Below, piece after piece: positions 1-50,379 of a stretch of DNA of 50,379 nucleotides. The stretch is from assembly GCA_025056115.1 (NCBI GenBank), contig JANWVM010000015.1:1-50379 (forward strand), given 5' to 3'. Numbering within the stretch: the stretch's first letter is position 1; the number at the start of each line of letters is the position of its first letter. The position numbers were made by a program, and so were the translations under genes. The notes under the pieces are model-generated. The model was not told the DNA's origin, ran no database searches, and saw nothing but the letters and a program-made list of their open reading frames with translations. Origin of the DNA: Gloeomargarita sp. SKYG116 (GTDB taxonomy: Bacteria; Cyanobacteriota; Cyanobacteriia; Gloeomargaritales; Gloeomargaritaceae).

Positions 1-623
1 CCCACCCCCCGTTGCGGCACTTGGACAGGTAGAGAAATCGCCAGATGGATGCCCTGTCGTTGCCAATACTCGCTTCCGGCGACAATCGCACCCACAGGAA
101 TCGGGCAATCTCCCGCCACCGCCTGAACCATTTCCCCTTCCGTCCACAGGCCCACCGGTAATGCCAGCATCCAACAACCGGTTTGCAGGTGGGCTTGAAT
201 CATGGTGGCGGCGTCCTGATAACGGATTTGCCCTAGGCGTTGCAACTGCCGCAGGCGTTCTTGGGTAACTTCGTCGTAGGGTTGTTCCACCCGCTGGAGC
301 GCCGCCTGCACCTGAGCCAGCGTGAGACGGTCGCGGGGCACATACGCGCAGGCGCCCTGGTGTAACATCACTGCTGCCAACGCCGTATCGCGCGGGCCGA
401 GGATCAAGCGGGATAATTGCGGCCATATCTGGGCGACTTGCTGCACCAGGTTCACTTTGCGCCCGTCTTCTATGTCCACCCAAGCGGCGATGGCGCCGGG
501 ATACCTATCCGCAGAAACCTGGTCCGGCGTCAGCCACTCCCACGCCCGTTGCAACTGGGTGAGACACTCCCCCAACGTCTGCGCCAACTGGGAGTCAGCG
601 CTGATAACCAAAACCGATGCCAT
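1..623 (-). CDS. Receiver-like regulator, partial (3' end beyond left edge)
   Basis: The reading frame opens with ATG at 623 and stays open to the window edge, giving at least 207 residues. The first ~110 residues look like a response-regulator receiver fold: an N-terminal hydrophobic strand, an Asp near residue 50 (VDIED) and a segment like the alpha4-beta5 region (QGACAYVPRD). The invariant receiver Lys in that segment is missing, so phosphotransfer is doubtful. After residue 110 comes a second, unrecognised part with hydrophobic patches. The gene is a paralogue of the frame at 686-1078, with which it shares DNA-level similarity, and lies directly downstream of it, so the two are probably co-transcribed. 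The function is unknown. Confidence 0.7.
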   Translation of the reverse strand, partial: MASVLVISADSQLAQTLGECLTQLQRAWEWLTPDQVSADRYPGAIAAWVDIEDGRKVNLVQQVAQIWPQLSRLILGPRDTALAAVMLHQGACAYVPRDRLTLAQVQAALQRVEQPYDEVTQERLRQLQRLGQIRYQDAATMIQAHLQTGCWMLALPVGLWTEGEMVQAVAGDCPIPVGAIVAGSEYWQRQGIHLAISLPVQVPQRGV

Positions 624-685
624 GCCGCCAGGTCAGGGACGTTTCGTAAGCCCATTCTAGCCCCTGCATCAAACCTAGCGGCGAT

Positions 686-1078
686 TCATCCACGCGCTGT
701 ACAGGTGCACGGGCTGGCCTGGCTCAGGCAATGACATTGCGACCCCCGCCGGAGGGCTGCCTGTACCTGCGCTAGGTTGAAACCAGTGCGAGGCAGGTAA
801 GCACACGCGCCCTGGTACAGCATGGCAAGCGCCAACCACGTATCCCGCGGCCCCAGGATCACTCGGGACACCTGCGGCCAGAGATGCGCCACTTTGCGAA
901 CCAACGCCAGGGCGTCTGCGTCCTTAACGTCAACACAGACGGCTGTCGCTGGGGGATGCCTGTAGGGAGAAACTTGATCCGGCGTCAACCAGGCCCATGT
1001 CTGTTGAAGCTCGGTGAGATACTCCCCTAGGGTCTGCACCAACTGCGGGTCGCCGCTAATGACCAAAACCGATTCCAT
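686..1078 (-). CDS. Stand-alone receiver-like protein, tandem paralogue
   Basis: This 130-residue protein matches the first ~110 residues of the partial gene at 1-623 at more than half of positions by eye (shared blocks WLTPDQVS, ILGPRDT, AQVQAAL). It keeps an Asp at the expected phosphorylation site (CVDVKD) but, like its neighbour, has no Lys in the AYLPRT segment, so it is better called a pseudo-receiver. After the shared part it ends in about 19 Cys/Ser/Thr-rich residues with no counterpart in the neighbour, as if the rest of the original gene was lost in the duplication. The start ATG at 1078 aligns with the neighbour's start. It may be a working short protein or a decaying copy. Confidence 0.65.
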   Translation of the reverse strand: MESVLVISGDPQLVQTLGEYLTELQQTWAWLTPDQVSPYRHPPATAVCVDVKDADALALVRKVAHLWPQVSRVILGPRDTWLALAMLYQGACAYLPRTGFNLAQVQAALRRGSQCHCLSQASPCTCTARG

Positions 1079-1111
1079 GCGGCTGGACCGGGGATGCTCT
1101 ATACATCCATT

Positions 1112-1840
1112 CTAACGTCCCCGCACGGAACCATCGGGCATCAGCGTCCCCCGCCAAGTCACGCTCGTTAACAAAGCTCCTTGCAGTTGCGCGCCGTATA
1201 GATTTGCCCCACTGAGATTGGCCCCGGTGAGATTGGCACCAGCCAGGTTGGCGCGACTCAGATTGGCCCCCGTCAAATTCGCATCTCGTAAATTCGCCCC
1301 CTGTAAATCCGCGCCGCTTAGATTCGCTTCGTTCAAATTCGCCAGGGATAGGGCGGCAAATTTGGCGTCGCTGTCGGATAAATTGGCCTGGTACAACTGG
1401 GCTTTGACCAGCAGCGCCCCTTGCAAATCGGCTTTGTGCAAATTGGCCCCGCTCAAATCCGCATCCCGCAAATCGGTCTTGCGCAGGCGCGCCCCTGTCA
1501 AATCGGCCTGTACCAGCTTGGCTGTTACCAGGAAGGCTTCATCGAGCAGTGCCCCGCTGAGGTTGGCTTGACTGAAATTGCTCAGGATCAAATTGCACTG
1601 GCGCAGGTCCGCCCCGCTTAAGTTCGCCCCCGTGAAATTGGCCTGTTGGAACACGCTGCCAGTGGCTTTGACCCCCGCTAGATGCGCCCCCTGCCAGTCG
1701 GTGCTGGCCAATTCACAGCGCAGGCATTCTCCTTGGCGCAATTTAGGGATGTGGTCGGGGTTGGGTTTGCGGGTTTGGGCTAGGACCGCTCCCGTTCCCC
1801 CTGCTAAAAGCAAGGCTAAAACTGTGATGGTGCGTTGCAT
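1112..1840 (-). CDS. Exported pentapeptide-repeat protein
   Basis: The 242-residue product begins with a basic and then hydrophobic signal segment ending near AVLA-Q, so it should be exported to the periplasm or thylakoid lumen. A short Cys-containing linker (GECLRCE) follows, and then from about residue 40 to the end nearly continuous A(N/D)Lxx pentapeptide repeats, which fold into a right-handed quadrilateral beta-helix. Lumenal and periplasmic pentapeptide proteins are common in cyanobacteria, but most have no known function. I prefer the ATG at 1840 because it places the signal peptide at the N-terminus; an ATG at 1861 would add seven residues. It is divergent from valS. Confidence 0.85.
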   Translation of the reverse strand: MQRTITVLALLLAGGTGAVLAQTRKPNPDHIPKLRQGECLRCELASTDWQGAHLAGVKATGSVFQQANFTGANLSGADLRQCNLILSNFSQANLSGALLDEAFLVTAKLVQADLTGARLRKTDLRDADLSGANLHKADLQGALLVKAQLYQANLSDSDAKFAALSLANLNEANLSGADLQGANLRDANLTGANLSRANLAGANLTGANLSGANLYGAQLQGALLTSVTWRGTLMPDGSVRGR

Positions 1841-1949
1841 TTCACCACGTTCCCAACTCACTTCCCATTTAAGCCCAAAGACGTGGCGTTAGCCGGGAAG
1901 GTTCTTACGATACACTAAGCAGTACGCAGCCGATTGCCATTGCCCCACC

Positions 1950-4664
1950 ATGACCGAGCGTTTACCCCCCCAGTACCAACCCCATACGACGGAACCCCAC
2001 TGGCAAGCCTATTGGGAAACGCACCAGGTGTTTGTGGCTGACCCGGATGCGCCGGGGGAACCCTACTGCATTGTCATCCCACCCCCGAACGTCACCGGTA
2101 GCCTGCACATGGGTCATGCCTTTGAACATGCCCTGATTGACGTGCTGGTGCGTTATCACCGGATGCGGGGGTACAACACCCTGTGGTTACCAGGGACGGA
2201 CCACGCCAGCATCGCCGTCAGTACCTTGCTGGATAAAGAATTACAGGCTGAAGGAACCACACGGCACCAGTTGGGACGGGACGCCTACCTGGAACGGGCC
2301 TGGCAATGGAAGGAAACGTCGGGGCGGATGATTGTCGAGCAAATCCGTCGCCTGGGGTTGTCGGTGGACTGGACGCGGGAGCGGTTTACGATGGATGCGG
2401 GCCTATCGCGGGCGGTCTTGCATGCGTTTGTGCAACTGTACCGGGCGGGCTTGATTTATCGCGGGAAATACCTGGTGAACTGGTGTCCGGCTACCCAATC
2501 GGCGGTCTCGGATTTGGAAGTGGAAATGCAAGAGGTGGACGGGCATCTGTGGCATATCCGTTACCCGCTGGCGGAAGGCACTGGCGATGTCGAAGTGGCC
2601 ACTACCCGTCCCGAGACCATGCTGGGAGATACGGCGGTGGCGGTGCATCCAGACGACCCCCGTTACCGGGCGTTGATTGGCCAACAGGTGCGCTTGCCCC
2701 TGGTGAACCGGTTGATTCCCATCATCGCCGACGCCAGCGTGGACCCGGAATTTGGCACAGGCTGCGTCAAAGTCACCCCCGCCCACGACCCCAACGACTT
2801 TGCCATGGGCCGCCGCCACCAGTTGCCGATGATCAACATCCTGAATCCCGACGGCACGCTGAATGAAAACGCGGGGGCGTTTGCGGGTCAAGACCGGTTT
2901 GTGGCGCGCAAAAACGTCGTGGCGGCGTTAGAGGCGCAGGGCTATCTGGTGAAAGTCGAACCCTACCGCCACGCGGTACCCTACAGCGACCGGGGTAAAG
3001 TGCCAATTGAACCCCTGCTTTCGACCCAATGGTTTGTGAAGATGGGGCCACTGGCCGAGCTGGCGCTCCAGGAGTTTGACCAGCATCATTCCCCCCGCTT
3101 TGTGCCCGAGCGCTGGGGCAAGGTGTACCGGGACTGGCTGGTGAAACTCAACGACTGGTGCATCTCGCGGCAGTTGTGGTGGGGCCACCGGATTCCCGCT
3201 TGGTACGTAGTGGCACAGACGGGTGGGGTGATAACCGATGAGACGCCGTTTGTTGTCGCGGAAACCGAAGCAGAAGCCTATCGCCTGGCGCGGGAGCAAT
3301 TTGGCCCTGATGTGGTCCTAGAGCAAGACCCGGATGTACTGGACACCTGGTTTTCGTCGGGGTTGTGGCCGTTTTCTACCTTGGGCTGGCCGGACGAGAC
3401 CCCCGACTACCGCCGCTATTACCCCACAACGGTGCTGGTCACGGGCTTTGACATTATCTTTTTCTGGGTGGCCCGCATGACCATGCTGGGGCGCTATTTC
3501 ACCGGCAAGATTCCCTTCCAGACGGTCTATATCCACGGGCTGGTGCGGGATGAAAACAACAAAAAAATGTCCAAATCGGCAGGCAACGGCATTGACCCCC
3601 TGCTGCTGATTGACAAGTATGGAGTGGACGCCCTGCGCTTTGCCCTGGTGAAAGAGGTGGTGGGGGCGGGTCAAGACATTCGCCTGGACTACAACCGCAA
3701 GACGGACGAATCCCCCACGGTGGAAGCGGCGCGCAACTTTGCCAACAAAATCTGGAACGCGGCGCGGTTTGTGTTGATGTACCTGGAGGGACAGACGCCG
3801 GACCAACTCCCGCTCAACGCCGCCAATGCCGAACTGGGAGACCGGTGGATTCTCTCGCGCCATCACCACACGATGGCCCAGGTTAACCGCCAGTTGCAGG
3901 AATTTCAGCTAGGGGAGGCGGCCAAGACCCTGTATGAGTACATCTGGGGGGACTTTTGCGACTGGTACATCGAGCTGGTGAAACCCCGCCTGCAAGAGGA
4001 GCACCATCCCACCCGCCCAGTGGCCCAGGGGATTTTGGCGCACCTGTTAGCGGACATCACCAAACTGTTACATCCCTTTATGCCCCATATCACCGAGGCC
4101 ATCTGGCACAGTCTGGTGCAACCAGAAGCAGGCGCGAGTTTAGCCCGGCAACCCTATCCCCAAGCGGACGCTGCGTACATGGACCCCCAGCTAGAGGCCG
4201 ATTTCGCCCTGGTGATGCAAATCATTCGCACCATTCGCCACCTGCGGGCGATTGCTGAGATCAAACCGGGTGTGAAGGTGCCGGTGCTGCTGCAAACCCA
4301 GTCGGCCCACGAAGAGGCGATTATCGAAGCCAGTCAACCCTACATCTGCGACTTGGCCAAGGTGCAACCGCTCACCTGGGGTCGCGAGTTCACGTCGCAA
4401 CGGCAAACCCTGGTGGGCATCAGCGGCACGGTGCAGGTGCTGTTGCCGTTGGCGGGACTGGTGGATGTGGGGCTGCTGCGGGCCAAGATTGAGCGAGATT
4501 TGCAGAAAATCCAGGCCCAGGCAACGGGGTTGGCGGCTCGCTTGGCAAACCCAAATTTTATCGCTAAGGCCGCTCCCGAGGTGGTGCAAACCCATCAGGC
4601 CCAGTTGGCGGAACTCCAGCAGCAGATGGAGTTGCTCCAGGCGCGACTGCAACAGATTGCCTAG
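1950..4664 (+). CDS. valS: Valyl-tRNA synthetase
   Basis: This is a class I aminoacyl-tRNA synthetase of 904 residues, the usual size for ValRS, that charges tRNA-Val in the cytoplasm. The HIGH signature is HMGH at residues 53-56 and the KMSKS loop is present near residue 540 ([11 protein letters not shown]). Between them lies the CP1 editing domain with the [17 protein letters not shown] block that removes mischarged Thr. The anticodon-binding domain follows, and the C-terminal ~65 residues are the Leu/Gln-rich coiled coil typical of ValRS. Start ATG at 1950. The gene stands alone, with a DprA-like gene 35 bases downstream. Confidence 0.97.
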
Positions 4665-4699
4665 CTAGGGTATAGTAGAGTACGGCATCCATCGGGAAC

Positions 4700-5209
4700 T
4701 TGGCCTTGCCTGCGACGTTTGACCCACCCAAGATAGACGAATTTCTCGCTGAACTTGCTGCTATCCAGCAAACGGGTCCTAAACGGATTGCGCTGCTCGG
4801 TTCCCGCCACGTGCCCATTACTCACCAGTACTTGATTGAGTTATTGGCCTACGCGCTGGTGCTGGCGGGCAATCGTATCTTGACATCGGGCGCCACCGGG
4901 GTGAATGCGGCGGTGATTCGCGGGGCCATGCGCGCCGACCCCAATTTGCTCACTGTCATCCTGCCCCAGAGCCTGAGCAAACAGCCGCCCGAATCGCAGG
5001 AGCAACTCAAGCAGGTGATCCACCTGGTGGAAAAGCCCGAAAATGACCATCTCTCGCTGGCCGAAGCCAGTACCTTGTGCAATAGCGAAATTGTTTCCCG
5101 TTGCCAGCAGTTGGTGTGTTTTGCGTTTCACGACAGCCACACCCTGATGATGACCTGCCGGGAGGCGGAAGAACAACGCAAGATTGTCACCCTGTTTTAT
5201 TTCGATTGA
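4700..5209 (+). CDS. Short DprA/Rossmann-type DNA recombination-mediator-like protein
   Basis: The 169-residue protein resembles the small cyanobacterial proteins annotated as DNA recombination-mediator protein A. It has a Rossmann-like core: the strand RIALLGSRH near residue 29, then LTSGATGVNAAVIRGA (about 60-75), which is the nucleotide- or ssDNA-binding turn seen in DprA and LOG-like folds. It lacks the extra N- and C-terminal domains of full DprA, so a role in loading RecA on incoming DNA is only suggested. No ATG lies before residue 76, so TTG at 4700 is the likely start; the ribosome site is weak. A TATAGT box at 4671-4676 could be a -10 element, without a clear -35. Confidence 0.65.
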   Translation: MALPATFDPPKIDEFLAELAAIQQTGPKRIALLGSRHVPITHQYLIELLAYALVLAGNRILTSGATGVNAAVIRGAMRADPNLLTVILPQSLSKQPPESQEQLKQVIHLVEKPENDHLSLAEASTLCNSEIVSRCQQLVCFAFHDSHTLMMTCREAEEQRKIVTLFYFD

Positions 5210-5216
5210 CGCACGC

Positions 5217-5492
5217 ATGGAGAACCCCCTGCGCCAAGACCTGGCCTGGCTGGCAAAGGTGCTGGTTCTGGCGGGGGCGCTCAGTGTCGGGATTAAACTT
5301 TTAGGCCGCTCTGTTACCTTGGCGACGCCGCCGGTGTGGGTGCCTGTGACCGTGGTGCTGGGGACGATGCTCGGGGCGGTGGTGATTTTGACATGGCTGG
5401 TTTGGCGTGATACCCACCGGCCAGCGTCAACACACAGGTCATCCGGGGACGCGGCGCACAGGCAACACCCGCCACCCGAAACAACGGATTGA
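5217..5492 (+). CDS. Small two-helix membrane protein
   Basis: This is a 91-residue protein from ATG 5217, eight bases after the stop of the DprA-like gene. Two hydrophobic segments (about residues 10-31 and 41-63) are strong transmembrane helices with a short loop between them. The last ~28 residues are a hydrophilic His/Pro/Thr-rich tail. The 3' 179 bases lie opposite the 3' end of the CAP-domain gene, so the tail is encoded antisense to that gene's tail. I do not recognise a family. A GTG at 5184 is possible but would overlap the upstream gene further. Confidence 0.55.
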   Translation: MENPLRQDLAWLAKVLVLAGALSVGIKLLGRSVTLATPPVWVPVTVVLGTMLGAVVILTWLVWRDTHRPASTHRSSGDAAHRQHPPPETTD

Positions 5493-6000
5493 GCAGATTG
5501 CTGCGGTTGGGGCGCTGGGGCTGGCCGTCGTCTATCAGCCAATGGGCGACAATCACGCGGGCGTCCGTGAATCCTTGGCTGCGACAGGCGCTGGCTAGAC
5601 CTTCCCATTGCCCATAGCGCTGCAACTGTGCGGCAAGGGAGAGCGCCGTTATGTCCTGGGGGACTAACGCCACTGCCGCCTTTGCCAATGCCGTCACCGG
5701 GCGCAGGACGGGCAACGGCTGCACTTGTTTGAGCCAGGCTTGGGCGGCTAGCAATCCCGGGAGACCTTCGCGGGTGCGTTGGGCGGGTTGACCCGGCGGT
5801 TGCCAGCGCTTGCCCCGGTAATAGGCGCGCCAAACACCCAAACGGTCGGCATAACCAGGGGGGTCCCGGCGCAGTTGGTTTACTTCGGTCAAAATGGCGC
5901 GGGCTAATTTCACTTCTGGACGCACCGGTTGCGCTGCCGCGACCCCACCACTGAGCACGGCCAGGACGCTAATTTTGATACAGTAGAGCCGCAGTCCCAT
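5314..6000 (-). CDS. Exported CAP/SCP-domain protein
   Basis: The 228-residue product starts with a signal peptide (hydrophobic stretch ending at GGVAAAQ, about residue 24). The mature part looks like a CAP superfamily domain (CAP/SCP/PR1): an early helix [18 protein letters not shown], a central helix-rich part and a terminal pattern ([17 protein letters not shown]) equal to the usual 'R..il...y...GvG' block, ending in a CVLTLAGG strand. The role of bacterial CAP proteins is poorly known. Past the domain there is a ~30-residue Ser/Pro/Ala-rich tail, encoded opposite the small membrane protein. The ATG at 6000 is preferred to GTG at 6006. The start is only 11 bases from the divergent surE start. 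Confidence 0.7.
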
Positions 6001-6011
6001 TGCCACCGGCC

Positions 6012-6830
6012 ATGCGTCTATTGGTCAGCAACGATGATGGCATTTTTGCCCCGGGCTTACGGGCTTTAGCCAATACCCTAGCGCAGGCGGGTCATCAGGT
6101 CACGGTGGTCGCCCCGGACCGCGAACGTTCCGCCACCGGGCACGGCCTGACCATGCACAAACCGATTCGCGTGGAACCCGTCACTGGTTTTTTCCATGAC
6201 ACCGTGACCGCTTGGGCCTGCACTGGCACGCCAGCAGACTGCGTGAAATTGGCCCTGGGTTGCCTGCTCGACCACCCCCCCGACCTGGTGGTGGCTGGCA
6301 TTAATCAAGGGCAAAATCTGGGCACCGACATTCTCTACTCCGGCACCGTGTCGGCGGCCATGGAAGGCGTGATCGAAAATATCCCCGGCGTTGCGTTCAG
6401 TCTCGCCAGCTACACGCAACCCGAATTTGGGGTGGCCAGCCGTTTCGCCCGCGCCTTGGTCCATCACCTGGAACAACACCCCTTGCCGGTGGCGCTCCTG
6501 CTCAACGTGAATATCCCCGCTGTCAGCGCCCAGGAGATTGCTGGGATTTGCATTACTCGTCAAGGTGTGCGCCGTTACTGCGACCAGTTTGACCAGCGCA
6601 CCGACCCCCGGGGACGCACCTACTACTGGTTGGCCGGCACCGCCATTGAAGAGGAACCGGAACCCCCAGCCGACACCCCGATGCACCACTGGCCCACGGA
6701 TGTCGCCACTGTCAAAAGTAATAAAATTAGCATTACGCCATTGCAGTACAATCTCACGCATCCGGCGGGCTTGACCACGTTAGCCGACTGGCCGGGCTGG
6801 ACCGACGGTTTATACTGGCTAAAGGATTGA
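6012..6830 (+). CDS. surE: 5'/3'-nucleotidase SurE
   Basis: This is the 272-residue survival protein SurE, a metal-dependent phosphatase that removes phosphate from nucleoside 5'- and 3'-monophosphates. The signature SNDDG (residues 6-10) supplies the metal-binding Asp pair, and [11 protein letters not shown] with [10 protein letters not shown] gives the rest of the metal and phosphate site. Length is normal. I choose ATG 6012 because the family begins directly with the first beta strand ([10 protein letters not shown]); the upstream TTG at 6000 would add four residues. The stop overlaps a possible TTG start of the acetyltransferase gene, so the two are probably co-translated. Confidence 0.95.
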
Positions 6831-6841
6831 GGAACGGGCGG

Positions 6842-7366
6842 GTGTTTTGGAAAGGTTTGTTTGCGGGTACGGTTGGCACCGAAGCGCCGGCGGGGGTTGC
6901 CGAACACGAGGTGTTGATCACGGAATGGACGACCCCCAAGGGTGAGCGACTGCCGATTTATTTCAGCACCACCCGCGAGATTGATGTGTATGCCCTGGAG
7001 GCCTTGTGCGATGCGGTGGGCTGGGCCAAACGTCCCCTGCGCAAAGTCCGCAAAGCCCTGGCGTGCAGTTTTCTGGTGGGGTCCCTGTGGCTGGAGAAAC
7101 AACCGCAACGCCGCCTGATTGGCTTTGCCCGCGCCACATCTGACCATGCCTTTAACGCCACGATTTGGGATGTGGTGATTCACCCGGAATTTCAGGGCAA
7201 GGGATTGGGCAAGGCTCTGATGCGGCAAATGATCCGGGAGCTGCGCCAGCAAGAAATCAGCAATATCACTTTGTTTGCCGACCCCCACGTGGTGTCTTTT
7301 TACGAAGAGCTGGGGTTTCACGCCGACCCTGAAGGCATCAAGGGGATGTTCTGGTATCCCAGTTAA
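6842..7366 (+). CDS. GNAT-family N-acetyltransferase, Ycf52/NSI-like
   Basis: The protein has 174 residues from GTG 6842 (179 from TTG 6827). Its second half is a GNAT domain: motif A is [20 protein letters not shown] at about residues 112-131, with the acetyl-CoA pyrophosphate loop QGKGLG, followed by a closing FYEELGF block. The N-terminal FWKGLF start and the overall size match the cyanobacterial/plastid Ycf52 group, whose plant relatives acetylate plastid proteins or serotonin; the substrate here is unknown. GTG 6842 follows a GAGGAACGGG sequence that can serve as ribosome site. The stop shares TTAA with the convergent ABC ATPase gene. Confidence 0.8.
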
Positions 7367-8343
7367 GCGCCTAGGGCCGCCAGTTCGGCATCCTGAAGCG
7401 TGCGACCGGTCGCCGCCAGGTACACATCGTCCAGGCTGGGTTGAGACTGCATGATACTGAAAACCGGCAACCCCAGCGCCATCACCTTGTCCTGGAGGAT
7501 GGTCAAGCTGTCGGGGATGGGGCGAATCACCAGATTCAACGAATTCCCCTGGGCGGTATTGATGATCACCCGCTGGACAAAATCCAGTTGTTGTAAGGCG
7601 TCGCGCACCTGTTCGGCTTCGTCCCTGGGGGTGAATTCCCGCACACGCAGCGTCACCCGTTCCCCGCCAAGCGCGGCTTTGAGGGCGGCTGGGGTATCGC
7701 AGGCAATCAACGTCCCCTGGTCGAGAATCGCCACCCGGTCCGCTAAGGCGTCCACTTCTTCCAGGTAATGGCTAGTGAGAAACACGGTCGTTCCCTGGCG
7801 GCGAACTGTGCGCAAGAAGTCCCAGACCACCGTACGGCTTTCGATGTCTAGGCCTACTGTCGGTTCATCCAGCACCAGGACCTCCGGTTGATGCAGCAGG
7901 GCCATCGCCAAGTCCAGGCGTTTTTTCATCCCGCCGGAATAGCCCCCCGTGCGCCGGTCCAGCCAGTCCTGGAGTCCCAGCAGCTCCGTGACTTCAGCAA
8001 TGCGTTGGCGGGCCACCGATGGGGGTAGATGGTAGATATCGGCGTGCAGTTGCAGTAGCTCCCGCCCGGTCAACACTTTGTCCAGCGCCAGTTCCTGGGC
8101 CACGTAACCGAGTTTTTGCCGTACTTGCCGGGGATATTCGGCAACCGACAGGCCGGCGACATAAATTTCCCCCTGGTCGGGGCGGCTGAGGGTACACAAG
8201 CAGCGAATCAAGGTGGTTTTGCCAGCTCCGTTGGGCCCCAGCAGTCCAAAAATTTCTCCCGCCGGCACCGTGAAGGAGACCCCCCGCAGCGCCTGCACGG
8301 CACCATAACTTTTGTGGATGTTGTGAATATCAATCAGCGCCAT
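7363..8343 (-). CDS. ABC transporter ATP-binding protein (DrrA/ABC-2 type)
   Basis: This 326-residue ATPase powers an ABC exporter. The Walker A motif is GPNGAGKTT at residues 36-44, the signature is [11 protein letters not shown] near residue 140, Walker B is [12 protein letters not shown] near 155-166 and the H-loop is in [15 protein letters not shown]. The length beyond ~230 residues is a C-terminal domain like that of DrrA-type proteins that work with ABC-2 membrane subunits in drug, lipid or polysaccharide export. No permease gene is beside it here, which is unusual for this type, so the partner must be encoded elsewhere. ATG at 8343. A TATAGT box just upstream could be its -10. Confidence 0.9.
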
Positions 8344-8378
8344 GGTTCACCCAGCAACGCTGTCCGTTCCCACTATAG

Positions 8379-11300
8379 CTAAAACTGCTTGCTGTACTCG
8401 ATGAGCAAACGGTTATCCCGGTCGGACGACAAGGACCCCCGGATGCGCAACTGGTCGTTGATGCGGTAGGCCAAGGTTGCCTGGGACAGGTTCGGGTCGC
8501 TCACCGCATTGCCCACACTGGTGAACATCTGCAAAAAGGACGCAGAAAACCGGTGAATGTCTAACCGCACTTCACCCCCCAGCGCTAGGGCCGATTCTTG
8601 CAGGTTGCGACTGCGGTCGGGGGGGACAGGCAGCACCGTCGGGAAAAAGCGCCAAGAGATACCGCCGAAATCCGTTTCATGGGCGCGGGAAATTTGGTTG
8701 AGCAAGGTTTGACCAGCCACCGCTGTTAAGAACAACTGGGCGGCATCGTTCCCGGACTGTCCCGAAAATCCCCCCAGCAGGGCAATGATTTGTTCCTGGG
8801 TGCGCCGGGGACTGCTAGTCAGTTCCAAACCCTGGGGCAACCGGCTCGCCCGGCCACTAATGCTGGCCTGTACCCGTACCGTCTCCAAGCCCTGCACCCG
8901 TTCCCCCACCGCAATCGGCACTTCGTTGGGGAAACGTCCCCGTCGCTGGAGCGCGAGGTTGTCTAACTGGTTCGCCCCTTGGGTCACGGTCGAGGTCAAG
9001 CGCAGGTCGAGTTCGGGGTCAAAGCCGTAGCGGGGGTCAAACACCACGCGATTGTGGTGGGTGCGGTCGAGCCGGAAGCGCGTGAGAAACAAATTCACTT
9101 CCCCCCGCGGGAGCGCCAACGTGCCCTGGGGCTGGGGCTGGGTCACGGGACCATTCAGGGTGAGGGTACCTTGCGCAACGACATCCAGATTCGGCTGGCG
9201 AACAACTTGCAGATTTTGCCCGAGCCGGATTTGCAAGTTCCGAAACTCAGCAGGGATGTGATTGGGCATCCGGGATTGGCCTTTGGTTGCTCCCCCTAAG
9301 ACTGCGTCTGAGATAAACAACCGTCCCTGGCTCAGGTCAATCACCCCGCCCACTACCGGTTTTTGCGCCGTGCCGGTGAGGGTCAACGTGGCGCTGGCCT
9401 GCCCTTCATACACATCTTTTTGCTGGATACGGGCCGGCAGTAACGCGAGGGTTAAGGGGCGACGGTGGTCAGGGTCATCGGCGCTCAAGGGTTGACTAAT
9501 CGGTAAAACACCGTTGAGGGTCAGCGTGCCGCCATTTACTTGCGCTTGCAGGTCCTGGACCGCTAGCCGGTCTCCCAAAAAGCGAATTTCCCCGGTCAGA
9601 GCCTGCACGGGTTCAGCCAGGCCGCTCACTGCCACCCGCGCCCCCTGGAATTGCGCCCGCCCGCGGACACGGGGTTCCCGCCACGTCCCGGTCACGTCCA
9701 TCTGCACTTCTCCGGCACCGCCGAGCCACTGCACCCAGGGCGTCAAACTGTTGACCAGCCGTAACCCGCTGTCCCGTACTTGTACGTTTAAGGCCATCTG
9801 GTCGCTGCTAGGTTTGACTGTACTCCCTGGCCACACCCACGGCAACGTGCCACTGGCGCGCACGGGTTCCACGGCTACCGTATCTCGGAGTTGCAGTTCC
9901 GACCCAAAGCGCAATTGCCCCTGACCATAGCTGAAACTGGTGCGGGCGGTTTCAATCGGTGTGTCGTACCAGGTGCCGTCTTGGATCGTGATTTCTCCTT
10001 TGGCTTGGGGGTCGGCTAGACTGCCCGCCAGCGTGGCACTGCCACTGATCCACCCCGTTGGATCGCCCGGAATTGGCAATAGGCGGGTGAAATAGGTCAC
10101 CGGCAAGCGCGTCACGATAAGCTGCCCCCGTTGCTGCGCTCCACCCACCGAGCCGCTAAACAAAAGCTGGCCGTCCCCCTGCACCAGTTGCAACGGCTCC
10201 AGCGTCCATTTGCCGTTTTGTAAGGTGCCTTCGTAACGCCCTTGCACCGTCAATCGTTCGGCCCGGTACGGTCCCCAGACCCAATCCCGACCCTGAATGG
10301 CAAACGTCGCCGTTAGTTCCCCCCGGTGATTGCCGGTAAGTGTGGCCTGACCCCGCCAGCGTCCTTGCAATTCGCGGACATCCGGCAGCCCCAACGCCTG
10401 CTGCTGCTCAGCGATGTACTGCTGTACCTGCTGTTGCACCTGCTCGAACAGCGCCAGTTGAGCATCGAGCGGCCCACTGGGTTGACCCACCGGCGTCACC
10501 GTCAAATCGGCAGCCCCCGTTGATTTGCCCGTCAACAGCGCAGGCACCAAGTCTTGCACCACAGCATCCACCGCTTCGACCTGGGCTTGCCATCGCCAGT
10601 GGGGCCGCAATTGCGCCTGGCCGCTGAAGCGATACCGGCTGCGGTACTGGTGCAATTCGCCGTTGGTCAGTTGCAATTCCCCTTGGTGCCACCGGAACTG
10701 CCCCCCTAATTTCGTTGCCACCAGATTGCCCAAACGAGCTTGCTCCACCTGGAGTTGGCCAACGGCCCGCTGTTGCCGGTGGTCCCAGAGCGCTGCACCC
10801 TGTAAAGACCCCTGGAGCAACCCATTGCTGAACAGGGTCAACGGCACCCCCCGGAAATTGAGCGCCAAGCGCCCGTCGCGACCCTGCCCCTGGATGAGCG
10901 CCGACCCCCGCTGCACGGTCAACGACTGGGGAATCATGCCCGGCGGCCAAGTCACGGCAATCCGGTCGGCAACGCCCTGGACAGCAAACCGCAGTTCGCC
11001 TGTGGGCGTCCGAATCAACTGCCCCCGCAAGTACGGCTCGAACTGCCAGTGGTTCAGCCGCAACCCCGCCAGCACCACATCTCCCTGCACCTGGGGTTGC
11101 GTCAGCGTTCCCGTCAACCGCCCCTGAAAATCCACTTCCCCCCGCAACGCTAATTCCGGCGGCAAAGCCAACGGTAACTGCTTCAGGTCGTACTGTTGGA
11201 CCTGCACGTGCAAGTCAGCCCGACCGGTGCGGGTGTCGAGCGTCCCCTGGGCGTGTAACCCTTCTCCGGCTGCCTGCAACTGCAGTTGTTCCTTTTGCCA

Positions 11301-12758
11301 CTGGATGCGGCCCCGCAGTGGTACTGTTGCTTGCGCAGCGCGAAAATCCAGGTTCACTTGGGGTTGTTGCACCGTTCCCTGAAGGCGGCCCTGGAGCGTC
11401 ACCGTACCGATACGCACGGGCAAGGGTTTCCCGGTCCAGAGTTGCTCCGCCTGCGCTTGTCCTTGGAACTGGAACGCTAGGCGTTGTTGCCGGTCCGTGC
11501 GTCCGCTGCCTTGGAATTGCGCGCCGGGAAGTTGCACCCGAAACCGGGGAATATCTAGCCCGGCTGGAGTGACGACCATATCCGCCGTCGCCTGCTCCAC
11601 CTGAGTTTGGGCTAATCGGAGTCCCCCAACTGTCGTCAACTGTCCCCGGATGTAGGGTTGGGCAAGGGCGCCCCGCACGACCCAACGGGAGGTCACCTGT
11701 CCCCGCACCGGCGTTGACCAGCCCACCAGCGCACCAATTCGTTCTAAAGCCACAGGCGGTACCTGGGCCGTTAGGTCATAGCCCTGTTGAAAATGCACCG
11801 TCCCGGTCACAGCCGCCGCCACACCCGCCCACTGGAGTTGTCCTTGGGTCACGTGCACTGCTTCAGGGGTGAGGTGCAAGCGGGCATTTAACTGCGGCGC
11901 GACAGTCGGCCATTGGGACGAATGCACCACCCATCCCTGCAACTGCGCTGGCCCGGTGACGTGGGGACGTTGACCAGGTTGCCACTGAACTGCCAGGTCG
12001 CTACTGATGCGTCCCTGGTACACCCGCGCTGGTAGCGATACATACCCTGCGACTAGCTCCTGCACCGGTGTTGCCGGTATATCGCGGGTCTGGATTTGGG
12101 CGGTTAACGTCTGGTTGTGGGTCTGCCATTGCCCGGCGAATCGCACCTGCCCGGCTCCTGCCGTTATGGCCTGGCCTTGAAACGTCCATTGATTGGCATC
12201 AGAGCGGATACGGGCCTGGAACTGTTCATAGGTTTGCGCCCGTCGGCTGGCCCACGGCACCAAGGTAACCCGTCCGCCTTCCCAACTCACTTGCGTAATT
12301 TGCACATCAGCGGCCTGGGGTTGCGTCGCTACATTGACACTCAGGCGCAGCCAGCGACGGTCTGCGGACTGATGCAACACCACTTCTGGTTGGCGCAGAT
12401 GAACCTGTATATCCAAGCGGCGTTGTTGCAGCCACTGCCAGGGTTGAAACCGCACATCAATCGCTTGCAATCTGAGATAGTTGGGGTCCGTGGGCGTCGC
12501 CGGAATTTCCGAAGCCCCGAAGCGCACGCCTGTCCAACCGAAGCGTTCCACCTGCCCCAATCGCACCGGCCGGTTCAAGGTCCGGGTCAATTCCTGGGCA
12601 ATCAAAGGAGCAAGCTGTTCACGAACCAAGTAATTGGCCCCCCACCCCAAGCCACCTGCCGTTCCCAGAACGACCACTCCCCCGAGCCACCAACTCCGGC
12701 GTTTCCAGTTGACACGCTGGGCTACTGTCCTAGCAAAAGGGATCAATCCAATCAACAT
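8379..12758 (-). CDS. tamB: TamB/DUF490-family translocation and assembly protein
   Basis: The 1459-residue protein has one N-terminal transmembrane helix (about residues 22-46) and then a very long repetitive beta-strand periplasmic part full of Gln, Val and Thr with GTLT and LNGxV turns. The C-terminal ~350 residues form the DUF490/TamB domain, ending in a conserved beta-barrel-like strand region (LRIRGSLSSDRDNRLLIEYSKQF-type end). TamB and related AsmA-like proteins bridge inner and outer membranes and take part in outer-membrane protein insertion or lipid transport. In cyanobacteria and plastids the homologue is TIC236. No Omp85 gene is nearby. The start ATG 12758 gives a short cytoplasmic tail before the anchor. 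Confidence 0.9.
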   Translation of the reverse strand: MLIGLIPFARTVAQRVNWKRRSWWLGGVVVLGTAGGLGWGANYLVREQLAPLIAQELTRTLNRPVRLGQVERFGWTGVRFGASEIPATPTDPNYLRLQAIDVRFQPWQWLQQRRLDIQVHLRQPEVVLHQSADRRWLRLSVNVATQPQAADVQITQVSWEGGRVTLVPWASRRAQTYEQFQARIRSDANQWTFQGQAITAGAGQVRFAGQWQTHNQTLTAQIQTRDIPATPVQELVAGYVSLPARVYQGRISSDLAVQWQPGQRPHVTGPAQLQGWVVHSSQWPTVAPQLNARLHLTPEAVHVTQGQLQWAGVAAAVTGTVHFQQGYDLTAQVPPVALERIGALVGWSTPVRGQVTSRWVVRGALAQPYIRGQLTTVGGLRLAQTQVEQATADMVVTPAGLDIPRFRVQLPGAQFQGSGRTDRQQRLAFQFQGQAQAEQLWTGKPLPVRIGTVTLQGRLQGTVQQPQVNLDFRAAQATVPLRGRIQWQKEQLQLQAAGEGLHAQGTLDTRTGRADLHVQVQQYDLKQLPLALPPELALRGEVDFQGRLTGTLTQPQVQGDVVLAGLRLNHWQFEPYLRGQLIRTPTGELRFAVQGVADRIAVTWPPGMIPQSLTVQRGSALIQGQGRDGRLALNFRGVPLTLFSNGLLQGSLQGAALWDHRQQRAVGQLQVEQARLGNLVATKLGGQFRWHQGELQLTNGELHQYRSRYRFSGQAQLRPHWRWQAQVEAVDAVVQDLVPALLTGKSTGAADLTVTPVGQPSGPLDAQLALFEQVQQQVQQYIAEQQQALGLPDVRELQGRWRGQATLTGNHRGELTATFAIQGRDWVWGPYRAERLTVQGRYEGTLQNGKWTLEPLQLVQGDGQLLFSGSVGGAQQRGQLIVTRLPVTYFTRLLPIPGDPTGWISGSATLAGSLADPQAKGEITIQDGTWYDTPIETARTSFSYGQGQLRFGSELQLRDTVAVEPVRASGTLPWVWPGSTVKPSSDQMALNVQVRDSGLRLVNSLTPWVQWLGGAGEVQMDVTGTWREPRVRGRAQFQGARVAVSGLAEPVQALTGEIRFLGDRLAVQDLQAQVNGGTLTLNGVLPISQPLSADDPDHRRPLTLALLPARIQQKDVYEGQASATLTLTGTAQKPVVGGVIDLSQGRLFISDAVLGGATKGQSRMPNHIPAEFRNLQIRLGQNLQVVRQPNLDVVAQGTLTLNGPVTQPQPQGTLALPRGEVNLFLTRFRLDRTHHNRVVFDPRYGFDPELDLRLTSTVTQGANQLDNLALQRRGRFPNEVPIAVGERVQGLETVRVQASISGRASRLPQGLELTSSPRRTQEQIIALLGGFSGQSGNDAAQLFLTAVAGQTLLNQISRAHETDFGGISWRFFPTVLPVPPDRSRNLQESALALGGEVRLDIHRFSASFLQMFTSVGNAVSDPNLSQATLAYRINDQLRIRGSLSSDRDNRLLIEYSKQF

Positions 12759-13035
12759 GAACTTAGACCGTGTGGGGCCAGTGGTTACCTAGAGTTACCA
12801 TAGCCGATCTGCTCATTTTTCCCAACCATATCACTTTTTTTTTTGAGCCTTTGCTGGGGACGCTCACAGGTAGCTAAGAGTTCCTTCCACCTATTGATTA
12901 ACTGCCTTGGCCCCCTGGAATTCGTGTAAAATGGCAATAAGTGGGGCGGTTTTAGGGATTTTTACGGTTGCATTTTTGTGAAACATCCCTGTGGGCCACA
13001 CTGACCGGCAGGTGTCTCATCGGAGCATTGACCCC
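12759..13035. other. Divergent intergenic region with a T10 run
   Basis: This gap separates the divergent tamB-like gene and the pentapeptide-repeat gene and must hold both promoters. It has a run of ten T at 12835-12844 with no clear hairpin before it. A TAAAAT at 12927-12932 preceded by TTGGCC 14 bases upstream is a weak promoter candidate for the plus-strand gene. I see no RNA gene or open frame of note. Confidence 0.4.
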
Positions 13036-14169
13036 ATGAGTGTCCCCAATCTCTTACAACTAGCGCGCCAGGGAGACCCCCATGCCATTGCTGTTCTCAT
13101 GACGCAAGCCCTGGTGCCCCAGGGAGTCACTGCCCAGGCCCAGCTCCGGCAGGGATGTTTGGAAGTGGTTTTAACTGGCAACCATACGCCTGACCAACGG
13201 CACTGCTTGCAGGTCATTCGCCAGGGGTTAGTGCGGCTAGAAGTGCCAGTTATCCAAACCGTTAAGGTTTATGGGTTACGCACAGGAGAAACCTTGCCTG
13301 AGTGGATGGAAGTATTTAGTTTAGATGGAGCGCCGCCGGAACGGTCTAATCCAGTGCTCCCGCGTCCCCACGCTGAAATCAAAGAGGGGGTGTATGTGCC
13401 AGCCAGTCCCCTGCATTTGACCAGTGATGAAGTAGATATTCCCCTCGAAACTTTTGCAGAAGAGTTAATACGGCGCTATCAAAAAGGAGTACGGGATTTT
13501 ACTGGCGTCAAGCTCATTCAGGTGTCCTTAATTGGCGCAATTCTGGATGAGGTCATTTTACAGGATGCCGATTTGAGTCGCGCCGTCCTGCGGGGCATCA
13601 AGATGCGGGGCGCCATTCTCAAAAATACCAACTTTTCTGGTGCCAATTTAATCGAAGCAGATTTGACCGAGGCAGATTTAACTGGCGCTCATTTCGGTTG
13701 TATGAAGTTGGGGGGGCAGGCAGTCAACAATCTGGTCGGCGCGGCTGTTCCCGTTAGTACCAACCTCAAAAAAGCTATCCTGATGCGGGCGAATTTGACC
13801 AATGCCGATTTGAGCCGAGCGGTGATGGAACAAGCCTGTTTTGACGAGGCAAATTTAACGGGGGCTATCCTCACACGCGCTAACGCCAAGGGTTGCTCCT
13901 TTGTGAGTTGTACGCTGAACCGGGCGGACTTGAGTTGGGCGACGTTTGAAGAGGCGAATTTTACGGACGCGAATCTGAGCCGGGTGAACTTGAAACGGGC
14001 AAATCTGAGGGGGGCTGATTTAAGCCGGACCAATCTGTGGTTTGCGGATTTAACAGAAGCCGATTTAAGCCGGGCCAATTTGAACCGAGCCAATCTAACA
14101 GGCGCTAAGCTCGTCGGTACCCGTATGCCGGATGGCCGTATTATGCTCGATAAACGTTACACCAGTTGA
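13036..14169 (+). CDS. Pentapeptide-repeat protein with cyanobacterial N-terminal domain
   Basis: This is a 377-residue cytoplasmic protein with no signal peptide. Residues 1-80 form a small alpha/beta domain (LLQLARQGDPHAIAVLM..., then GCLEVVL and HCLQVIRQGL) that also occurs in front of other modules in cyanobacterial proteins. A linker of about 60 residues follows, then a helix (EELIRRYQKGVRDFTG) that leads into pentapeptide repeats from about residue 160 to the end. The repeats are broken by a ~25-residue insertion (MKLGGQAVNN...) near residue 225. ATG 13036 places the domain at the N-terminus; a GTG at 12991 is less likely. The function is unknown; regulatory or scaffold roles are inferred for similar proteins. 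Confidence 0.85.
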   Translation: MSVPNLLQLARQGDPHAIAVLMTQALVPQGVTAQAQLRQGCLEVVLTGNHTPDQRHCLQVIRQGLVRLEVPVIQTVKVYGLRTGETLPEWMEVFSLDGAPPERSNPVLPRPHAEIKEGVYVPASPLHLTSDEVDIPLETFAEELIRRYQKGVRDFTGVKLIQVSLIGAILDEVILQDADLSRAVLRGIKMRGAILKNTNFSGANLIEADLTEADLTGAHFGCMKLGGQAVNNLVGAAVPVSTNLKKAILMRANLTNADLSRAVMEQACFDEANLTGAILTRANAKGCSFVSCTLNRADLSWATFEEANFTDANLSRVNLKRANLRGADLSRTNLWFADLTEADLSRANLNRANLTGAKLVGTRMPDGRIMLDKRYTS

Positions 14170-14175
14170 CCCGTC

Positions 14176-14817
14176 CTACAGGTCGTCGTCAAAATTTCCC
14201 GTGTTATCCCATTCCAAGTCAGATGCCTCTGAACGAGAGCGGCGGGGGGGATATTGAGGACGAGGACGTCGTGACCGTCGCTCAGTTGTCACCATTGCCG
14301 TTTCTGCAGCGCCAGATTCACTGTTGCGGTAGCGAGGCGCCGTTTCCTCCTGAATAGAAGCCCTAGCTGACTGAGGTAGTTCCGCCTCCCATTCATCCAC
14401 CGAATCAATCACCACGTCACTACGGCGTCGCCGGGGCCGTGGGGGTTCGGTATACTCCTCTTCGCGCCGCCGGTGGGTTTCCGTTTCCCGATAGGATGAC
14501 GGGCTGTAACCTTCACGGGGTCGCCGAGGTGAGACATCGCGTGGTCGAGATGGGGGATTTTTGCCGCGCAGCACTAAGTTTTCCCACGTTAAAGCAATCA
14601 AAGCTCCCACCATCAAGACCTGCTGGAAAATCAAGCCAAAGTTTAGAAGGTTGAAATCAATGATGAGAATCAGGCCGCTAATCAGGGCAATGAGGGCATA
14701 AACAATGTCCGAATCCCGACGCAGCGCTGGTCGTAGCCGCCCTAGGAAAAAGAGGAACACGCCACCGACAATCAGCACAATGCCAAGAAAAACTGGGGCG
14801 GGAAAACCAGTACCCAC
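14176..14817 (-). CDS. ycf66: Ycf66-family membrane protein
   Basis: The 213-residue protein has three hydrophobic helices in the first ~85 residues (about 9-25, 38-56 and 62-80) with the Ycf66 pattern GRLRPALRRDSDIVYALIAL. The rest is a polar, Arg/Ser/Glu-rich disordered tail (many RRxR and PRP blocks). Ycf66 is conserved in cyanobacteria and some plastids, and its job is not known; its presence beside photosystem genes hints at a thylakoid role. It lies 50 bases downstream of psbX on the same strand, suggesting one transcript. The start ATG 14817 has a GGAG-type ribosome site. Confidence 0.85.
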   Translation of the reverse strand: MGTGFPAPVFLGIVLIVGGVFLFFLGRLRPALRRDSDIVYALIALISGLILIIDFNLLNFGLIFQQVLMVGALIALTWENLVLRGKNPPSRPRDVSPRRPREGYSPSSYRETETHRRREEEYTEPPRPRRRRSDVVIDSVDEWEAELPQSARASIQEETAPRYRNSESGAAETAMVTTERRSRRPRPQYPPRRSRSEASDLEWDNTGNFDDDL

Positions 14818-14867
14818 AGGCGACTCCTTACAACAGCCAACCTTGACCCTATTCTAGCGGTGACACT

Positions 14868-14990
14868 TTAGGACGACCGCCGGATTTTATCTTTTTGACT
14901 GACAAACAGCAATGCTGCTGTTACGGGAATGACCACGACGACCAACCCTGCCAGCAGGCTGTAGAAAAAGTTCACCAAACTCGGAGTCAT
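14868..14990 (-). CDS. psbX: Photosystem II protein PsbX
   Basis: A 40-residue protein read from ATG 14990 to TAA at 14868. It starts [15 protein letters not shown], continues as a single transmembrane helix rich in Val and Ile, and ends in a charged [10 protein letters not shown] tail. This is the size, start and layout of PsbX, a one-helix subunit at the edge of photosystem II near cytochrome b559, which helps quinone exchange and assembly. The frame is short and easily overlooked. It stands just upstream of ycf66 on the same strand, so the pair probably forms an operon. Confidence 0.93.
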
Positions 14991-15043
14991 AGGCGCAGTC
15001 TTGTCAACGGTTGCTCTTGTTATCTTAACGTAACTGCGACAAC

Positions 15044-16255
15044 CTACGGCGCCGACCGCAGATTTGGTAAGCGCGCTCCCTTGACATTGGCCCCGTCTAG
15101 GGTGTCACTCAAGCGGGCTTCACGCAGGTCAGCTTCACTGAAATCCGTCCCTTCGAGCAGGGCATCGATCAAGTCCGCCTGGCTGAGAATCGCGCGACTG
15201 AGATTTGCTCCCCGCAGGTCAGCCCGATGCAGATTCACGCGGGTCAATTCGCGGCGGCTGAAATCCACACCCTGCAGGTTACACCCTGACAAATCAGCGC
15301 GGTGCAGTATGGCGTCGGTGAGTACCGTCATACGCAAATCGGTCCCAGCCAGGTTGGCCCCGGTGAGATTGGCATTGGTCAGATTAGCGCCCCACAATTG
15401 CGCCCCCCGGAGGTCAGCGCCGGTGAGAATTGCCCCACTCAAGTTTGCCCGAGTTAAATTCACCCGCCGCAAATCAGCATCCGCCAAGTTGCTATCCGTC
15501 AAGACCGCCGAACTGAGGTCAGTCCAGCCGTCGCCCCCGTGCAAATTGGCCCCTTGCAACATAGCCCGGTTGAGAATGGCTGCGCTCAAACATGCCTGCC
15601 GCAAGCACACCCGTCCCAATTCTGCGCCCGTTAAATCCGCGCGAATCAAATTTGCTCCTGTCAAGTCAGCCCGGTACAAATCCGCCCGCGTGAGATTAGT
15701 GCCCGTCAAATCCGCCCCCCGCAAATTCGCTCGGGTTAAACTCACCCCACTCAGCTCACCACGTGCCAGCACAGCAGCGGCCAAGTTGGCTTCCCCCAAA
15801 TCGGCGCCGGCCAATTGCACCCGTGCCAAATAGGCCCCTTGTAAATCCGCCCCGCGCAAGTTGCAACCAGGCAAAGTGGCCCCATTCAAACTAGCCTGGC
15901 GTAGATTGCTATCAGCAAGATTCGCTTCCGTAAGGTTGGCGCCATCTAACTGAGCTTGAAACAAACTCGCGCGGGCCAGGTTCGCCTCCAGAAGATTCGC
16001 CCCTCGCAAATCCGCCTCACTCAAGTTCGCCTGCTTGAAATTCACCCGCACCAGTTCCGCATGCCGGAGATTCGCTTGGACAAGATTTGCCCCTAGCAAC
16101 TGGCTGTAGCACAGATAGGCCCCTTGGAAATTGGCGTGCGCCAGATAAGCCTCACTGAGCACCATTCCTTCTAGCAACTGCCCCGCCAGTTGTACTCGTG
16201 GAAAAGACCGTTTCCCAGCGTTGTAAGCCTCTTGTAACTCCAGCGAGGTTAACAT
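15044..16255 (-). CDS. Large pentapeptide-repeat protein
   Basis: This 403-residue protein is almost entirely pentapeptide repeats. The first ~25 residues ([21 protein letters not shown]) are a capping helix with the YxxGxRxF pattern often seen before such repeats; from there A(N/D)LxxA blocks run to about residue 390. It has no signal peptide and so is probably cytoplasmic. The long uninterrupted run would give a beta-helix of roughly 18 coils. Only a few breaks occur, for example [11 protein letters not shown] near residue 240. ATG 16255 is preferred to TTG 16267. The function is unknown. It lies upstream of psbX on the same strand with a 53-base gap. Confidence 0.88.
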
Positions 16256-16663
16256 AGGGCTAACCAAGGGGGCTTGCGATAGATATTATTGTCGCCGGAA
16301 AGCCCGAATGAAACAAGCAAGCGGCGATAGTCAGTATAGCCAAAGATTGATGTAGTGCGCTTCCGTGGAGTGACGTAGCTTTTGTTCCACGCCTTACTCG
16401 TCAGACTTACTTAGAAATTCCTATCATTCATGCAAGAGTCATCTAAAGATTGGCATATCTATAGCAAGGCACAGAATGTTGGACATGAGTGACGGCTGGA
16501 ATCCTTATGTTTGCAGCGTGGATTCCTGCCTAACCGCGACAAACTGACTGTTTTCAAGTATAGAGTAATAGAGTATTATCTGGCGCCGGCTATAGCCAAG
16601 TTACTGTGTAGTTAAACCATTCTGAGTTATCAAAGTATGGTCATATGATAGCCAAACTTGCAT
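16256..16663. other. AT-richer gap without a gene, short direct repeats
   Basis: About 400 bases between two minus-strand genes hold no convincing coding frame; the longest plausible one is 20 codons from ATG 16430. Base composition is visibly more AT-rich than in the neighbours. The eight-base word ATAGCCAA occurs at 16336-16343, 16592-16599 and 16648-16655, with a near copy (TATAGCAAGG) near 16459. TCGCCG and CGGCGA at about 16292 and 16322 could pair across 24 bases. The 3' side of the pentapeptide-gene promoter must lie here, and the ZIP operon's terminator probably too. It may be the worn remains of an inserted element. Confidence 0.45.
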
Positions 16664-17443
16664 TTACGCCAAGGCCACATCCAGCACCAGCATCACTACA
16701 AACCCCAGCATGACGCCTGCGGTCCCCTGTCGTTCTAAGCCGCGCCGGTGCGACTCTGGGATAATTTCGTCGCTGATTACAAACAACATTGCGCCTGCGG
16801 CCAGCGCCATACCCCAGGGGAGAATTTGCCGGCTGATGCTGACGAGCGCTGCGCCCACCAAACCGCCAACCGGTTCTACCAATCCCGTCAACAGGGCAAT
16901 TCCCACCGCGAACCAGCGCCCGTATCCCAATCCCCGCAGCGATGTCGCCACCACCAGACCTTCCGGGATATTTTGCAGGGCAATCCCCACGGTTAACGCT
17001 AGAGGATTTCCCACGTCTACATCGCCGAACCCGACCCCCACCGCCAGCCCCTCGGGAAAGTTGTGCAGGGTAATCGCTAGGACAAACAGCCAAATGCGTT
17101 TCAGATGACCAGCCCGGCCTCCTTCCAGCCCCTTGAAAAAGTGCTCATGGGGAAAAAAGTTATGGGCCAGTTCCAATAACACACCCCCCACCAAAATCCC
17201 GATGGCCATGCTCACCGCCGCCCAAGCCTGGGGATAGCCTAACTGCAAGGCCGCTTCAGTTCCGGGAATCACCAGCGAAAACGCCGTTGCCGCCAGCATC
17301 ACCCCGCCCCCAAATCCCAAGAGCAGGGCCTGAAGACCGACGGTGAGCGCGATAGGGAGCAACACGGGTAAGGCCCCTAGGCCACTTCCTAAACCAGCCA
17401 CCAAGCTGGCAAAGGTCCCTAGGGCAACAGGATGCTCCGTCAC
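16664..17443 (-). CDS. ZIP-family metal transporter (GufA-like)
   Basis: This is a 259-residue inner-membrane protein with about eight hydrophobic helices. It carries both hallmarks of ZIP metal permeases: HNFPEGLAVGVGFGDVD in helix IV and LQNIPEGLVVATSLRG in helix V, whose His, Asn, Pro and Glu residues line the metal path. The family moves zinc, iron, manganese or other divalent metals into the cytoplasm; this GufA-like branch is often broad in choice. I choose GTG 17443, one base after the stop of the binding-protein gene, with TGAGG upstream as ribosome site. It is the last gene of the five-gene run that begins with DUF445. Confidence 0.9.
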   Translation of the reverse strand: MTEHPVALGTFASLVAGLGSGLGALPVLLPIALTVGLQALLLGFGGGVMLAATAFSLVIPGTEAALQLGYPQAWAAVSMAIGILVGGVLLELAHNFFPHEHFFKGLEGGRAGHLKRIWLFVLAITLHNFPEGLAVGVGFGDVDVGNPLALTVGIALQNIPEGLVVATSLRGLGYGRWFAVGIALLTGLVEPVGGLVGAALVSISRQILPWGMALAAGAMLFVISDEIIPESHRRGLERQGTAGVMLGFVVMLVLDVALA

Positions 17444-17444
17444 C

Positions 17445-18686
17445 TCAGGACCCCCCTGGACAGAAACGGACGTAGCGCTCCAAGGCCACTTCCGGCGCCT
17501 GCCCCAACAATGTCGCTTCAATCGCCCGCCCTAGGCAGTTCGACACGCGGTTGTAATTCGGGCCGTTGGGACGGGAATAGGCAAACGGCATCTGGTCTAG
17601 GAACACTTGCAGCAGGGGATGGTTTGTTAAAAAGGCCTGATACGTGGGGTCCCGTCGCGCCGATTGGGTCACTGGTAACGCCCCCGTCTGCACCGCCCAG
17701 GCCACCTGAAATTCATCACTCAAAATATAGTCCAAAAACTGCAGCGCCGCCCGTTGGCGAAGGGGATCGGTGCGCATAACAAACACATTCGCCCCGCCAA
17801 CAATGGTGGCTGGACGTTCTGCTTGGGGAATTGGCATCACGGCAAATGGCACGCCCGTCTGCGTGAGATACCCCAGCGTCCACGGCCCGGTAATCTGCAT
17901 CGCCACCCGTCCCTGGATAAACCACTCCTGCTCGTACCCCCGCTCCGGTGCCGATAGCACTGCGACGCCCATACGCAGTAACTCTTGCCAGAAACGCAAC
18001 GCCTTGAGACTCGCCGTGGTCAGCAGCGACATTCCCTGGTTCACCACCTCTCCCCCAGCGCTAAACCAAAAGGGCAACCAGGAAAAGACCGTCCATTCCC
18101 CTTTCCCCAAGGGCAACAGCAACCCATACTGGTCCAGCCGGCCATCCCCATCCCGGTCTTGCGTTAATTTCTGTGCGACTTGCGCCAATTCCTCCCAGGT
18201 GCGGGGCAAGGTTTTAATTCCAGCTTCAGCGAACAAATCCGGGCGATAAAAAATCCCCAAATTGCTCATAGTAAACGGAACTGACCACAGTTCGCCTTCA
18301 AATTCCATACCCGGGATCAGCGCTGGGTCAAGGTTGTCCAGATACCCCCCATCTTGCAACCAATCGGTTAGGGGAATCACACCCTGTAAATCCACCAAAC
18401 GTCCCGTCAATAAACTGTCAAACCAGAGCAAATCGGGCGGGCTATTGCCAACAATGGCCGTCAGAATTTTGGGAAATTGCTGGTCAGCTTGGCCAATGTA
18501 GATGGGCTGGATTTTTATGTCCGTATGGCGGGCATTAAAGTCGGCGACCAACTGCTCAAAAACCACCCGGTTAGCTGGTGGGTTAATGCCATGCCATAAC
18601 GTCAAAACCAACGGCCCTGGTGTCTCTGTCCGTTGACATCCCAGCAGTAAAAACAGTAAGAGTAACCCGATAACTAACTGTTTCAT
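17445..18686 (-). CDS. Extracellular solute-binding lipoprotein, sugar ABC type
   Basis: The 413-residue protein begins with a lipoprotein signal (MKQLVIGLLLLFLLLGC, lipid-modified Cys 17) and then a bacterial extracellular solute-binding protein family 1 fold: LTLWHG, FEQLVADFNARH, PPDLLWFDS, and the later GPWTLGYL and GGANVFVM blocks. This family captures sugars, oligosaccharides or glycerol phosphates for ABC importers. No permease or ATPase lies in the operon, so the partner must be elsewhere, or the protein works differently. It overlaps the methyltransferase gene by ATGA and is followed by the ZIP gene, which suggests translational coupling. Confidence 0.9.
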   Translation of the reverse strand: MKQLVIGLLLLFLLLGCQRTETPGPLVLTLWHGINPPANRVVFEQLVADFNARHTDIKIQPIYIGQADQQFPKILTAIVGNSPPDLLWFDSLLTGRLVDLQGVIPLTDWLQDGGYLDNLDPALIPGMEFEGELWSVPFTMSNLGIFYRPDLFAEAGIKTLPRTWEELAQVAQKLTQDRDGDGRLDQYGLLLPLGKGEWTVFSWLPFWFSAGGEVVNQGMSLLTTASLKALRFWQELLRMGVAVLSAPERGYEQEWFIQGRVAMQITGPWTLGYLTQTGVPFAVMPIPQAERPATIVGGANVFVMRTDPLRQRAALQFLDYILSDEFQVAWAVQTGALPVTQSARRDPTYQAFLTNHPLLQVFLDQMPFAYSRPNGPNYNRVSNCLGRAIEATLLGQAPEVALERYVRFCPGGS

Positions 18687-19729
18687 TTTTGGGCTGCCAC
18701 ACAGGCAATGACGGGGTAATCCGGGTGATGTTGGTCCAGTTCGGCAACGGTTAATTCCTCAGCGGCAATGCCCAAGAAGGTCGCCACAACTGTTAACGTG
18801 TTGCCGTAGGTGTATAACTCGCAGCAAGAGTAATGCCGAAATAAATAGCGCAAACCATCCGGCAACAACCGCCAGTAATCCGCCGGTCGGTCATGCAATC
18901 GTTGCGCCGTAGGAACCAGCGCGAGACACCAGCCGCCCGGTTTTAACCAGGTATGGATATTGGCAATGACCCGCGCTGGGTCGTAACAATGCTCCAAAAC
19001 ATTAAAGATTAAAACCACATCCCAGGAATTAGCAGTCGTGGCTTGCGGGTCGTGGGCATCGGCAACCACATCCACCCCAGCGCCCGCCGTCAAATTCATG
19101 CAGCAGTAAACCGTCATCTGTTGGCGGTCAAACGGGTAAAATTCCCAATCTTTTGCGACGCCGCCAATCTCTAAAACGTTACCCCTTACTCTCTCTTTCA
19201 CCTGCTGTAGAAATTGCTTTTGATAATAGCGGTCAATCGGCGTCCCGCGGGAAAATCCCGTAATCCCACAAATCGGCGTCCAACGGCGTATATCTCCCCA
19301 GGCCACTTGTCCCACCGCCGGTACAATCAACCCTTGCATCACCAGCTCTTGAAACAACTGTTCAAATTCTGCAAACGCCAGTGCTGGATAAGGGGCAAAT
19401 AGGGGAACTTCCTGGGTTAAATTGGCCTGCTGCTCCGGTTCCAAATAACTGGCGAACCCCTGGGCCAAATAGACCACCTCCCCCTGCATCATTTTGAGCA
19501 ACAATGGCTCACCGAATTGCGACAGGTCCATCTTGGGGGATTGGGTTTGGCGCGCGCGATATATCTCGTAGGCAGACGTGGGTGTTTGCGGTTGCAGAAA
19601 ACACTCCAGAATGGCCCATTGGGCGGGTAATGGCAAATCCATTGGTTCCCGCTGGCTCCAGCCAAAGACCGCCTGCATTTTCTTCCCAGTTCGTTGCAGA
19701 AAAGCGCTAGTGCAGTAGGTGCGATTCAT
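18683..19729 (-). CDS. SAM-dependent methyltransferase of unknown target
   Basis: This 348-residue protein has a Rossmann methyltransferase domain in its second half: motif I NVLEIGGVAKDWEFYP (about residues 185-200), an acidic strand GVDVVADAHD, then WDVVLIFNVLEHCYDPARV and LKPGGWCLALVP, a typical class I order. The first ~170 residues are a separate, mostly helical region with no domain that I recognise. The target may be a sugar or lipid part of the envelope, judging by the neighbours, but this is inferred. ATG 19729 overlaps the stop of the HAD gene (ATGA), which supports this start over an internal ATG at 19678. Confidence 0.8.
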   Translation of the reverse strand: MNRTYCTSAFLQRTGKKMQAVFGWSQREPMDLPLPAQWAILECFLQPQTPTSAYEIYRARQTQSPKMDLSQFGEPLLLKMMQGEVVYLAQGFASYLEPEQQANLTQEVPLFAPYPALAFAEFEQLFQELVMQGLIVPAVGQVAWGDIRRWTPICGITGFSRGTPIDRYYQKQFLQQVKERVRGNVLEIGGVAKDWEFYPFDRQQMTVYCCMNLTAGAGVDVVADAHDPQATTANSWDVVLIFNVLEHCYDPARVIANIHTWLKPGGWCLALVPTAQRLHDRPADYWRLLPDGLRYLFRHYSCCELYTYGNTLTVVATFLGIAAEELTVAELDQHHPDYPVIACVAAQK

Positions 19730-20559
19730 CCCGGCAAAACCCAGGTTTCAATAGCGGCCACCACTCCGTCTTCTTCCACGCTGGGGGCTACCCAATCCGC
19801 TTGTCTTTGGACATCCAATGGCGCATTGCCCATGGCAATTCCCACCCCCGCATACTGCAACATTTCCAGGTCGTTGTAATTATCGCCAATCGCCACCACT
19901 TGCTCGCGCGTCAGACCTAACAATTCCTCCGCTAGATACTGCACCGCCACACCCTTGTTCACCTGGGGATTGGCCGCTTCAAAATAAATGGGCGCTGAGC
20001 GCGTTAAATACAATTCATCCCGGCGATACCGTTTCTGTAGGGTGTGGAGCAGCGCTTCAATCACCTGCGGATTTTCACTGACCGCCAAAACTTTCGTTGG
20101 CGCTACCTTGACCGCTGTGACCACCTCCCGCAAATCTTCGACCAAAATGGGTTCGATTAAGGTGCGCTTGGCGTATTGATCTGTATCGGGACGCATCTCC
20201 TGCACATAAAGCTGGTCATTGAGATAGAAATGAATGGACAAATGGGGTCGTAAATCGGCTTGTTCAAAGTAGTCCAGCAACTCCAAGGCTCGCTGGGGGT
20301 CAATCGGCCAGTGGCGATGCTGATAACCGGTGTGGGGGTCCTGAATCCAAGCGCCCTGATAACTCAACAGCGGTAACGTCAACCCCAGCTCCTGATGAAA
20401 CCGCAGCGCTGACCGATACATCCGACCCGTCGCAATCGCCACTTTGATTCCCCGCTCGCGGACTTGTTGAATCGCAGCTTTAACGGCTGGCGTAATGCAG
20501 TTGTCTTCACCCACGATGGTACCGTCTAAATCCAGCACCAGCAGGCGGACGTCTGGCAT
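19726..20559 (-). CDS. Cof-type HAD-IIB family phosphatase
   Basis: The 277-residue protein is a haloacid dehalogenase-type hydrolase. Motif I is DLDGT (residues 10-14) with the nucleophile Asp 10; motif II is the Ser/Thr strand in ATGRMYRSAL; the Lys of motif III is in NKGVAVQYLAEELLG; motif IV is GDNYNDLEMLQYAG. The C2B cap lies between motifs II and III. Members remove phosphate from sugar phosphates, pyridoxal phosphate or flavin mononucleotide; the actual substrate cannot be read from sequence. It lies 28 bases downstream of DUF445 and overlaps the methyltransferase gene by four bases. Confidence 0.92.
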   Translation of the reverse strand: MPDVRLLVLDLDGTIVGEDNCITPAVKAAIQQVRERGIKVAIATGRMYRSALRFHQELGLTLPLLSYQGAWIQDPHTGYQHRHWPIDPQRALELLDYFEQADLRPHLSIHFYLNDQLYVQEMRPDTDQYAKRTLIEPILVEDLREVVTAVKVAPTKVLAVSENPQVIEALLHTLQKRYRRDELYLTRSAPIYFEAANPQVNKGVAVQYLAEELLGLTREQVVAIGDNYNDLEMLQYAGVGIAMGNAPLDVQRQADWVAPSVEEDGVVAAIETWVLPG

Positions 20560-20587
20560 GGTAAAGAAACGTAAAGGGCCACTGTCA

Positions 20588-21826
20588 CTATACCAGGTTT
20601 GCTTGCCACCAGAGAAACAGGGATTGCCCCAGTCCCACCAGAAAACCCAGGATGCCTCCTAGATTCACAATCGCCTGTAATTCACTGCGCACAATCCCCT
20701 GAATCCCTGCTTCTAGATCGGCAGGCGATGTGGCATTAACCCGGTCAATAATGGCCTGGTCAATATCCAAGATGGGAATTACCCGGGCAATCAATTGCTC
20801 CAGGTCTTTTTCGAGATAGCGTTCGATGATTAGGGCAAGTTCTTCGCTGATCAAACTCAGGGACGTATTCATCACCGGTGAATTGCGCAGGCGGGTGAGA
20901 ATTAAATGGGCAATTTCATCCCAATTCAGCGAGTTGCTCAGGTTTTGAATGAGCAGGGGGCCGTCGGTTTGCAGGTATTCGCGCACCAGCTCCCGCAGTT
21001 GTTTACGCAGGCGATGCACCGTGACCACCGGCAAGTTTTGGAGCGACAATTCCTGGAATAATTCGGTCAACCGGTGGCGCAACTGAAGCGAGTTCATCAG
21101 CTTGGCCAAGCGTTGGTTGGCAACCTCCGGTTCTTCGATACAAAATTGGCGCAGCCGCAGCAACCCATTACGCACCCCGAATAAATTAGCCACGACCCAG
21201 TACGTCCCTGTGGTTTGTTCCCGCAAATCCTGGTCAATCACGTCAATCGTTTCATCGGTCAGAAAATCCACCAGGGTTTGGCGCAGGAAATCAGGCGTTA
21301 AAACTGTTTCGAGTAACCAATCGGCTAGTTGTTCAGCTTGGGCAGGTGACAGGCGAAATTCCAGCAAAAACCGGTCAAAAATCTGGTTCACCTGTTCGGC
21401 TAAAAAATCTTCCTGGCGGGCTAAGATGCGCACCAAGCGGGGTAAGGATTGACCGAGAAAATCGTGTAAAATTCCGGCGAGAATTTTGGCAGTGCGGGCT
21501 TTGTAGGCGTCTAGCTTGACCTGGTTGAGCGCCGTTTGCAATAGCCAATAAATGGCGGCCTGGGTGCGCTCGAGTTGCAATAACCGGCGGGCAATCTTTT
21601 GTAATTCTTCTGGGGTGAGCAAGGAACTGGTAATGGTATCGGCGATGCGACCGGCCAAACGACTCTGGTTGCTGGGAATCAGCCCAGGAGTAAAGGGCAC
21701 CCGATAGCGACCAATGTACCAGGCGCGGTAGGGTCGAAACAGCATGCGAATGGCGATGTCGTTGGTGAAATAGCCGATGACCGCGCCCAGAACCGGCGGT
21801 AAGACGTAGGTAAGAGAAAGCGCCAC
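20588..21826 (-). CDS. DUF445-family membrane protein
   Basis: A 412-residue protein that opens with a hydrophobic segment ending in [25 protein letters not shown] and [14 protein letters not shown], the conserved head of DUF445 proteins. A long helical region follows (rich in Leu, Gln, Arg), and a second hydrophobic segment ([18 protein letters not shown]) closes the protein. So the large middle part sits on one side of the membrane between two anchors. The role of DUF445 is unknown; Bacillus YheB is a relative. The GTG start at 21826 is the only fitting one. It is the first gene of the five-gene run and is divergent from pcyA. Confidence 0.85.
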
Positions 21827-21875
21827 AGTTCCAACAGCGTTTTCTTTCGATCATAAACGGTGGGACCGGCTGGCT

Positions 21876-22616
21876 ATGCTAGAGAGTGGAGCGTTGCACG
21901 CCGGAGTGATTCTGCATCCGTTGATTGAGCGACTGGCGCAGGTGATTCGCCAGGGTTGGCAGACCCATTTACCCCTGGAACCGTACCCATTGCCGTCGGA
22001 TTTGGGCTACGTAGAGGGGCACTTGGAGGGGGAACGGCTGCAAATCCGCAACATCTGCTACCAAACCACGCACTTTCGCAAGTTGCATCTGGAATTGGCT
22101 CAGGTGGGGGGGAGTTTAGACATCCTGCACTGTGTCATGTTTCCCCGACCCTGCTACGACTTGCCGGTGTTTGGGGCCGATATTGTGGCGGGACGGGGCC
22201 AGGTGAGTGCGGCAATTGTGGATTTGTCTCCCACGCGGATAGACCACTCGTTGCCGGCAGCGTATGTGGATTACCTCTCCACCCACACCCCAGGTGACTT
22301 TGAACAACCCCGCCCTTTGCCGCCCTGGGGGGATATTTTCTCGGAATTTTGCCTGTTCATCCGGCCCGTGAATGAAGCTGAGCAGCAGCGCTTTGTGGAT
22401 TACGTCGCCCATATCCTCGACTTTCATTGTCAACAAGCGCGGACGGCGACGCCCTTATCCCCCCCTTTGCAACAGCAGCACCATTCCCAACAGAGCTACT
22501 ACTGCCGGCAACAGCAGCAAAACGACAAAACGCGACGGGTGCTGGAACGGGCCTTCGGCAGTGATTGGACCGAACGCTATATGAGTACGGTGTTGTTTGA
22601 CCTGCCCCAGTTATGA
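21876..22616 (+). CDS. pcyA: Phycocyanobilin:ferredoxin oxidoreductase
   Basis: The 246-residue enzyme makes phycocyanobilin from biliverdin IXalpha using four ferredoxin electrons, the last step for the phycobilisome and phytochrome pigment. The core pattern [30 protein letters not shown], and [16 protein letters not shown] holds the proton-donor set: Glu in HLELA, His in ILHCV and Asp in FGADIV. The C-terminal [16 protein letters not shown] block is also typical. A Gln/His-rich patch (around 204-222) is somewhat longer in Gln than usual. The stop overlaps the DnaJ-like gene by ATGA. Confidence 0.96.
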
Positions 22617-23239
22617 ACGACCATTACCGCACGCTCGGTTTACGCCCTGATGCGACTCCTGCCCAAGTCAAGGCTGCTTACCGCCGGTTGGTCAAACTCT
22701 GCCATCCCGACACCAACCCCAACGGCCATGAACAGATGATCGCTTTGAACCTCGCCTACGAGGTGTTGAGCGACCCCGAACAACGCCGGGCCTACGACCA
22801 GCAGTATCACCAGCAAACGCTTTCCAAACTCCCTGAACCTGGCCCTCCACCCCATCTGTGGTGGCAACAGGTATTCCAACCGGTTGACCAGCGGGTTTGT
22901 CGCATCTTGTCTAGCCGCCGTCGCCAACTGGAGCGTTTGGCTGCCGATCCCTTTGATGACGCCTGCATGGCAGCGTTTAACCGTTATTTGCAGGCCTGTC
23001 GTCGGTCGCTACAGGAAGCTGAGACCCTATTTCGCAGTCGAGCCAATCCACCGGTGCTGGCGGACGCAGCCAAGAGTCTCTACTACTGTTTGAATCACCT
23101 CGACGATGCCCTAGAAGACCTGCAGTGGTTTACCCAAAGCTACAGTGAGCACTACCTCCAGACTAGCGAGGCGCTTTTCCGGCGAGCCTGGGAGCAACGA
23201 CAACTGGCATGGCAGGCGGCGCGGCGGCTGGGGTTCTAA
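22613..23239 (+). CDS. J-domain protein
   Basis: This 208-residue protein has an N-terminal J domain (residues 4-65) with an intact HPD motif at 31-33, so it can stimulate the ATPase of an Hsp70 (DnaK). It lacks the Gly/Phe region and the zinc-finger part of full DnaJ. The last ~140 residues are helical, with a [17 protein letters not shown] stretch and many Arg and Gln, with no known domain. The link to pcyA by a four-base overlap suggests translation together; a role in phycobiliprotein or bilin-enzyme folding is an inference from this place only. Its stop shares CTAA with the opposite gene. Confidence 0.82.
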
Positions 23240-23538
23240 TCCTCGTCCGTATCTGGCGCTGGGCCGTCTATCCGCTCCAACTGCCAGAGAATTTGGTTGC
23301 CTTCCCGCCGTACCCGTGAGACAATCCAATTGCGCCAGGCCCAAGTTTCACCACGGCTGGTCACAGCACTGGCGTTTACATCCATCAAAACGGCCAATTC
23401 AGAACTGGTGATGAAATACCCCTGCTTGGCCACAATGTCCGCTGTGCGCAGGGTTTCTAGCAGCAGACGCAACTGGCTGATGCGACTCTCCCGCGAAAGA
23501 GCCTCGTCATCGTGTGTGTTCAGTAGGGTTTCCGACAT
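23236..23538 (-). CDS. Small helix-turn-helix-like cyanobacterial protein
   Basis: The 100-residue protein (ATG 23538; ATG 23547 would add three residues) has an N-terminal helix with several Arg and Leu (ESRISQLRLLLETLRTADI), then a likely winged or helix-turn-helix unit: GYFITSSELAVLMDVNASAV, where ELA-x5-V and SAV fit helices 2 and 3. The end WRNWIVSRVRREGNQILWQLERID would be the wing. I think it is a conserved cyanobacterial hypothetical protein, but recall no named function; DNA binding is inferred. It is convergent with the J-domain gene and lies upstream of no gene on its own strand within its first 300 bases. Confidence 0.65.
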   Translation of the reverse strand: MSETLLNTHDDEALSRESRISQLRLLLETLRTADIVAKQGYFITSSELAVLMDVNASAVTSRGETWAWRNWIVSRVRREGNQILWQLERIDGPAPDTDED

Positions 23539-23608
23539 AAAAAACAACCCCGCTGGGAAATGATGACCAACAAATCGTGCGTGTGGACGCCGTTAAACAC
23601 CTAATACC

Positions 23609-24568
23609 TTACACCAAATTTGGGGGATTGGGTACTGCAGCCGGTTGAGATCGAGGCCAAATCCGTGCAGAATGCAACCATTTGGGATAAATCGGCAAAC
23701 GGGGTTGCAAGCAATAACCGTGCCGGCTAAGCAGGTCCGTCAAGGTTGCCAGGGATGGGTAGGGATAATCAGGGTTGACTTCGTCCTGGGGACCAATACC
23801 CCCTAAATCCCGGGCGCCAGCGGCCAAACAGTCCAGCAGGACGTTGGGATGGGTAATTAAATTCGGTGGGACTTGAAGGGTAATGTCGTCGGGCAAAATC
23901 TCCCGCGCCAGCGCCACTACTGCCGGCATTTGCGTCAAGGGAAAGTCCGGGAGTGCCGTCATTTGCCGGGTGCCTTGCCGGTAGGGTTGCAAGATGACTT
24001 CCTGGATATGGCCCCAGCGCCGGTGCGAGTCAGCGATCGCCTGCAGCGTCATTGCCCAGTCCGAGGGCGTTTCTCCGATGCCCAGCAGTAAGCCAGTGGT
24101 GAAAGGAATCCCCAGGCGTCCCGCCTGTTCCAGTTGCGCCAAGCGTAAAGCCGGGTCTTTACTGGGAGCCTGACGATGCACCGCCAAATCGGCCCGCAGT
24201 TGCTCCAGCATCAACCCCATCGAAACATTCACCGTTTGCAGGCGGCGCATTTCGGGTTCGCTCAGGGGACCGCAGTTGGTGTGGGGCCAAAATCCCCAGT
24301 CCCAGGCGAGTTTTGCTAGTTGGTAGAGATGTTCCACCCACTGGGCGCGTCGGGGGCTACGGGGATGGACTTCGCCGCTCAACAGGAGAATTTCGGTGAC
24401 GTCGGAGTGATGGCGGCGGAGGTGGGCTAAACGGTGACGAGCCTGGTCAAGACTCAGCCAACTGCCCGTTCCCGGCGCAACCCGAAAGTTGCAGTAAGTG
24501 CAGGCGTTGAAACATTCGTAGGTGGGCACCAGGGTTACCGCTGGGCTGTAGGTGATGACCGTTGCCAT
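23609..24568 (-). CDS. cofG: 7,8-didemethyl-8-hydroxy-5-deazariboflavin (FO) synthase subunit CofG
   Basis: A radical-SAM enzyme of 319 residues. The CxxxCxxC cluster motif is Cys 19, 23 and 26 (YECFNACTYCNF). Later blocks (ILLLSGEVHP, LLLGIGETPSDW, LQVPPNL, DLGGIGP) are those of CofG, which with CofH joins tyrosine and a pyrimidine to make the deazaflavin FO. In cyanobacteria FO serves as antenna pigment of DNA photolyase rather than for F420-based metabolism. CofH is not in the window. It follows psb27 after eight bases, so the two are co-transcribed. The gene holds the window's one HIP1 octamer (24033-24040). Confidence 0.94.
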   Translation of the reverse strand: MATVITYSPAVTLVPTYECFNACTYCNFRVAPGTGSWLSLDQARHRLAHLRRHHSDVTEILLLSGEVHPRSPRRAQWVEHLYQLAKLAWDWGFWPHTNCGPLSEPEMRRLQTVNVSMGLMLEQLRADLAVHRQAPSKDPALRLAQLEQAGRLGIPFTTGLLLGIGETPSDWAMTLQAIADSHRRWGHIQEVILQPYRQGTRQMTALPDFPLTQMPAVVALAREILPDDITLQVPPNLITHPNVLLDCLAAGARDLGGIGPQDEVNPDYPYPSLATLTDLLSRHGYCLQPRLPIYPKWLHSARIWPRSQPAAVPNPPNLV

Positions 24569-24576
24569 CGCCAGTG

Positions 24577-24978
24577 CTAGTTGCCCCGCCGGAGCGCCAG
24601 TTCGACCTGGTCAAGTTGCTCGTTGATGCGATTTTTCAATTTTTCTGGCAACGGTCGTCCCGGATAGGAGCTGTAATGCCCCGCTAGAGAATTCAGAACT
24701 GTCCGCATGGTAGTGAAAGAGAGCAGTCCTGACACCTGACTGTCCCGGCGATAATGGGCGGCAAAATCATTGATTTGCTGGCGAGTGGCATTCTGGATTG
24801 CGGCCTTGTTGGGGTCATCGTCTGGGAGGGATACCGCCTGGCGTAAGGTCTGTACCAGTTGGAGAGTGTCTTGTGTGTAATCGCCTGATAGGCTCCCCAT
24901 CTGACCACTGCAGCCGGTCAAAAACAGACTTACTGCTAAAACAACGCCAAGCAGTATCGATCCCAATCGCTTCAGCAC
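24577..24978 (-). CDS. psb27: Photosystem II assembly lipoprotein Psb27
   Basis: The 133-residue protein starts at GTG 24978, with AGGAAGG upstream as ribosome site. A lipoprotein signal ends at the lipobox LFLTGC (Cys 23). The mature four-helix body holds the Psb27 signatures: GDYTQDTLQLVQTLRQAV, LPDDDPNK, INDFAAHYRRD and LNSLAGHYSSYPGRPLPEKLK. Psb27 binds CP43 in the lumen during photosystem II assembly and repair and keeps the manganese cluster from forming too early. An upstream ATG at 25044 would put 22 polar residues in front of the signal and is unlikely. Confidence 0.94.
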   Translation of the reverse strand: MLKRLGSILLGVVLAVSLFLTGCSGQMGSLSGDYTQDTLQLVQTLRQAVSLPDDDPNKAAIQNATRQQINDFAAHYRRDSQVSGLLSFTTMRTVLNSLAGHYSSYPGRPLPEKLKNRINEQLDQVELALRRGN

Positions 24979-25044
24979 CCTACCTTCCTCAACGCACGTT
25001 CCTTTATTGTGGCATTGGCCGGGTGCTGAAGCAATCGCCAGCAA

Positions 25045-25479
25045 TTACATCAGTTTCGGGCCGCCGCGCCGTTGCCGCCGCAGTTCCAATTGTTGCCGTT
25101 GTTCAGGCGTGAGGACGGCTTCAATCTGTTGACGGGTATTGGCCCGGATCAGCCGCATTTGTTCCTTCTGGGCTTCCGTGAGATTGAGCGCCCTGATAAT
25201 CCTGCGTCGTTCTGCTGGGCTTTGACCTTGGGCCTGGCTCAGTAGCTGTCGTTGTTCCGGTGTGAGGACTTGCTGCATCTGCACCCGCGCATTGGCCCGG
25301 ATTTGCTGAATCCGTTGCAGTTGCTCAGGTGTGAGATTCAGTTCGGACCAAAGGCCTCGCCGCTTGGGTGCTTGGGCGACCTCCATGTTCCCAGCTTCCA
25401 CAACCGTAGGTTCGGTTGCCAAGACAGGCGCCGCCCAAATTAAACTCAACAACGCCGGTACGGTTAACACAAACTTCAT
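25045..25479 (-). CDS. Spy/CpxP-like periplasmic protein with internal duplication
   Basis: This 144-residue exported protein (signal segment to about residue 21) is built from helices with the LTxxQ motif of the Spy/CpxP family: LTPEQ, LTEAQ and two copies of VLTPEQRQ. Spy is a chaperone and CpxP a stress regulator in the enterobacterial envelope; in cyanobacteria the role is not defined. Residues 47-80 and 98-131 are two copies of the same 34-residue unit, identical at about 20 positions. The end is Arg-rich. The ATG at 25479 has a GAAGGAG ribosome site eight bases upstream; an ATG-like start at 25500 is not needed. Confidence 0.83.
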   Translation of the reverse strand: MKFVLTVPALLSLIWAAPVLATEPTVVEAGNMEVAQAPKRRGLWSELNLTPEQLQRIQQIRANARVQMQQVLTPEQRQLLSQAQGQSPAERRRIIRALNLTEAQKEQMRLIRANTRQQIEAVLTPEQRQQLELRRQRRGGPKLM

Positions 25480-25558
25480 CGGTGACTCCTTCGCTGACAA
25501 ACTCCCTGAAAGAATGACCTCTACATTCCTTAGACGCAGGGGAATGGCCGTTGGTTCA

Positions 25559-26497
25559 TCAACAGTGGGCGGTCAAAAACTGCTGCACCTTTTCTGGCGT
25601 TGGCGCTTGTGTAATCGCTCCCGGCGCTGTGGTGGAGATGGCTGCAACGGCACTGGCCCAGCGTAAGGCGTGATGGTGCTGAACCACGTCATTCATGAAA
25701 TCATCGCCTTGGGCAATCCACTGGTAGAGCCAGCCAGCGACAAAGGCATCGCCTGCCCCAGTGGTATCCACCGCCTGCACCGGAAAGGCCGGGTAATGCC
25801 CCTGGTGCGGTCCGATGCAGTAATCACATCCGTGCATTCCCTGCGTGACCAGAACCTGGGTTAAATTCGGGTAGCGGCGCTGGATGGCACCAGGGTCATC
25901 GGTGGCCAATAGCCATTGCGCCTCGTCCCCGGTTAATTTCACGGCCTGCACTTGCTGTAGCAATTCCAAGATCAAGGTGCGAGCTAATTGGGCATCGGTC
26001 CAAAATACGGGTCGCCAGTTGACGTCCACGAGAATGCGCGCGCCTTGATGCACCGCCCATTGGACGAGTTGAAAACAGGCCGCTCTTGCCGCTGGAGACG
26101 CTAATACCAAAGCCTCGATATAGACGTATTGGGGAATGAATGGCGGGGCGGCAAAGGTCACCAACTCATCGGCAAACGTCGAGCAGTTGGCAGGACGAAA
26201 ACCCACAAATTCACGCTCCCCCTGCGCTCGACGGCGTACTTCTACCCGGCGGGTTGGTGCGGCGAATGATTGGATGAGGCCTGTGTCAACTTGATGGTTC
26301 TGCAGAACCTGGAGCAACTGCATGCCCCACTCGTCCTGGCCGATACCTGCCATCAACGCTGCCGGAATGCCCAACCGTCCCAAGTGACAAGCGACATTCA
26401 AGCCGGCTCCCCCTGGATAAGGTGTCCAGGCATCCACCTCTGCTGGCTCGGCCAACAGGTCCCAAAGCGCGAGGCCATAACCCAGGACAACTGGCAT
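25559..26497 (-). CDS. PfkB-family sugar kinase (fructokinase-like)
   Basis: This is a 312-residue ribokinase-fold kinase. The substrate-binding head GYGLALWDLL and GGAGLNVACHLGRLG with ALMAGIGQDEWG (about 30-60) is typical, and the ATP and catalytic signature DTTGAGDAFVAGWLYQW lies near residue 245, with the catalytic Asp in GAGDAF. Members phosphorylate fructose, ribose or other sugars; fructokinase is my best estimate, but the substrate cannot be fixed. ATG 26497 is chosen; GTG 26500 also fits. It starts eight bases after the stop of the TIGR03943 gene, so it may belong to that transcript. Confidence 0.88.
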   Translation of the reverse strand: MPVVLGYGLALWDLLAEPAEVDAWTPYPGGAGLNVACHLGRLGIPAALMAGIGQDEWGMQLLQVLQNHQVDTGLIQSFAAPTRRVEVRRRAQGEREFVGFRPANCSTFADELVTFAAPPFIPQYVYIEALVLASPAARAACFQLVQWAVHQGARILVDVNWRPVFWTDAQLARTLILELLQQVQAVKLTGDEAQWLLATDDPGAIQRRYPNLTQVLVTQGMHGCDYCIGPHQGHYPAFPVQAVDTTGAGDAFVAGWLYQWIAQGDDFMNDVVQHHHALRWASAVAAISTTAPGAITQAPTPEKVQQFLTAHC

Positions 26498-26505
26498 CAC
26501 CGTTC

Positions 26506-27228
26506 TCAGTACAGGTAGGGATTAGCGGGGGGTGGGATGGGCGTAATTCGTTCTGCCTGGAGAATCAGCCGGCGTTTCCCCTGGACTTCCCCGCTGGTCA
26601 TGCGTCCCTCCACGCGCACCCAGGTGTCGGCTGGATACCTCTGGGCTGTCTCCCCTGGCGTGTCCACCGGCAATCCCACCGGGTAAGCATCCGCTGCGCA
26701 GCAGGTCACGACGAAACGGGCGATGAAAAACCGGTGGGCCGGACTATGGGGCGGATGCACCACAAATCCCTCAACTCGCGCCCTTTGGCCCTGGTAAGCA
26801 TCGGGTTCGGGATAGATGTTCAGCAAGCGCACCCAGTCCACGAGCGACCGCTGCTCAGGGCGCTGCACGGGCCGAAATCGCTGCGGCATGGTGCGGGTCA
26901 TACTCCATAGTTCGCCGCTGTCGAGGGCCACTTGACTGTTAAAAGGGCGGGGAGTGACCACCAGGCCCACCACGGCTGTACTCAATAGCAAAAACCGACT
27001 CCAGGAACGGGGCAAGAGCGCATTTCCCTCGGGAACCAGCCGGGGTCGTCCCCGCTCCCGCCAGCGTTGCCATCCCTGCCAGCCGGTCACGCCTACCAGC
27101 GCCAAGCCGGCTCCAATCGTCAAAGGGAAATAGTTGGGATGGACCAGCACAGCCAACTGCCCTGTCAACCAGTACTTGAGCAGCAAAACGCCCCACGCCC
27201 CAATCGCTAGCAAATCCCACCCGTTCAT
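26506..27228 (-). CDS. TIGR03943-family membrane protein (YcgQ/DUF1980)
   Basis: A 240-residue protein with two N-terminal hydrophobic helices (about 8-25 and 32-50), a third near residue 75-90 and a soluble C-terminal domain holding the conserved FFIARFVVTCCAADAYPVGLPV block with a Cys pair. This matches TIGR03943/DUF1980 proteins, which are coded next to a DUF318-type permease as here. In Gram-positive bacteria the pair is under zinc-regulator control, which suggests metal handling; this is a family inference. ATG 27228 shares bases with the stop of the permease gene, so the two should be translated in step. Confidence 0.87.
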   Translation of the reverse strand: MNGWDLLAIGAWGVLLLKYWLTGQLAVLVHPNYFPLTIGAGLALVGVTGWQGWQRWRERGRPRLVPEGNALLPRSWSRFLLLSTAVVGLVVTPRPFNSQVALDSGELWSMTRTMPQRFRPVQRPEQRSLVDWVRLLNIYPEPDAYQGQRARVEGFVVHPPHSPAHRFFIARFVVTCCAADAYPVGLPVDTPGETAQRYPADTWVRVEGRMTSGEVQGKRRLILQAERITPIPPPANPYLY

Positions 27229-28226
27229 CACAAGTACAAATTCATCGCCAGTGTCAGAACAAACGTCAACGAGGCGGCCAACAAAAACAGGTACAACACG
27301 GCGCGCGGGCGAAAGACTGTGAGCAGCAGACTCACCCCTTTGAGGTCCACCATCGGTCCAAACACCAGAAACGCCAGCAGCGCTCCCGTCGTGAAGCTAC
27401 CCGCAAAAGACAAGGCAAAAAAGGCATCCACCGTCGAGCAAATGGAAACCACCGTACCCAGCACCAGCATCGCCACCACCGAAGTCACCGGCCCTTGCCC
27501 CAAACCCAAGATCACCTCCCGTGGTGTTAACACCTGAATAGCCGCCGCCACTGCCGTCCCCAGGATGAGCACACCGCCCAACTCCCGCAGTTCGGTCAGG
27601 ACATTGACCCAAACCAGTTGCCAGCGTCCTCGCCGGGACAGTAACCGCGATGCTTGCCACCCGCTGGCCGACAGGGGAACCGTTTTGCCGCCCGCTACCG
27701 CCCAGAACGTGCCCGTCTGCACCCCCACCAGCGCCGGTTCCCGTTGTGGTTGTTGTAGCGCCGGAACAGCCATCGCCTGGGCAACTGCCGGCTGTAAAAA
27801 CGGACGCAAATCCCGTTGCACAGAAAACACCCAGCCGACGACGACTGCCACCGCCAACGTCAGCAACACCCGTCCCCACACCATCAGCGGCTGGTCTCGA
27901 AACGCCACCCAGGTGGACCAAATCACGATGGGGTTAATGGTCGGCGCTCCTAGCAGAAACCCCACCGCCACCGATGCCGGCATGCCCTGGGTCAACAGTC
28001 GCCGCGCCACGGGTACATTGCCGCACTCGCACACCGGCAACAGGCAACCCAAGACTGCGCCCGCCACTGCGCCGGCCAAGGGATGTCGTGGCAACACCTG
28101 CAACAACCGCTCCGGATCCACCCACAACAGCAACAAGCTAGAAAACAACACCCCTAGCAGTAGAAACGGCAACGCCTCAACCAGCAAGCTGAAAAACAAG
28201 GTCAGTCCCTGCTGCCATGCCACCAT
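27228..28226 (-). CDS. DUF318-type permease (YcgR-like)
   Basis: This 332-residue membrane protein has eight or so helices. The family marks are LLPVCECGNVPVARRLL near residue 65-80 (with two Cys) and FLLGAPTINPIVIWSTW, repeated in altered form as VCSTVDAFFALSFAGSF and GALLAFLVFGPMVDLKG in the second half. It belongs to the predicted-permease group with the DUF318 name and pairs with the TIGR03943 gene downstream. The cargo is unknown; relatives carry metals or metalloids. I choose ATG 28226 with GAGGTGT just before it; a GTG at 28277 would add a non-conserved head that runs through a hairpin. Confidence 0.85.
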   Translation of the reverse strand: MVAWQQGLTLFFSLLVEALPFLLLGVLFSSLLLLWVDPERLLQVLPRHPLAGAVAGAVLGCLLPVCECGNVPVARRLLTQGMPASVAVGFLLGAPTINPIVIWSTWVAFRDQPLMVWGRVLLTLAVAVVVGWVFSVQRDLRPFLQPAVAQAMAVPALQQPQREPALVGVQTGTFWAVAGGKTVPLSASGWQASRLLSRRGRWQLVWVNVLTELRELGGVLILGTAVAAAIQVLTPREVILGLGQGPVTSVVAMLVLGTVVSICSTVDAFFALSFAGSFTTGALLAFLVFGPMVDLKGVSLLLTVFRPRAVLYLFLLAASLTFVLTLAMNLYL

Positions 28227-28258
28227 ACACCTCAACCGATAGGTACCAAATATGTTGA

Positions 28259-28275
28259 GGGTGTCCGGCACACCC
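28259..28275 (-). terminator. Hairpin between rodA and the permease gene
   Basis: The bases GGGTGT (28259-28264) and ACACCC (28270-28275) form a perfect six-pair stem around CCGGC. It lies after rodA and before the permease start on the same strand. It is followed on that strand by TCAACATATTT rather than a clean U-run, so a weak terminator or an operator for the permease pair are both possible. Confidence 0.35.
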
Positions 28276-28308
28276 ACCGCCTTTAGTTATTAAATCATTA
28301 ACTGGTCG

Positions 28309-29541
28309 TTAGTAAAGGGATTTGCGGCGATGATTGGCCACGGATTGCACCAGACCCAAGGCAATGAAATTGGCAAGCATAGCCGAGCGTCCATAGCTTA
28401 AAAACGGCAACGGAATGCCCGTAATCGGCGCTAGTCCTACCGTCATACCGATATTGATAACGGCTTGAAACATCCACATACCCAACACACCAATTGCGAT
28501 CAATGAACCAAAACCATCCCGAGCGCTCCGGGCAATCAACACCAGCCGCAGGGCCACCAGCCAAAACAAAAACACCACCAACATGGCCCCCACAAATCCC
28601 ATTTCTTCGCCCACCACTGAAAAGATAAAGTCAGTATTTTGCTCCGGGATAAAACTCAACTGGGTTTGTGTGCCTTGAAAGAGTCCCTGGCCCCACAACC
28701 CCCCTGAACCGATAGCAATGCGCGATTGAATCAAGTGATAGCCACCTCCCAGGGGGTCCTTATCAGGGTCCAGAAATAAGATCAGCCGGTCTCGCTGGTA
28801 GTCTTTCAACAACCCCCAGAAAAATTGCCCCAACCGTCCTGCCGTCAAGTTCACCACCAACGCCGTCAAAGCACCCCAGCGAGGCCACGGCAACGACCAC
28901 CAAGCCACCCCTGTCATCAGCGCCACCCAGACCCCCCACACTGGCAGCGACAGGGACAGCAAAATAGCCGATACCAGCGGTGATAGTAACAGCGCAATCC
29001 ACGTCAAAGGGATACTCGCCCAGTACAACATCCCCAGCGTGATGGCCACAAAAATTAAGGCCGTTCCTAGGTTGGGCTGGATGAACACCAGTACCCACGG
29101 TGGGGTTACTACGATGGCTGCCTGCAGGATCGTCCAGAGAGCTGGTGCCCGCGATTTTTCCAACAGCGCCGCTAGCGTGACAATCAACGCCACCTTGGCA
29201 AATTCTGACGGTTGTACATGAAATCCCCCAATCGATATCCAGCGCTCCGCCCCTAACGCTGAGGTTCCCACAATCATGACTGCCACCAGCAGGGCATTAG
29301 CCAGGGCATAAATTCCCCAATGCCAGCGCCGGAGGCTCTCGTAGGGCCAGCGGGCCAGCAGCAATGCCACCCCCAGACCCAGCAGCCCAATCAGGGCTTG
29401 TTGCCACCAGTCGCTAGAGTGGTTGGTTAAACCGGTGCTGAAAATCGCCGTTACCCCAATGGCCGTCAAGCCCAATACGGCGCCCAACAGGGTGAGGTCC
29501 ATGTCTTGCCAGGGCCGCCACCAAACCGAACGGTAGGTCAT
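28309..29541 (-). CDS. rodA: Rod-shape SEDS peptidoglycan polymerase RodA
   Basis: The 410-residue protein has about ten transmembrane helices and the SEDS family marks: a long middle loop with the conserved YQRDRLILFLDPDKDPLGGGYHLIQSRIAIGSGG, followed by GQGLFQGTQTQLSFIPEQNTDFIF and, near the end, GLAPITGIPLPFLSYG. RodA is the glycosyl-transfer polymerase that elongates peptidoglycan in the side wall together with a class B penicillin-binding protein; the FtsW paralogue works in division. The YxxxLxxFLDP and FIPEQNTD details favour RodA. ATG 29541 with AGGTAGCG ahead. Confidence 0.94.
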   Translation of the reverse strand: MTYRSVWWRPWQDMDLTLLGAVLGLTAIGVTAIFSTGLTNHSSDWWQQALIGLLGLGVALLLARWPYESLRRWHWGIYALANALLVAVMIVGTSALGAERWISIGGFHVQPSEFAKVALIVTLAALLEKSRAPALWTILQAAIVVTPPWVLVFIQPNLGTALIFVAITLGMLYWASIPLTWIALLLSPLVSAILLSLSLPVWGVWVALMTGVAWWSLPWPRWGALTALVVNLTAGRLGQFFWGLLKDYQRDRLILFLDPDKDPLGGGYHLIQSRIAIGSGGLWGQGLFQGTQTQLSFIPEQNTDFIFSVVGEEMGFVGAMLVVFLFWLVALRLVLIARSARDGFGSLIAIGVLGMWMFQAVINIGMTVGLAPITGIPLPFLSYGRSAMLANFIALGLVQSVANHRRKSLY

Positions 29542-29560
29542 AGCGCTACCTAGCCATCCA

Positions 29561-29647
29561 CGGAGAGGGAGGGATTCGAACCCTCGATGACGTTGCCGTC
29601 ATAACGGATTTCGAGTCCGCCGCATTCAACCACTCTGCCACCTCTCC
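29561..29647 (-). tRNA. tRNA-Ser (anticodon CGA)
   Basis: An 87-base tRNA. The acceptor arms GGAGAGG (29647 down) and CCTCTCC pair, followed by discriminator G at 29561, usual for tRNA-Ser. The anticodon stem GCGGA/TCCGT encloses the loop CTCGAAA, giving anticodon CGA for UCG codons. A long variable arm follows, as expected for serine, then the T arm with GGTTCGAATCC. CCA is not encoded. The gene sits between rodA and atpD, facing the latter. Confidence 0.96.
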
Positions 29648-29675
29648 AAACGAAGCATTTCTTATTATGGACGGT

Positions 29676-29704
29676 TTGACAGGGAAAATGACGACGCAAA
29701 TGCT
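29676..29704 (+). promoter_or_regulatory. Candidate sigma70-type promoter for atpD
   Basis: A perfect -35 box TTGACA (29676-29681) is followed after 17 bases by AATGCT (29699-29704), a weak -10. It lies 60 bases upstream of the atpD start. The -35 and spacing are convincing, the -10 is not, so the real start point could lie a little further down. Confidence 0.35.
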
Positions 29705-29756
29705 GCGCTTGGTGATACCCTAGAGGGAGTGAAGCTTGCGCGTACATTAGGGATAA

Positions 29757-31626
<1,870 letters not shown>

Positions 31627-31630
<4 letters not shown>

Positions 31631-32337
31631 TTGCGGTTGCCAGTTACGTCCATCCCATTCCACCGCCAACTGAACCGCTGCAATACCGAGCGATTGGGGT
31701 ATTGCGGGGCCGCTACCAGCCGTCGGAGGAGCAGTTCACCAAAGGGGTATTGGTGACTCACGACGGGGTGCAGGTGGATGCGGTGTTACTGGGACGGCTG
31801 ATGAGCCTGGTGAAAAAGCGGTTGGACTTGTCTCAGGAGCATCTGTGGGTGGTTTATCCTCGCACCCGCAACAAGCCGAGGGTCAAGCCAGGGGAAACGC
31901 CGCCGGAGACGCCCTTTTTACCGCTGCATGTGCAAATTATGGGGGTGTGGGAGCCGGAAGAACTCCATCCTGACGAGAACTTGGGGGCGGAGGCGGTGCG
32001 GGTGGAAGAAGATTACTTCTCGATTCGTGGTGAGGTGGTGCGTCAAAATCAACAGGCGGGCATTGTGACGGTGCGCATTCGCCGGGCGCCAATGACCCTG
32101 ACAGGAGCGGCTGAGACGTTCAAGCTGGAACTCAAGGGCACGTTGCCGCAACCGGGCAAGGGGATGTTTTGGGATTTGCAGGTGCAACGCCAGGGCACCG
32201 ATTTGGTGATTTGCCAGGCTCACAAGGTCGCGGCGATTTTGCCTACCAAAACCAAAGCCAAGCGTTCTGGCCCCAAGGCGCGCCCCTCCCGGCCAGTTCC
32301 TCCCAAAAAATCTCCACCCGCCGTTGGCAAATCCTGA
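31627..32337 (+). CDS. Unknown protein downstream of atpC, basic C-terminus
   Basis: The 236-residue protein overlaps atpC by ATGA and the cyclo-ligase gene by at least 14 bases, so it is co-translated with the ATP synthase genes. Its first ~195 residues look compact, with strands such as YRAIGVLRGRYQPSEE, GVLVTHDGVQVDAVLLG, EEDYFSIRGEVVRQNQQAGIVTVRIRR and FKLELKGTLP, which fit a beta-barrel-like fold, possibly OB-like. The last ~40 residues are Lys/Pro/Arg-rich and surely disordered, as in many RNA- or membrane-surface-binding proteins. I recall similar cyanobacterial hypothetical proteins but no known function. No signal or membrane segment is seen. Confidence 0.7.
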
Positions 32338-32929
32338 TGTTAGTGCCTTGAAAAAGGCTTTACGCGCCCAACTGCGTCAACAGCGCTCGCAACTATCACC
32401 TGCCGAATCCTGGCGTTATAGCCAGCAAGTGATCGCGCATTTGCAGCAACATCCCTGGTGGTCGGCGGCGCGACAGGTCTTCGGCTATGTCAGTTTAACG
32501 GGGGAGCCGGATTTACGTCCCCTGTGGACGCAGGCACCAACGTGGGGATTGCCGCGCCGGGACGGGGATAGGCTGGTATGGCATCGCTGGCAAGCCGGTT
32601 TGCCCTTAACTGAAAGTTGGCTACCGGAACCCTATCCCGATGCGCCGATATTGACGCCTCAACCGGGAGATTTGCTGTTGATACCGGCGTTGGCCTACGA
32701 CCACCGGGGTTACCGCTTGGGCTATGGCGGTGGTTATTTTGACCGGTTATTGGCGCAACCGGCATGGCAAGGGGTGTATCGAGTGGGTGTCGTGTTTAGA
32801 GCGTTTCTCGTGCCGGAATTGCCTCGTGACCCGTGGGACCAACCGGTGCAGGCGGTGTGTACAGAGGCGGGTTGGTGGGCAATAGACCCGCACGCTTCAG
32901 AATCTCGGGAATCAAATCCTCCCGTTTGA
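32324..32929 (+). CDS. 5-Formyltetrahydrofolate cyclo-ligase
   Basis: The 201-residue enzyme converts 5-formyl-THF to 5,10-methenyl-THF with ATP, returning folate to one-carbon use. Core blocks are present: LRAQLRQQRSQLSPAESW near the start, GDLLLIPALAYDHRGYRLGYGGGYFDRLL (residues about 110-140, with the conserved GYGGGYFDR loop), and VQAVCTEAGWW. The start is unsure: TTG 32324 lies inside the preceding gene, and TTG 32348 gives a head nearer to the family. Its 3' end overlaps the opposite MTHFR-like gene by 134 bases, while the two act in the same folate pathway. Also called MTHFS or ygfA. Confidence 0.88.
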   Translation: MANPDVSALKKALRAQLRQQRSQLSPAESWRYSQQVIAHLQQHPWWSAARQVFGYVSLTGEPDLRPLWTQAPTWGLPRRDGDRLVWHRWQAGLPLTESWLPEPYPDAPILTPQPGDLLLIPALAYDHRGYRLGYGGGYFDRLLAQPAWQGVYRVGVVFRAFLVPELPRDPWDQPVQAVCTEAGWWAIDPHASESRESNPPV

Positions 32930-33764
32930 CCGCCATCAGATGCACTCCTTGACAAAGTTGCTGCGCCCACCGCACCTGCTCGCTGGCAATCGTAATGCCC
33001 TCTTCGAGGGGATGTTCAGCGCGCTCCAAGCGTTGAATGATGGATTCGGGAATGTGTACCCCTGGCACATATTTGTTGATGTAACGAGCGTTCTTAGCCG
33101 ATTTGAGTAAAAAAATCCCAGCGAGGATGGGACGACCGCACCCTTTGGCAATGTGGGTCATGAATTTTTCCAAGCGGTCAAAATCCGTGATCATTTGGCT
33201 CTGGAAAAATTGCGCCCCCGCCTGTAGCTTGCGCTCGAACCGACGTTGCAAGCCCGACCAACTCCCACATTGGGGGTCCACTGCGGCACCGGGGAAGAGG
33301 CAGGTTGAGCCATCCGGCAGGGGTTGATTTTCGCTGTCTAAACCCTGGTTGAGCTTCTGGATGGTCTGCAACAGGCGCACCGATTCGTAGTCGTACACGG
33401 CTTTGGCTTGGGGATGGTCGCCGGCTTCGACCGGGTCGCCTGTGAGCGCCAGCACGTTGCGAATCCCCAGGGCAGCCGCCCCCAGTAAATCCGCCTGCAG
33501 GGCAATGCGATTACGGTCGCGGCAGGCCAGTTGATAAATGGGTTCCAAGTGATGCTGTTGCAAGAGCGCGGCGGCTGCTAGAGAACTCATCCGCAAGACC
33601 GCACGGCTGCCATCGGTGACATTGATGCCATGGACCCAGGGTTGGAGCAGGCGGGCCATTTGTAACAAATGCTGGGGGTTGCTGCCCTTAGGAGGCATCA
33701 CTTCGGCAGTGATTAAAAACTCCCCCCGCTGGATGCCTTGCTGTAAGCGGCTCAGATTGTTCAT
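32796..33764 (-). CDS. Methylenetetrahydrofolate reductase-like protein
   Basis: A 322-residue protein of the MTHFR (MetF) TIM-barrel family that reduces 5,10-methylene-THF to 5-methyl-THF, using flavin. Typical blocks are FLITAEVMPPKGSNPQHLL, GINVTDGSRAVLRMSSLAAA, IYQLACRDRNRIALQADLLGAAALGIRNVLALTGDP, and GAQFFQSQMITDF. The family ends near ILKRAGLL; the last ~31 residues are a Pro-rich tail encoded antisense to the cyclo-ligase 3' end. ATG 33764 overlaps the trpS stop by four bases. It may be a MetF-like variant common in cyanobacteria, so I give no gene symbol. Confidence 0.85.
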   Translation of the reverse strand: MNNLSRLQQGIQRGEFLITAEVMPPKGSNPQHLLQMARLLQPWVHGINVTDGSRAVLRMSSLAAAALLQQHHLEPIYQLACRDRNRIALQADLLGAAALGIRNVLALTGDPVEAGDHPQAKAVYDYESVRLLQTIQKLNQGLDSENQPLPDGSTCLFPGAAVDPQCGSWSGLQRRFERKLQAGAQFFQSQMITDFDRLEKFMTHIAKGCGRPILAGIFLLKSAKNARYINKYVPGVHIPESIIQRLERAEHPLEEGITIASEQVRWAQQLCQGVHLMAVKREDLIPEILKRAGLLPTNPPLYTPPAPVGPTGHEAIPARETL

Positions 33765-34771
33765 AGAAGCGGCGCTATTCCCATTGCCTTCTGCACTTGT
33801 GCCAACGTCGCCTGGGCAATCTGATGGGCCCGTTCCCGTCCCTCCCGTAGAACCTGGCGCAAGTAGTCCTGAGCGTTCATAAGTTCCGCGTATTTCGTTT
33901 GGATAGGTCGTAGATGCTCGATGATCACCTCCGCGAGCAGAGGCTTGAATTCTCCCCAGCCCATATCCTGCACTTCCGCCGCCACGGTCGCCTTGTCTTT
34001 GTCGCTCAACAACTGATACAGCGTCAGCAAATTATGACATTCCGGACGCTGCGGGTTGTCAAATTCCAGGCCGCGAATTGGGTCGGTTTTGCAGCGTTTA
34101 ATTTTTTTCTGAATCAGGTCGGGCGGGTCAGTCAGGTTGATGCGGCTCATGTCCGAAGGGTCGGATTTGGACATTTTACTGGTGCCGTCGGTCAAACTCA
34201 TCACCCGCGCGCCGGTTGTGGGAATGAGTGGCTGGGGCAGCTTCAGAATGGGGTTTTCGGGACTGGCAAACAGGTAGTTAAACCGTTGGGCAATATCCCG
34301 TGTGAGTTCTAAGTGTTGTTTCTGGTCTTCGCCCACCGGCACTAAATCGGCCTGGTAGAGCAAAATATCGGCAGCCATCAGCACAGGATAATCCAGCAGG
34401 CCCACCCCCACATCTTCCCCCTGTTTGAGTGCTTTTTCCTTGAACTGGATCATGCGCTCCAACCAATTCAGGGGGGTGATGCAGTTGAGTAGCCAGGTCA
34501 ATTGACTGTGGGCGGGTACGTGAGACTGGATAAAAATTACACTGTACTGGGGGTCCAACCCGCAGGCCAGATACAACGCCGCCACCGTGTAGGTATTTTG
34601 AGCCAACTCTGCTGGGTTGTAGGGGACGGTCATGGCGTGCAAATCGACCACGCAAAAGAAGTTTTCTCGTTCCTGCTGACCGGCGACCCAGTGGCGAATG
34701 GCCCCCAGGTAATTTCCCAGATGTAAATGACCGGTGGGTTGGACTCCCGACAGTACACGTGGACGGTGCAT
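33761..34771 (-). CDS. trpS: Tryptophanyl-tRNA synthetase
   Basis: This is a 336-residue class I synthetase that loads tRNA-Trp. The HIGH equivalent is HLHLGNYLGAI-type sequence (TGHLHLGNYLG, residues 12-22), and the KMSKS loop is in GTSKMSKSDPSDMSR near residue 198. Conserved TrpRS blocks include VDLHAMTVPYNP and VLMAADILLYQADLVPVGEDQKQHLELTRDIA. Length is normal. The stop overlaps the start of the MTHFR-like gene, so the two are in one transcript. It is divergent from the first bestrophin gene with a gap of 77 bases. Confidence 0.97.
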   Translation of the reverse strand: MHRPRVLSGVQPTGHLHLGNYLGAIRHWVAGQQERENFFCVVDLHAMTVPYNPAELAQNTYTVAALYLACGLDPQYSVIFIQSHVPAHSQLTWLLNCITPLNWLERMIQFKEKALKQGEDVGVGLLDYPVLMAADILLYQADLVPVGEDQKQHLELTRDIAQRFNYLFASPENPILKLPQPLIPTTGARVMSLTDGTSKMSKSDPSDMSRINLTDPPDLIQKKIKRCKTDPIRGLEFDNPQRPECHNLLTLYQLLSDKDKATVAAEVQDMGWGEFKPLLAEVIIEHLRPIQTKYAELMNAQDYLRQVLREGRERAHQIAQATLAQVQKAMGIAPLL

Positions 34772-34848
34772 GGGACGTGGCCCTAACTGGACTGGGATTT
34801 ATTGTACCGGCCAGGCGTAATAATGGAGAGAGACCAGGGAGAAGGCGA

Positions 34849-35757
34849 ATGTTTAGCACGCTGGGTGGACAACCGTGGTTCCGGGTGGCGTTGCAGATGC
34901 GCGGTTCAGTATTGCCACGGATAGCCCCGCGGGTGTTCCTGTTTATGGGTTACAGCGCTGTGGTGGTGTTTACGCGGCAAATCGGCTGGAAATTACCCAT
35001 CAGTATCTTAGGGGAAATTACATCTAACGTCGCCTATAACTTAGTGCTGGGGTTGCTGCTCGTGTTTCGCACCAACAGTTCCTATGACCGCTATTGGGAA
35101 GGTCGTAAAGCTTGGGGACAAATGATTATTGCCCTGCGTAATTTAGCTCGCACGATTCAAGTGAGTATTCCGGCTACAACAGAGACGGAATGGCAAGCGA
35201 AAAAACGGGCTTTGCAGTGGCTGATGGCGTTTCCGGTGGCGGTCAAGCTGCATTTGCGCCAAAACCCCAATAATCAGGAATTAACGGATTTCCTCACCCC
35301 TGCTGAACAAGCAGAACTGGCCGGTGTCTTTAATCGCCCAGTCTATATCACGCTTTGGTTGCAGGACTATTTGCAACGGCAGATGCGTCACCAGCGGCTG
35401 GACTCAAACCGGGCTTGGGAATTGGACGATTCCATCAACCAGTTAATTCAGGGTTTGGCGACCTGCGAGCGGATTATTCAAACGCCGGTGCCCGCAGCCT
35501 ATGTGATTTACTTGAAACAATTGATTTTGGTGTATTGCTTGGCGTTGCCGCTGGCGTTGAAACCGGAGTTGGGCTGGGCGGTTGTGGCGATTGTTGGCAT
35601 CGTGACATTTATTCTCATGGGGGTGGAGGAACTGGCCTGTGAGATTGAAAATCCCTTTGGTTTAGATGTCAATGACTTGCCGTTGGATGACCTCTGCCGC
35701 ATGGTGCATCGTAGTATTCAAATGATTGGCCAGTTCCATCCCAGCGATGATGAATAA
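34849..35757 (+). CDS. Bestrophin-family anion channel, copy 1
   Basis: The 302-residue protein is a bacterial bestrophin/UPF0187 channel with four hydrophobic helices (about residues 27-48, 60-80, 210-230 and 236-255) and the family core [31 protein letters not shown] with ARNLARTI. Bestrophins form pentameric anion channels; in algae, thylakoid bestrophin-like proteins are thought to carry bicarbonate to the lumen for CO2 concentration. A role here is inferred. ATG 34849 has GGAGAAGG just before it. Its 3' end overlaps the second bestrophin by about 11 bases, so the two are translationally coupled. Confidence 0.9.
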   Translation: MFSTLGGQPWFRVALQMRGSVLPRIAPRVFLFMGYSAVVVFTRQIGWKLPISILGEITSNVAYNLVLGLLLVFRTNSSYDRYWEGRKAWGQMIIALRNLARTIQVSIPATTETEWQAKKRALQWLMAFPVAVKLHLRQNPNNQELTDFLTPAEQAELAGVFNRPVYITLWLQDYLQRQMRHQRLDSNRAWELDDSINQLIQGLATCERIIQTPVPAAYVIYLKQLILVYCLALPLALKPELGWAVVAIVGIVTFILMGVEELACEIENPFGLDVNDLPLDDLCRMVHRSIQMIGQFHPSDDE

Positions 35758-36709
35758 AGACCCAACGACGGCATCAATGGTGGATATCTGGCAGTGGCTG
35801 CGTACTGTTTTCATCTGGCGAGGTTCCATTTTGTCCAAGATATTGCCGTTGCTTTTGTTGTTGGGGTTGTATGCCGCCGGTATGGTTTGGGTTTGGCAGC
35901 GCCATTTGCCATTACCGTTGGCATTTTTGGGGGAATTGACCAACAGTGTGGTCTATAACTTGGTGCTGGGGCTGTTACTGGTCTTTCGCACCAACAATTC
36001 CTACGACCGGTTGTGGGAAGGACGCAAAGCCTGGGGAGATGTGGTCGTGAATGTGCGCAACCTGGCTCGCACCATTCAGTTGTGTGTGCCGGTGACCACC
36101 GAACCGGAAAAGGCGCGGCGACAGGCTGTATTAACCATGTTGCCAGGGTTTGCTGTAGCCATGAAGTTGCATTTGCGGGATATTGCCGACAACCAGGACT
36201 TGGCGCCCTACTTTGCACCGCCGCAACTCCAGCAGTTGGCCCAGAGCCGCCACCGCCCCCTGCAAGTCCTGATCTGGATACAAGACTACCTGCAACAAGA
36301 ATTTCAACAGGGACGGATTGACACGGTGCGGCTTCTCGAGGTCAATCAGTTGCTCAATACCCTCATCCAGGGCCTGACGGCTTGTGAACGGATTCGCCAA
36401 ACCCCCTTGCCGCGCCCCTACGTGGTTTATTTACGGCGATTGATCCTGCTGTACTGCCTGAGCTTGCCGGTGGTGGTGGCCCCCAAAGTGGGTGTCTGGA
36501 CAGTGGCCGTCGCGTTGTTGGTGGGTTTCATCCTGTTGGGCATGGAAGAACTGGGCCGCCAGTTGGAAGACCCCTTCGGTCTCGACCCTGACGACCTGCC
36601 GCTGGACCAGATTTGCACTATGTTGACGGAGAATGTGCAGATGATTGCTGGAGATATGTCACCAGCGCCGCCAATCCCCACCGATAACTCGCCGCTCCAA
36701 ACCCGCTGA
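35747..36709 (+). CDS. Bestrophin-family anion channel, copy 2
   Basis: This second 320-residue bestrophin is a paralogue of the preceding gene, with the same core ([82 protein letters not shown]) and four matching helices. The sequence divergence between the copies is clear, so the duplication is not recent. ATG 35747 overlaps the upstream stop; ATG 35777 is an alternative with a head nearer to the family. The C-terminal Pro/Ser-rich tail (about 20 residues) is encoded opposite the end of aroQ, overlapping by 92 bases. Two different channels could form mixed or separate pentamers. Confidence 0.88.
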
Positions 36710-37076
36710 TTTGCCCAACCGCTACCGGCGCAATCCAGGAATGATGGCGGTAGGTCTCCCGAGCGTAGATGTTGCTCAGATGCACTTCCACCGTTGGCAA
36801 TCCGGTGGCGCGAATCGCATCGGCAATCGCCAGGCTAGTGTGGGTGTAGGCCCCCGGATTGATGAGCAAACCGTCAAATTTGCCTACTGCCTGCTGAATC
36901 CAGTCCACCAGCACGCCCTCGTGATTTGATTGCTGGCATACGACCTCTACCCCTAACGCTTGGGCTTGGGAGTGCAGTTGCTGATTGATTGAGTCTAAGG
37001 TCTGTACCCCGTAAACGTTCGGCTCGCGCTGCCCCAGCAGATTTAAATTAGGGCCATGGAGAACGAGGATACGCAC
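36618..37076 (-). CDS. aroQ: 3-Dehydroquinate dehydratase, type II
   Basis: The 152-residue enzyme removes water from 3-dehydroquinate in the shikimate pathway. The signature [17 protein letters not shown] (residues 7-23) holds the catalytic Tyr 22 on the mobile loop; [16 protein letters not shown] supplies the Asn and the trapping residues; [17 protein letters not shown] has the catalytic His. The GTG start at 37076 is directly next to the stop of the small upstream frame. The final ~10 residues ([10 protein letters not shown]) lie beyond the usual end and are antisense to the bestrophin tail. Confidence 0.95.
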
Positions 37077-37190
37077 CTAGCGCCGGTCATCCACGGGAAC
37101 TGGCACAGGTTCAGGCTCGGGCTGAGGCCCCAACAGCATATCTAGCAGCCGACGTAACCACTCTCTCAGCTTAGCGAGGATGCTCTCCAT
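37077..37190 (-). CDS. 37-residue miniprotein upstream of aroQ
   Basis: An open frame from ATG 37190 to TAG at 37079-37077; the aroQ GTG follows with no base between. The product starts with an amphipathic, basic helix (MESILAKLREWLRRLLDML) and then a Pro/Glu/Val repeat (PQPEPEPVPVPV) and a short charged end. It has no signal and is too short for a membrane span, but the helix could lie on a membrane surface or bind a partner. The tight joint with aroQ and the composition unlike random sequence support a real gene. I do not know a named family. Confidence 0.55.
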   Translation of the reverse strand: MESILAKLREWLRRLLDMLLGPQPEPEPVPVPVDDRR

Positions 37191-37254
37191 AGATTCTTTC
37201 CTCAATCAACAGCCCGAAGCACTGGTATTTTTCATTATAGTCAACGGCTCAGAA

Positions 37255-37271
37255 GGTGTCAGGACGTCACC
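37255..37271. promoter_or_regulatory. Inverted repeat upstream of the adenylate cyclase gene
   Basis: GGTGTC and GTCACC (37255-37260, 37266-37271) are arms of a near-perfect palindrome around AGGAC, 56 bases before the cyclase start. It looks a little like a cAMP-receptor site (TGTGA/TCACA) but the spacing is five and not six, and one base per arm differs. A TATGAT at 37287-37292 could be a -10. This is a weak candidate. Confidence 0.25.
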
Positions 37272-37326
37272 CCTAGTCCCTTGGGCTATGATATGGGGGG
37301 AAACTTGGAACCCATCCAATAGGGGC

Positions 37327-38223
37327 ATGGAAAACGAGGCCACTATCCTGTTTGCCGACATTAGTGGCAGTACCAAACTCTATGAGACGCTGGGGGATGA
37401 AGCGGCCCTGGTGCTGGTCAGCGACTGTCTGCAGCTGCTTTATCAAATTGGGAAAAAATATCAAGGACAATTGGTCAAAACCATCGGCGATGAAATCATG
37501 TTGCGGTTCCCTAACCCCTCGTTAGCGGCGCAAGCTGCCTTTGAGATGCAGGACCAGGCCACCCAGTTTTTCTACAAGCGCAAAGTTGTTTCCGGCCTCA
37601 AGGTGGGACTTAATCATGGGGTGGTCATTGAACAGAACGATGGCGACGTGTTTGGGGACGCTGTGAATGTGGCTGCCCGCATGGTGCAACTGGCCAAGCG
37701 AAACCAAATCCTGGCCCCAGCCGCCACCGTACAGCAACTGGACCCGTCCCTGGCCCTGCAAAAGCGGCTCGTGGACCGGACAACCGTGCGCGGCAAAAGC
37801 GAACCCATCGAAGTGTACGAAATTGTGGTTCACCCCTCGGATGCCACCATTGTCGGTGTCAGTGCGACTTCGATACCGCCCACGCCGGTGGTGGCCCGCC
37901 TGCGCGTACAGTTCCAAGACCAGGTGTACTACCTCGATGAACAGCATCACACGCTGAGCCTAGGCCGGGCGCCAGATAACGATTTAGTGATTCGCTTTGA
38001 CCAGGTCTCGCGGCAGCACGGTCGGATCGAGTGGCGACGGGGGAAGTTCGTACTCGTGGACCAAAGCGCCAATGGCACCTATATCCACTCCGCTGGTCAA
38101 GCCCCCATCTATGTTCGGCGCGAAGAGTACACCTTAACCCATGAGGGCACGATTCACCCGGGCAGTCCCCAGGTGGAAGGTATTCACTACCAATGCTTAG
38201 TCGGTCCTCCTGTTCAGGCCTGA
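37327..38223 (+). CDS. Class III adenylate cyclase with C-terminal FHA domain
   Basis: A 298-residue soluble protein. The cyclase domain (residues 1-185) has all catalytic parts: metal-binding Asp 11 (FADISGST) and Asp 55 (KTIGDE), adenine-selecting Lys 51 and Asp 111 (FGDAVN), and transition-state Asn 114 and Arg 118 (NVAAR). So it should make cAMP. An FHA domain follows (about 210-270: LGRAPDNDLVI, VSRQHGRIEW, DQSANGTYI), which binds phosphothreonine peptides. The layout recalls Synechocystis Cya1 (Slr1991), reported to respond to inorganic carbon; that role here is by similarity. ATG 37327 has AGGGGC upstream. Its 3' end overlaps fpg by ten bases. Confidence 0.93.
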   Translation: MENEATILFADISGSTKLYETLGDEAALVLVSDCLQLLYQIGKKYQGQLVKTIGDEIMLRFPNPSLAAQAAFEMQDQATQFFYKRKVVSGLKVGLNHGVVIEQNDGDVFGDAVNVAARMVQLAKRNQILAPAATVQQLDPSLALQKRLVDRTTVRGKSEPIEVYEIVVHPSDATIVGVSATSIPPTPVVARLRVQFQDQVYYLDEQHHTLSLGRAPDNDLVIRFDQVSRQHGRIEWRRGKFVLVDQSANGTYIHSAGQAPIYVRREEYTLTHEGTIHPGSPQVEGIHYQCLVGPPVQA

Positions 38224-39035
38224 CAACGCGGGCACCAATGGCTGGAGCGTCCGGCTATTTTGGTGCGCTGGATTACTGTTCCACACACGCGACAGGGTTG
38301 ACCCGCCCGCCCATAGACCCACGCCTGGTCTAAGTAATGGCCGTTCATCCCCTGGATGTGACGAAAGTGGGAAAATGTCGTCCCGCCCAGTGCAATGCTG
38401 GTTTCTAGAACTTTGATGATGGCGTGCCGCAATTGCTCAACCCGCTGGGCAGACAGCTGGTTGCAGGGCGTCCGGGGATGAATGCCGCTGAGAAATAGAC
38501 TCTCATCTGCATAGATATTGCCCAAGCCAGCTATCCAGGTCTGGTCAAGCAACGCAGTTTTGATGGGACGAGAGGTGGACTGGCAACGGTGAAACAAGGC
38601 GGCTGTGGTACATTCCCAGGGTTCTGGCCCCAAGGGTTGCAATCCGGTCACCACCTCGGTAATCGCCTGCCCCGGCGGCACCCACCACCAGCGACCAAAC
38701 GTGCGTTGGTCCACAAAGCGCAATTCGGCGCCATTGTCAAAAAAAACTCGCGCCCGCGTATGCACAGCCAGGGGTTGGGAGTTGGTTATCCATAGCAACT
38801 GCCCGGTCATGCGCAAGTGAATCACCCAGTGACCGTCATTGGCTAATTGCCCAATCAGGTATTTTCCCCGCCGCCGCCACGCGCCAACTGTTTGCCCGCT
38901 GAGTCCCTGCTGCAAAAACCCAGGCGACCCCGCCACGCAGTCCGGGCGCAGGACCATCACATCGCTAATAACTAGGCCAGGAGTCAGGTTGTCTAACCCC
39001 CGGCGGACAATTTCAACTTCTGGGAGTTCCGGCAA
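38214..39035 (-). CDS. fpg: Formamidopyrimidine-DNA glycosylase
   Basis: This 273-residue base-excision enzyme removes 8-oxoguanine and FaPy bases. It must start with Pro after Met removal, and the frame shows PELPEVE directly after the TTG at 39035-39033, so TTG is the true start. Catalytic Glu 3 and the Lys/Arg core (residues about 55-60: RRRGKYLIG) are present, and a zinc finger closes the protein (CRVCGTVIQ..., then HWCPRCQ). It begins one base after the psaE stop, so the pair is one operon. psaE-fpg linkage is known in Synechococcus elongatus, where Fpg matters under high light. Confidence 0.96.
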   Translation of the reverse strand: MPELPEVEIVRRGLDNLTPGLVISDVMVLRPDCVAGSPGFLQQGLSGQTVGAWRRRGKYLIGQLANDGHWVIHLRMTGQLLWITNSQPLAVHTRARVFFDNGAELRFVDQRTFGRWWWVPPGQAITEVVTGLQPLGPEPWECTTAALFHRCQSTSRPIKTALLDQTWIAGLGNIYADESLFLSGIHPRTPCNQLSAQRVEQLRHAIIKVLETSIALGGTTFSHFRHIQGMNGHYLDQAWVYGRAGQPCRVCGTVIQRTKIAGRSSHWCPRCQA

Positions 39036-39036
39036 A

Positions 39037-39276
39037 CTATTTCCCTTTCTTCGGCGGCGGTTCGACTTCCACCAGTTCATCCAAGGCGAAGTTATTGGTG
39101 GCGACCCCGCCTTGCTCACCGCTGTAGCCGGTGTAATTCACCTTGTCAAAGCGCACAATCACCGGATACTTGATGTTGCCGCCGCTTTGGTCAATTGAAG
39201 CTACCGTACCCACATCCTGGTACCAGTAGGACTCCTTGCGCAAAATCCGTACCTTTGAACCCCGTTGGATCATCAC
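39037..39276 (-). CDS. psaE: Photosystem I subunit IV PsaE
   Basis: The 79-residue protein on the cytoplasmic side of photosystem I helps ferredoxin docking and cyclic electron flow. Its five-strand SH3-like fold shows as [58 protein letters not shown]. The C-terminal VEPPPKKGK is a short basic tail. A strong GGAGG site lies five bases before ATG 39276; ATG 39273 is also possible. A ferredoxin gene ends 76 bases upstream and fpg begins one base downstream. Confidence 0.97.
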
Positions 39277-39352
39277 GTCCTCCCATACACAGGCTGTTTT
39301 TTAGCTTATCGCCAGCGCCGCTCTCGCGCCACCTCCCCGGTGCTAAGAATTA

Positions 39353-39607
39353 TTACCAAGCCGGGTCGCAGTAGAGATGAACGGTCACGTAAGGCACCCC
39401 CGCCGGAATGCTGGCCAGACAGGCTTGTACGGTTTCGGGTTCTGGGGTTGCCGCCGATTCCCAATCCACGACACAGGCGTAACAAGCCCCGATCAAACAC
39501 CCCGTCGGAATCACCACCCCAGCCCGCCGTGCCACCTGCAGCAACGGTTCGCCTGCGGTTGCCATGACGGTCACATCATCAGGTAAAAAACGTACTTCAA
39601 CTGCCAT
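39353..39607 (-). CDS. Small 2Fe-2S ferredoxin-like protein
   Basis: An 84-residue protein with plant-type ferredoxin features. Cys 37, 42 and 45 form the C-x4-C-x2-C loop (GCLIGACYAC), and a fourth ligand is Cys 63 (VQAC) or Cys 80. The N-terminal strands VEVRFLPDDVTV and LLQVARRAGV match the beta-grasp fold. It is shorter than photosynthetic PetF, so another electron partner is likely. ATG 39607 is preferred; ATG 39622 would add five residues. It is upstream of psaE on the same strand, whose product docks ferredoxin. Confidence 0.85.
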   Translation of the reverse strand: MAVEVRFLPDDVTVMATAGEPLLQVARRAGVVIPTGCLIGACYACVVDWESAATPEPETVQACLASIPAGVPYVTVHLYCDPAW

Positions 39608-39671
39608 GCGCCGGCCAATCACTGGGGATAGTTCGCTTCTATTTTAGGCATTGTGACCTGGCGATGGGGCT

Positions 39672-39699
39672 TTGCAAGACCACCGAAGTCCACTATAGT
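39672..39699 (+). promoter_or_regulatory. Sigma70-type promoter for the exported protein gene
   Basis: TTGCAA (39672-39677) and TATAGT (39694-39699) are spaced by 16 bases and lie 46 bases before the start of the gene at 39746. The -10 is inside the palindrome CACTATAGTG. The following leader holds GAGGAG as ribosome site. Confidence 0.55.
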
Positions 39700-39745
39700 G
39701 AAGACAGAGGTTTGCGGGACACTTTTCTTTTGAGGAGTGAATTTG

Positions 39746-40261
39746 ATGATGAAACGATTACTGATGCTAGCGGTCGGTGGTTTAGTATTGGGCGCAGCCA
39801 CACCGGCGCGGGCTGACTTTTTCAGAATCTATCCCAATGGCTACCCCCATTTCACGGCTGGCCCCAATACGTTGCCCCTGCAACGACTGTACAACGAGGT
39901 CTATTTCGGGAACACGGGGGGTTATTATTACCAATCCTGGCTGGCAGGGCAGGCCCAGACACTGTTTAACCTGCATATTGGCCGCTTGAAAACAACGCCC
40001 GGTGGCCCAGAAATTGCGATACAGACCGATAGCCGTAACCTGTCCGAGTTGAATGTCAATATCATGGACATTCAGGGGCAGATTCCGGGACCCACCTACC
40101 GCGTGCAAGATTTCCCGAATCCCTACACATCCTCGTTGTTTGACTTGAACTGCCGGCCAGTGACCCGACCGGAGTGTGCCCGAGATGGGGTGTTCTATCC
40201 ACCGACGCCACCTGTGGAACCGCCATTTGCACCGCCAGCGCCGATTCGCGGTCGGGGTTAA
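39746..40261 (+). CDS. Exported protein of unknown function, Pro-rich end
   Basis: The 171-residue protein has a signal peptide (MMKRLLMLAVGGLVLGAATPARA, cut near residue 24) and a mature part with many Tyr, Pro and Asn (FFRIYPNGYPHF, GNTGGYYYQSW, GGPEIAIQTDSRNLSELN). Two Cys (LNCRPVTRPECARD) near the end might form a disulfide. The last ~30 residues are Pro-rich (PPTPPVEPPFAPPAPIRG), so disordered. No domain is known to me. ATG 39746 has GAGGAG eight bases before it, and a good promoter lies upstream. A GTG at 39737 lies inside the ribosome site. Its stop shares TTAA with the opposite gene. Confidence 0.75.
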   Translation: MMKRLLMLAVGGLVLGAATPARADFFRIYPNGYPHFTAGPNTLPLQRLYNEVYFGNTGGYYYQSWLAGQAQTLFNLHIGRLKTTPGGPEIAIQTDSRNLSELNVNIMDIQGQIPGPTYRVQDFPNPYTSSLFDLNCRPVTRPECARDGVFYPPTPPVEPPFAPPAPIRGRG

Positions 40262-40548
40262 ATTTCACCTGTCACCTCTGTTTCCGATTCCAGTTCACTC
40301 CTCACGTCCCCCCATTTCAGAAAAGCTGCCTCAGGACCCTGCTCGCGCCGTTTTTTGCTGTCTTGCTCAAACCAGGCAATGATCTGGGTAGGGGTTAACT
40401 GTTCCACTGGCACCTGGTAACAACGGGCGATGTGAATCAACAAGCGCAGGGAGGAAATGGTCAGGCGGGTGAGAAATTTCTCGTGGGAGGATAACAGCGC
40501 CGCATCAACTTGGGCCGCTTCTTCCCGCGTCAAGAACGTATCACTCAT
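40258..40548 (-). CDS. Small conserved cyanobacterial protein linked to prxQ
   Basis: A 96-residue acidic protein, probably all helix in its first two thirds (FLTREEAAQVDAALL, EKFLTRLTISSLRLLIHIA, LTPTQIIAWFEQDSKKR), with a Glu-rich end. It has no signal or membrane span. The start overlaps the stop of prxQ by ATGA, so it is made with the peroxiredoxin. Similar short proteins occur in cyanobacteria, but I recall no known function. The stop is shared with the exported protein gene on the other strand. Confidence 0.68.
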   Translation of the reverse strand: MSDTFLTREEAAQVDAALLSSHEKFLTRLTISSLRLLIHIARCYQVPVEQLTPTQIIAWFEQDSKKRREQGPEAAFLKWGDVRSELESETEVTGEI

Positions 40549-41003
40549 GGCGTCGCTGCTTTGATGGTCGCCAAGGCTTTGTCCACGTGAGCGCGAAAGT
40601 TGAACTGGGAATCAAACACCAACCGGACGATTCCCTCTGGGTCAATCACGTAGGTGACGCGCCCCGGAATTAACCCGAAGGTAGCGGGTACGCCATAGGT
40701 GCGCCGTAGTTGGTTGCCGGCATCGCTGAGCAGGATAAATGGCAGATTGTACTTTTGCTTGAATTGCTGGTGACTTGGGGTGTCATCGCCACTGACGCCA
40801 ATGACTACTGCGCCGGCGGCTCGGAAGGCCTCATAGCTGTCTCGAAAGGCACAGGCTTCCGCGGTACAACCAGGGGTGTCGTCCTTGGGGTAGAAGTACA
40901 AGACCACCCACTGCCCCCGAAACTGGGAGAGACGAACTAACTGCCCCTCCGTATCCGGGAGTTGAAAATCCGGTGCAGGCATGCCTTCTTTGACGGGAGC
41001 CAT
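40545..41003 (-). CDS. prxQ: Thioredoxin-dependent peroxiredoxin PrxQ/BCP type
   Basis: The 152-residue enzyme reduces hydrogen peroxide and organic peroxides. The peroxidatic Cys 46 (PGCTAEAC) and resolving Cys 51 form the PrxQ/BCP pair on one helix, and FYPKDDTPGCT with the later GVPATFGLIPGRVTYVIDPEG pattern is typical. The electron source is thioredoxin. In cyanobacteria these enzymes guard against oxidative damage from photosynthesis. TATACT at 41034-41039 on this strand could be a -10. The next gene overlaps its stop by four bases. Confidence 0.94.
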   Translation of the reverse strand: MAPVKEGMPAPDFQLPDTEGQLVRLSQFRGQWVVLYFYPKDDTPGCTAEACAFRDSYEAFRAAGAVVIGVSGDDTPSHQQFKQKYNLPFILLSDAGNQLRRTYGVPATFGLIPGRVTYVIDPEGIVRLVFDSQFNFRAHVDKALATIKAATP

Positions 41004-41074
41004 GACGGAAGTTAAGAATTATGACTTGCTTCTAGTATAGACATGGCCCAGCCGGTCGCGATGGTGGAGCCGTG

Positions 41075-41095
41075 AGCAACGCTTTAGACGTTGCT
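41075..41095. other. Perfect 7-bp inverted repeat between petJ and prxQ
   Basis: AGCAACG (41075-41081) and CGTTGCT (41089-41095) are exact reverse complements around CTTTAGA. No T-run follows on either side, so it is not a standard terminator. It lies about 72 bases before the prxQ start and 90 bases after the petJ stop, so it could be an operator for prxQ or an RNA-stabilising hairpin. Confidence 0.4.
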
Positions 41096-41187
41096 TTGCC
41101 AAGACTAGCAAAACTCGGAGAGATCAGCTTTTTCAACGGGGTGAGGCCATCTCCCAACTGGGAACATGAACCCCTCCCCGCTGAGCG

Positions 41188-41514
41188 TTACCAGCCCTTT
41201 TCTGCCTGGTCCAGCACGTAGTAGGCCACGTCTTCGATGTCGGTGGGACTCAGTCGCCCCTTGAACGCCGGCATGGCGTTTTTCCCGTTGGTGACCTGGT
41301 AAATAATCGCCTGTAAGTCCATGCCGTATTTTTCTAGGTCTTCTTTTTTCAAGGATTTACTGGCCACCACCACATTACGACCTCCGGCATGACAAGCCGC
41401 ACAGTTGGCCCCAAACACCTTGGCTCCGTGGGCTAGGTCTGCTGCTTGGGCCGGCATCACCCAAGTGACTAGCGCCAATACACAGGTCAGGATGATAGTC
41501 AACAAGGCACGCAT
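41188..41514 (-). CDS. petJ: Cytochrome c6
   Basis: This 108-residue protein is the soluble electron carrier from cytochrome b6f to photosystem I in the lumen. A signal peptide ends at [10 protein letters not shown] (cut after residue 24). The haem motif is CAACH (38-42) and the Met ligand lies in [25 protein letters not shown]. Mature size is about 84 residues, normal. The start ATG 41514 has GAGGGGAAC before it. In many cyanobacteria petJ is repressed by copper, when plastocyanin takes over; no operator is recognised here, so this is not claimed. Confidence 0.95.
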
Positions 41515-41650
41515 GTTCCCCTCGCTTGCATATAGACTGAGATGTGGACAAAATATCCCTCATGTATCCTACAGAATCTTTTTACCCCCGTCCCACAAAC
41601 TTTAGCAGATGTTTAGAAATGTTACGGTTGCGAGGGTATAGGGGATAGCG

Positions 41651-42742
41651 ATGTTGAAGGCTGGAATTGTCGGGTTGCCGAATGTGGGCAAGTCCACGCT
41701 GTTCAATGCCCTGGTGGAAAACGCCAAGGCGGACGCCCAGAATTATCCGTTTTGTACGATTGAGCCGAACCGGGGGGTGGTGAATGTCCCCGACGAGCGA
41801 CTGGCAGTGCTGGCGAAGCTGTCCCGGTCTCGCCAGATCGTGCCCACGCAGATTGAATTTGTAGATATTGCGGGACTGGTGGAGGGGGCTAGTCGGGGAG
41901 CAGGCCGGGGCAATCAATTCCTCTCCCATATCCGCCAGGTGGATGCCATCGTGCATGTGGTGCGCTGTTTCGACGACCCGGATATTGTCCATGTCAGCGG
42001 CTCGGTGGACCCAGTGCGGGACATTCAGGTCATCAACCTCGAGCTGGCTCTGGCCGACCTGGAGCAGGTGGAACGCCGGCGGGAGAAGCAGAAGCGGTTG
42101 GCCCGCACCCAAAAAGAGGCCCAAGCCGAAGTCGCCTTGCTGGAGGAGGTGGCAGCCGCTCTCAATGAAGGGAAACTGGTGCGACAGATGCCCCTGAACG
42201 AGGAGCAGCGGGCGATCTTGCGGCCTTTGGATTTGCTCACCGCCAAACCCATGATCTACGCGGTCAACGTCAGCGAAGCGGATTTGGCGACGGGGAATGC
42301 CTGGACTGCCCAAGTGGAAGCCCTCGCCCAGCAGGAGCAGACTAAGGTCGTGCGAGTGTCCGCGCAAGTCGAGGCGGAGTTGACCGAGTTGCCGCCGGAG
42401 GAACGGGCCGCCTACCTGGCCAGCTTGGGGGTGACGGAAGGCGGACTCAAATCCCTGATCCGCGCCACCTACGACTTGCTGGGATTGCGCACCTTCCTGA
42501 CGACCGGGGAGACGGAAACGCGCGCCTGGACCATCAAAGCGGGAACGTTAGCGCCCCAAGCCGCCGGGGTCATCCACTCGGATTTTGAGCGGGGGTTTAT
42601 CCGGGCCGAAACCATCAGTTATGAGGATCTGGTGCGCGCAGGTTCGCTGGCAGCCGCCCGGGAACAGGGCTTGGTCCGTAGCGAGGGCAAGGATTACGTG
42701 GTGCAAGAGGGGGATGTGATGGTTTTCCGGTTCAACGTCTAG
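41651..42742 (+). CDS. ychF: Redox-regulated ATPase YchF
   Basis: A 363-residue Obg-family P-loop protein. GLPNVGKS (residues 8-15) is the P-loop, [14 protein letters not shown] is switch II/G3, and the G4 motif is NVSE instead of NKxD, the change that gives ATP rather than GTP preference. The C-terminal TGS domain ([42 protein letters not shown]) is intact. YchF binds ribosomes and acts in translation and stress response. Its stop shares CTAG with the convergent HyuA-like gene. Confidence 0.96.
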
Positions 42743-44844
42743 AGTCGCACCTCTAACAAGGCAATCACCGTCTGCTCGGGCGGTTCGGTTGCCAGTTCCA
42801 TTTGCAGAAAAGCGAGTACCTGCTCCGGCGTGATGAGACCCGAACAATCCACTAGCCGTTCCGGCAACACTAGCCACAGGACCGGGTACAATTCGCCGCC
42901 GTCGCCGTAGGTCTTGTGGGTTTGGCACCAAGTGGTTAGGTGGTGGCCAATGGCAGCCACAGTACTCTGGTACACCACGGCCCGCCGCAGGGAGAGCTGC
43001 ACGACGCCGTTTTTCTGCATCACCCGCAGGGGCCGGTAGGGAGAACGGCCGGTTTTTTGGTAGAGGCTGTAGCGCCCCAATTCCGCCACCTCTTGCACGT
43101 GGGTCAGTCCGCATCCCATCGCCTGAGCCGCCAGTTGCCGGCGTTCCTGGGCATCGAGTGCTGACTGGGCTGATGGGGTTTGCATCTCCAGCGCGCCGCT
43201 GGCAGTTGCCGTCACTTTTTGTTGCCGCTGGTCCACCTGCACCCGCACCTGAATCGTGGCTGGATGGGCACCCATGCGTTTGACGGCTTGCACCACTGCT
43301 TGTCGCAGTTGTTGAATCTCGGCTGGCGTTGGATTAACCACGCTGCGCTCGATGGTTTCCTGGAGCAGCCCCAGGGCCACCCCAATCGCCGCAATCACTT
43401 CCGCATCCGGCGCCAGCCAGTAACGCACCCCTAGCCGCTGGGCAACATAGGGCACCAATGCCGCCGCACCGCCGCCCCCACCCACCAGAACCACCGTGCG
43501 CCGCTCCAATTCGTACTCGGCCAGCAAGCGCTCGATCACCTGCTGTACCTTGCGACTGGCAATATGTAAAACCCGTTCTGCTAAGGCCGTCGGTGTCATC
43601 CCCATATCGGCAGCTAACCAAGACACCAGGGTTTTGGCACCGGCTGGCAGCACCCTGTCGTCCCGCCCATCCAAGACCATAGCTGCATCAGTGGGGGTAA
43701 AGGTCCAGGTCGGCTGCCCGTGTTGAGCAATCGCCAGGTAGCCCTGTCGGGAGAAAGTTTGTCGTTGCAGGTGCGCCGGGTCTGGCTGGCAGTCAGTAAA
43801 GCTGAAGTAGTGCAAGTCAGCGATATGGGCACTGCGGGGACCGACATCCACGACCTGTTTGCCGCGCAGCCGGGGCACGGACCCACCCGCAACCCCCAGC
43901 GTGCGAATATCCAACGCGCGCAGGTAGAGACGTTTGCCGGCTACTTCTGCCGTTTTTACTTGGGGACGGCCCTGCACAATCACCGAAATATCGGTACTGG
44001 TGCCCCCTACGTCCAAAAACACGCCGTCGGAGACCTGGGCGTAGCTCAAGGCAGCAGCGACACCCGCAGCCGGGCCAGACAGGATAGTTAAAATCGGGCG
44101 CTGGCGCATTTCCGCAATGCTCATGATGCCGCCGTCACTACGCATGACCATCACTGGCGCTGTGATCCCCGCCGCTCGCACCGCCTGTTCGGTGGCCTCT
44201 GCCGTCGCCAGCATCCGGGGCAAAATGGCGGCGTTGATGACGGCAGTGCGGGTGCGCAATCCCAAACCATACAGTTGGGAAAGTTCACAGCCGGCTGTCG
44301 CCAAATACCCCTGCTGCCGCAGCCAGGTAACCACCTGTTGTTCTGGTTCCGGGTCATCCACCGCAAAGGCGCTGCTGACGGCAAACACCTCCGCCCCTGC
44401 TTGTCGTAATCGGGCGACCAAGCGGTCTAAATCCTCCATGTTCACGCCGCCATCTGTACACAGCCAGCCGTGGCGTGTAGGGAGCCATTGACCGGGCGCG
44501 AGTTCAATGTCGGAAATGCGGGTTTGCATCTGGGTCACCCACCCCAACAGGCGACTGCTCAAGGCAATAATACCGACGGTGGCGACGTCGCCTTCTAGGA
44601 GCGCATTGGTGGCTTGCGTGGTGCTATGGGCAATCAGTTGAATTTGGGCTGGGGAGAGTCCTGTCGCCCGCAACAATTCGTGCAGGGCTTGAACGACACC
44701 CGCTGCGACTCCGATTTCAGCGCGATGGGTGGTTGGGACGCGCACTTTGCCCAACAACCGGTGGGTTTGGGTATCAATAGCAACCGCATGGGTAAAGGTC
44801 CCGCCCACATCAATCCCCACTTTGACGCCCGTGGCTGCTGTCAT
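42739..44844 (-). CDS. Hydantoinase/oxoprolinase family protein (HyuA-like)
   Basis: The 701-residue protein has the actin-like ATPase fold of the HyuA side of ATP-dependent 5-oxoprolinases, hydantoinases and acetone carboxylases. Clear blocks are IDVGGTFTHAVAID (residues 11-24), HSTTQATNALLEG, the middle LDVGGTSTDISVIVQGRP (about 285-300) and VVLVGGGGGAAALVPYVAQRLG. The length is normal for HyuA alone. The HyuB partner that would share the reaction is not next to it, unlike most members, so its substrate is unclear. ATG 44844. It is divergent from the zinc-ribbon gene with a 56-base gap. Confidence 0.88.
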   Translation of the reverse strand: MTAATGVKVGIDVGGTFTHAVAIDTQTHRLLGKVRVPTTHRAEIGVAAGVVQALHELLRATGLSPAQIQLIAHSTTQATNALLEGDVATVGIIALSSRLLGWVTQMQTRISDIELAPGQWLPTRHGWLCTDGGVNMEDLDRLVARLRQAGAEVFAVSSAFAVDDPEPEQQVVTWLRQQGYLATAGCELSQLYGLGLRTRTAVINAAILPRMLATAEATEQAVRAAGITAPVMVMRSDGGIMSIAEMRQRPILTILSGPAAGVAAALSYAQVSDGVFLDVGGTSTDISVIVQGRPQVKTAEVAGKRLYLRALDIRTLGVAGGSVPRLRGKQVVDVGPRSAHIADLHYFSFTDCQPDPAHLQRQTFSRQGYLAIAQHGQPTWTFTPTDAAMVLDGRDDRVLPAGAKTLVSWLAADMGMTPTALAERVLHIASRKVQQVIERLLAEYELERRTVVLVGGGGGAAALVPYVAQRLGVRYWLAPDAEVIAAIGVALGLLQETIERSVVNPTPAEIQQLRQAVVQAVKRMGAHPATIQVRVQVDQRQQKVTATASGALEMQTPSAQSALDAQERRQLAAQAMGCGLTHVQEVAELGRYSLYQKTGRSPYRPLRVMQKNGVVQLSLRRAVVYQSTVAAIGHHLTTWCQTHKTYGDGGELYPVLWLVLPERLVDCSGLITPEQVLAFLQMELATEPPEQTVIALLEVRL

Positions 44845-44900
44845 GCCCCTCCCTTGGCAAAGATGCTTACAATGATGTTATCGGGAAAGGAACCAATCCG

Positions 44901-45281
44901 ATGGGCAAATGGAGTGCCCAAAAAATTGACCTCGAGCGTGTGTATCCTTGTCCCTGTTGTCGCCGGGCCGGTCGTTTACGCCGGATTACCCTTACCGATG
45001 CGTTTGGCTGCGAGCGTTGTCAACAAATTTTTGTGCTCAAAGAGGGCGATCAAGTTTTAGAACAATTGGGCAGCACCTATCCTGCGCAACGGGCCTGGTA
45101 TTGGGATGGCCAATCCTGGCAGCGGCTCTATCACGTCTGGGGCCGGATGACGCCCTTGACTGGCTTTTCCCTGTTGCTAGTGCGGTTGCCGCTCTTGTTC
45201 TTGTTGTTTTTGCTCGTGGTTGTTCTGCTGGCGATTTTCGGGTTCATTCAATTGGTAGCGACCTGGTTAAATGGGCGTTAA
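44901..45281 (+). CDS. Zinc-ribbon membrane protein
   Basis: This 126-residue protein has an N-terminal zinc-ribbon-like part with two CxxC pairs (residues 17-20 CPCC and 37-40 CERC), then a Trp/Tyr-rich piece (YWDGQSWQRLYHVWG) and one or two C-terminal hydrophobic helices (about 86-115). It would sit in a membrane with the zinc site in the cytoplasm. It may be a conserved cyanobacterial hypothetical protein. ATG 44901 is clear; the preceding GGAAAGGAACC can serve as ribosome site. It lies just before proA with a 39-base gap. Confidence 0.7.
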   Translation: MGKWSAQKIDLERVYPCPCCRRAGRLRRITLTDAFGCERCQQIFVLKEGDQVLEQLGSTYPAQRAWYWDGQSWQRLYHVWGRMTPLTGFSLLLVRLPLLFLLFLLVVVLLAIFGFIQLVATWLNGR

Positions 45282-45320
45282 TCCGACTGCTAGAATAAGC
45301 CCAAATAGTAGGATGTGACC

Positions 45321-46616
45321 ATGGTAACGGCAGAGTTACTCCAGATTGCCCAGCAGGCGCGGCAGGCGGCTCAGCAGTTGGTGACCTTGGATACAGCCGC
45401 CAAGAATCAAGCCCTCGCAGCCATGATCCAAGCACTGGAGGCCCGGCAGGCGGAAATTCTTCAGGCCAACCAAACAGACATGGAACGCTCCCAACAGGCG
45501 GGGTTGCCAGCGGCCTTGTTGCAGCGGTTGAAACTATCTGCCGATAAATTGGCCAGCAATATCAAGGGTGTGCAGGATGTCATGCATCTCCCCGACCCGG
45601 TGGGCCAGCGACAGTTGCACCGGGAACTGGATGAGGGCTTGGTTCTAGAGCGGGTGACCTGTCCTTTGGGAGTGATTGGGGTGGTGTTTGAGGCGCGGCC
45701 AGAAGCGGTCATCCAAATTTCAGCGCTGGCGCTCAAGTCGGGAAATGCGGTGATTCTCAAAGGGGGTCAAGAGGCCACCGAATCGTGCCGGGTGCTGGTG
45801 CAGGCCATCCAGGAGGGGTTAAAGCAAACCCAAGTGCCTCCCACAGCGGTGCAACTACTCACCACGCGCGCCGAAATTCAACAGCTTCTAGAACTTGACC
45901 AGTACGTCAATCTGCTGATCCCGCGGGGGTCTAACGCTTTTGTGCGCTATATCCAGGAACATTCCCGGATTCCGGTGCTGGGTCATGCGGACGGGATTTG
46001 CCATCTGTACGTGGACCGGCAGGTGGATATCCCCCAGGCGATTGCAATCGCTGTGGACAGCAAAACCCAATATCCAGCGGCCTGCAATGCGATTGAAACG
46101 CTGTTGGTTCACCAAGCGATTGCGCCGGAGTTTTTACCCCCCTGTGCAGCGGCGCTGGTGGCCAAAGGGGTGAAATTGCGGGGCGATGCGGCGACCCAAA
46201 AAATTATCCCAGTCGCGCCGGCAACTGAAGACGACTGGCGCACGGAATACCTCGACCTGATCCTGTCTATCCGGGTGGTGGATTCGCTGGAGGCGGCCAT
46301 TGCCCATATCAATACTTATGGTTCGGGCCACACGGACGCCATCGCCACCACCGACCCCCAAGCGGCAGCCCAGTTTATGGCCCAGGTGGACTCGGCAGGC
46401 GTTTACCACAACTGTTCGACCCGGTTTGCCGATGGCTTTCGCTACGGTTTTGGAGCCGAAGTGGGCATCAGTACCCAACGGTTGCCGCCCCGCGGGCCAG
46501 TGGGCCTAGAAGGGCTGGTGACGTATAAATACCGCCTGTGGGGACATGGACAAGTGGTTGCCACCTACAGCGGTCCGCAGGCGAAACCCTTTACCCATCG
46601 GGATTTGCCTCTCTAG
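45321..46616 (+). CDS. proA: Glutamate-5-semialdehyde dehydrogenase
   Basis: The 431-residue enzyme reduces gamma-glutamyl phosphate to the semialdehyde in proline synthesis with NADPH. Family blocks are [47 protein letters not shown], and the catalytic Cys in [14 protein letters not shown] (near residue 256), then [23 protein letters not shown]-type end blocks. ATG 45321 follows AGGATGTG; GTG 45315 would add two residues. Its stop is shared with that of the convergent CHASE2 kinase gene (CTAG). Confidence 0.96.
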
Positions 46617-48739
46617 GGCTGGAAGGCGTGGGTCGCCTCCTGTAACGCTTGTTTTAACTGACCGGCATCGGCATAGCGCTGGGCAGGCCGCTTGGCCAGA
46701 CAGGTCATGATGACATGCGCTAAATCGGCAGGAATCTGCTGACCAAAGGGTTGCTGGGTGATGGGAATGGGTTCCATCTGCACGTGGCAACGGAGCCATT
46801 CCTGGCGTGGCGCATTTTCAGCTAGGCCGAAGGGATTGGTTGCTGTCAACATCTCATAGGCGATTAACCCGAGACTATACACATCGGCCCGCTGGTCGGC
46901 GAGATGGGCGCGCCCATCACACTGTTCAGGCGAGGCATAGCGATAGGTACCCACAAAGCTGCCAACAGCGGTTAACCGCGTGACCTGGAGTTCCGTATCC
47001 TGGATAACCCGGGCAATGCCAAAGTCAAGAATTTTCACCAACTCCTCCCCTGAGGCGCTGTGAACCAGGTAGATGTTGTCTGGTTTGAGGTCCCGATGAA
47101 CGATATTTTGGGCGTGGGCGGCCTGAAGTCCAGTACACACTTGCAGCAGGAGGTGGAGGGTGCGGGGTACAGGTAGGGGCGCTTCTTGGCGAATCAGGGC
47201 GCCTAAACTTTGCCCCTCCAGGTACTCCATGACGTAAAAAGGCAAGTGACCCTGCAGAAAACCGCTGTCTATGACCTGGACAATGTGAACGTTATGGATG
47301 CGGCTTGTAACCTGAATTTCTCGCTGGAACCGGCGACTCACCTGGAGGCTGGCGGTGGTCTCTGCTGGTAAACGGGTCAGAATTTTCACTGCCACTGGTT
47401 TTTGCAAGCGCTGGTCCTCAGCCAGAAAAACATCGCCCATGCCGCCGCCGCCCAAGTGCTGTTTCAGGAGGTAGCGCCCTGCAATCTGAACCCCTTCCCA
47501 GGGCTGACCTGTAGAAGCCGTTGTCGAGGGGGGAGTTTGGAGTTGTTCGGTAGTGGAAGCAGAGGCACCGGCGCCGCTTGATGCAGACAATAAGGGGATT
47601 CTCGGCCACAGCAGGGCTAAGCTCCAGGCGCCTACCCAGACCAGCAACGGCCCTACGACTGGTATCCAGGTGGTACTGCTGCTCGCTCCGATAGACAGGA
47701 TGAGCCCGGCTCCACCCACAGCCCACCAGCCGGAACGATTGGTCCAAATCAGTACACCCACCGCTGCGATTCCCCAGAGCACTATCCAGGCGGATTCCCA
47801 GGGTTCTGACCAGAAGCGGACGGCAGGCTGACCAGTAGCTGCTTGGTCAAGAATTTGGGCAATGGCCTGGGCGTGAAACGTGATGGCTGGTTGCAACTGA
47901 CCATCTGGACGCCGCAGGCGCGGTTCAGTCTCAGTGCCAATCAGCACCATTCGCCCCTGGACGTGCGCTGGGGTTAACTGGTGGAGGGCTTGCCAGAGGG
48001 TCTGGGTGTTCCACGTCGCCTGACGATAGGCCAATGGCATTTGCCAACCTGGACCTGGCTCCCTTTGGTACGGCCCGCTGCCAGGGGACCACCGCCGCCA
48101 GCGCCCTTGCCCCAGCACCAAGGTCTGTCCCTCCAGCCGCGCCGTCACGCCCTGCAGGTGCAAGTAATGGACAGCCGCCAGTAGCCCCAGAGAATGGGCC
48201 GCTGAGCAGGGGGTATCATTACTGGGAAAAACGTCCCCCAATGGATACCGGCGCACTCGCTGGTCAGGTCCATCCACCAGTAACGTTGCATTGGTCACCT
48301 GGGGTTCACCGATGCGCGCGATGGGCAACGGCATGACACCCTGGGCTGACCAAGGAGTCCGGCACCCCACCACTACTGGCACATGGGCCACCTGTAGTTG
48401 CTGTAGCTGAGCGTGCCACTGGGCCGGCGTCATCCCCGCAGCAGGCGTGAATTCCAGAGCCACCAGCCGTGGGCGCATGTCGGCGAGGCGAAACAGGAGT
48501 TTCTGCCAGACTTCAATCCCCACTTCCCGGCGGCCCAAGCGTAACAAATCCTCATCCGTGAGCTGGATCAACAAAAATCGCTCATCGTTGGCTGGGTTTG
48601 CCTGCCGCCGCAACCACAGGTCATAGCTAGCCAAATCCCAGGGCTGTAACCACCCCCCCGCCCGCAGCAACAGCACCAGCGCCGTGACAATGCCGCCTGC
48701 TCCTACTGCCTGTCGCCAGCGTGGTGTTGCCTTGTTCAT
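46613..48739 (-). CDS. CHASE2-domain sensor serine/threonine kinase
   Basis: A 708-residue membrane kinase. A first helix (about residues 12-30) leads to an extracytoplasmic CHASE2-like sensor domain (to about 310, with [14 protein letters not shown] and [17 protein letters not shown]). Three helices follow (about 315-395), then a Ser/Thr-rich linker and a full Hanks-type kinase: [13 protein letters not shown] (P-loop, near 430), AVKIL Lys near 448, HRDLKPDNI near 550, DFGIAR near 573, ASPEQ. So it should be active. It lies after a small membrane protein and a cysteine desulfurase gene on the same strand. The stimulus is unknown. Confidence 0.93.
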
Positions 48740-48766
48740 CGCCCTCCAACGCTGGAAGTGCCACTT

Positions 48767-49099
48767 CTAGAGCCGCCGCCAGCGCCGATAACCCAACCAA
48801 CCCAGCAATCCGACACCCACTAACCCATACACGACGCCCACTGGCGCGGCCCAGCCCAGCACCCCATCTGGTAACCAGCCCAGCGCCTGGCACACCACCA
48901 GAACCAGAGCGATTGCCGGCACCAAGGACAACCCCAGCGGTCCCAACATTGCACTCGCTGTTAAGGGCCAACCCTGCTCCCCACTGGTCATCACTGCATC
49001 GGCACCCACCGCCGCCAACGCCCCCATCAGAACCAGCAGTCCCAGCAGCCAGTACTTACGAGTACGAAGCACGTATGTCCAGAAGAATGCCTTTGACAT
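48767..49099 (-). CDS. Small membrane protein between nifS-type gene and kinase
   Basis: A 110-residue protein with three hydrophobic helices (about 18-36, 50-70 and 80-100) and a basic end (YRRWRRL). I choose ATG 49099 (MSKAFFWTYVLRTRKYW, positive-inside start); GTG 49126 would overlap the desulfurase stop by four bases and add nine residues and cannot be ruled out. No family is recognised. With 27 bases to the kinase start, it is probably on the same transcript, and may be a partner of the kinase in the membrane. Confidence 0.6.
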   Translation of the reverse strand: MSKAFFWTYVLRTRKYWLLGLLVLMGALAAVGADAVMTSGEQGWPLTASAMLGPLGLSLVPAIALVLVVCQALGWLPDGVLGWAAPVGVVYGLVGVGLLGWLGYRRWRRL

Positions 49100-49122
49100 G
49101 AAAAATGGTTTGGCCCCAGCCC

Positions 49123-50277
49123 TCACACCTTAGTGTAGCGGGTTCGACGCAACGCCGGCAGCAAGTCTTGCAAGTAGGCCACTACCTGTTCAATTTCGGC
49201 TTTGGTTGTCCACCGCCCCAATCCAAAGCGCACGGAACTAGCCGCCAGCGCCGGTGATAGTCCGAGGGCCAGCAACACATGGGATGGCCGCCCCGTACTG
49301 CAGGCTGAACCCGCCGACACAGCCACGACCGGTTGCAAGCGCTTGTGTAATTCCGCTCCATTTACCCCCAAAAACGTCACGTTCAAATTGCCAGCCAAGC
49401 GGGGCGACCAGGCTCCATTTAACCGCACCTCTCCCAGCGCTTCCAGTTCCCGCCACAGGTACGTGCGCAGGTCTAGCAAGCGGGCTTGTTCCATCTCTCG
49501 TTCCGCCAGGGCAATTTGCACCGCCGCCCCTAACCCCACAATCAAGGGCACTGCCAGCGTTCCTGACCGGAAATCCTGTTCCTGTCCGCCCCCATGCAGT
49601 TGCGGCACCAGTTGCACCCGTGGGTTGTCCCGCCGGATATAAAGCGCCCCGACACCCTTGGGTCCGCCAATTTTGTGGGCCGTCAGGGAGAGCAAGTCAA
49701 CCTGCAGAGCCTGCACATCCAACGGAATTTTGCCAATAGCCTGGGCCGCATCCGTGTGAAATAAAATGCCTCGCTCGCGACACAAGCGCCCAATCGCCGC
49801 CAGGGGTTGCAACACGCCGATTTCATTATTTGCGGCCATCACTGATACCAAAATGGTCTCCGGCGTTAGGGACTGCTCCAACTGTTCCAAATCAATGAGC
49901 CCATCGGGTTGCACCGGCAATTCCGTCACCCGAAATCCCAAGGTCGCTAGGTAACGGCAGGGGTCGAGCACGGCCCGGTGTTCCGTCTGCACCGTCACGA
50001 TATGGCGTCCTCGGCTGTAGTAAGCCGCCGCCACCCCTTTGATGGCTAAATTATTGGCTTCTGTTGCTCCGCTGGTGAACACAATGCTGTCGGGGGTAGT
50101 GTTGAGAGCGGCTGCCACCTGCTCGCGGGCCATTTCCACCGCTGCTTGCGCTTCCCACCCGTAGGGATGAGCGCTGGCCGGATTGCCAAACCGCGACTGC
50201 CAGTAGGGCTGCATCGCCTGCCAAACCCGCTCATCCAGCGGCGTCGTGGCGTGATAGTCGAGATAAATTGGCCGCAT
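49123..50277 (-). CDS. Cysteine desulfurase, NifS/IscS type
   Basis: This 384-residue PLP enzyme frees sulfur from cysteine for Fe-S clusters and other sulfur compounds. It opens MRPIYLDYHATTPLDERV, has FTSGATEANNLAIKG and TEHRAVLDPCRYL with the HTDAAQAIGKIPL block, the PLP Lys 202 in LTAHKIGGPKG and catalytic Cys 326 in SAGSACSTGRPSHVL. The short Cys loop shows the group I (NifS/IscS) class rather than SufS. Cyanobacteria often hold several such paralogues, so I leave the symbol open. ATG 50277. The small membrane protein and CHASE2 kinase follow. Confidence 0.95.
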   Translation of the reverse strand: MRPIYLDYHATTPLDERVWQAMQPYWQSRFGNPASAHPYGWEAQAAVEMAREQVAAALNTTPDSIVFTSGATEANNLAIKGVAAAYYSRGRHIVTVQTEHRAVLDPCRYLATLGFRVTELPVQPDGLIDLEQLEQSLTPETILVSVMAANNEIGVLQPLAAIGRLCRERGILFHTDAAQAIGKIPLDVQALQVDLLSLTAHKIGGPKGVGALYIRRDNPRVQLVPQLHGGGQEQDFRSGTLAVPLIVGLGAAVQIALAEREMEQARLLDLRTYLWRELEALGEVRLNGAWSPRLAGNLNVTFLGVNGAELHKRLQPVVAVSAGSACSTGRPSHVLLALGLSPALAASSVRFGLGRWTTKAEIEQVVAYLQDLLPALRRTRYTKV

Positions 50278-50365
50278 GGCTTTAGTCTAACAACCCGGTC
50301 GGTCTGGGTGCAGACTTTGGTATCATGAAAGACTCAAAGACTTAAGCAGGCGCTAGAGGTGACGC

Positions 50366-50379
50366 ATGGCTCGGCTGTA
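50366..50379 (+). CDS. Start of a gene cut by the right edge, possibly ilvC
   Basis: An ATG at 50366 has a good ribosome site (GAGGTG, five bases upstream) and is read as MARL plus the first two bases of a codon that is probably Tyr. Cyanobacterial ketol-acid reductoisomerases (IlvC) begin with MARLYY or MARMYY, which fits, but four residues cannot prove it. The gene is divergent from the desulfurase gene. Confidence 0.4.

Follow-up and report, generated by a model that had tools for sequence, protein, structure and literature searches.

A conserved cyanobacterial miniprotein with an amphipathic helix, encoded upstream of aroQ

In the 50,379-nt stretch of Gloeomargarita sp. SKYG116 DNA analyzed here (hereafter designated the window), a frame of 37 codons ends directly at the start of aroQ, and this frame is almost certainly a protein gene. 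The encoded miniprotein belongs to a real, conserved cyanobacterial family that carries no name in the family libraries and the literature searched. With somewhat more confidence than doubt, we favor the reading that it is an unnamed amphipathic-helix adaptor microprotein, a role that we infer, and that its ORF also feeds the translation of aroQ. The family marks a gap in a well-studied phylum, being found in 307 of 388 genomes while its window member has neither a Pfam match nor an NCBIfam match near the cut-off, and it could easily be tested in a model strain. If the two ORFs are indeed coupled, aroQ expression may depend on the upstream ORF, which bears on the engineering of aromatic products in cyanobacteria.

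The miniprotein gene and its junction with aroQ

The minus-strand frame 37190..37077 specifies MESILAKLREWLRRLLDMLLGPQPEPEPVPVPVDDRR followed by a stop, with the ATG at 37190..37188 and the TAG at 37079..37077 (Table 1). The preliminary description gave these outer coordinates correctly, leaving the strand unstated, but set the stop one base before the aroQ GTG and called the two frames fused end to end; in fact, the GTG begins at 37076, 0 nt separate it from the TAG, and the kept stop codon leaves two separate adjacent ORFs, so that a fusion is rejected. The ATG is kept in 6/6 same-genus genomes (congeners), and a start at the in-frame TTG (37205) would lengthen the peptide by five residues. 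The aroQ frame (152 codons) matches PF01220 with an E value of 8.4e-60. Its 3' end, with the stop at 36618, shares about 92 nt (36618–36709) with the 3' end of a convergent plus-strand ORF (35726..36709). The plus strand at 34759–36709 holds tandem ORFs of 332 and 327 residues with overlapping ends, which we take to be paralogous bestrophin-type proteins, and the divergent plus-strand gene at 37328–38223 presumably encodes a class III nucleotide cyclase with a C-terminal FHA-like domain.

Upstream of the miniprotein, the promoter-like site is weak on its own because one such site was found against 0.5 expected in shuffles; its TATAAT occurs in 6/6 congeners, in a comparison confined to that box. 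The scanned region showed no terminator-like site. A single transcript probably carries both ORFs, and the miniprotein is likely the first gene of an operon with aroQ. The short leader that separates TATAAT from the miniprotein is possibly a genus-specific regulatory element; in the best 80 of 114 named loci, the last 80 nt before the miniprotein start contained TCGGGC in 0/80. No RNA family was matched up to an E value of 1 in an Rfam search of 36500–37600, and a known RNA family is thus rejected.

Table 1 Features on the minus strand around the junction of the miniprotein and aroQ
Feature	Position	Strand	Evidence
Promoter-like CTGACA-17-TATAAT	37234..37262	–	11/12 consensus matches; upstream of the miniprotein
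Short leader with TCGGGCTGT between TATAAT and the miniprotein	37206..37233	–	Kept in 6/6 congeners
Purine-rich GAGGAAAG, Shine-Dalgarno-like	37196..37203	–	5 nt ahead of the ATG, read from the sequence
Miniprotein ORF, 37 residues + TAG	37077..37190	–	Frame reading, class-wide conservation, purifying selection, AlphaFold
aroQ, type II 3-dehydroquinate dehydratase, GTG start	36618..37076	–	PF01220, TIGR01088

Selection, fold and distribution of the family

The codon-level check proposed in the preliminary description found the frame intact in all six congeners and a strong synonymous excess, with a pN/pS ratio of 0.118 (pooled pS, 0.635; pN, 0.075), whereas the shifted frames gave ratios of 1.13 and 20.4 and contained 1–3 stops in every sequence. 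The corresponding ratio for aroQ was 0.171, and the residues of the miniprotein are held tighter than those of aroQ in the genus tested. Across the class, a helix block of 22 codons gave a ratio of 0.208, against 1.03 and 2.21 when the frame was shifted; it was read from 77 of the best 80 of 114 loci, with 74 distinct sequences. By these tests, selection acts on the protein, beyond the DNA alone. The impression of a design unlike random sequence was therefore borne out by amino-acid conservation over the class together with the synonymous excess, and a chance ORF is rejected on the same two grounds.

In the AlphaFold model (28-row alignment), residues 2–20 form a helix (pLDDT, about 90) and residues 21–37 an extended Pro-rich tail (about 75), with a mean pLDDT of 82.8 and a low pTM of 0.36. 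The helix, described at the outset as amphipathic and basic, is amphipathic, though modestly so in the window peptide, the moment of which was equalled by 529 of 20,000 shuffles (14, 6, and 10 for three relatives); with a net charge of about +1, the word basic was an overstatement. Leu residues at positions 5, 8, 12, 15, and 19, as read from the sequence, show heptad-like spacing, so that contact with a membrane face and contact in a coiled coil or groove are both possible. Codon selection, class-wide conservation, the Shine-Dalgarno signal, and the fold prediction together uphold the original view of a small protein that joins an amphipathic helix to a Pro/Glu/Val tail. The family as a whole (about 37–49 residues) comprises an amphipathic N-terminal helix, a Gly-Pro break, and an extended PE/PIPV tail of the pattern PE.E..P.PV, usually followed by a short Arg-rich end; its consensus over 28 rows is MDYIEKVLEKLKEWARKLIEALLGPExQPEPELIPIPVxDRxRRR.

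Assignment of the window peptide to any named family of Pfam, NCBIfam, or the PDB is rejected: Pfam gave no match up to an E value of 1, the PDB sequence search reached at best 0.4, and the single NCBIfam resemblance, to PA1414 (NF041729), scored 14.7 bits, below the membership cut-off of 28 bits, which nothing in its own genome exceeded. No paper treating this gene was recognized among the titles listed by a literature search that covered few subscription papers.

Frames upstream of aroQ in relatives, the search for which had been suggested in the preliminary description, encoded the peptide with its stop at most 250 nt from aroQ in 27 of 30 loci (the window genome and 29 relatives; 30 of the 35 initial matches yielded loci); two of the remaining three lay 403 and 605 nt upstream of aroQ and one elsewhere. 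From the 27 peptides, 25 members were aligned into a profile (A1), with start codons chosen by hand and with one of two identical peptides and a Gloeobacter-like peptide left out. This profile matched 307 of the 388 class genomes and 140 of 160 genera; aroQ was found in 372 of the 388. The 81 class genomes with no match include every genome of family f2 (small genomes, Cyanobiaceae-like by inference; the names given to families f2, f14, and f23 are provisional), and none of the 307 belongs to it; 11 of the 20 non-matching genomes listed are f2. The miniprotein is accordingly dispensable in the non-matching class genomes, f2 included. In six f2 genomes (G008, G032, G059, G070, G118, and G138), nothing scored better than an E value of 0.3. 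In two f2 genomes, the stretch immediately before aroQ showed no diverged copy; tRNA-Thr and tRNA-Tyr genes occupy it on the opposite strand.

A phylum-wide draw gave matches at an E value of 0.01 or better in 78 of 194 genomes, one of them outside the class (9e-4). In that out-of-class match (L210, genome G406), the frame has a similar PVPVPV/Arg tail and ends in PVPVPVPVRDRSR; it has no in-frame ATG, and no aroQ was recognized within 3.1 kb. This borderline match could represent a distant relative.

Gene neighborhood and translation of aroQ

Among the matches listed, 186 places of the miniprotein and 170 of aroQ overlap in 103 genomes, and in 97 of these the miniprotein lies 0–605 nt upstream of aroQ (median, 51; distances between profile matches, not ORF ends). 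A separate scan of named loci, including Leptolyngbya, Nostoc, Arthrospira, Planktothrix, Picosynechococcus, and others, found aroQ downstream on the same strand with a gap of 18–300 nt in 80/80 of the best 80 of 114 confirmed loci; counts on these 80 loci are biased to typical members because the single peptide pattern used favors them.

The six unlinked genomes of the 103 are all of family f23. In eight of nine f23 genomes examined, the miniprotein follows cinA, with no aroQ seen within 1.5 kb; the ninth has it after a DnaJ-like ORF. The order cinA-miniprotein-aroQ was found in five genomes of families f14, f30, and f33, the members of which score weakest. CinA and SmpB were confirmed with NCBIfam on fragments of three ORFs only, other neighbors being named by eye. 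Neither cinA nor aroQ lies within 1.5 kb of the miniprotein in one genome (G061). Another (G218, L204) has two copies, one beside cinA and the other with no cinA within 1.8 kb, and in genome G289 (L192) a DnaJ-like ORF is followed by the miniprotein, then by an ORF of unrecognized type and one that is SmpB-like, all of these names being given by eye. The simplest history would be an ancestral cinA-miniprotein-aroQ string that was later broken on either side, the miniprotein surviving both ways. Such survival is not what a leader peptide serving aroQ alone would do, and the retention of the miniprotein beside cinA with no aroQ close by makes a function specific to AroQ improbable.

A Shine-Dalgarno pattern (AAGGA or GGAG) occurs within 20 nt before the miniprotein start in 77 of the best 80 of 114 loci, against 5.6 expected from shuffles; the exact string GAGGAAAG in the window would fail this pattern. 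Before the assigned aroQ start, the pattern was found in 6 of 56 loci (5.4 expected). These starts (34 TTG, 16 GTG, and 6 ATG), each chosen by a nearest-start rule and available for 56 of the same best 80 loci, may be wrong. Because the assignment is crude, the pattern was also counted anywhere between the two genes, where it occurred in 17 of 60 loci against 12.0 expected, slightly above chance (the aroQ motif being located in 64 of the best 80, 60 of them with a sufficiently short gap). Across the window and the six congeners, stop and start meet as TAG|GTG or, in two congeners, overlap as TAGTG. Given no clear Shine-Dalgarno enrichment before aroQ, its translation is probably coupled to the miniprotein ORF, a likely arrangement that we hold with fair confidence from the junctions and motif counts, although the lack of such a signal may be normal for cyanobacterial genes.

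Thus, the suggestion of a leader peptide for aroQ, made in the preliminary description, survives in part: coupling is likely, yet the peptide shows protein-level conservation and, in one family, remains beside cinA with no nearby aroQ. A classical attenuator is unlikely because there is no run of aromatic (Trp, Phe, or Tyr) codons; the window peptide has one Trp and no Phe or Tyr (the consensus, one Trp and one Tyr). A pure leader, in which only the act of translation mattered by delivering ribosomes to aroQ, would fit the abutting and overlapping junctions, the lack of a clear excess of Shine-Dalgarno signals before aroQ with its 50 of 56 assigned TTG or GTG starts, and the promoter-like site before the miniprotein with no terminator-like site in the scanned region. 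We nevertheless consider it unlikely, since the amino acids are under tighter constraint than those of aroQ, the family persists by cinA without a nearby aroQ, and the distance to aroQ reaches 605 nt among the matches listed.

In the adaptor reading, which we hold with moderate confidence, the miniprotein would be a small adaptor with its helix on a membrane surface or in the hydrophobic groove of a partner, and the conserved P-x-P-V tail would dock a second partner; ribosomes ending the miniprotein would begin again at aroQ, for which no clear Shine-Dalgarno sequence is apparent. A wider proposal, which we regard as a long shot, is that of an ancient regulatory microprotein, ancestrally placed between cinA and aroQ, that would serve as a CIII/SpoVM-like competitive helix or as a membrane adaptor on a core cyanobacterial machine (e.g., FtsH), its ORF doubling as a ribosome feeder for the shikimate enzyme.

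Comparison with known systems

The free amphipathic helix of about 20–24 residues resembles that of phage lambda CIII (PF02061, phrog_550), and an inhibitor or substrate of an FtsH-type protease, in which such a helix would compete for the protease as in CIII or SpoVM, was weighed as an alternative. To our knowledge, lambda CIII has neither the PE/PIPV tail nor the Arg end. CIII is the family resembled by most members in both Pfam (Lambda_CIII; 5/25; best E value, 0.011) and the PHROGs (3/25; 0.015), and it was matched by 0/10 pattern-preserving scrambles, a control too small to decide, as the real rate predicts only about 2/10 and the scrambles were compared with Pfam. With tens of thousands of families in play, all of these scores are non-significant: no member among the 25 matched a CIII profile of Pfam or the PHROGs at an E value of at most 0.001, and the window member gave no match. 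CIII is a phage gene, and nothing ties the locus to FtsH. A 24-residue amphipathic region of CIII is sufficient for activity, according to the accessible part of the source (PMC1838920). Together with the missing tail, the weak scores make an FtsH-type role quite improbable.

AtpTheta (atpT/Norf1), an inhibitor of the cyanobacterial ATP synthase, is in kind the closest known microprotein of cyanobacteria; it is likewise small, amphipathic, and cyanobacteria-specific, and at 48 residues it is of similar size (PMC9241938, in the portion available). Norf1 lacked BLAST matches in Gloeobacteria and marine picocyanobacteria in the accessible text of PMC5126843, absences that resemble the distribution of the miniprotein. 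That the two are identical is, however, very improbable. The C-terminus VNSTEE-stop, obtained by reading the norf1 probe primer in the sense direction (from the available text of PMC5126843), occurs in 0/25 A1 members and 0/80 of the best 80 of 114 loci; atpT has its own transcription unit with a 101-nt 3'UTR and a predicted terminator at its end, as far as the accessible sources describe it, whereas the miniprotein heads aroQ; and likely atpT homologues are reported from all available cyanobacterial genomes (the later paper, PMC9241938, in its accessible part), unlike the miniprotein with its 307 of 388. This distinction draws on the published description and the primer reading; the 24-base norf1 oligonucleotide, used to seek the Synechocystis sequence, gave 0 matches.

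The PA1414 family (NF041729; model length, 43) is resembled by 11/25 members (best E value, 1.4e-4), and PA1414 acts as the small RNA SicX in the available portion of PMC10247376; a functional RNA (a small RNA or riboswitch) that merely happens to hold a frame can nevertheless practically be dismissed, given the strong synonymous excess, the empty Rfam search, and a resemblance that is at least partly due to tail composition because 2/10 scrambles match too (at 0.07 and 0.15). No function was derived from the PA1414 or the CIII resemblance.

Finally, leader ORFs that act by reinitiation are short and stand immediately before a structural gene, as does the miniprotein before aroQ; the accessible text of Korolev 2016 (PMC4833913) reports no distance peak for such ORFs in cyanobacteria. 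Unlike them, the miniprotein shows conservation at the protein level and is retained in places with no aroQ close by.
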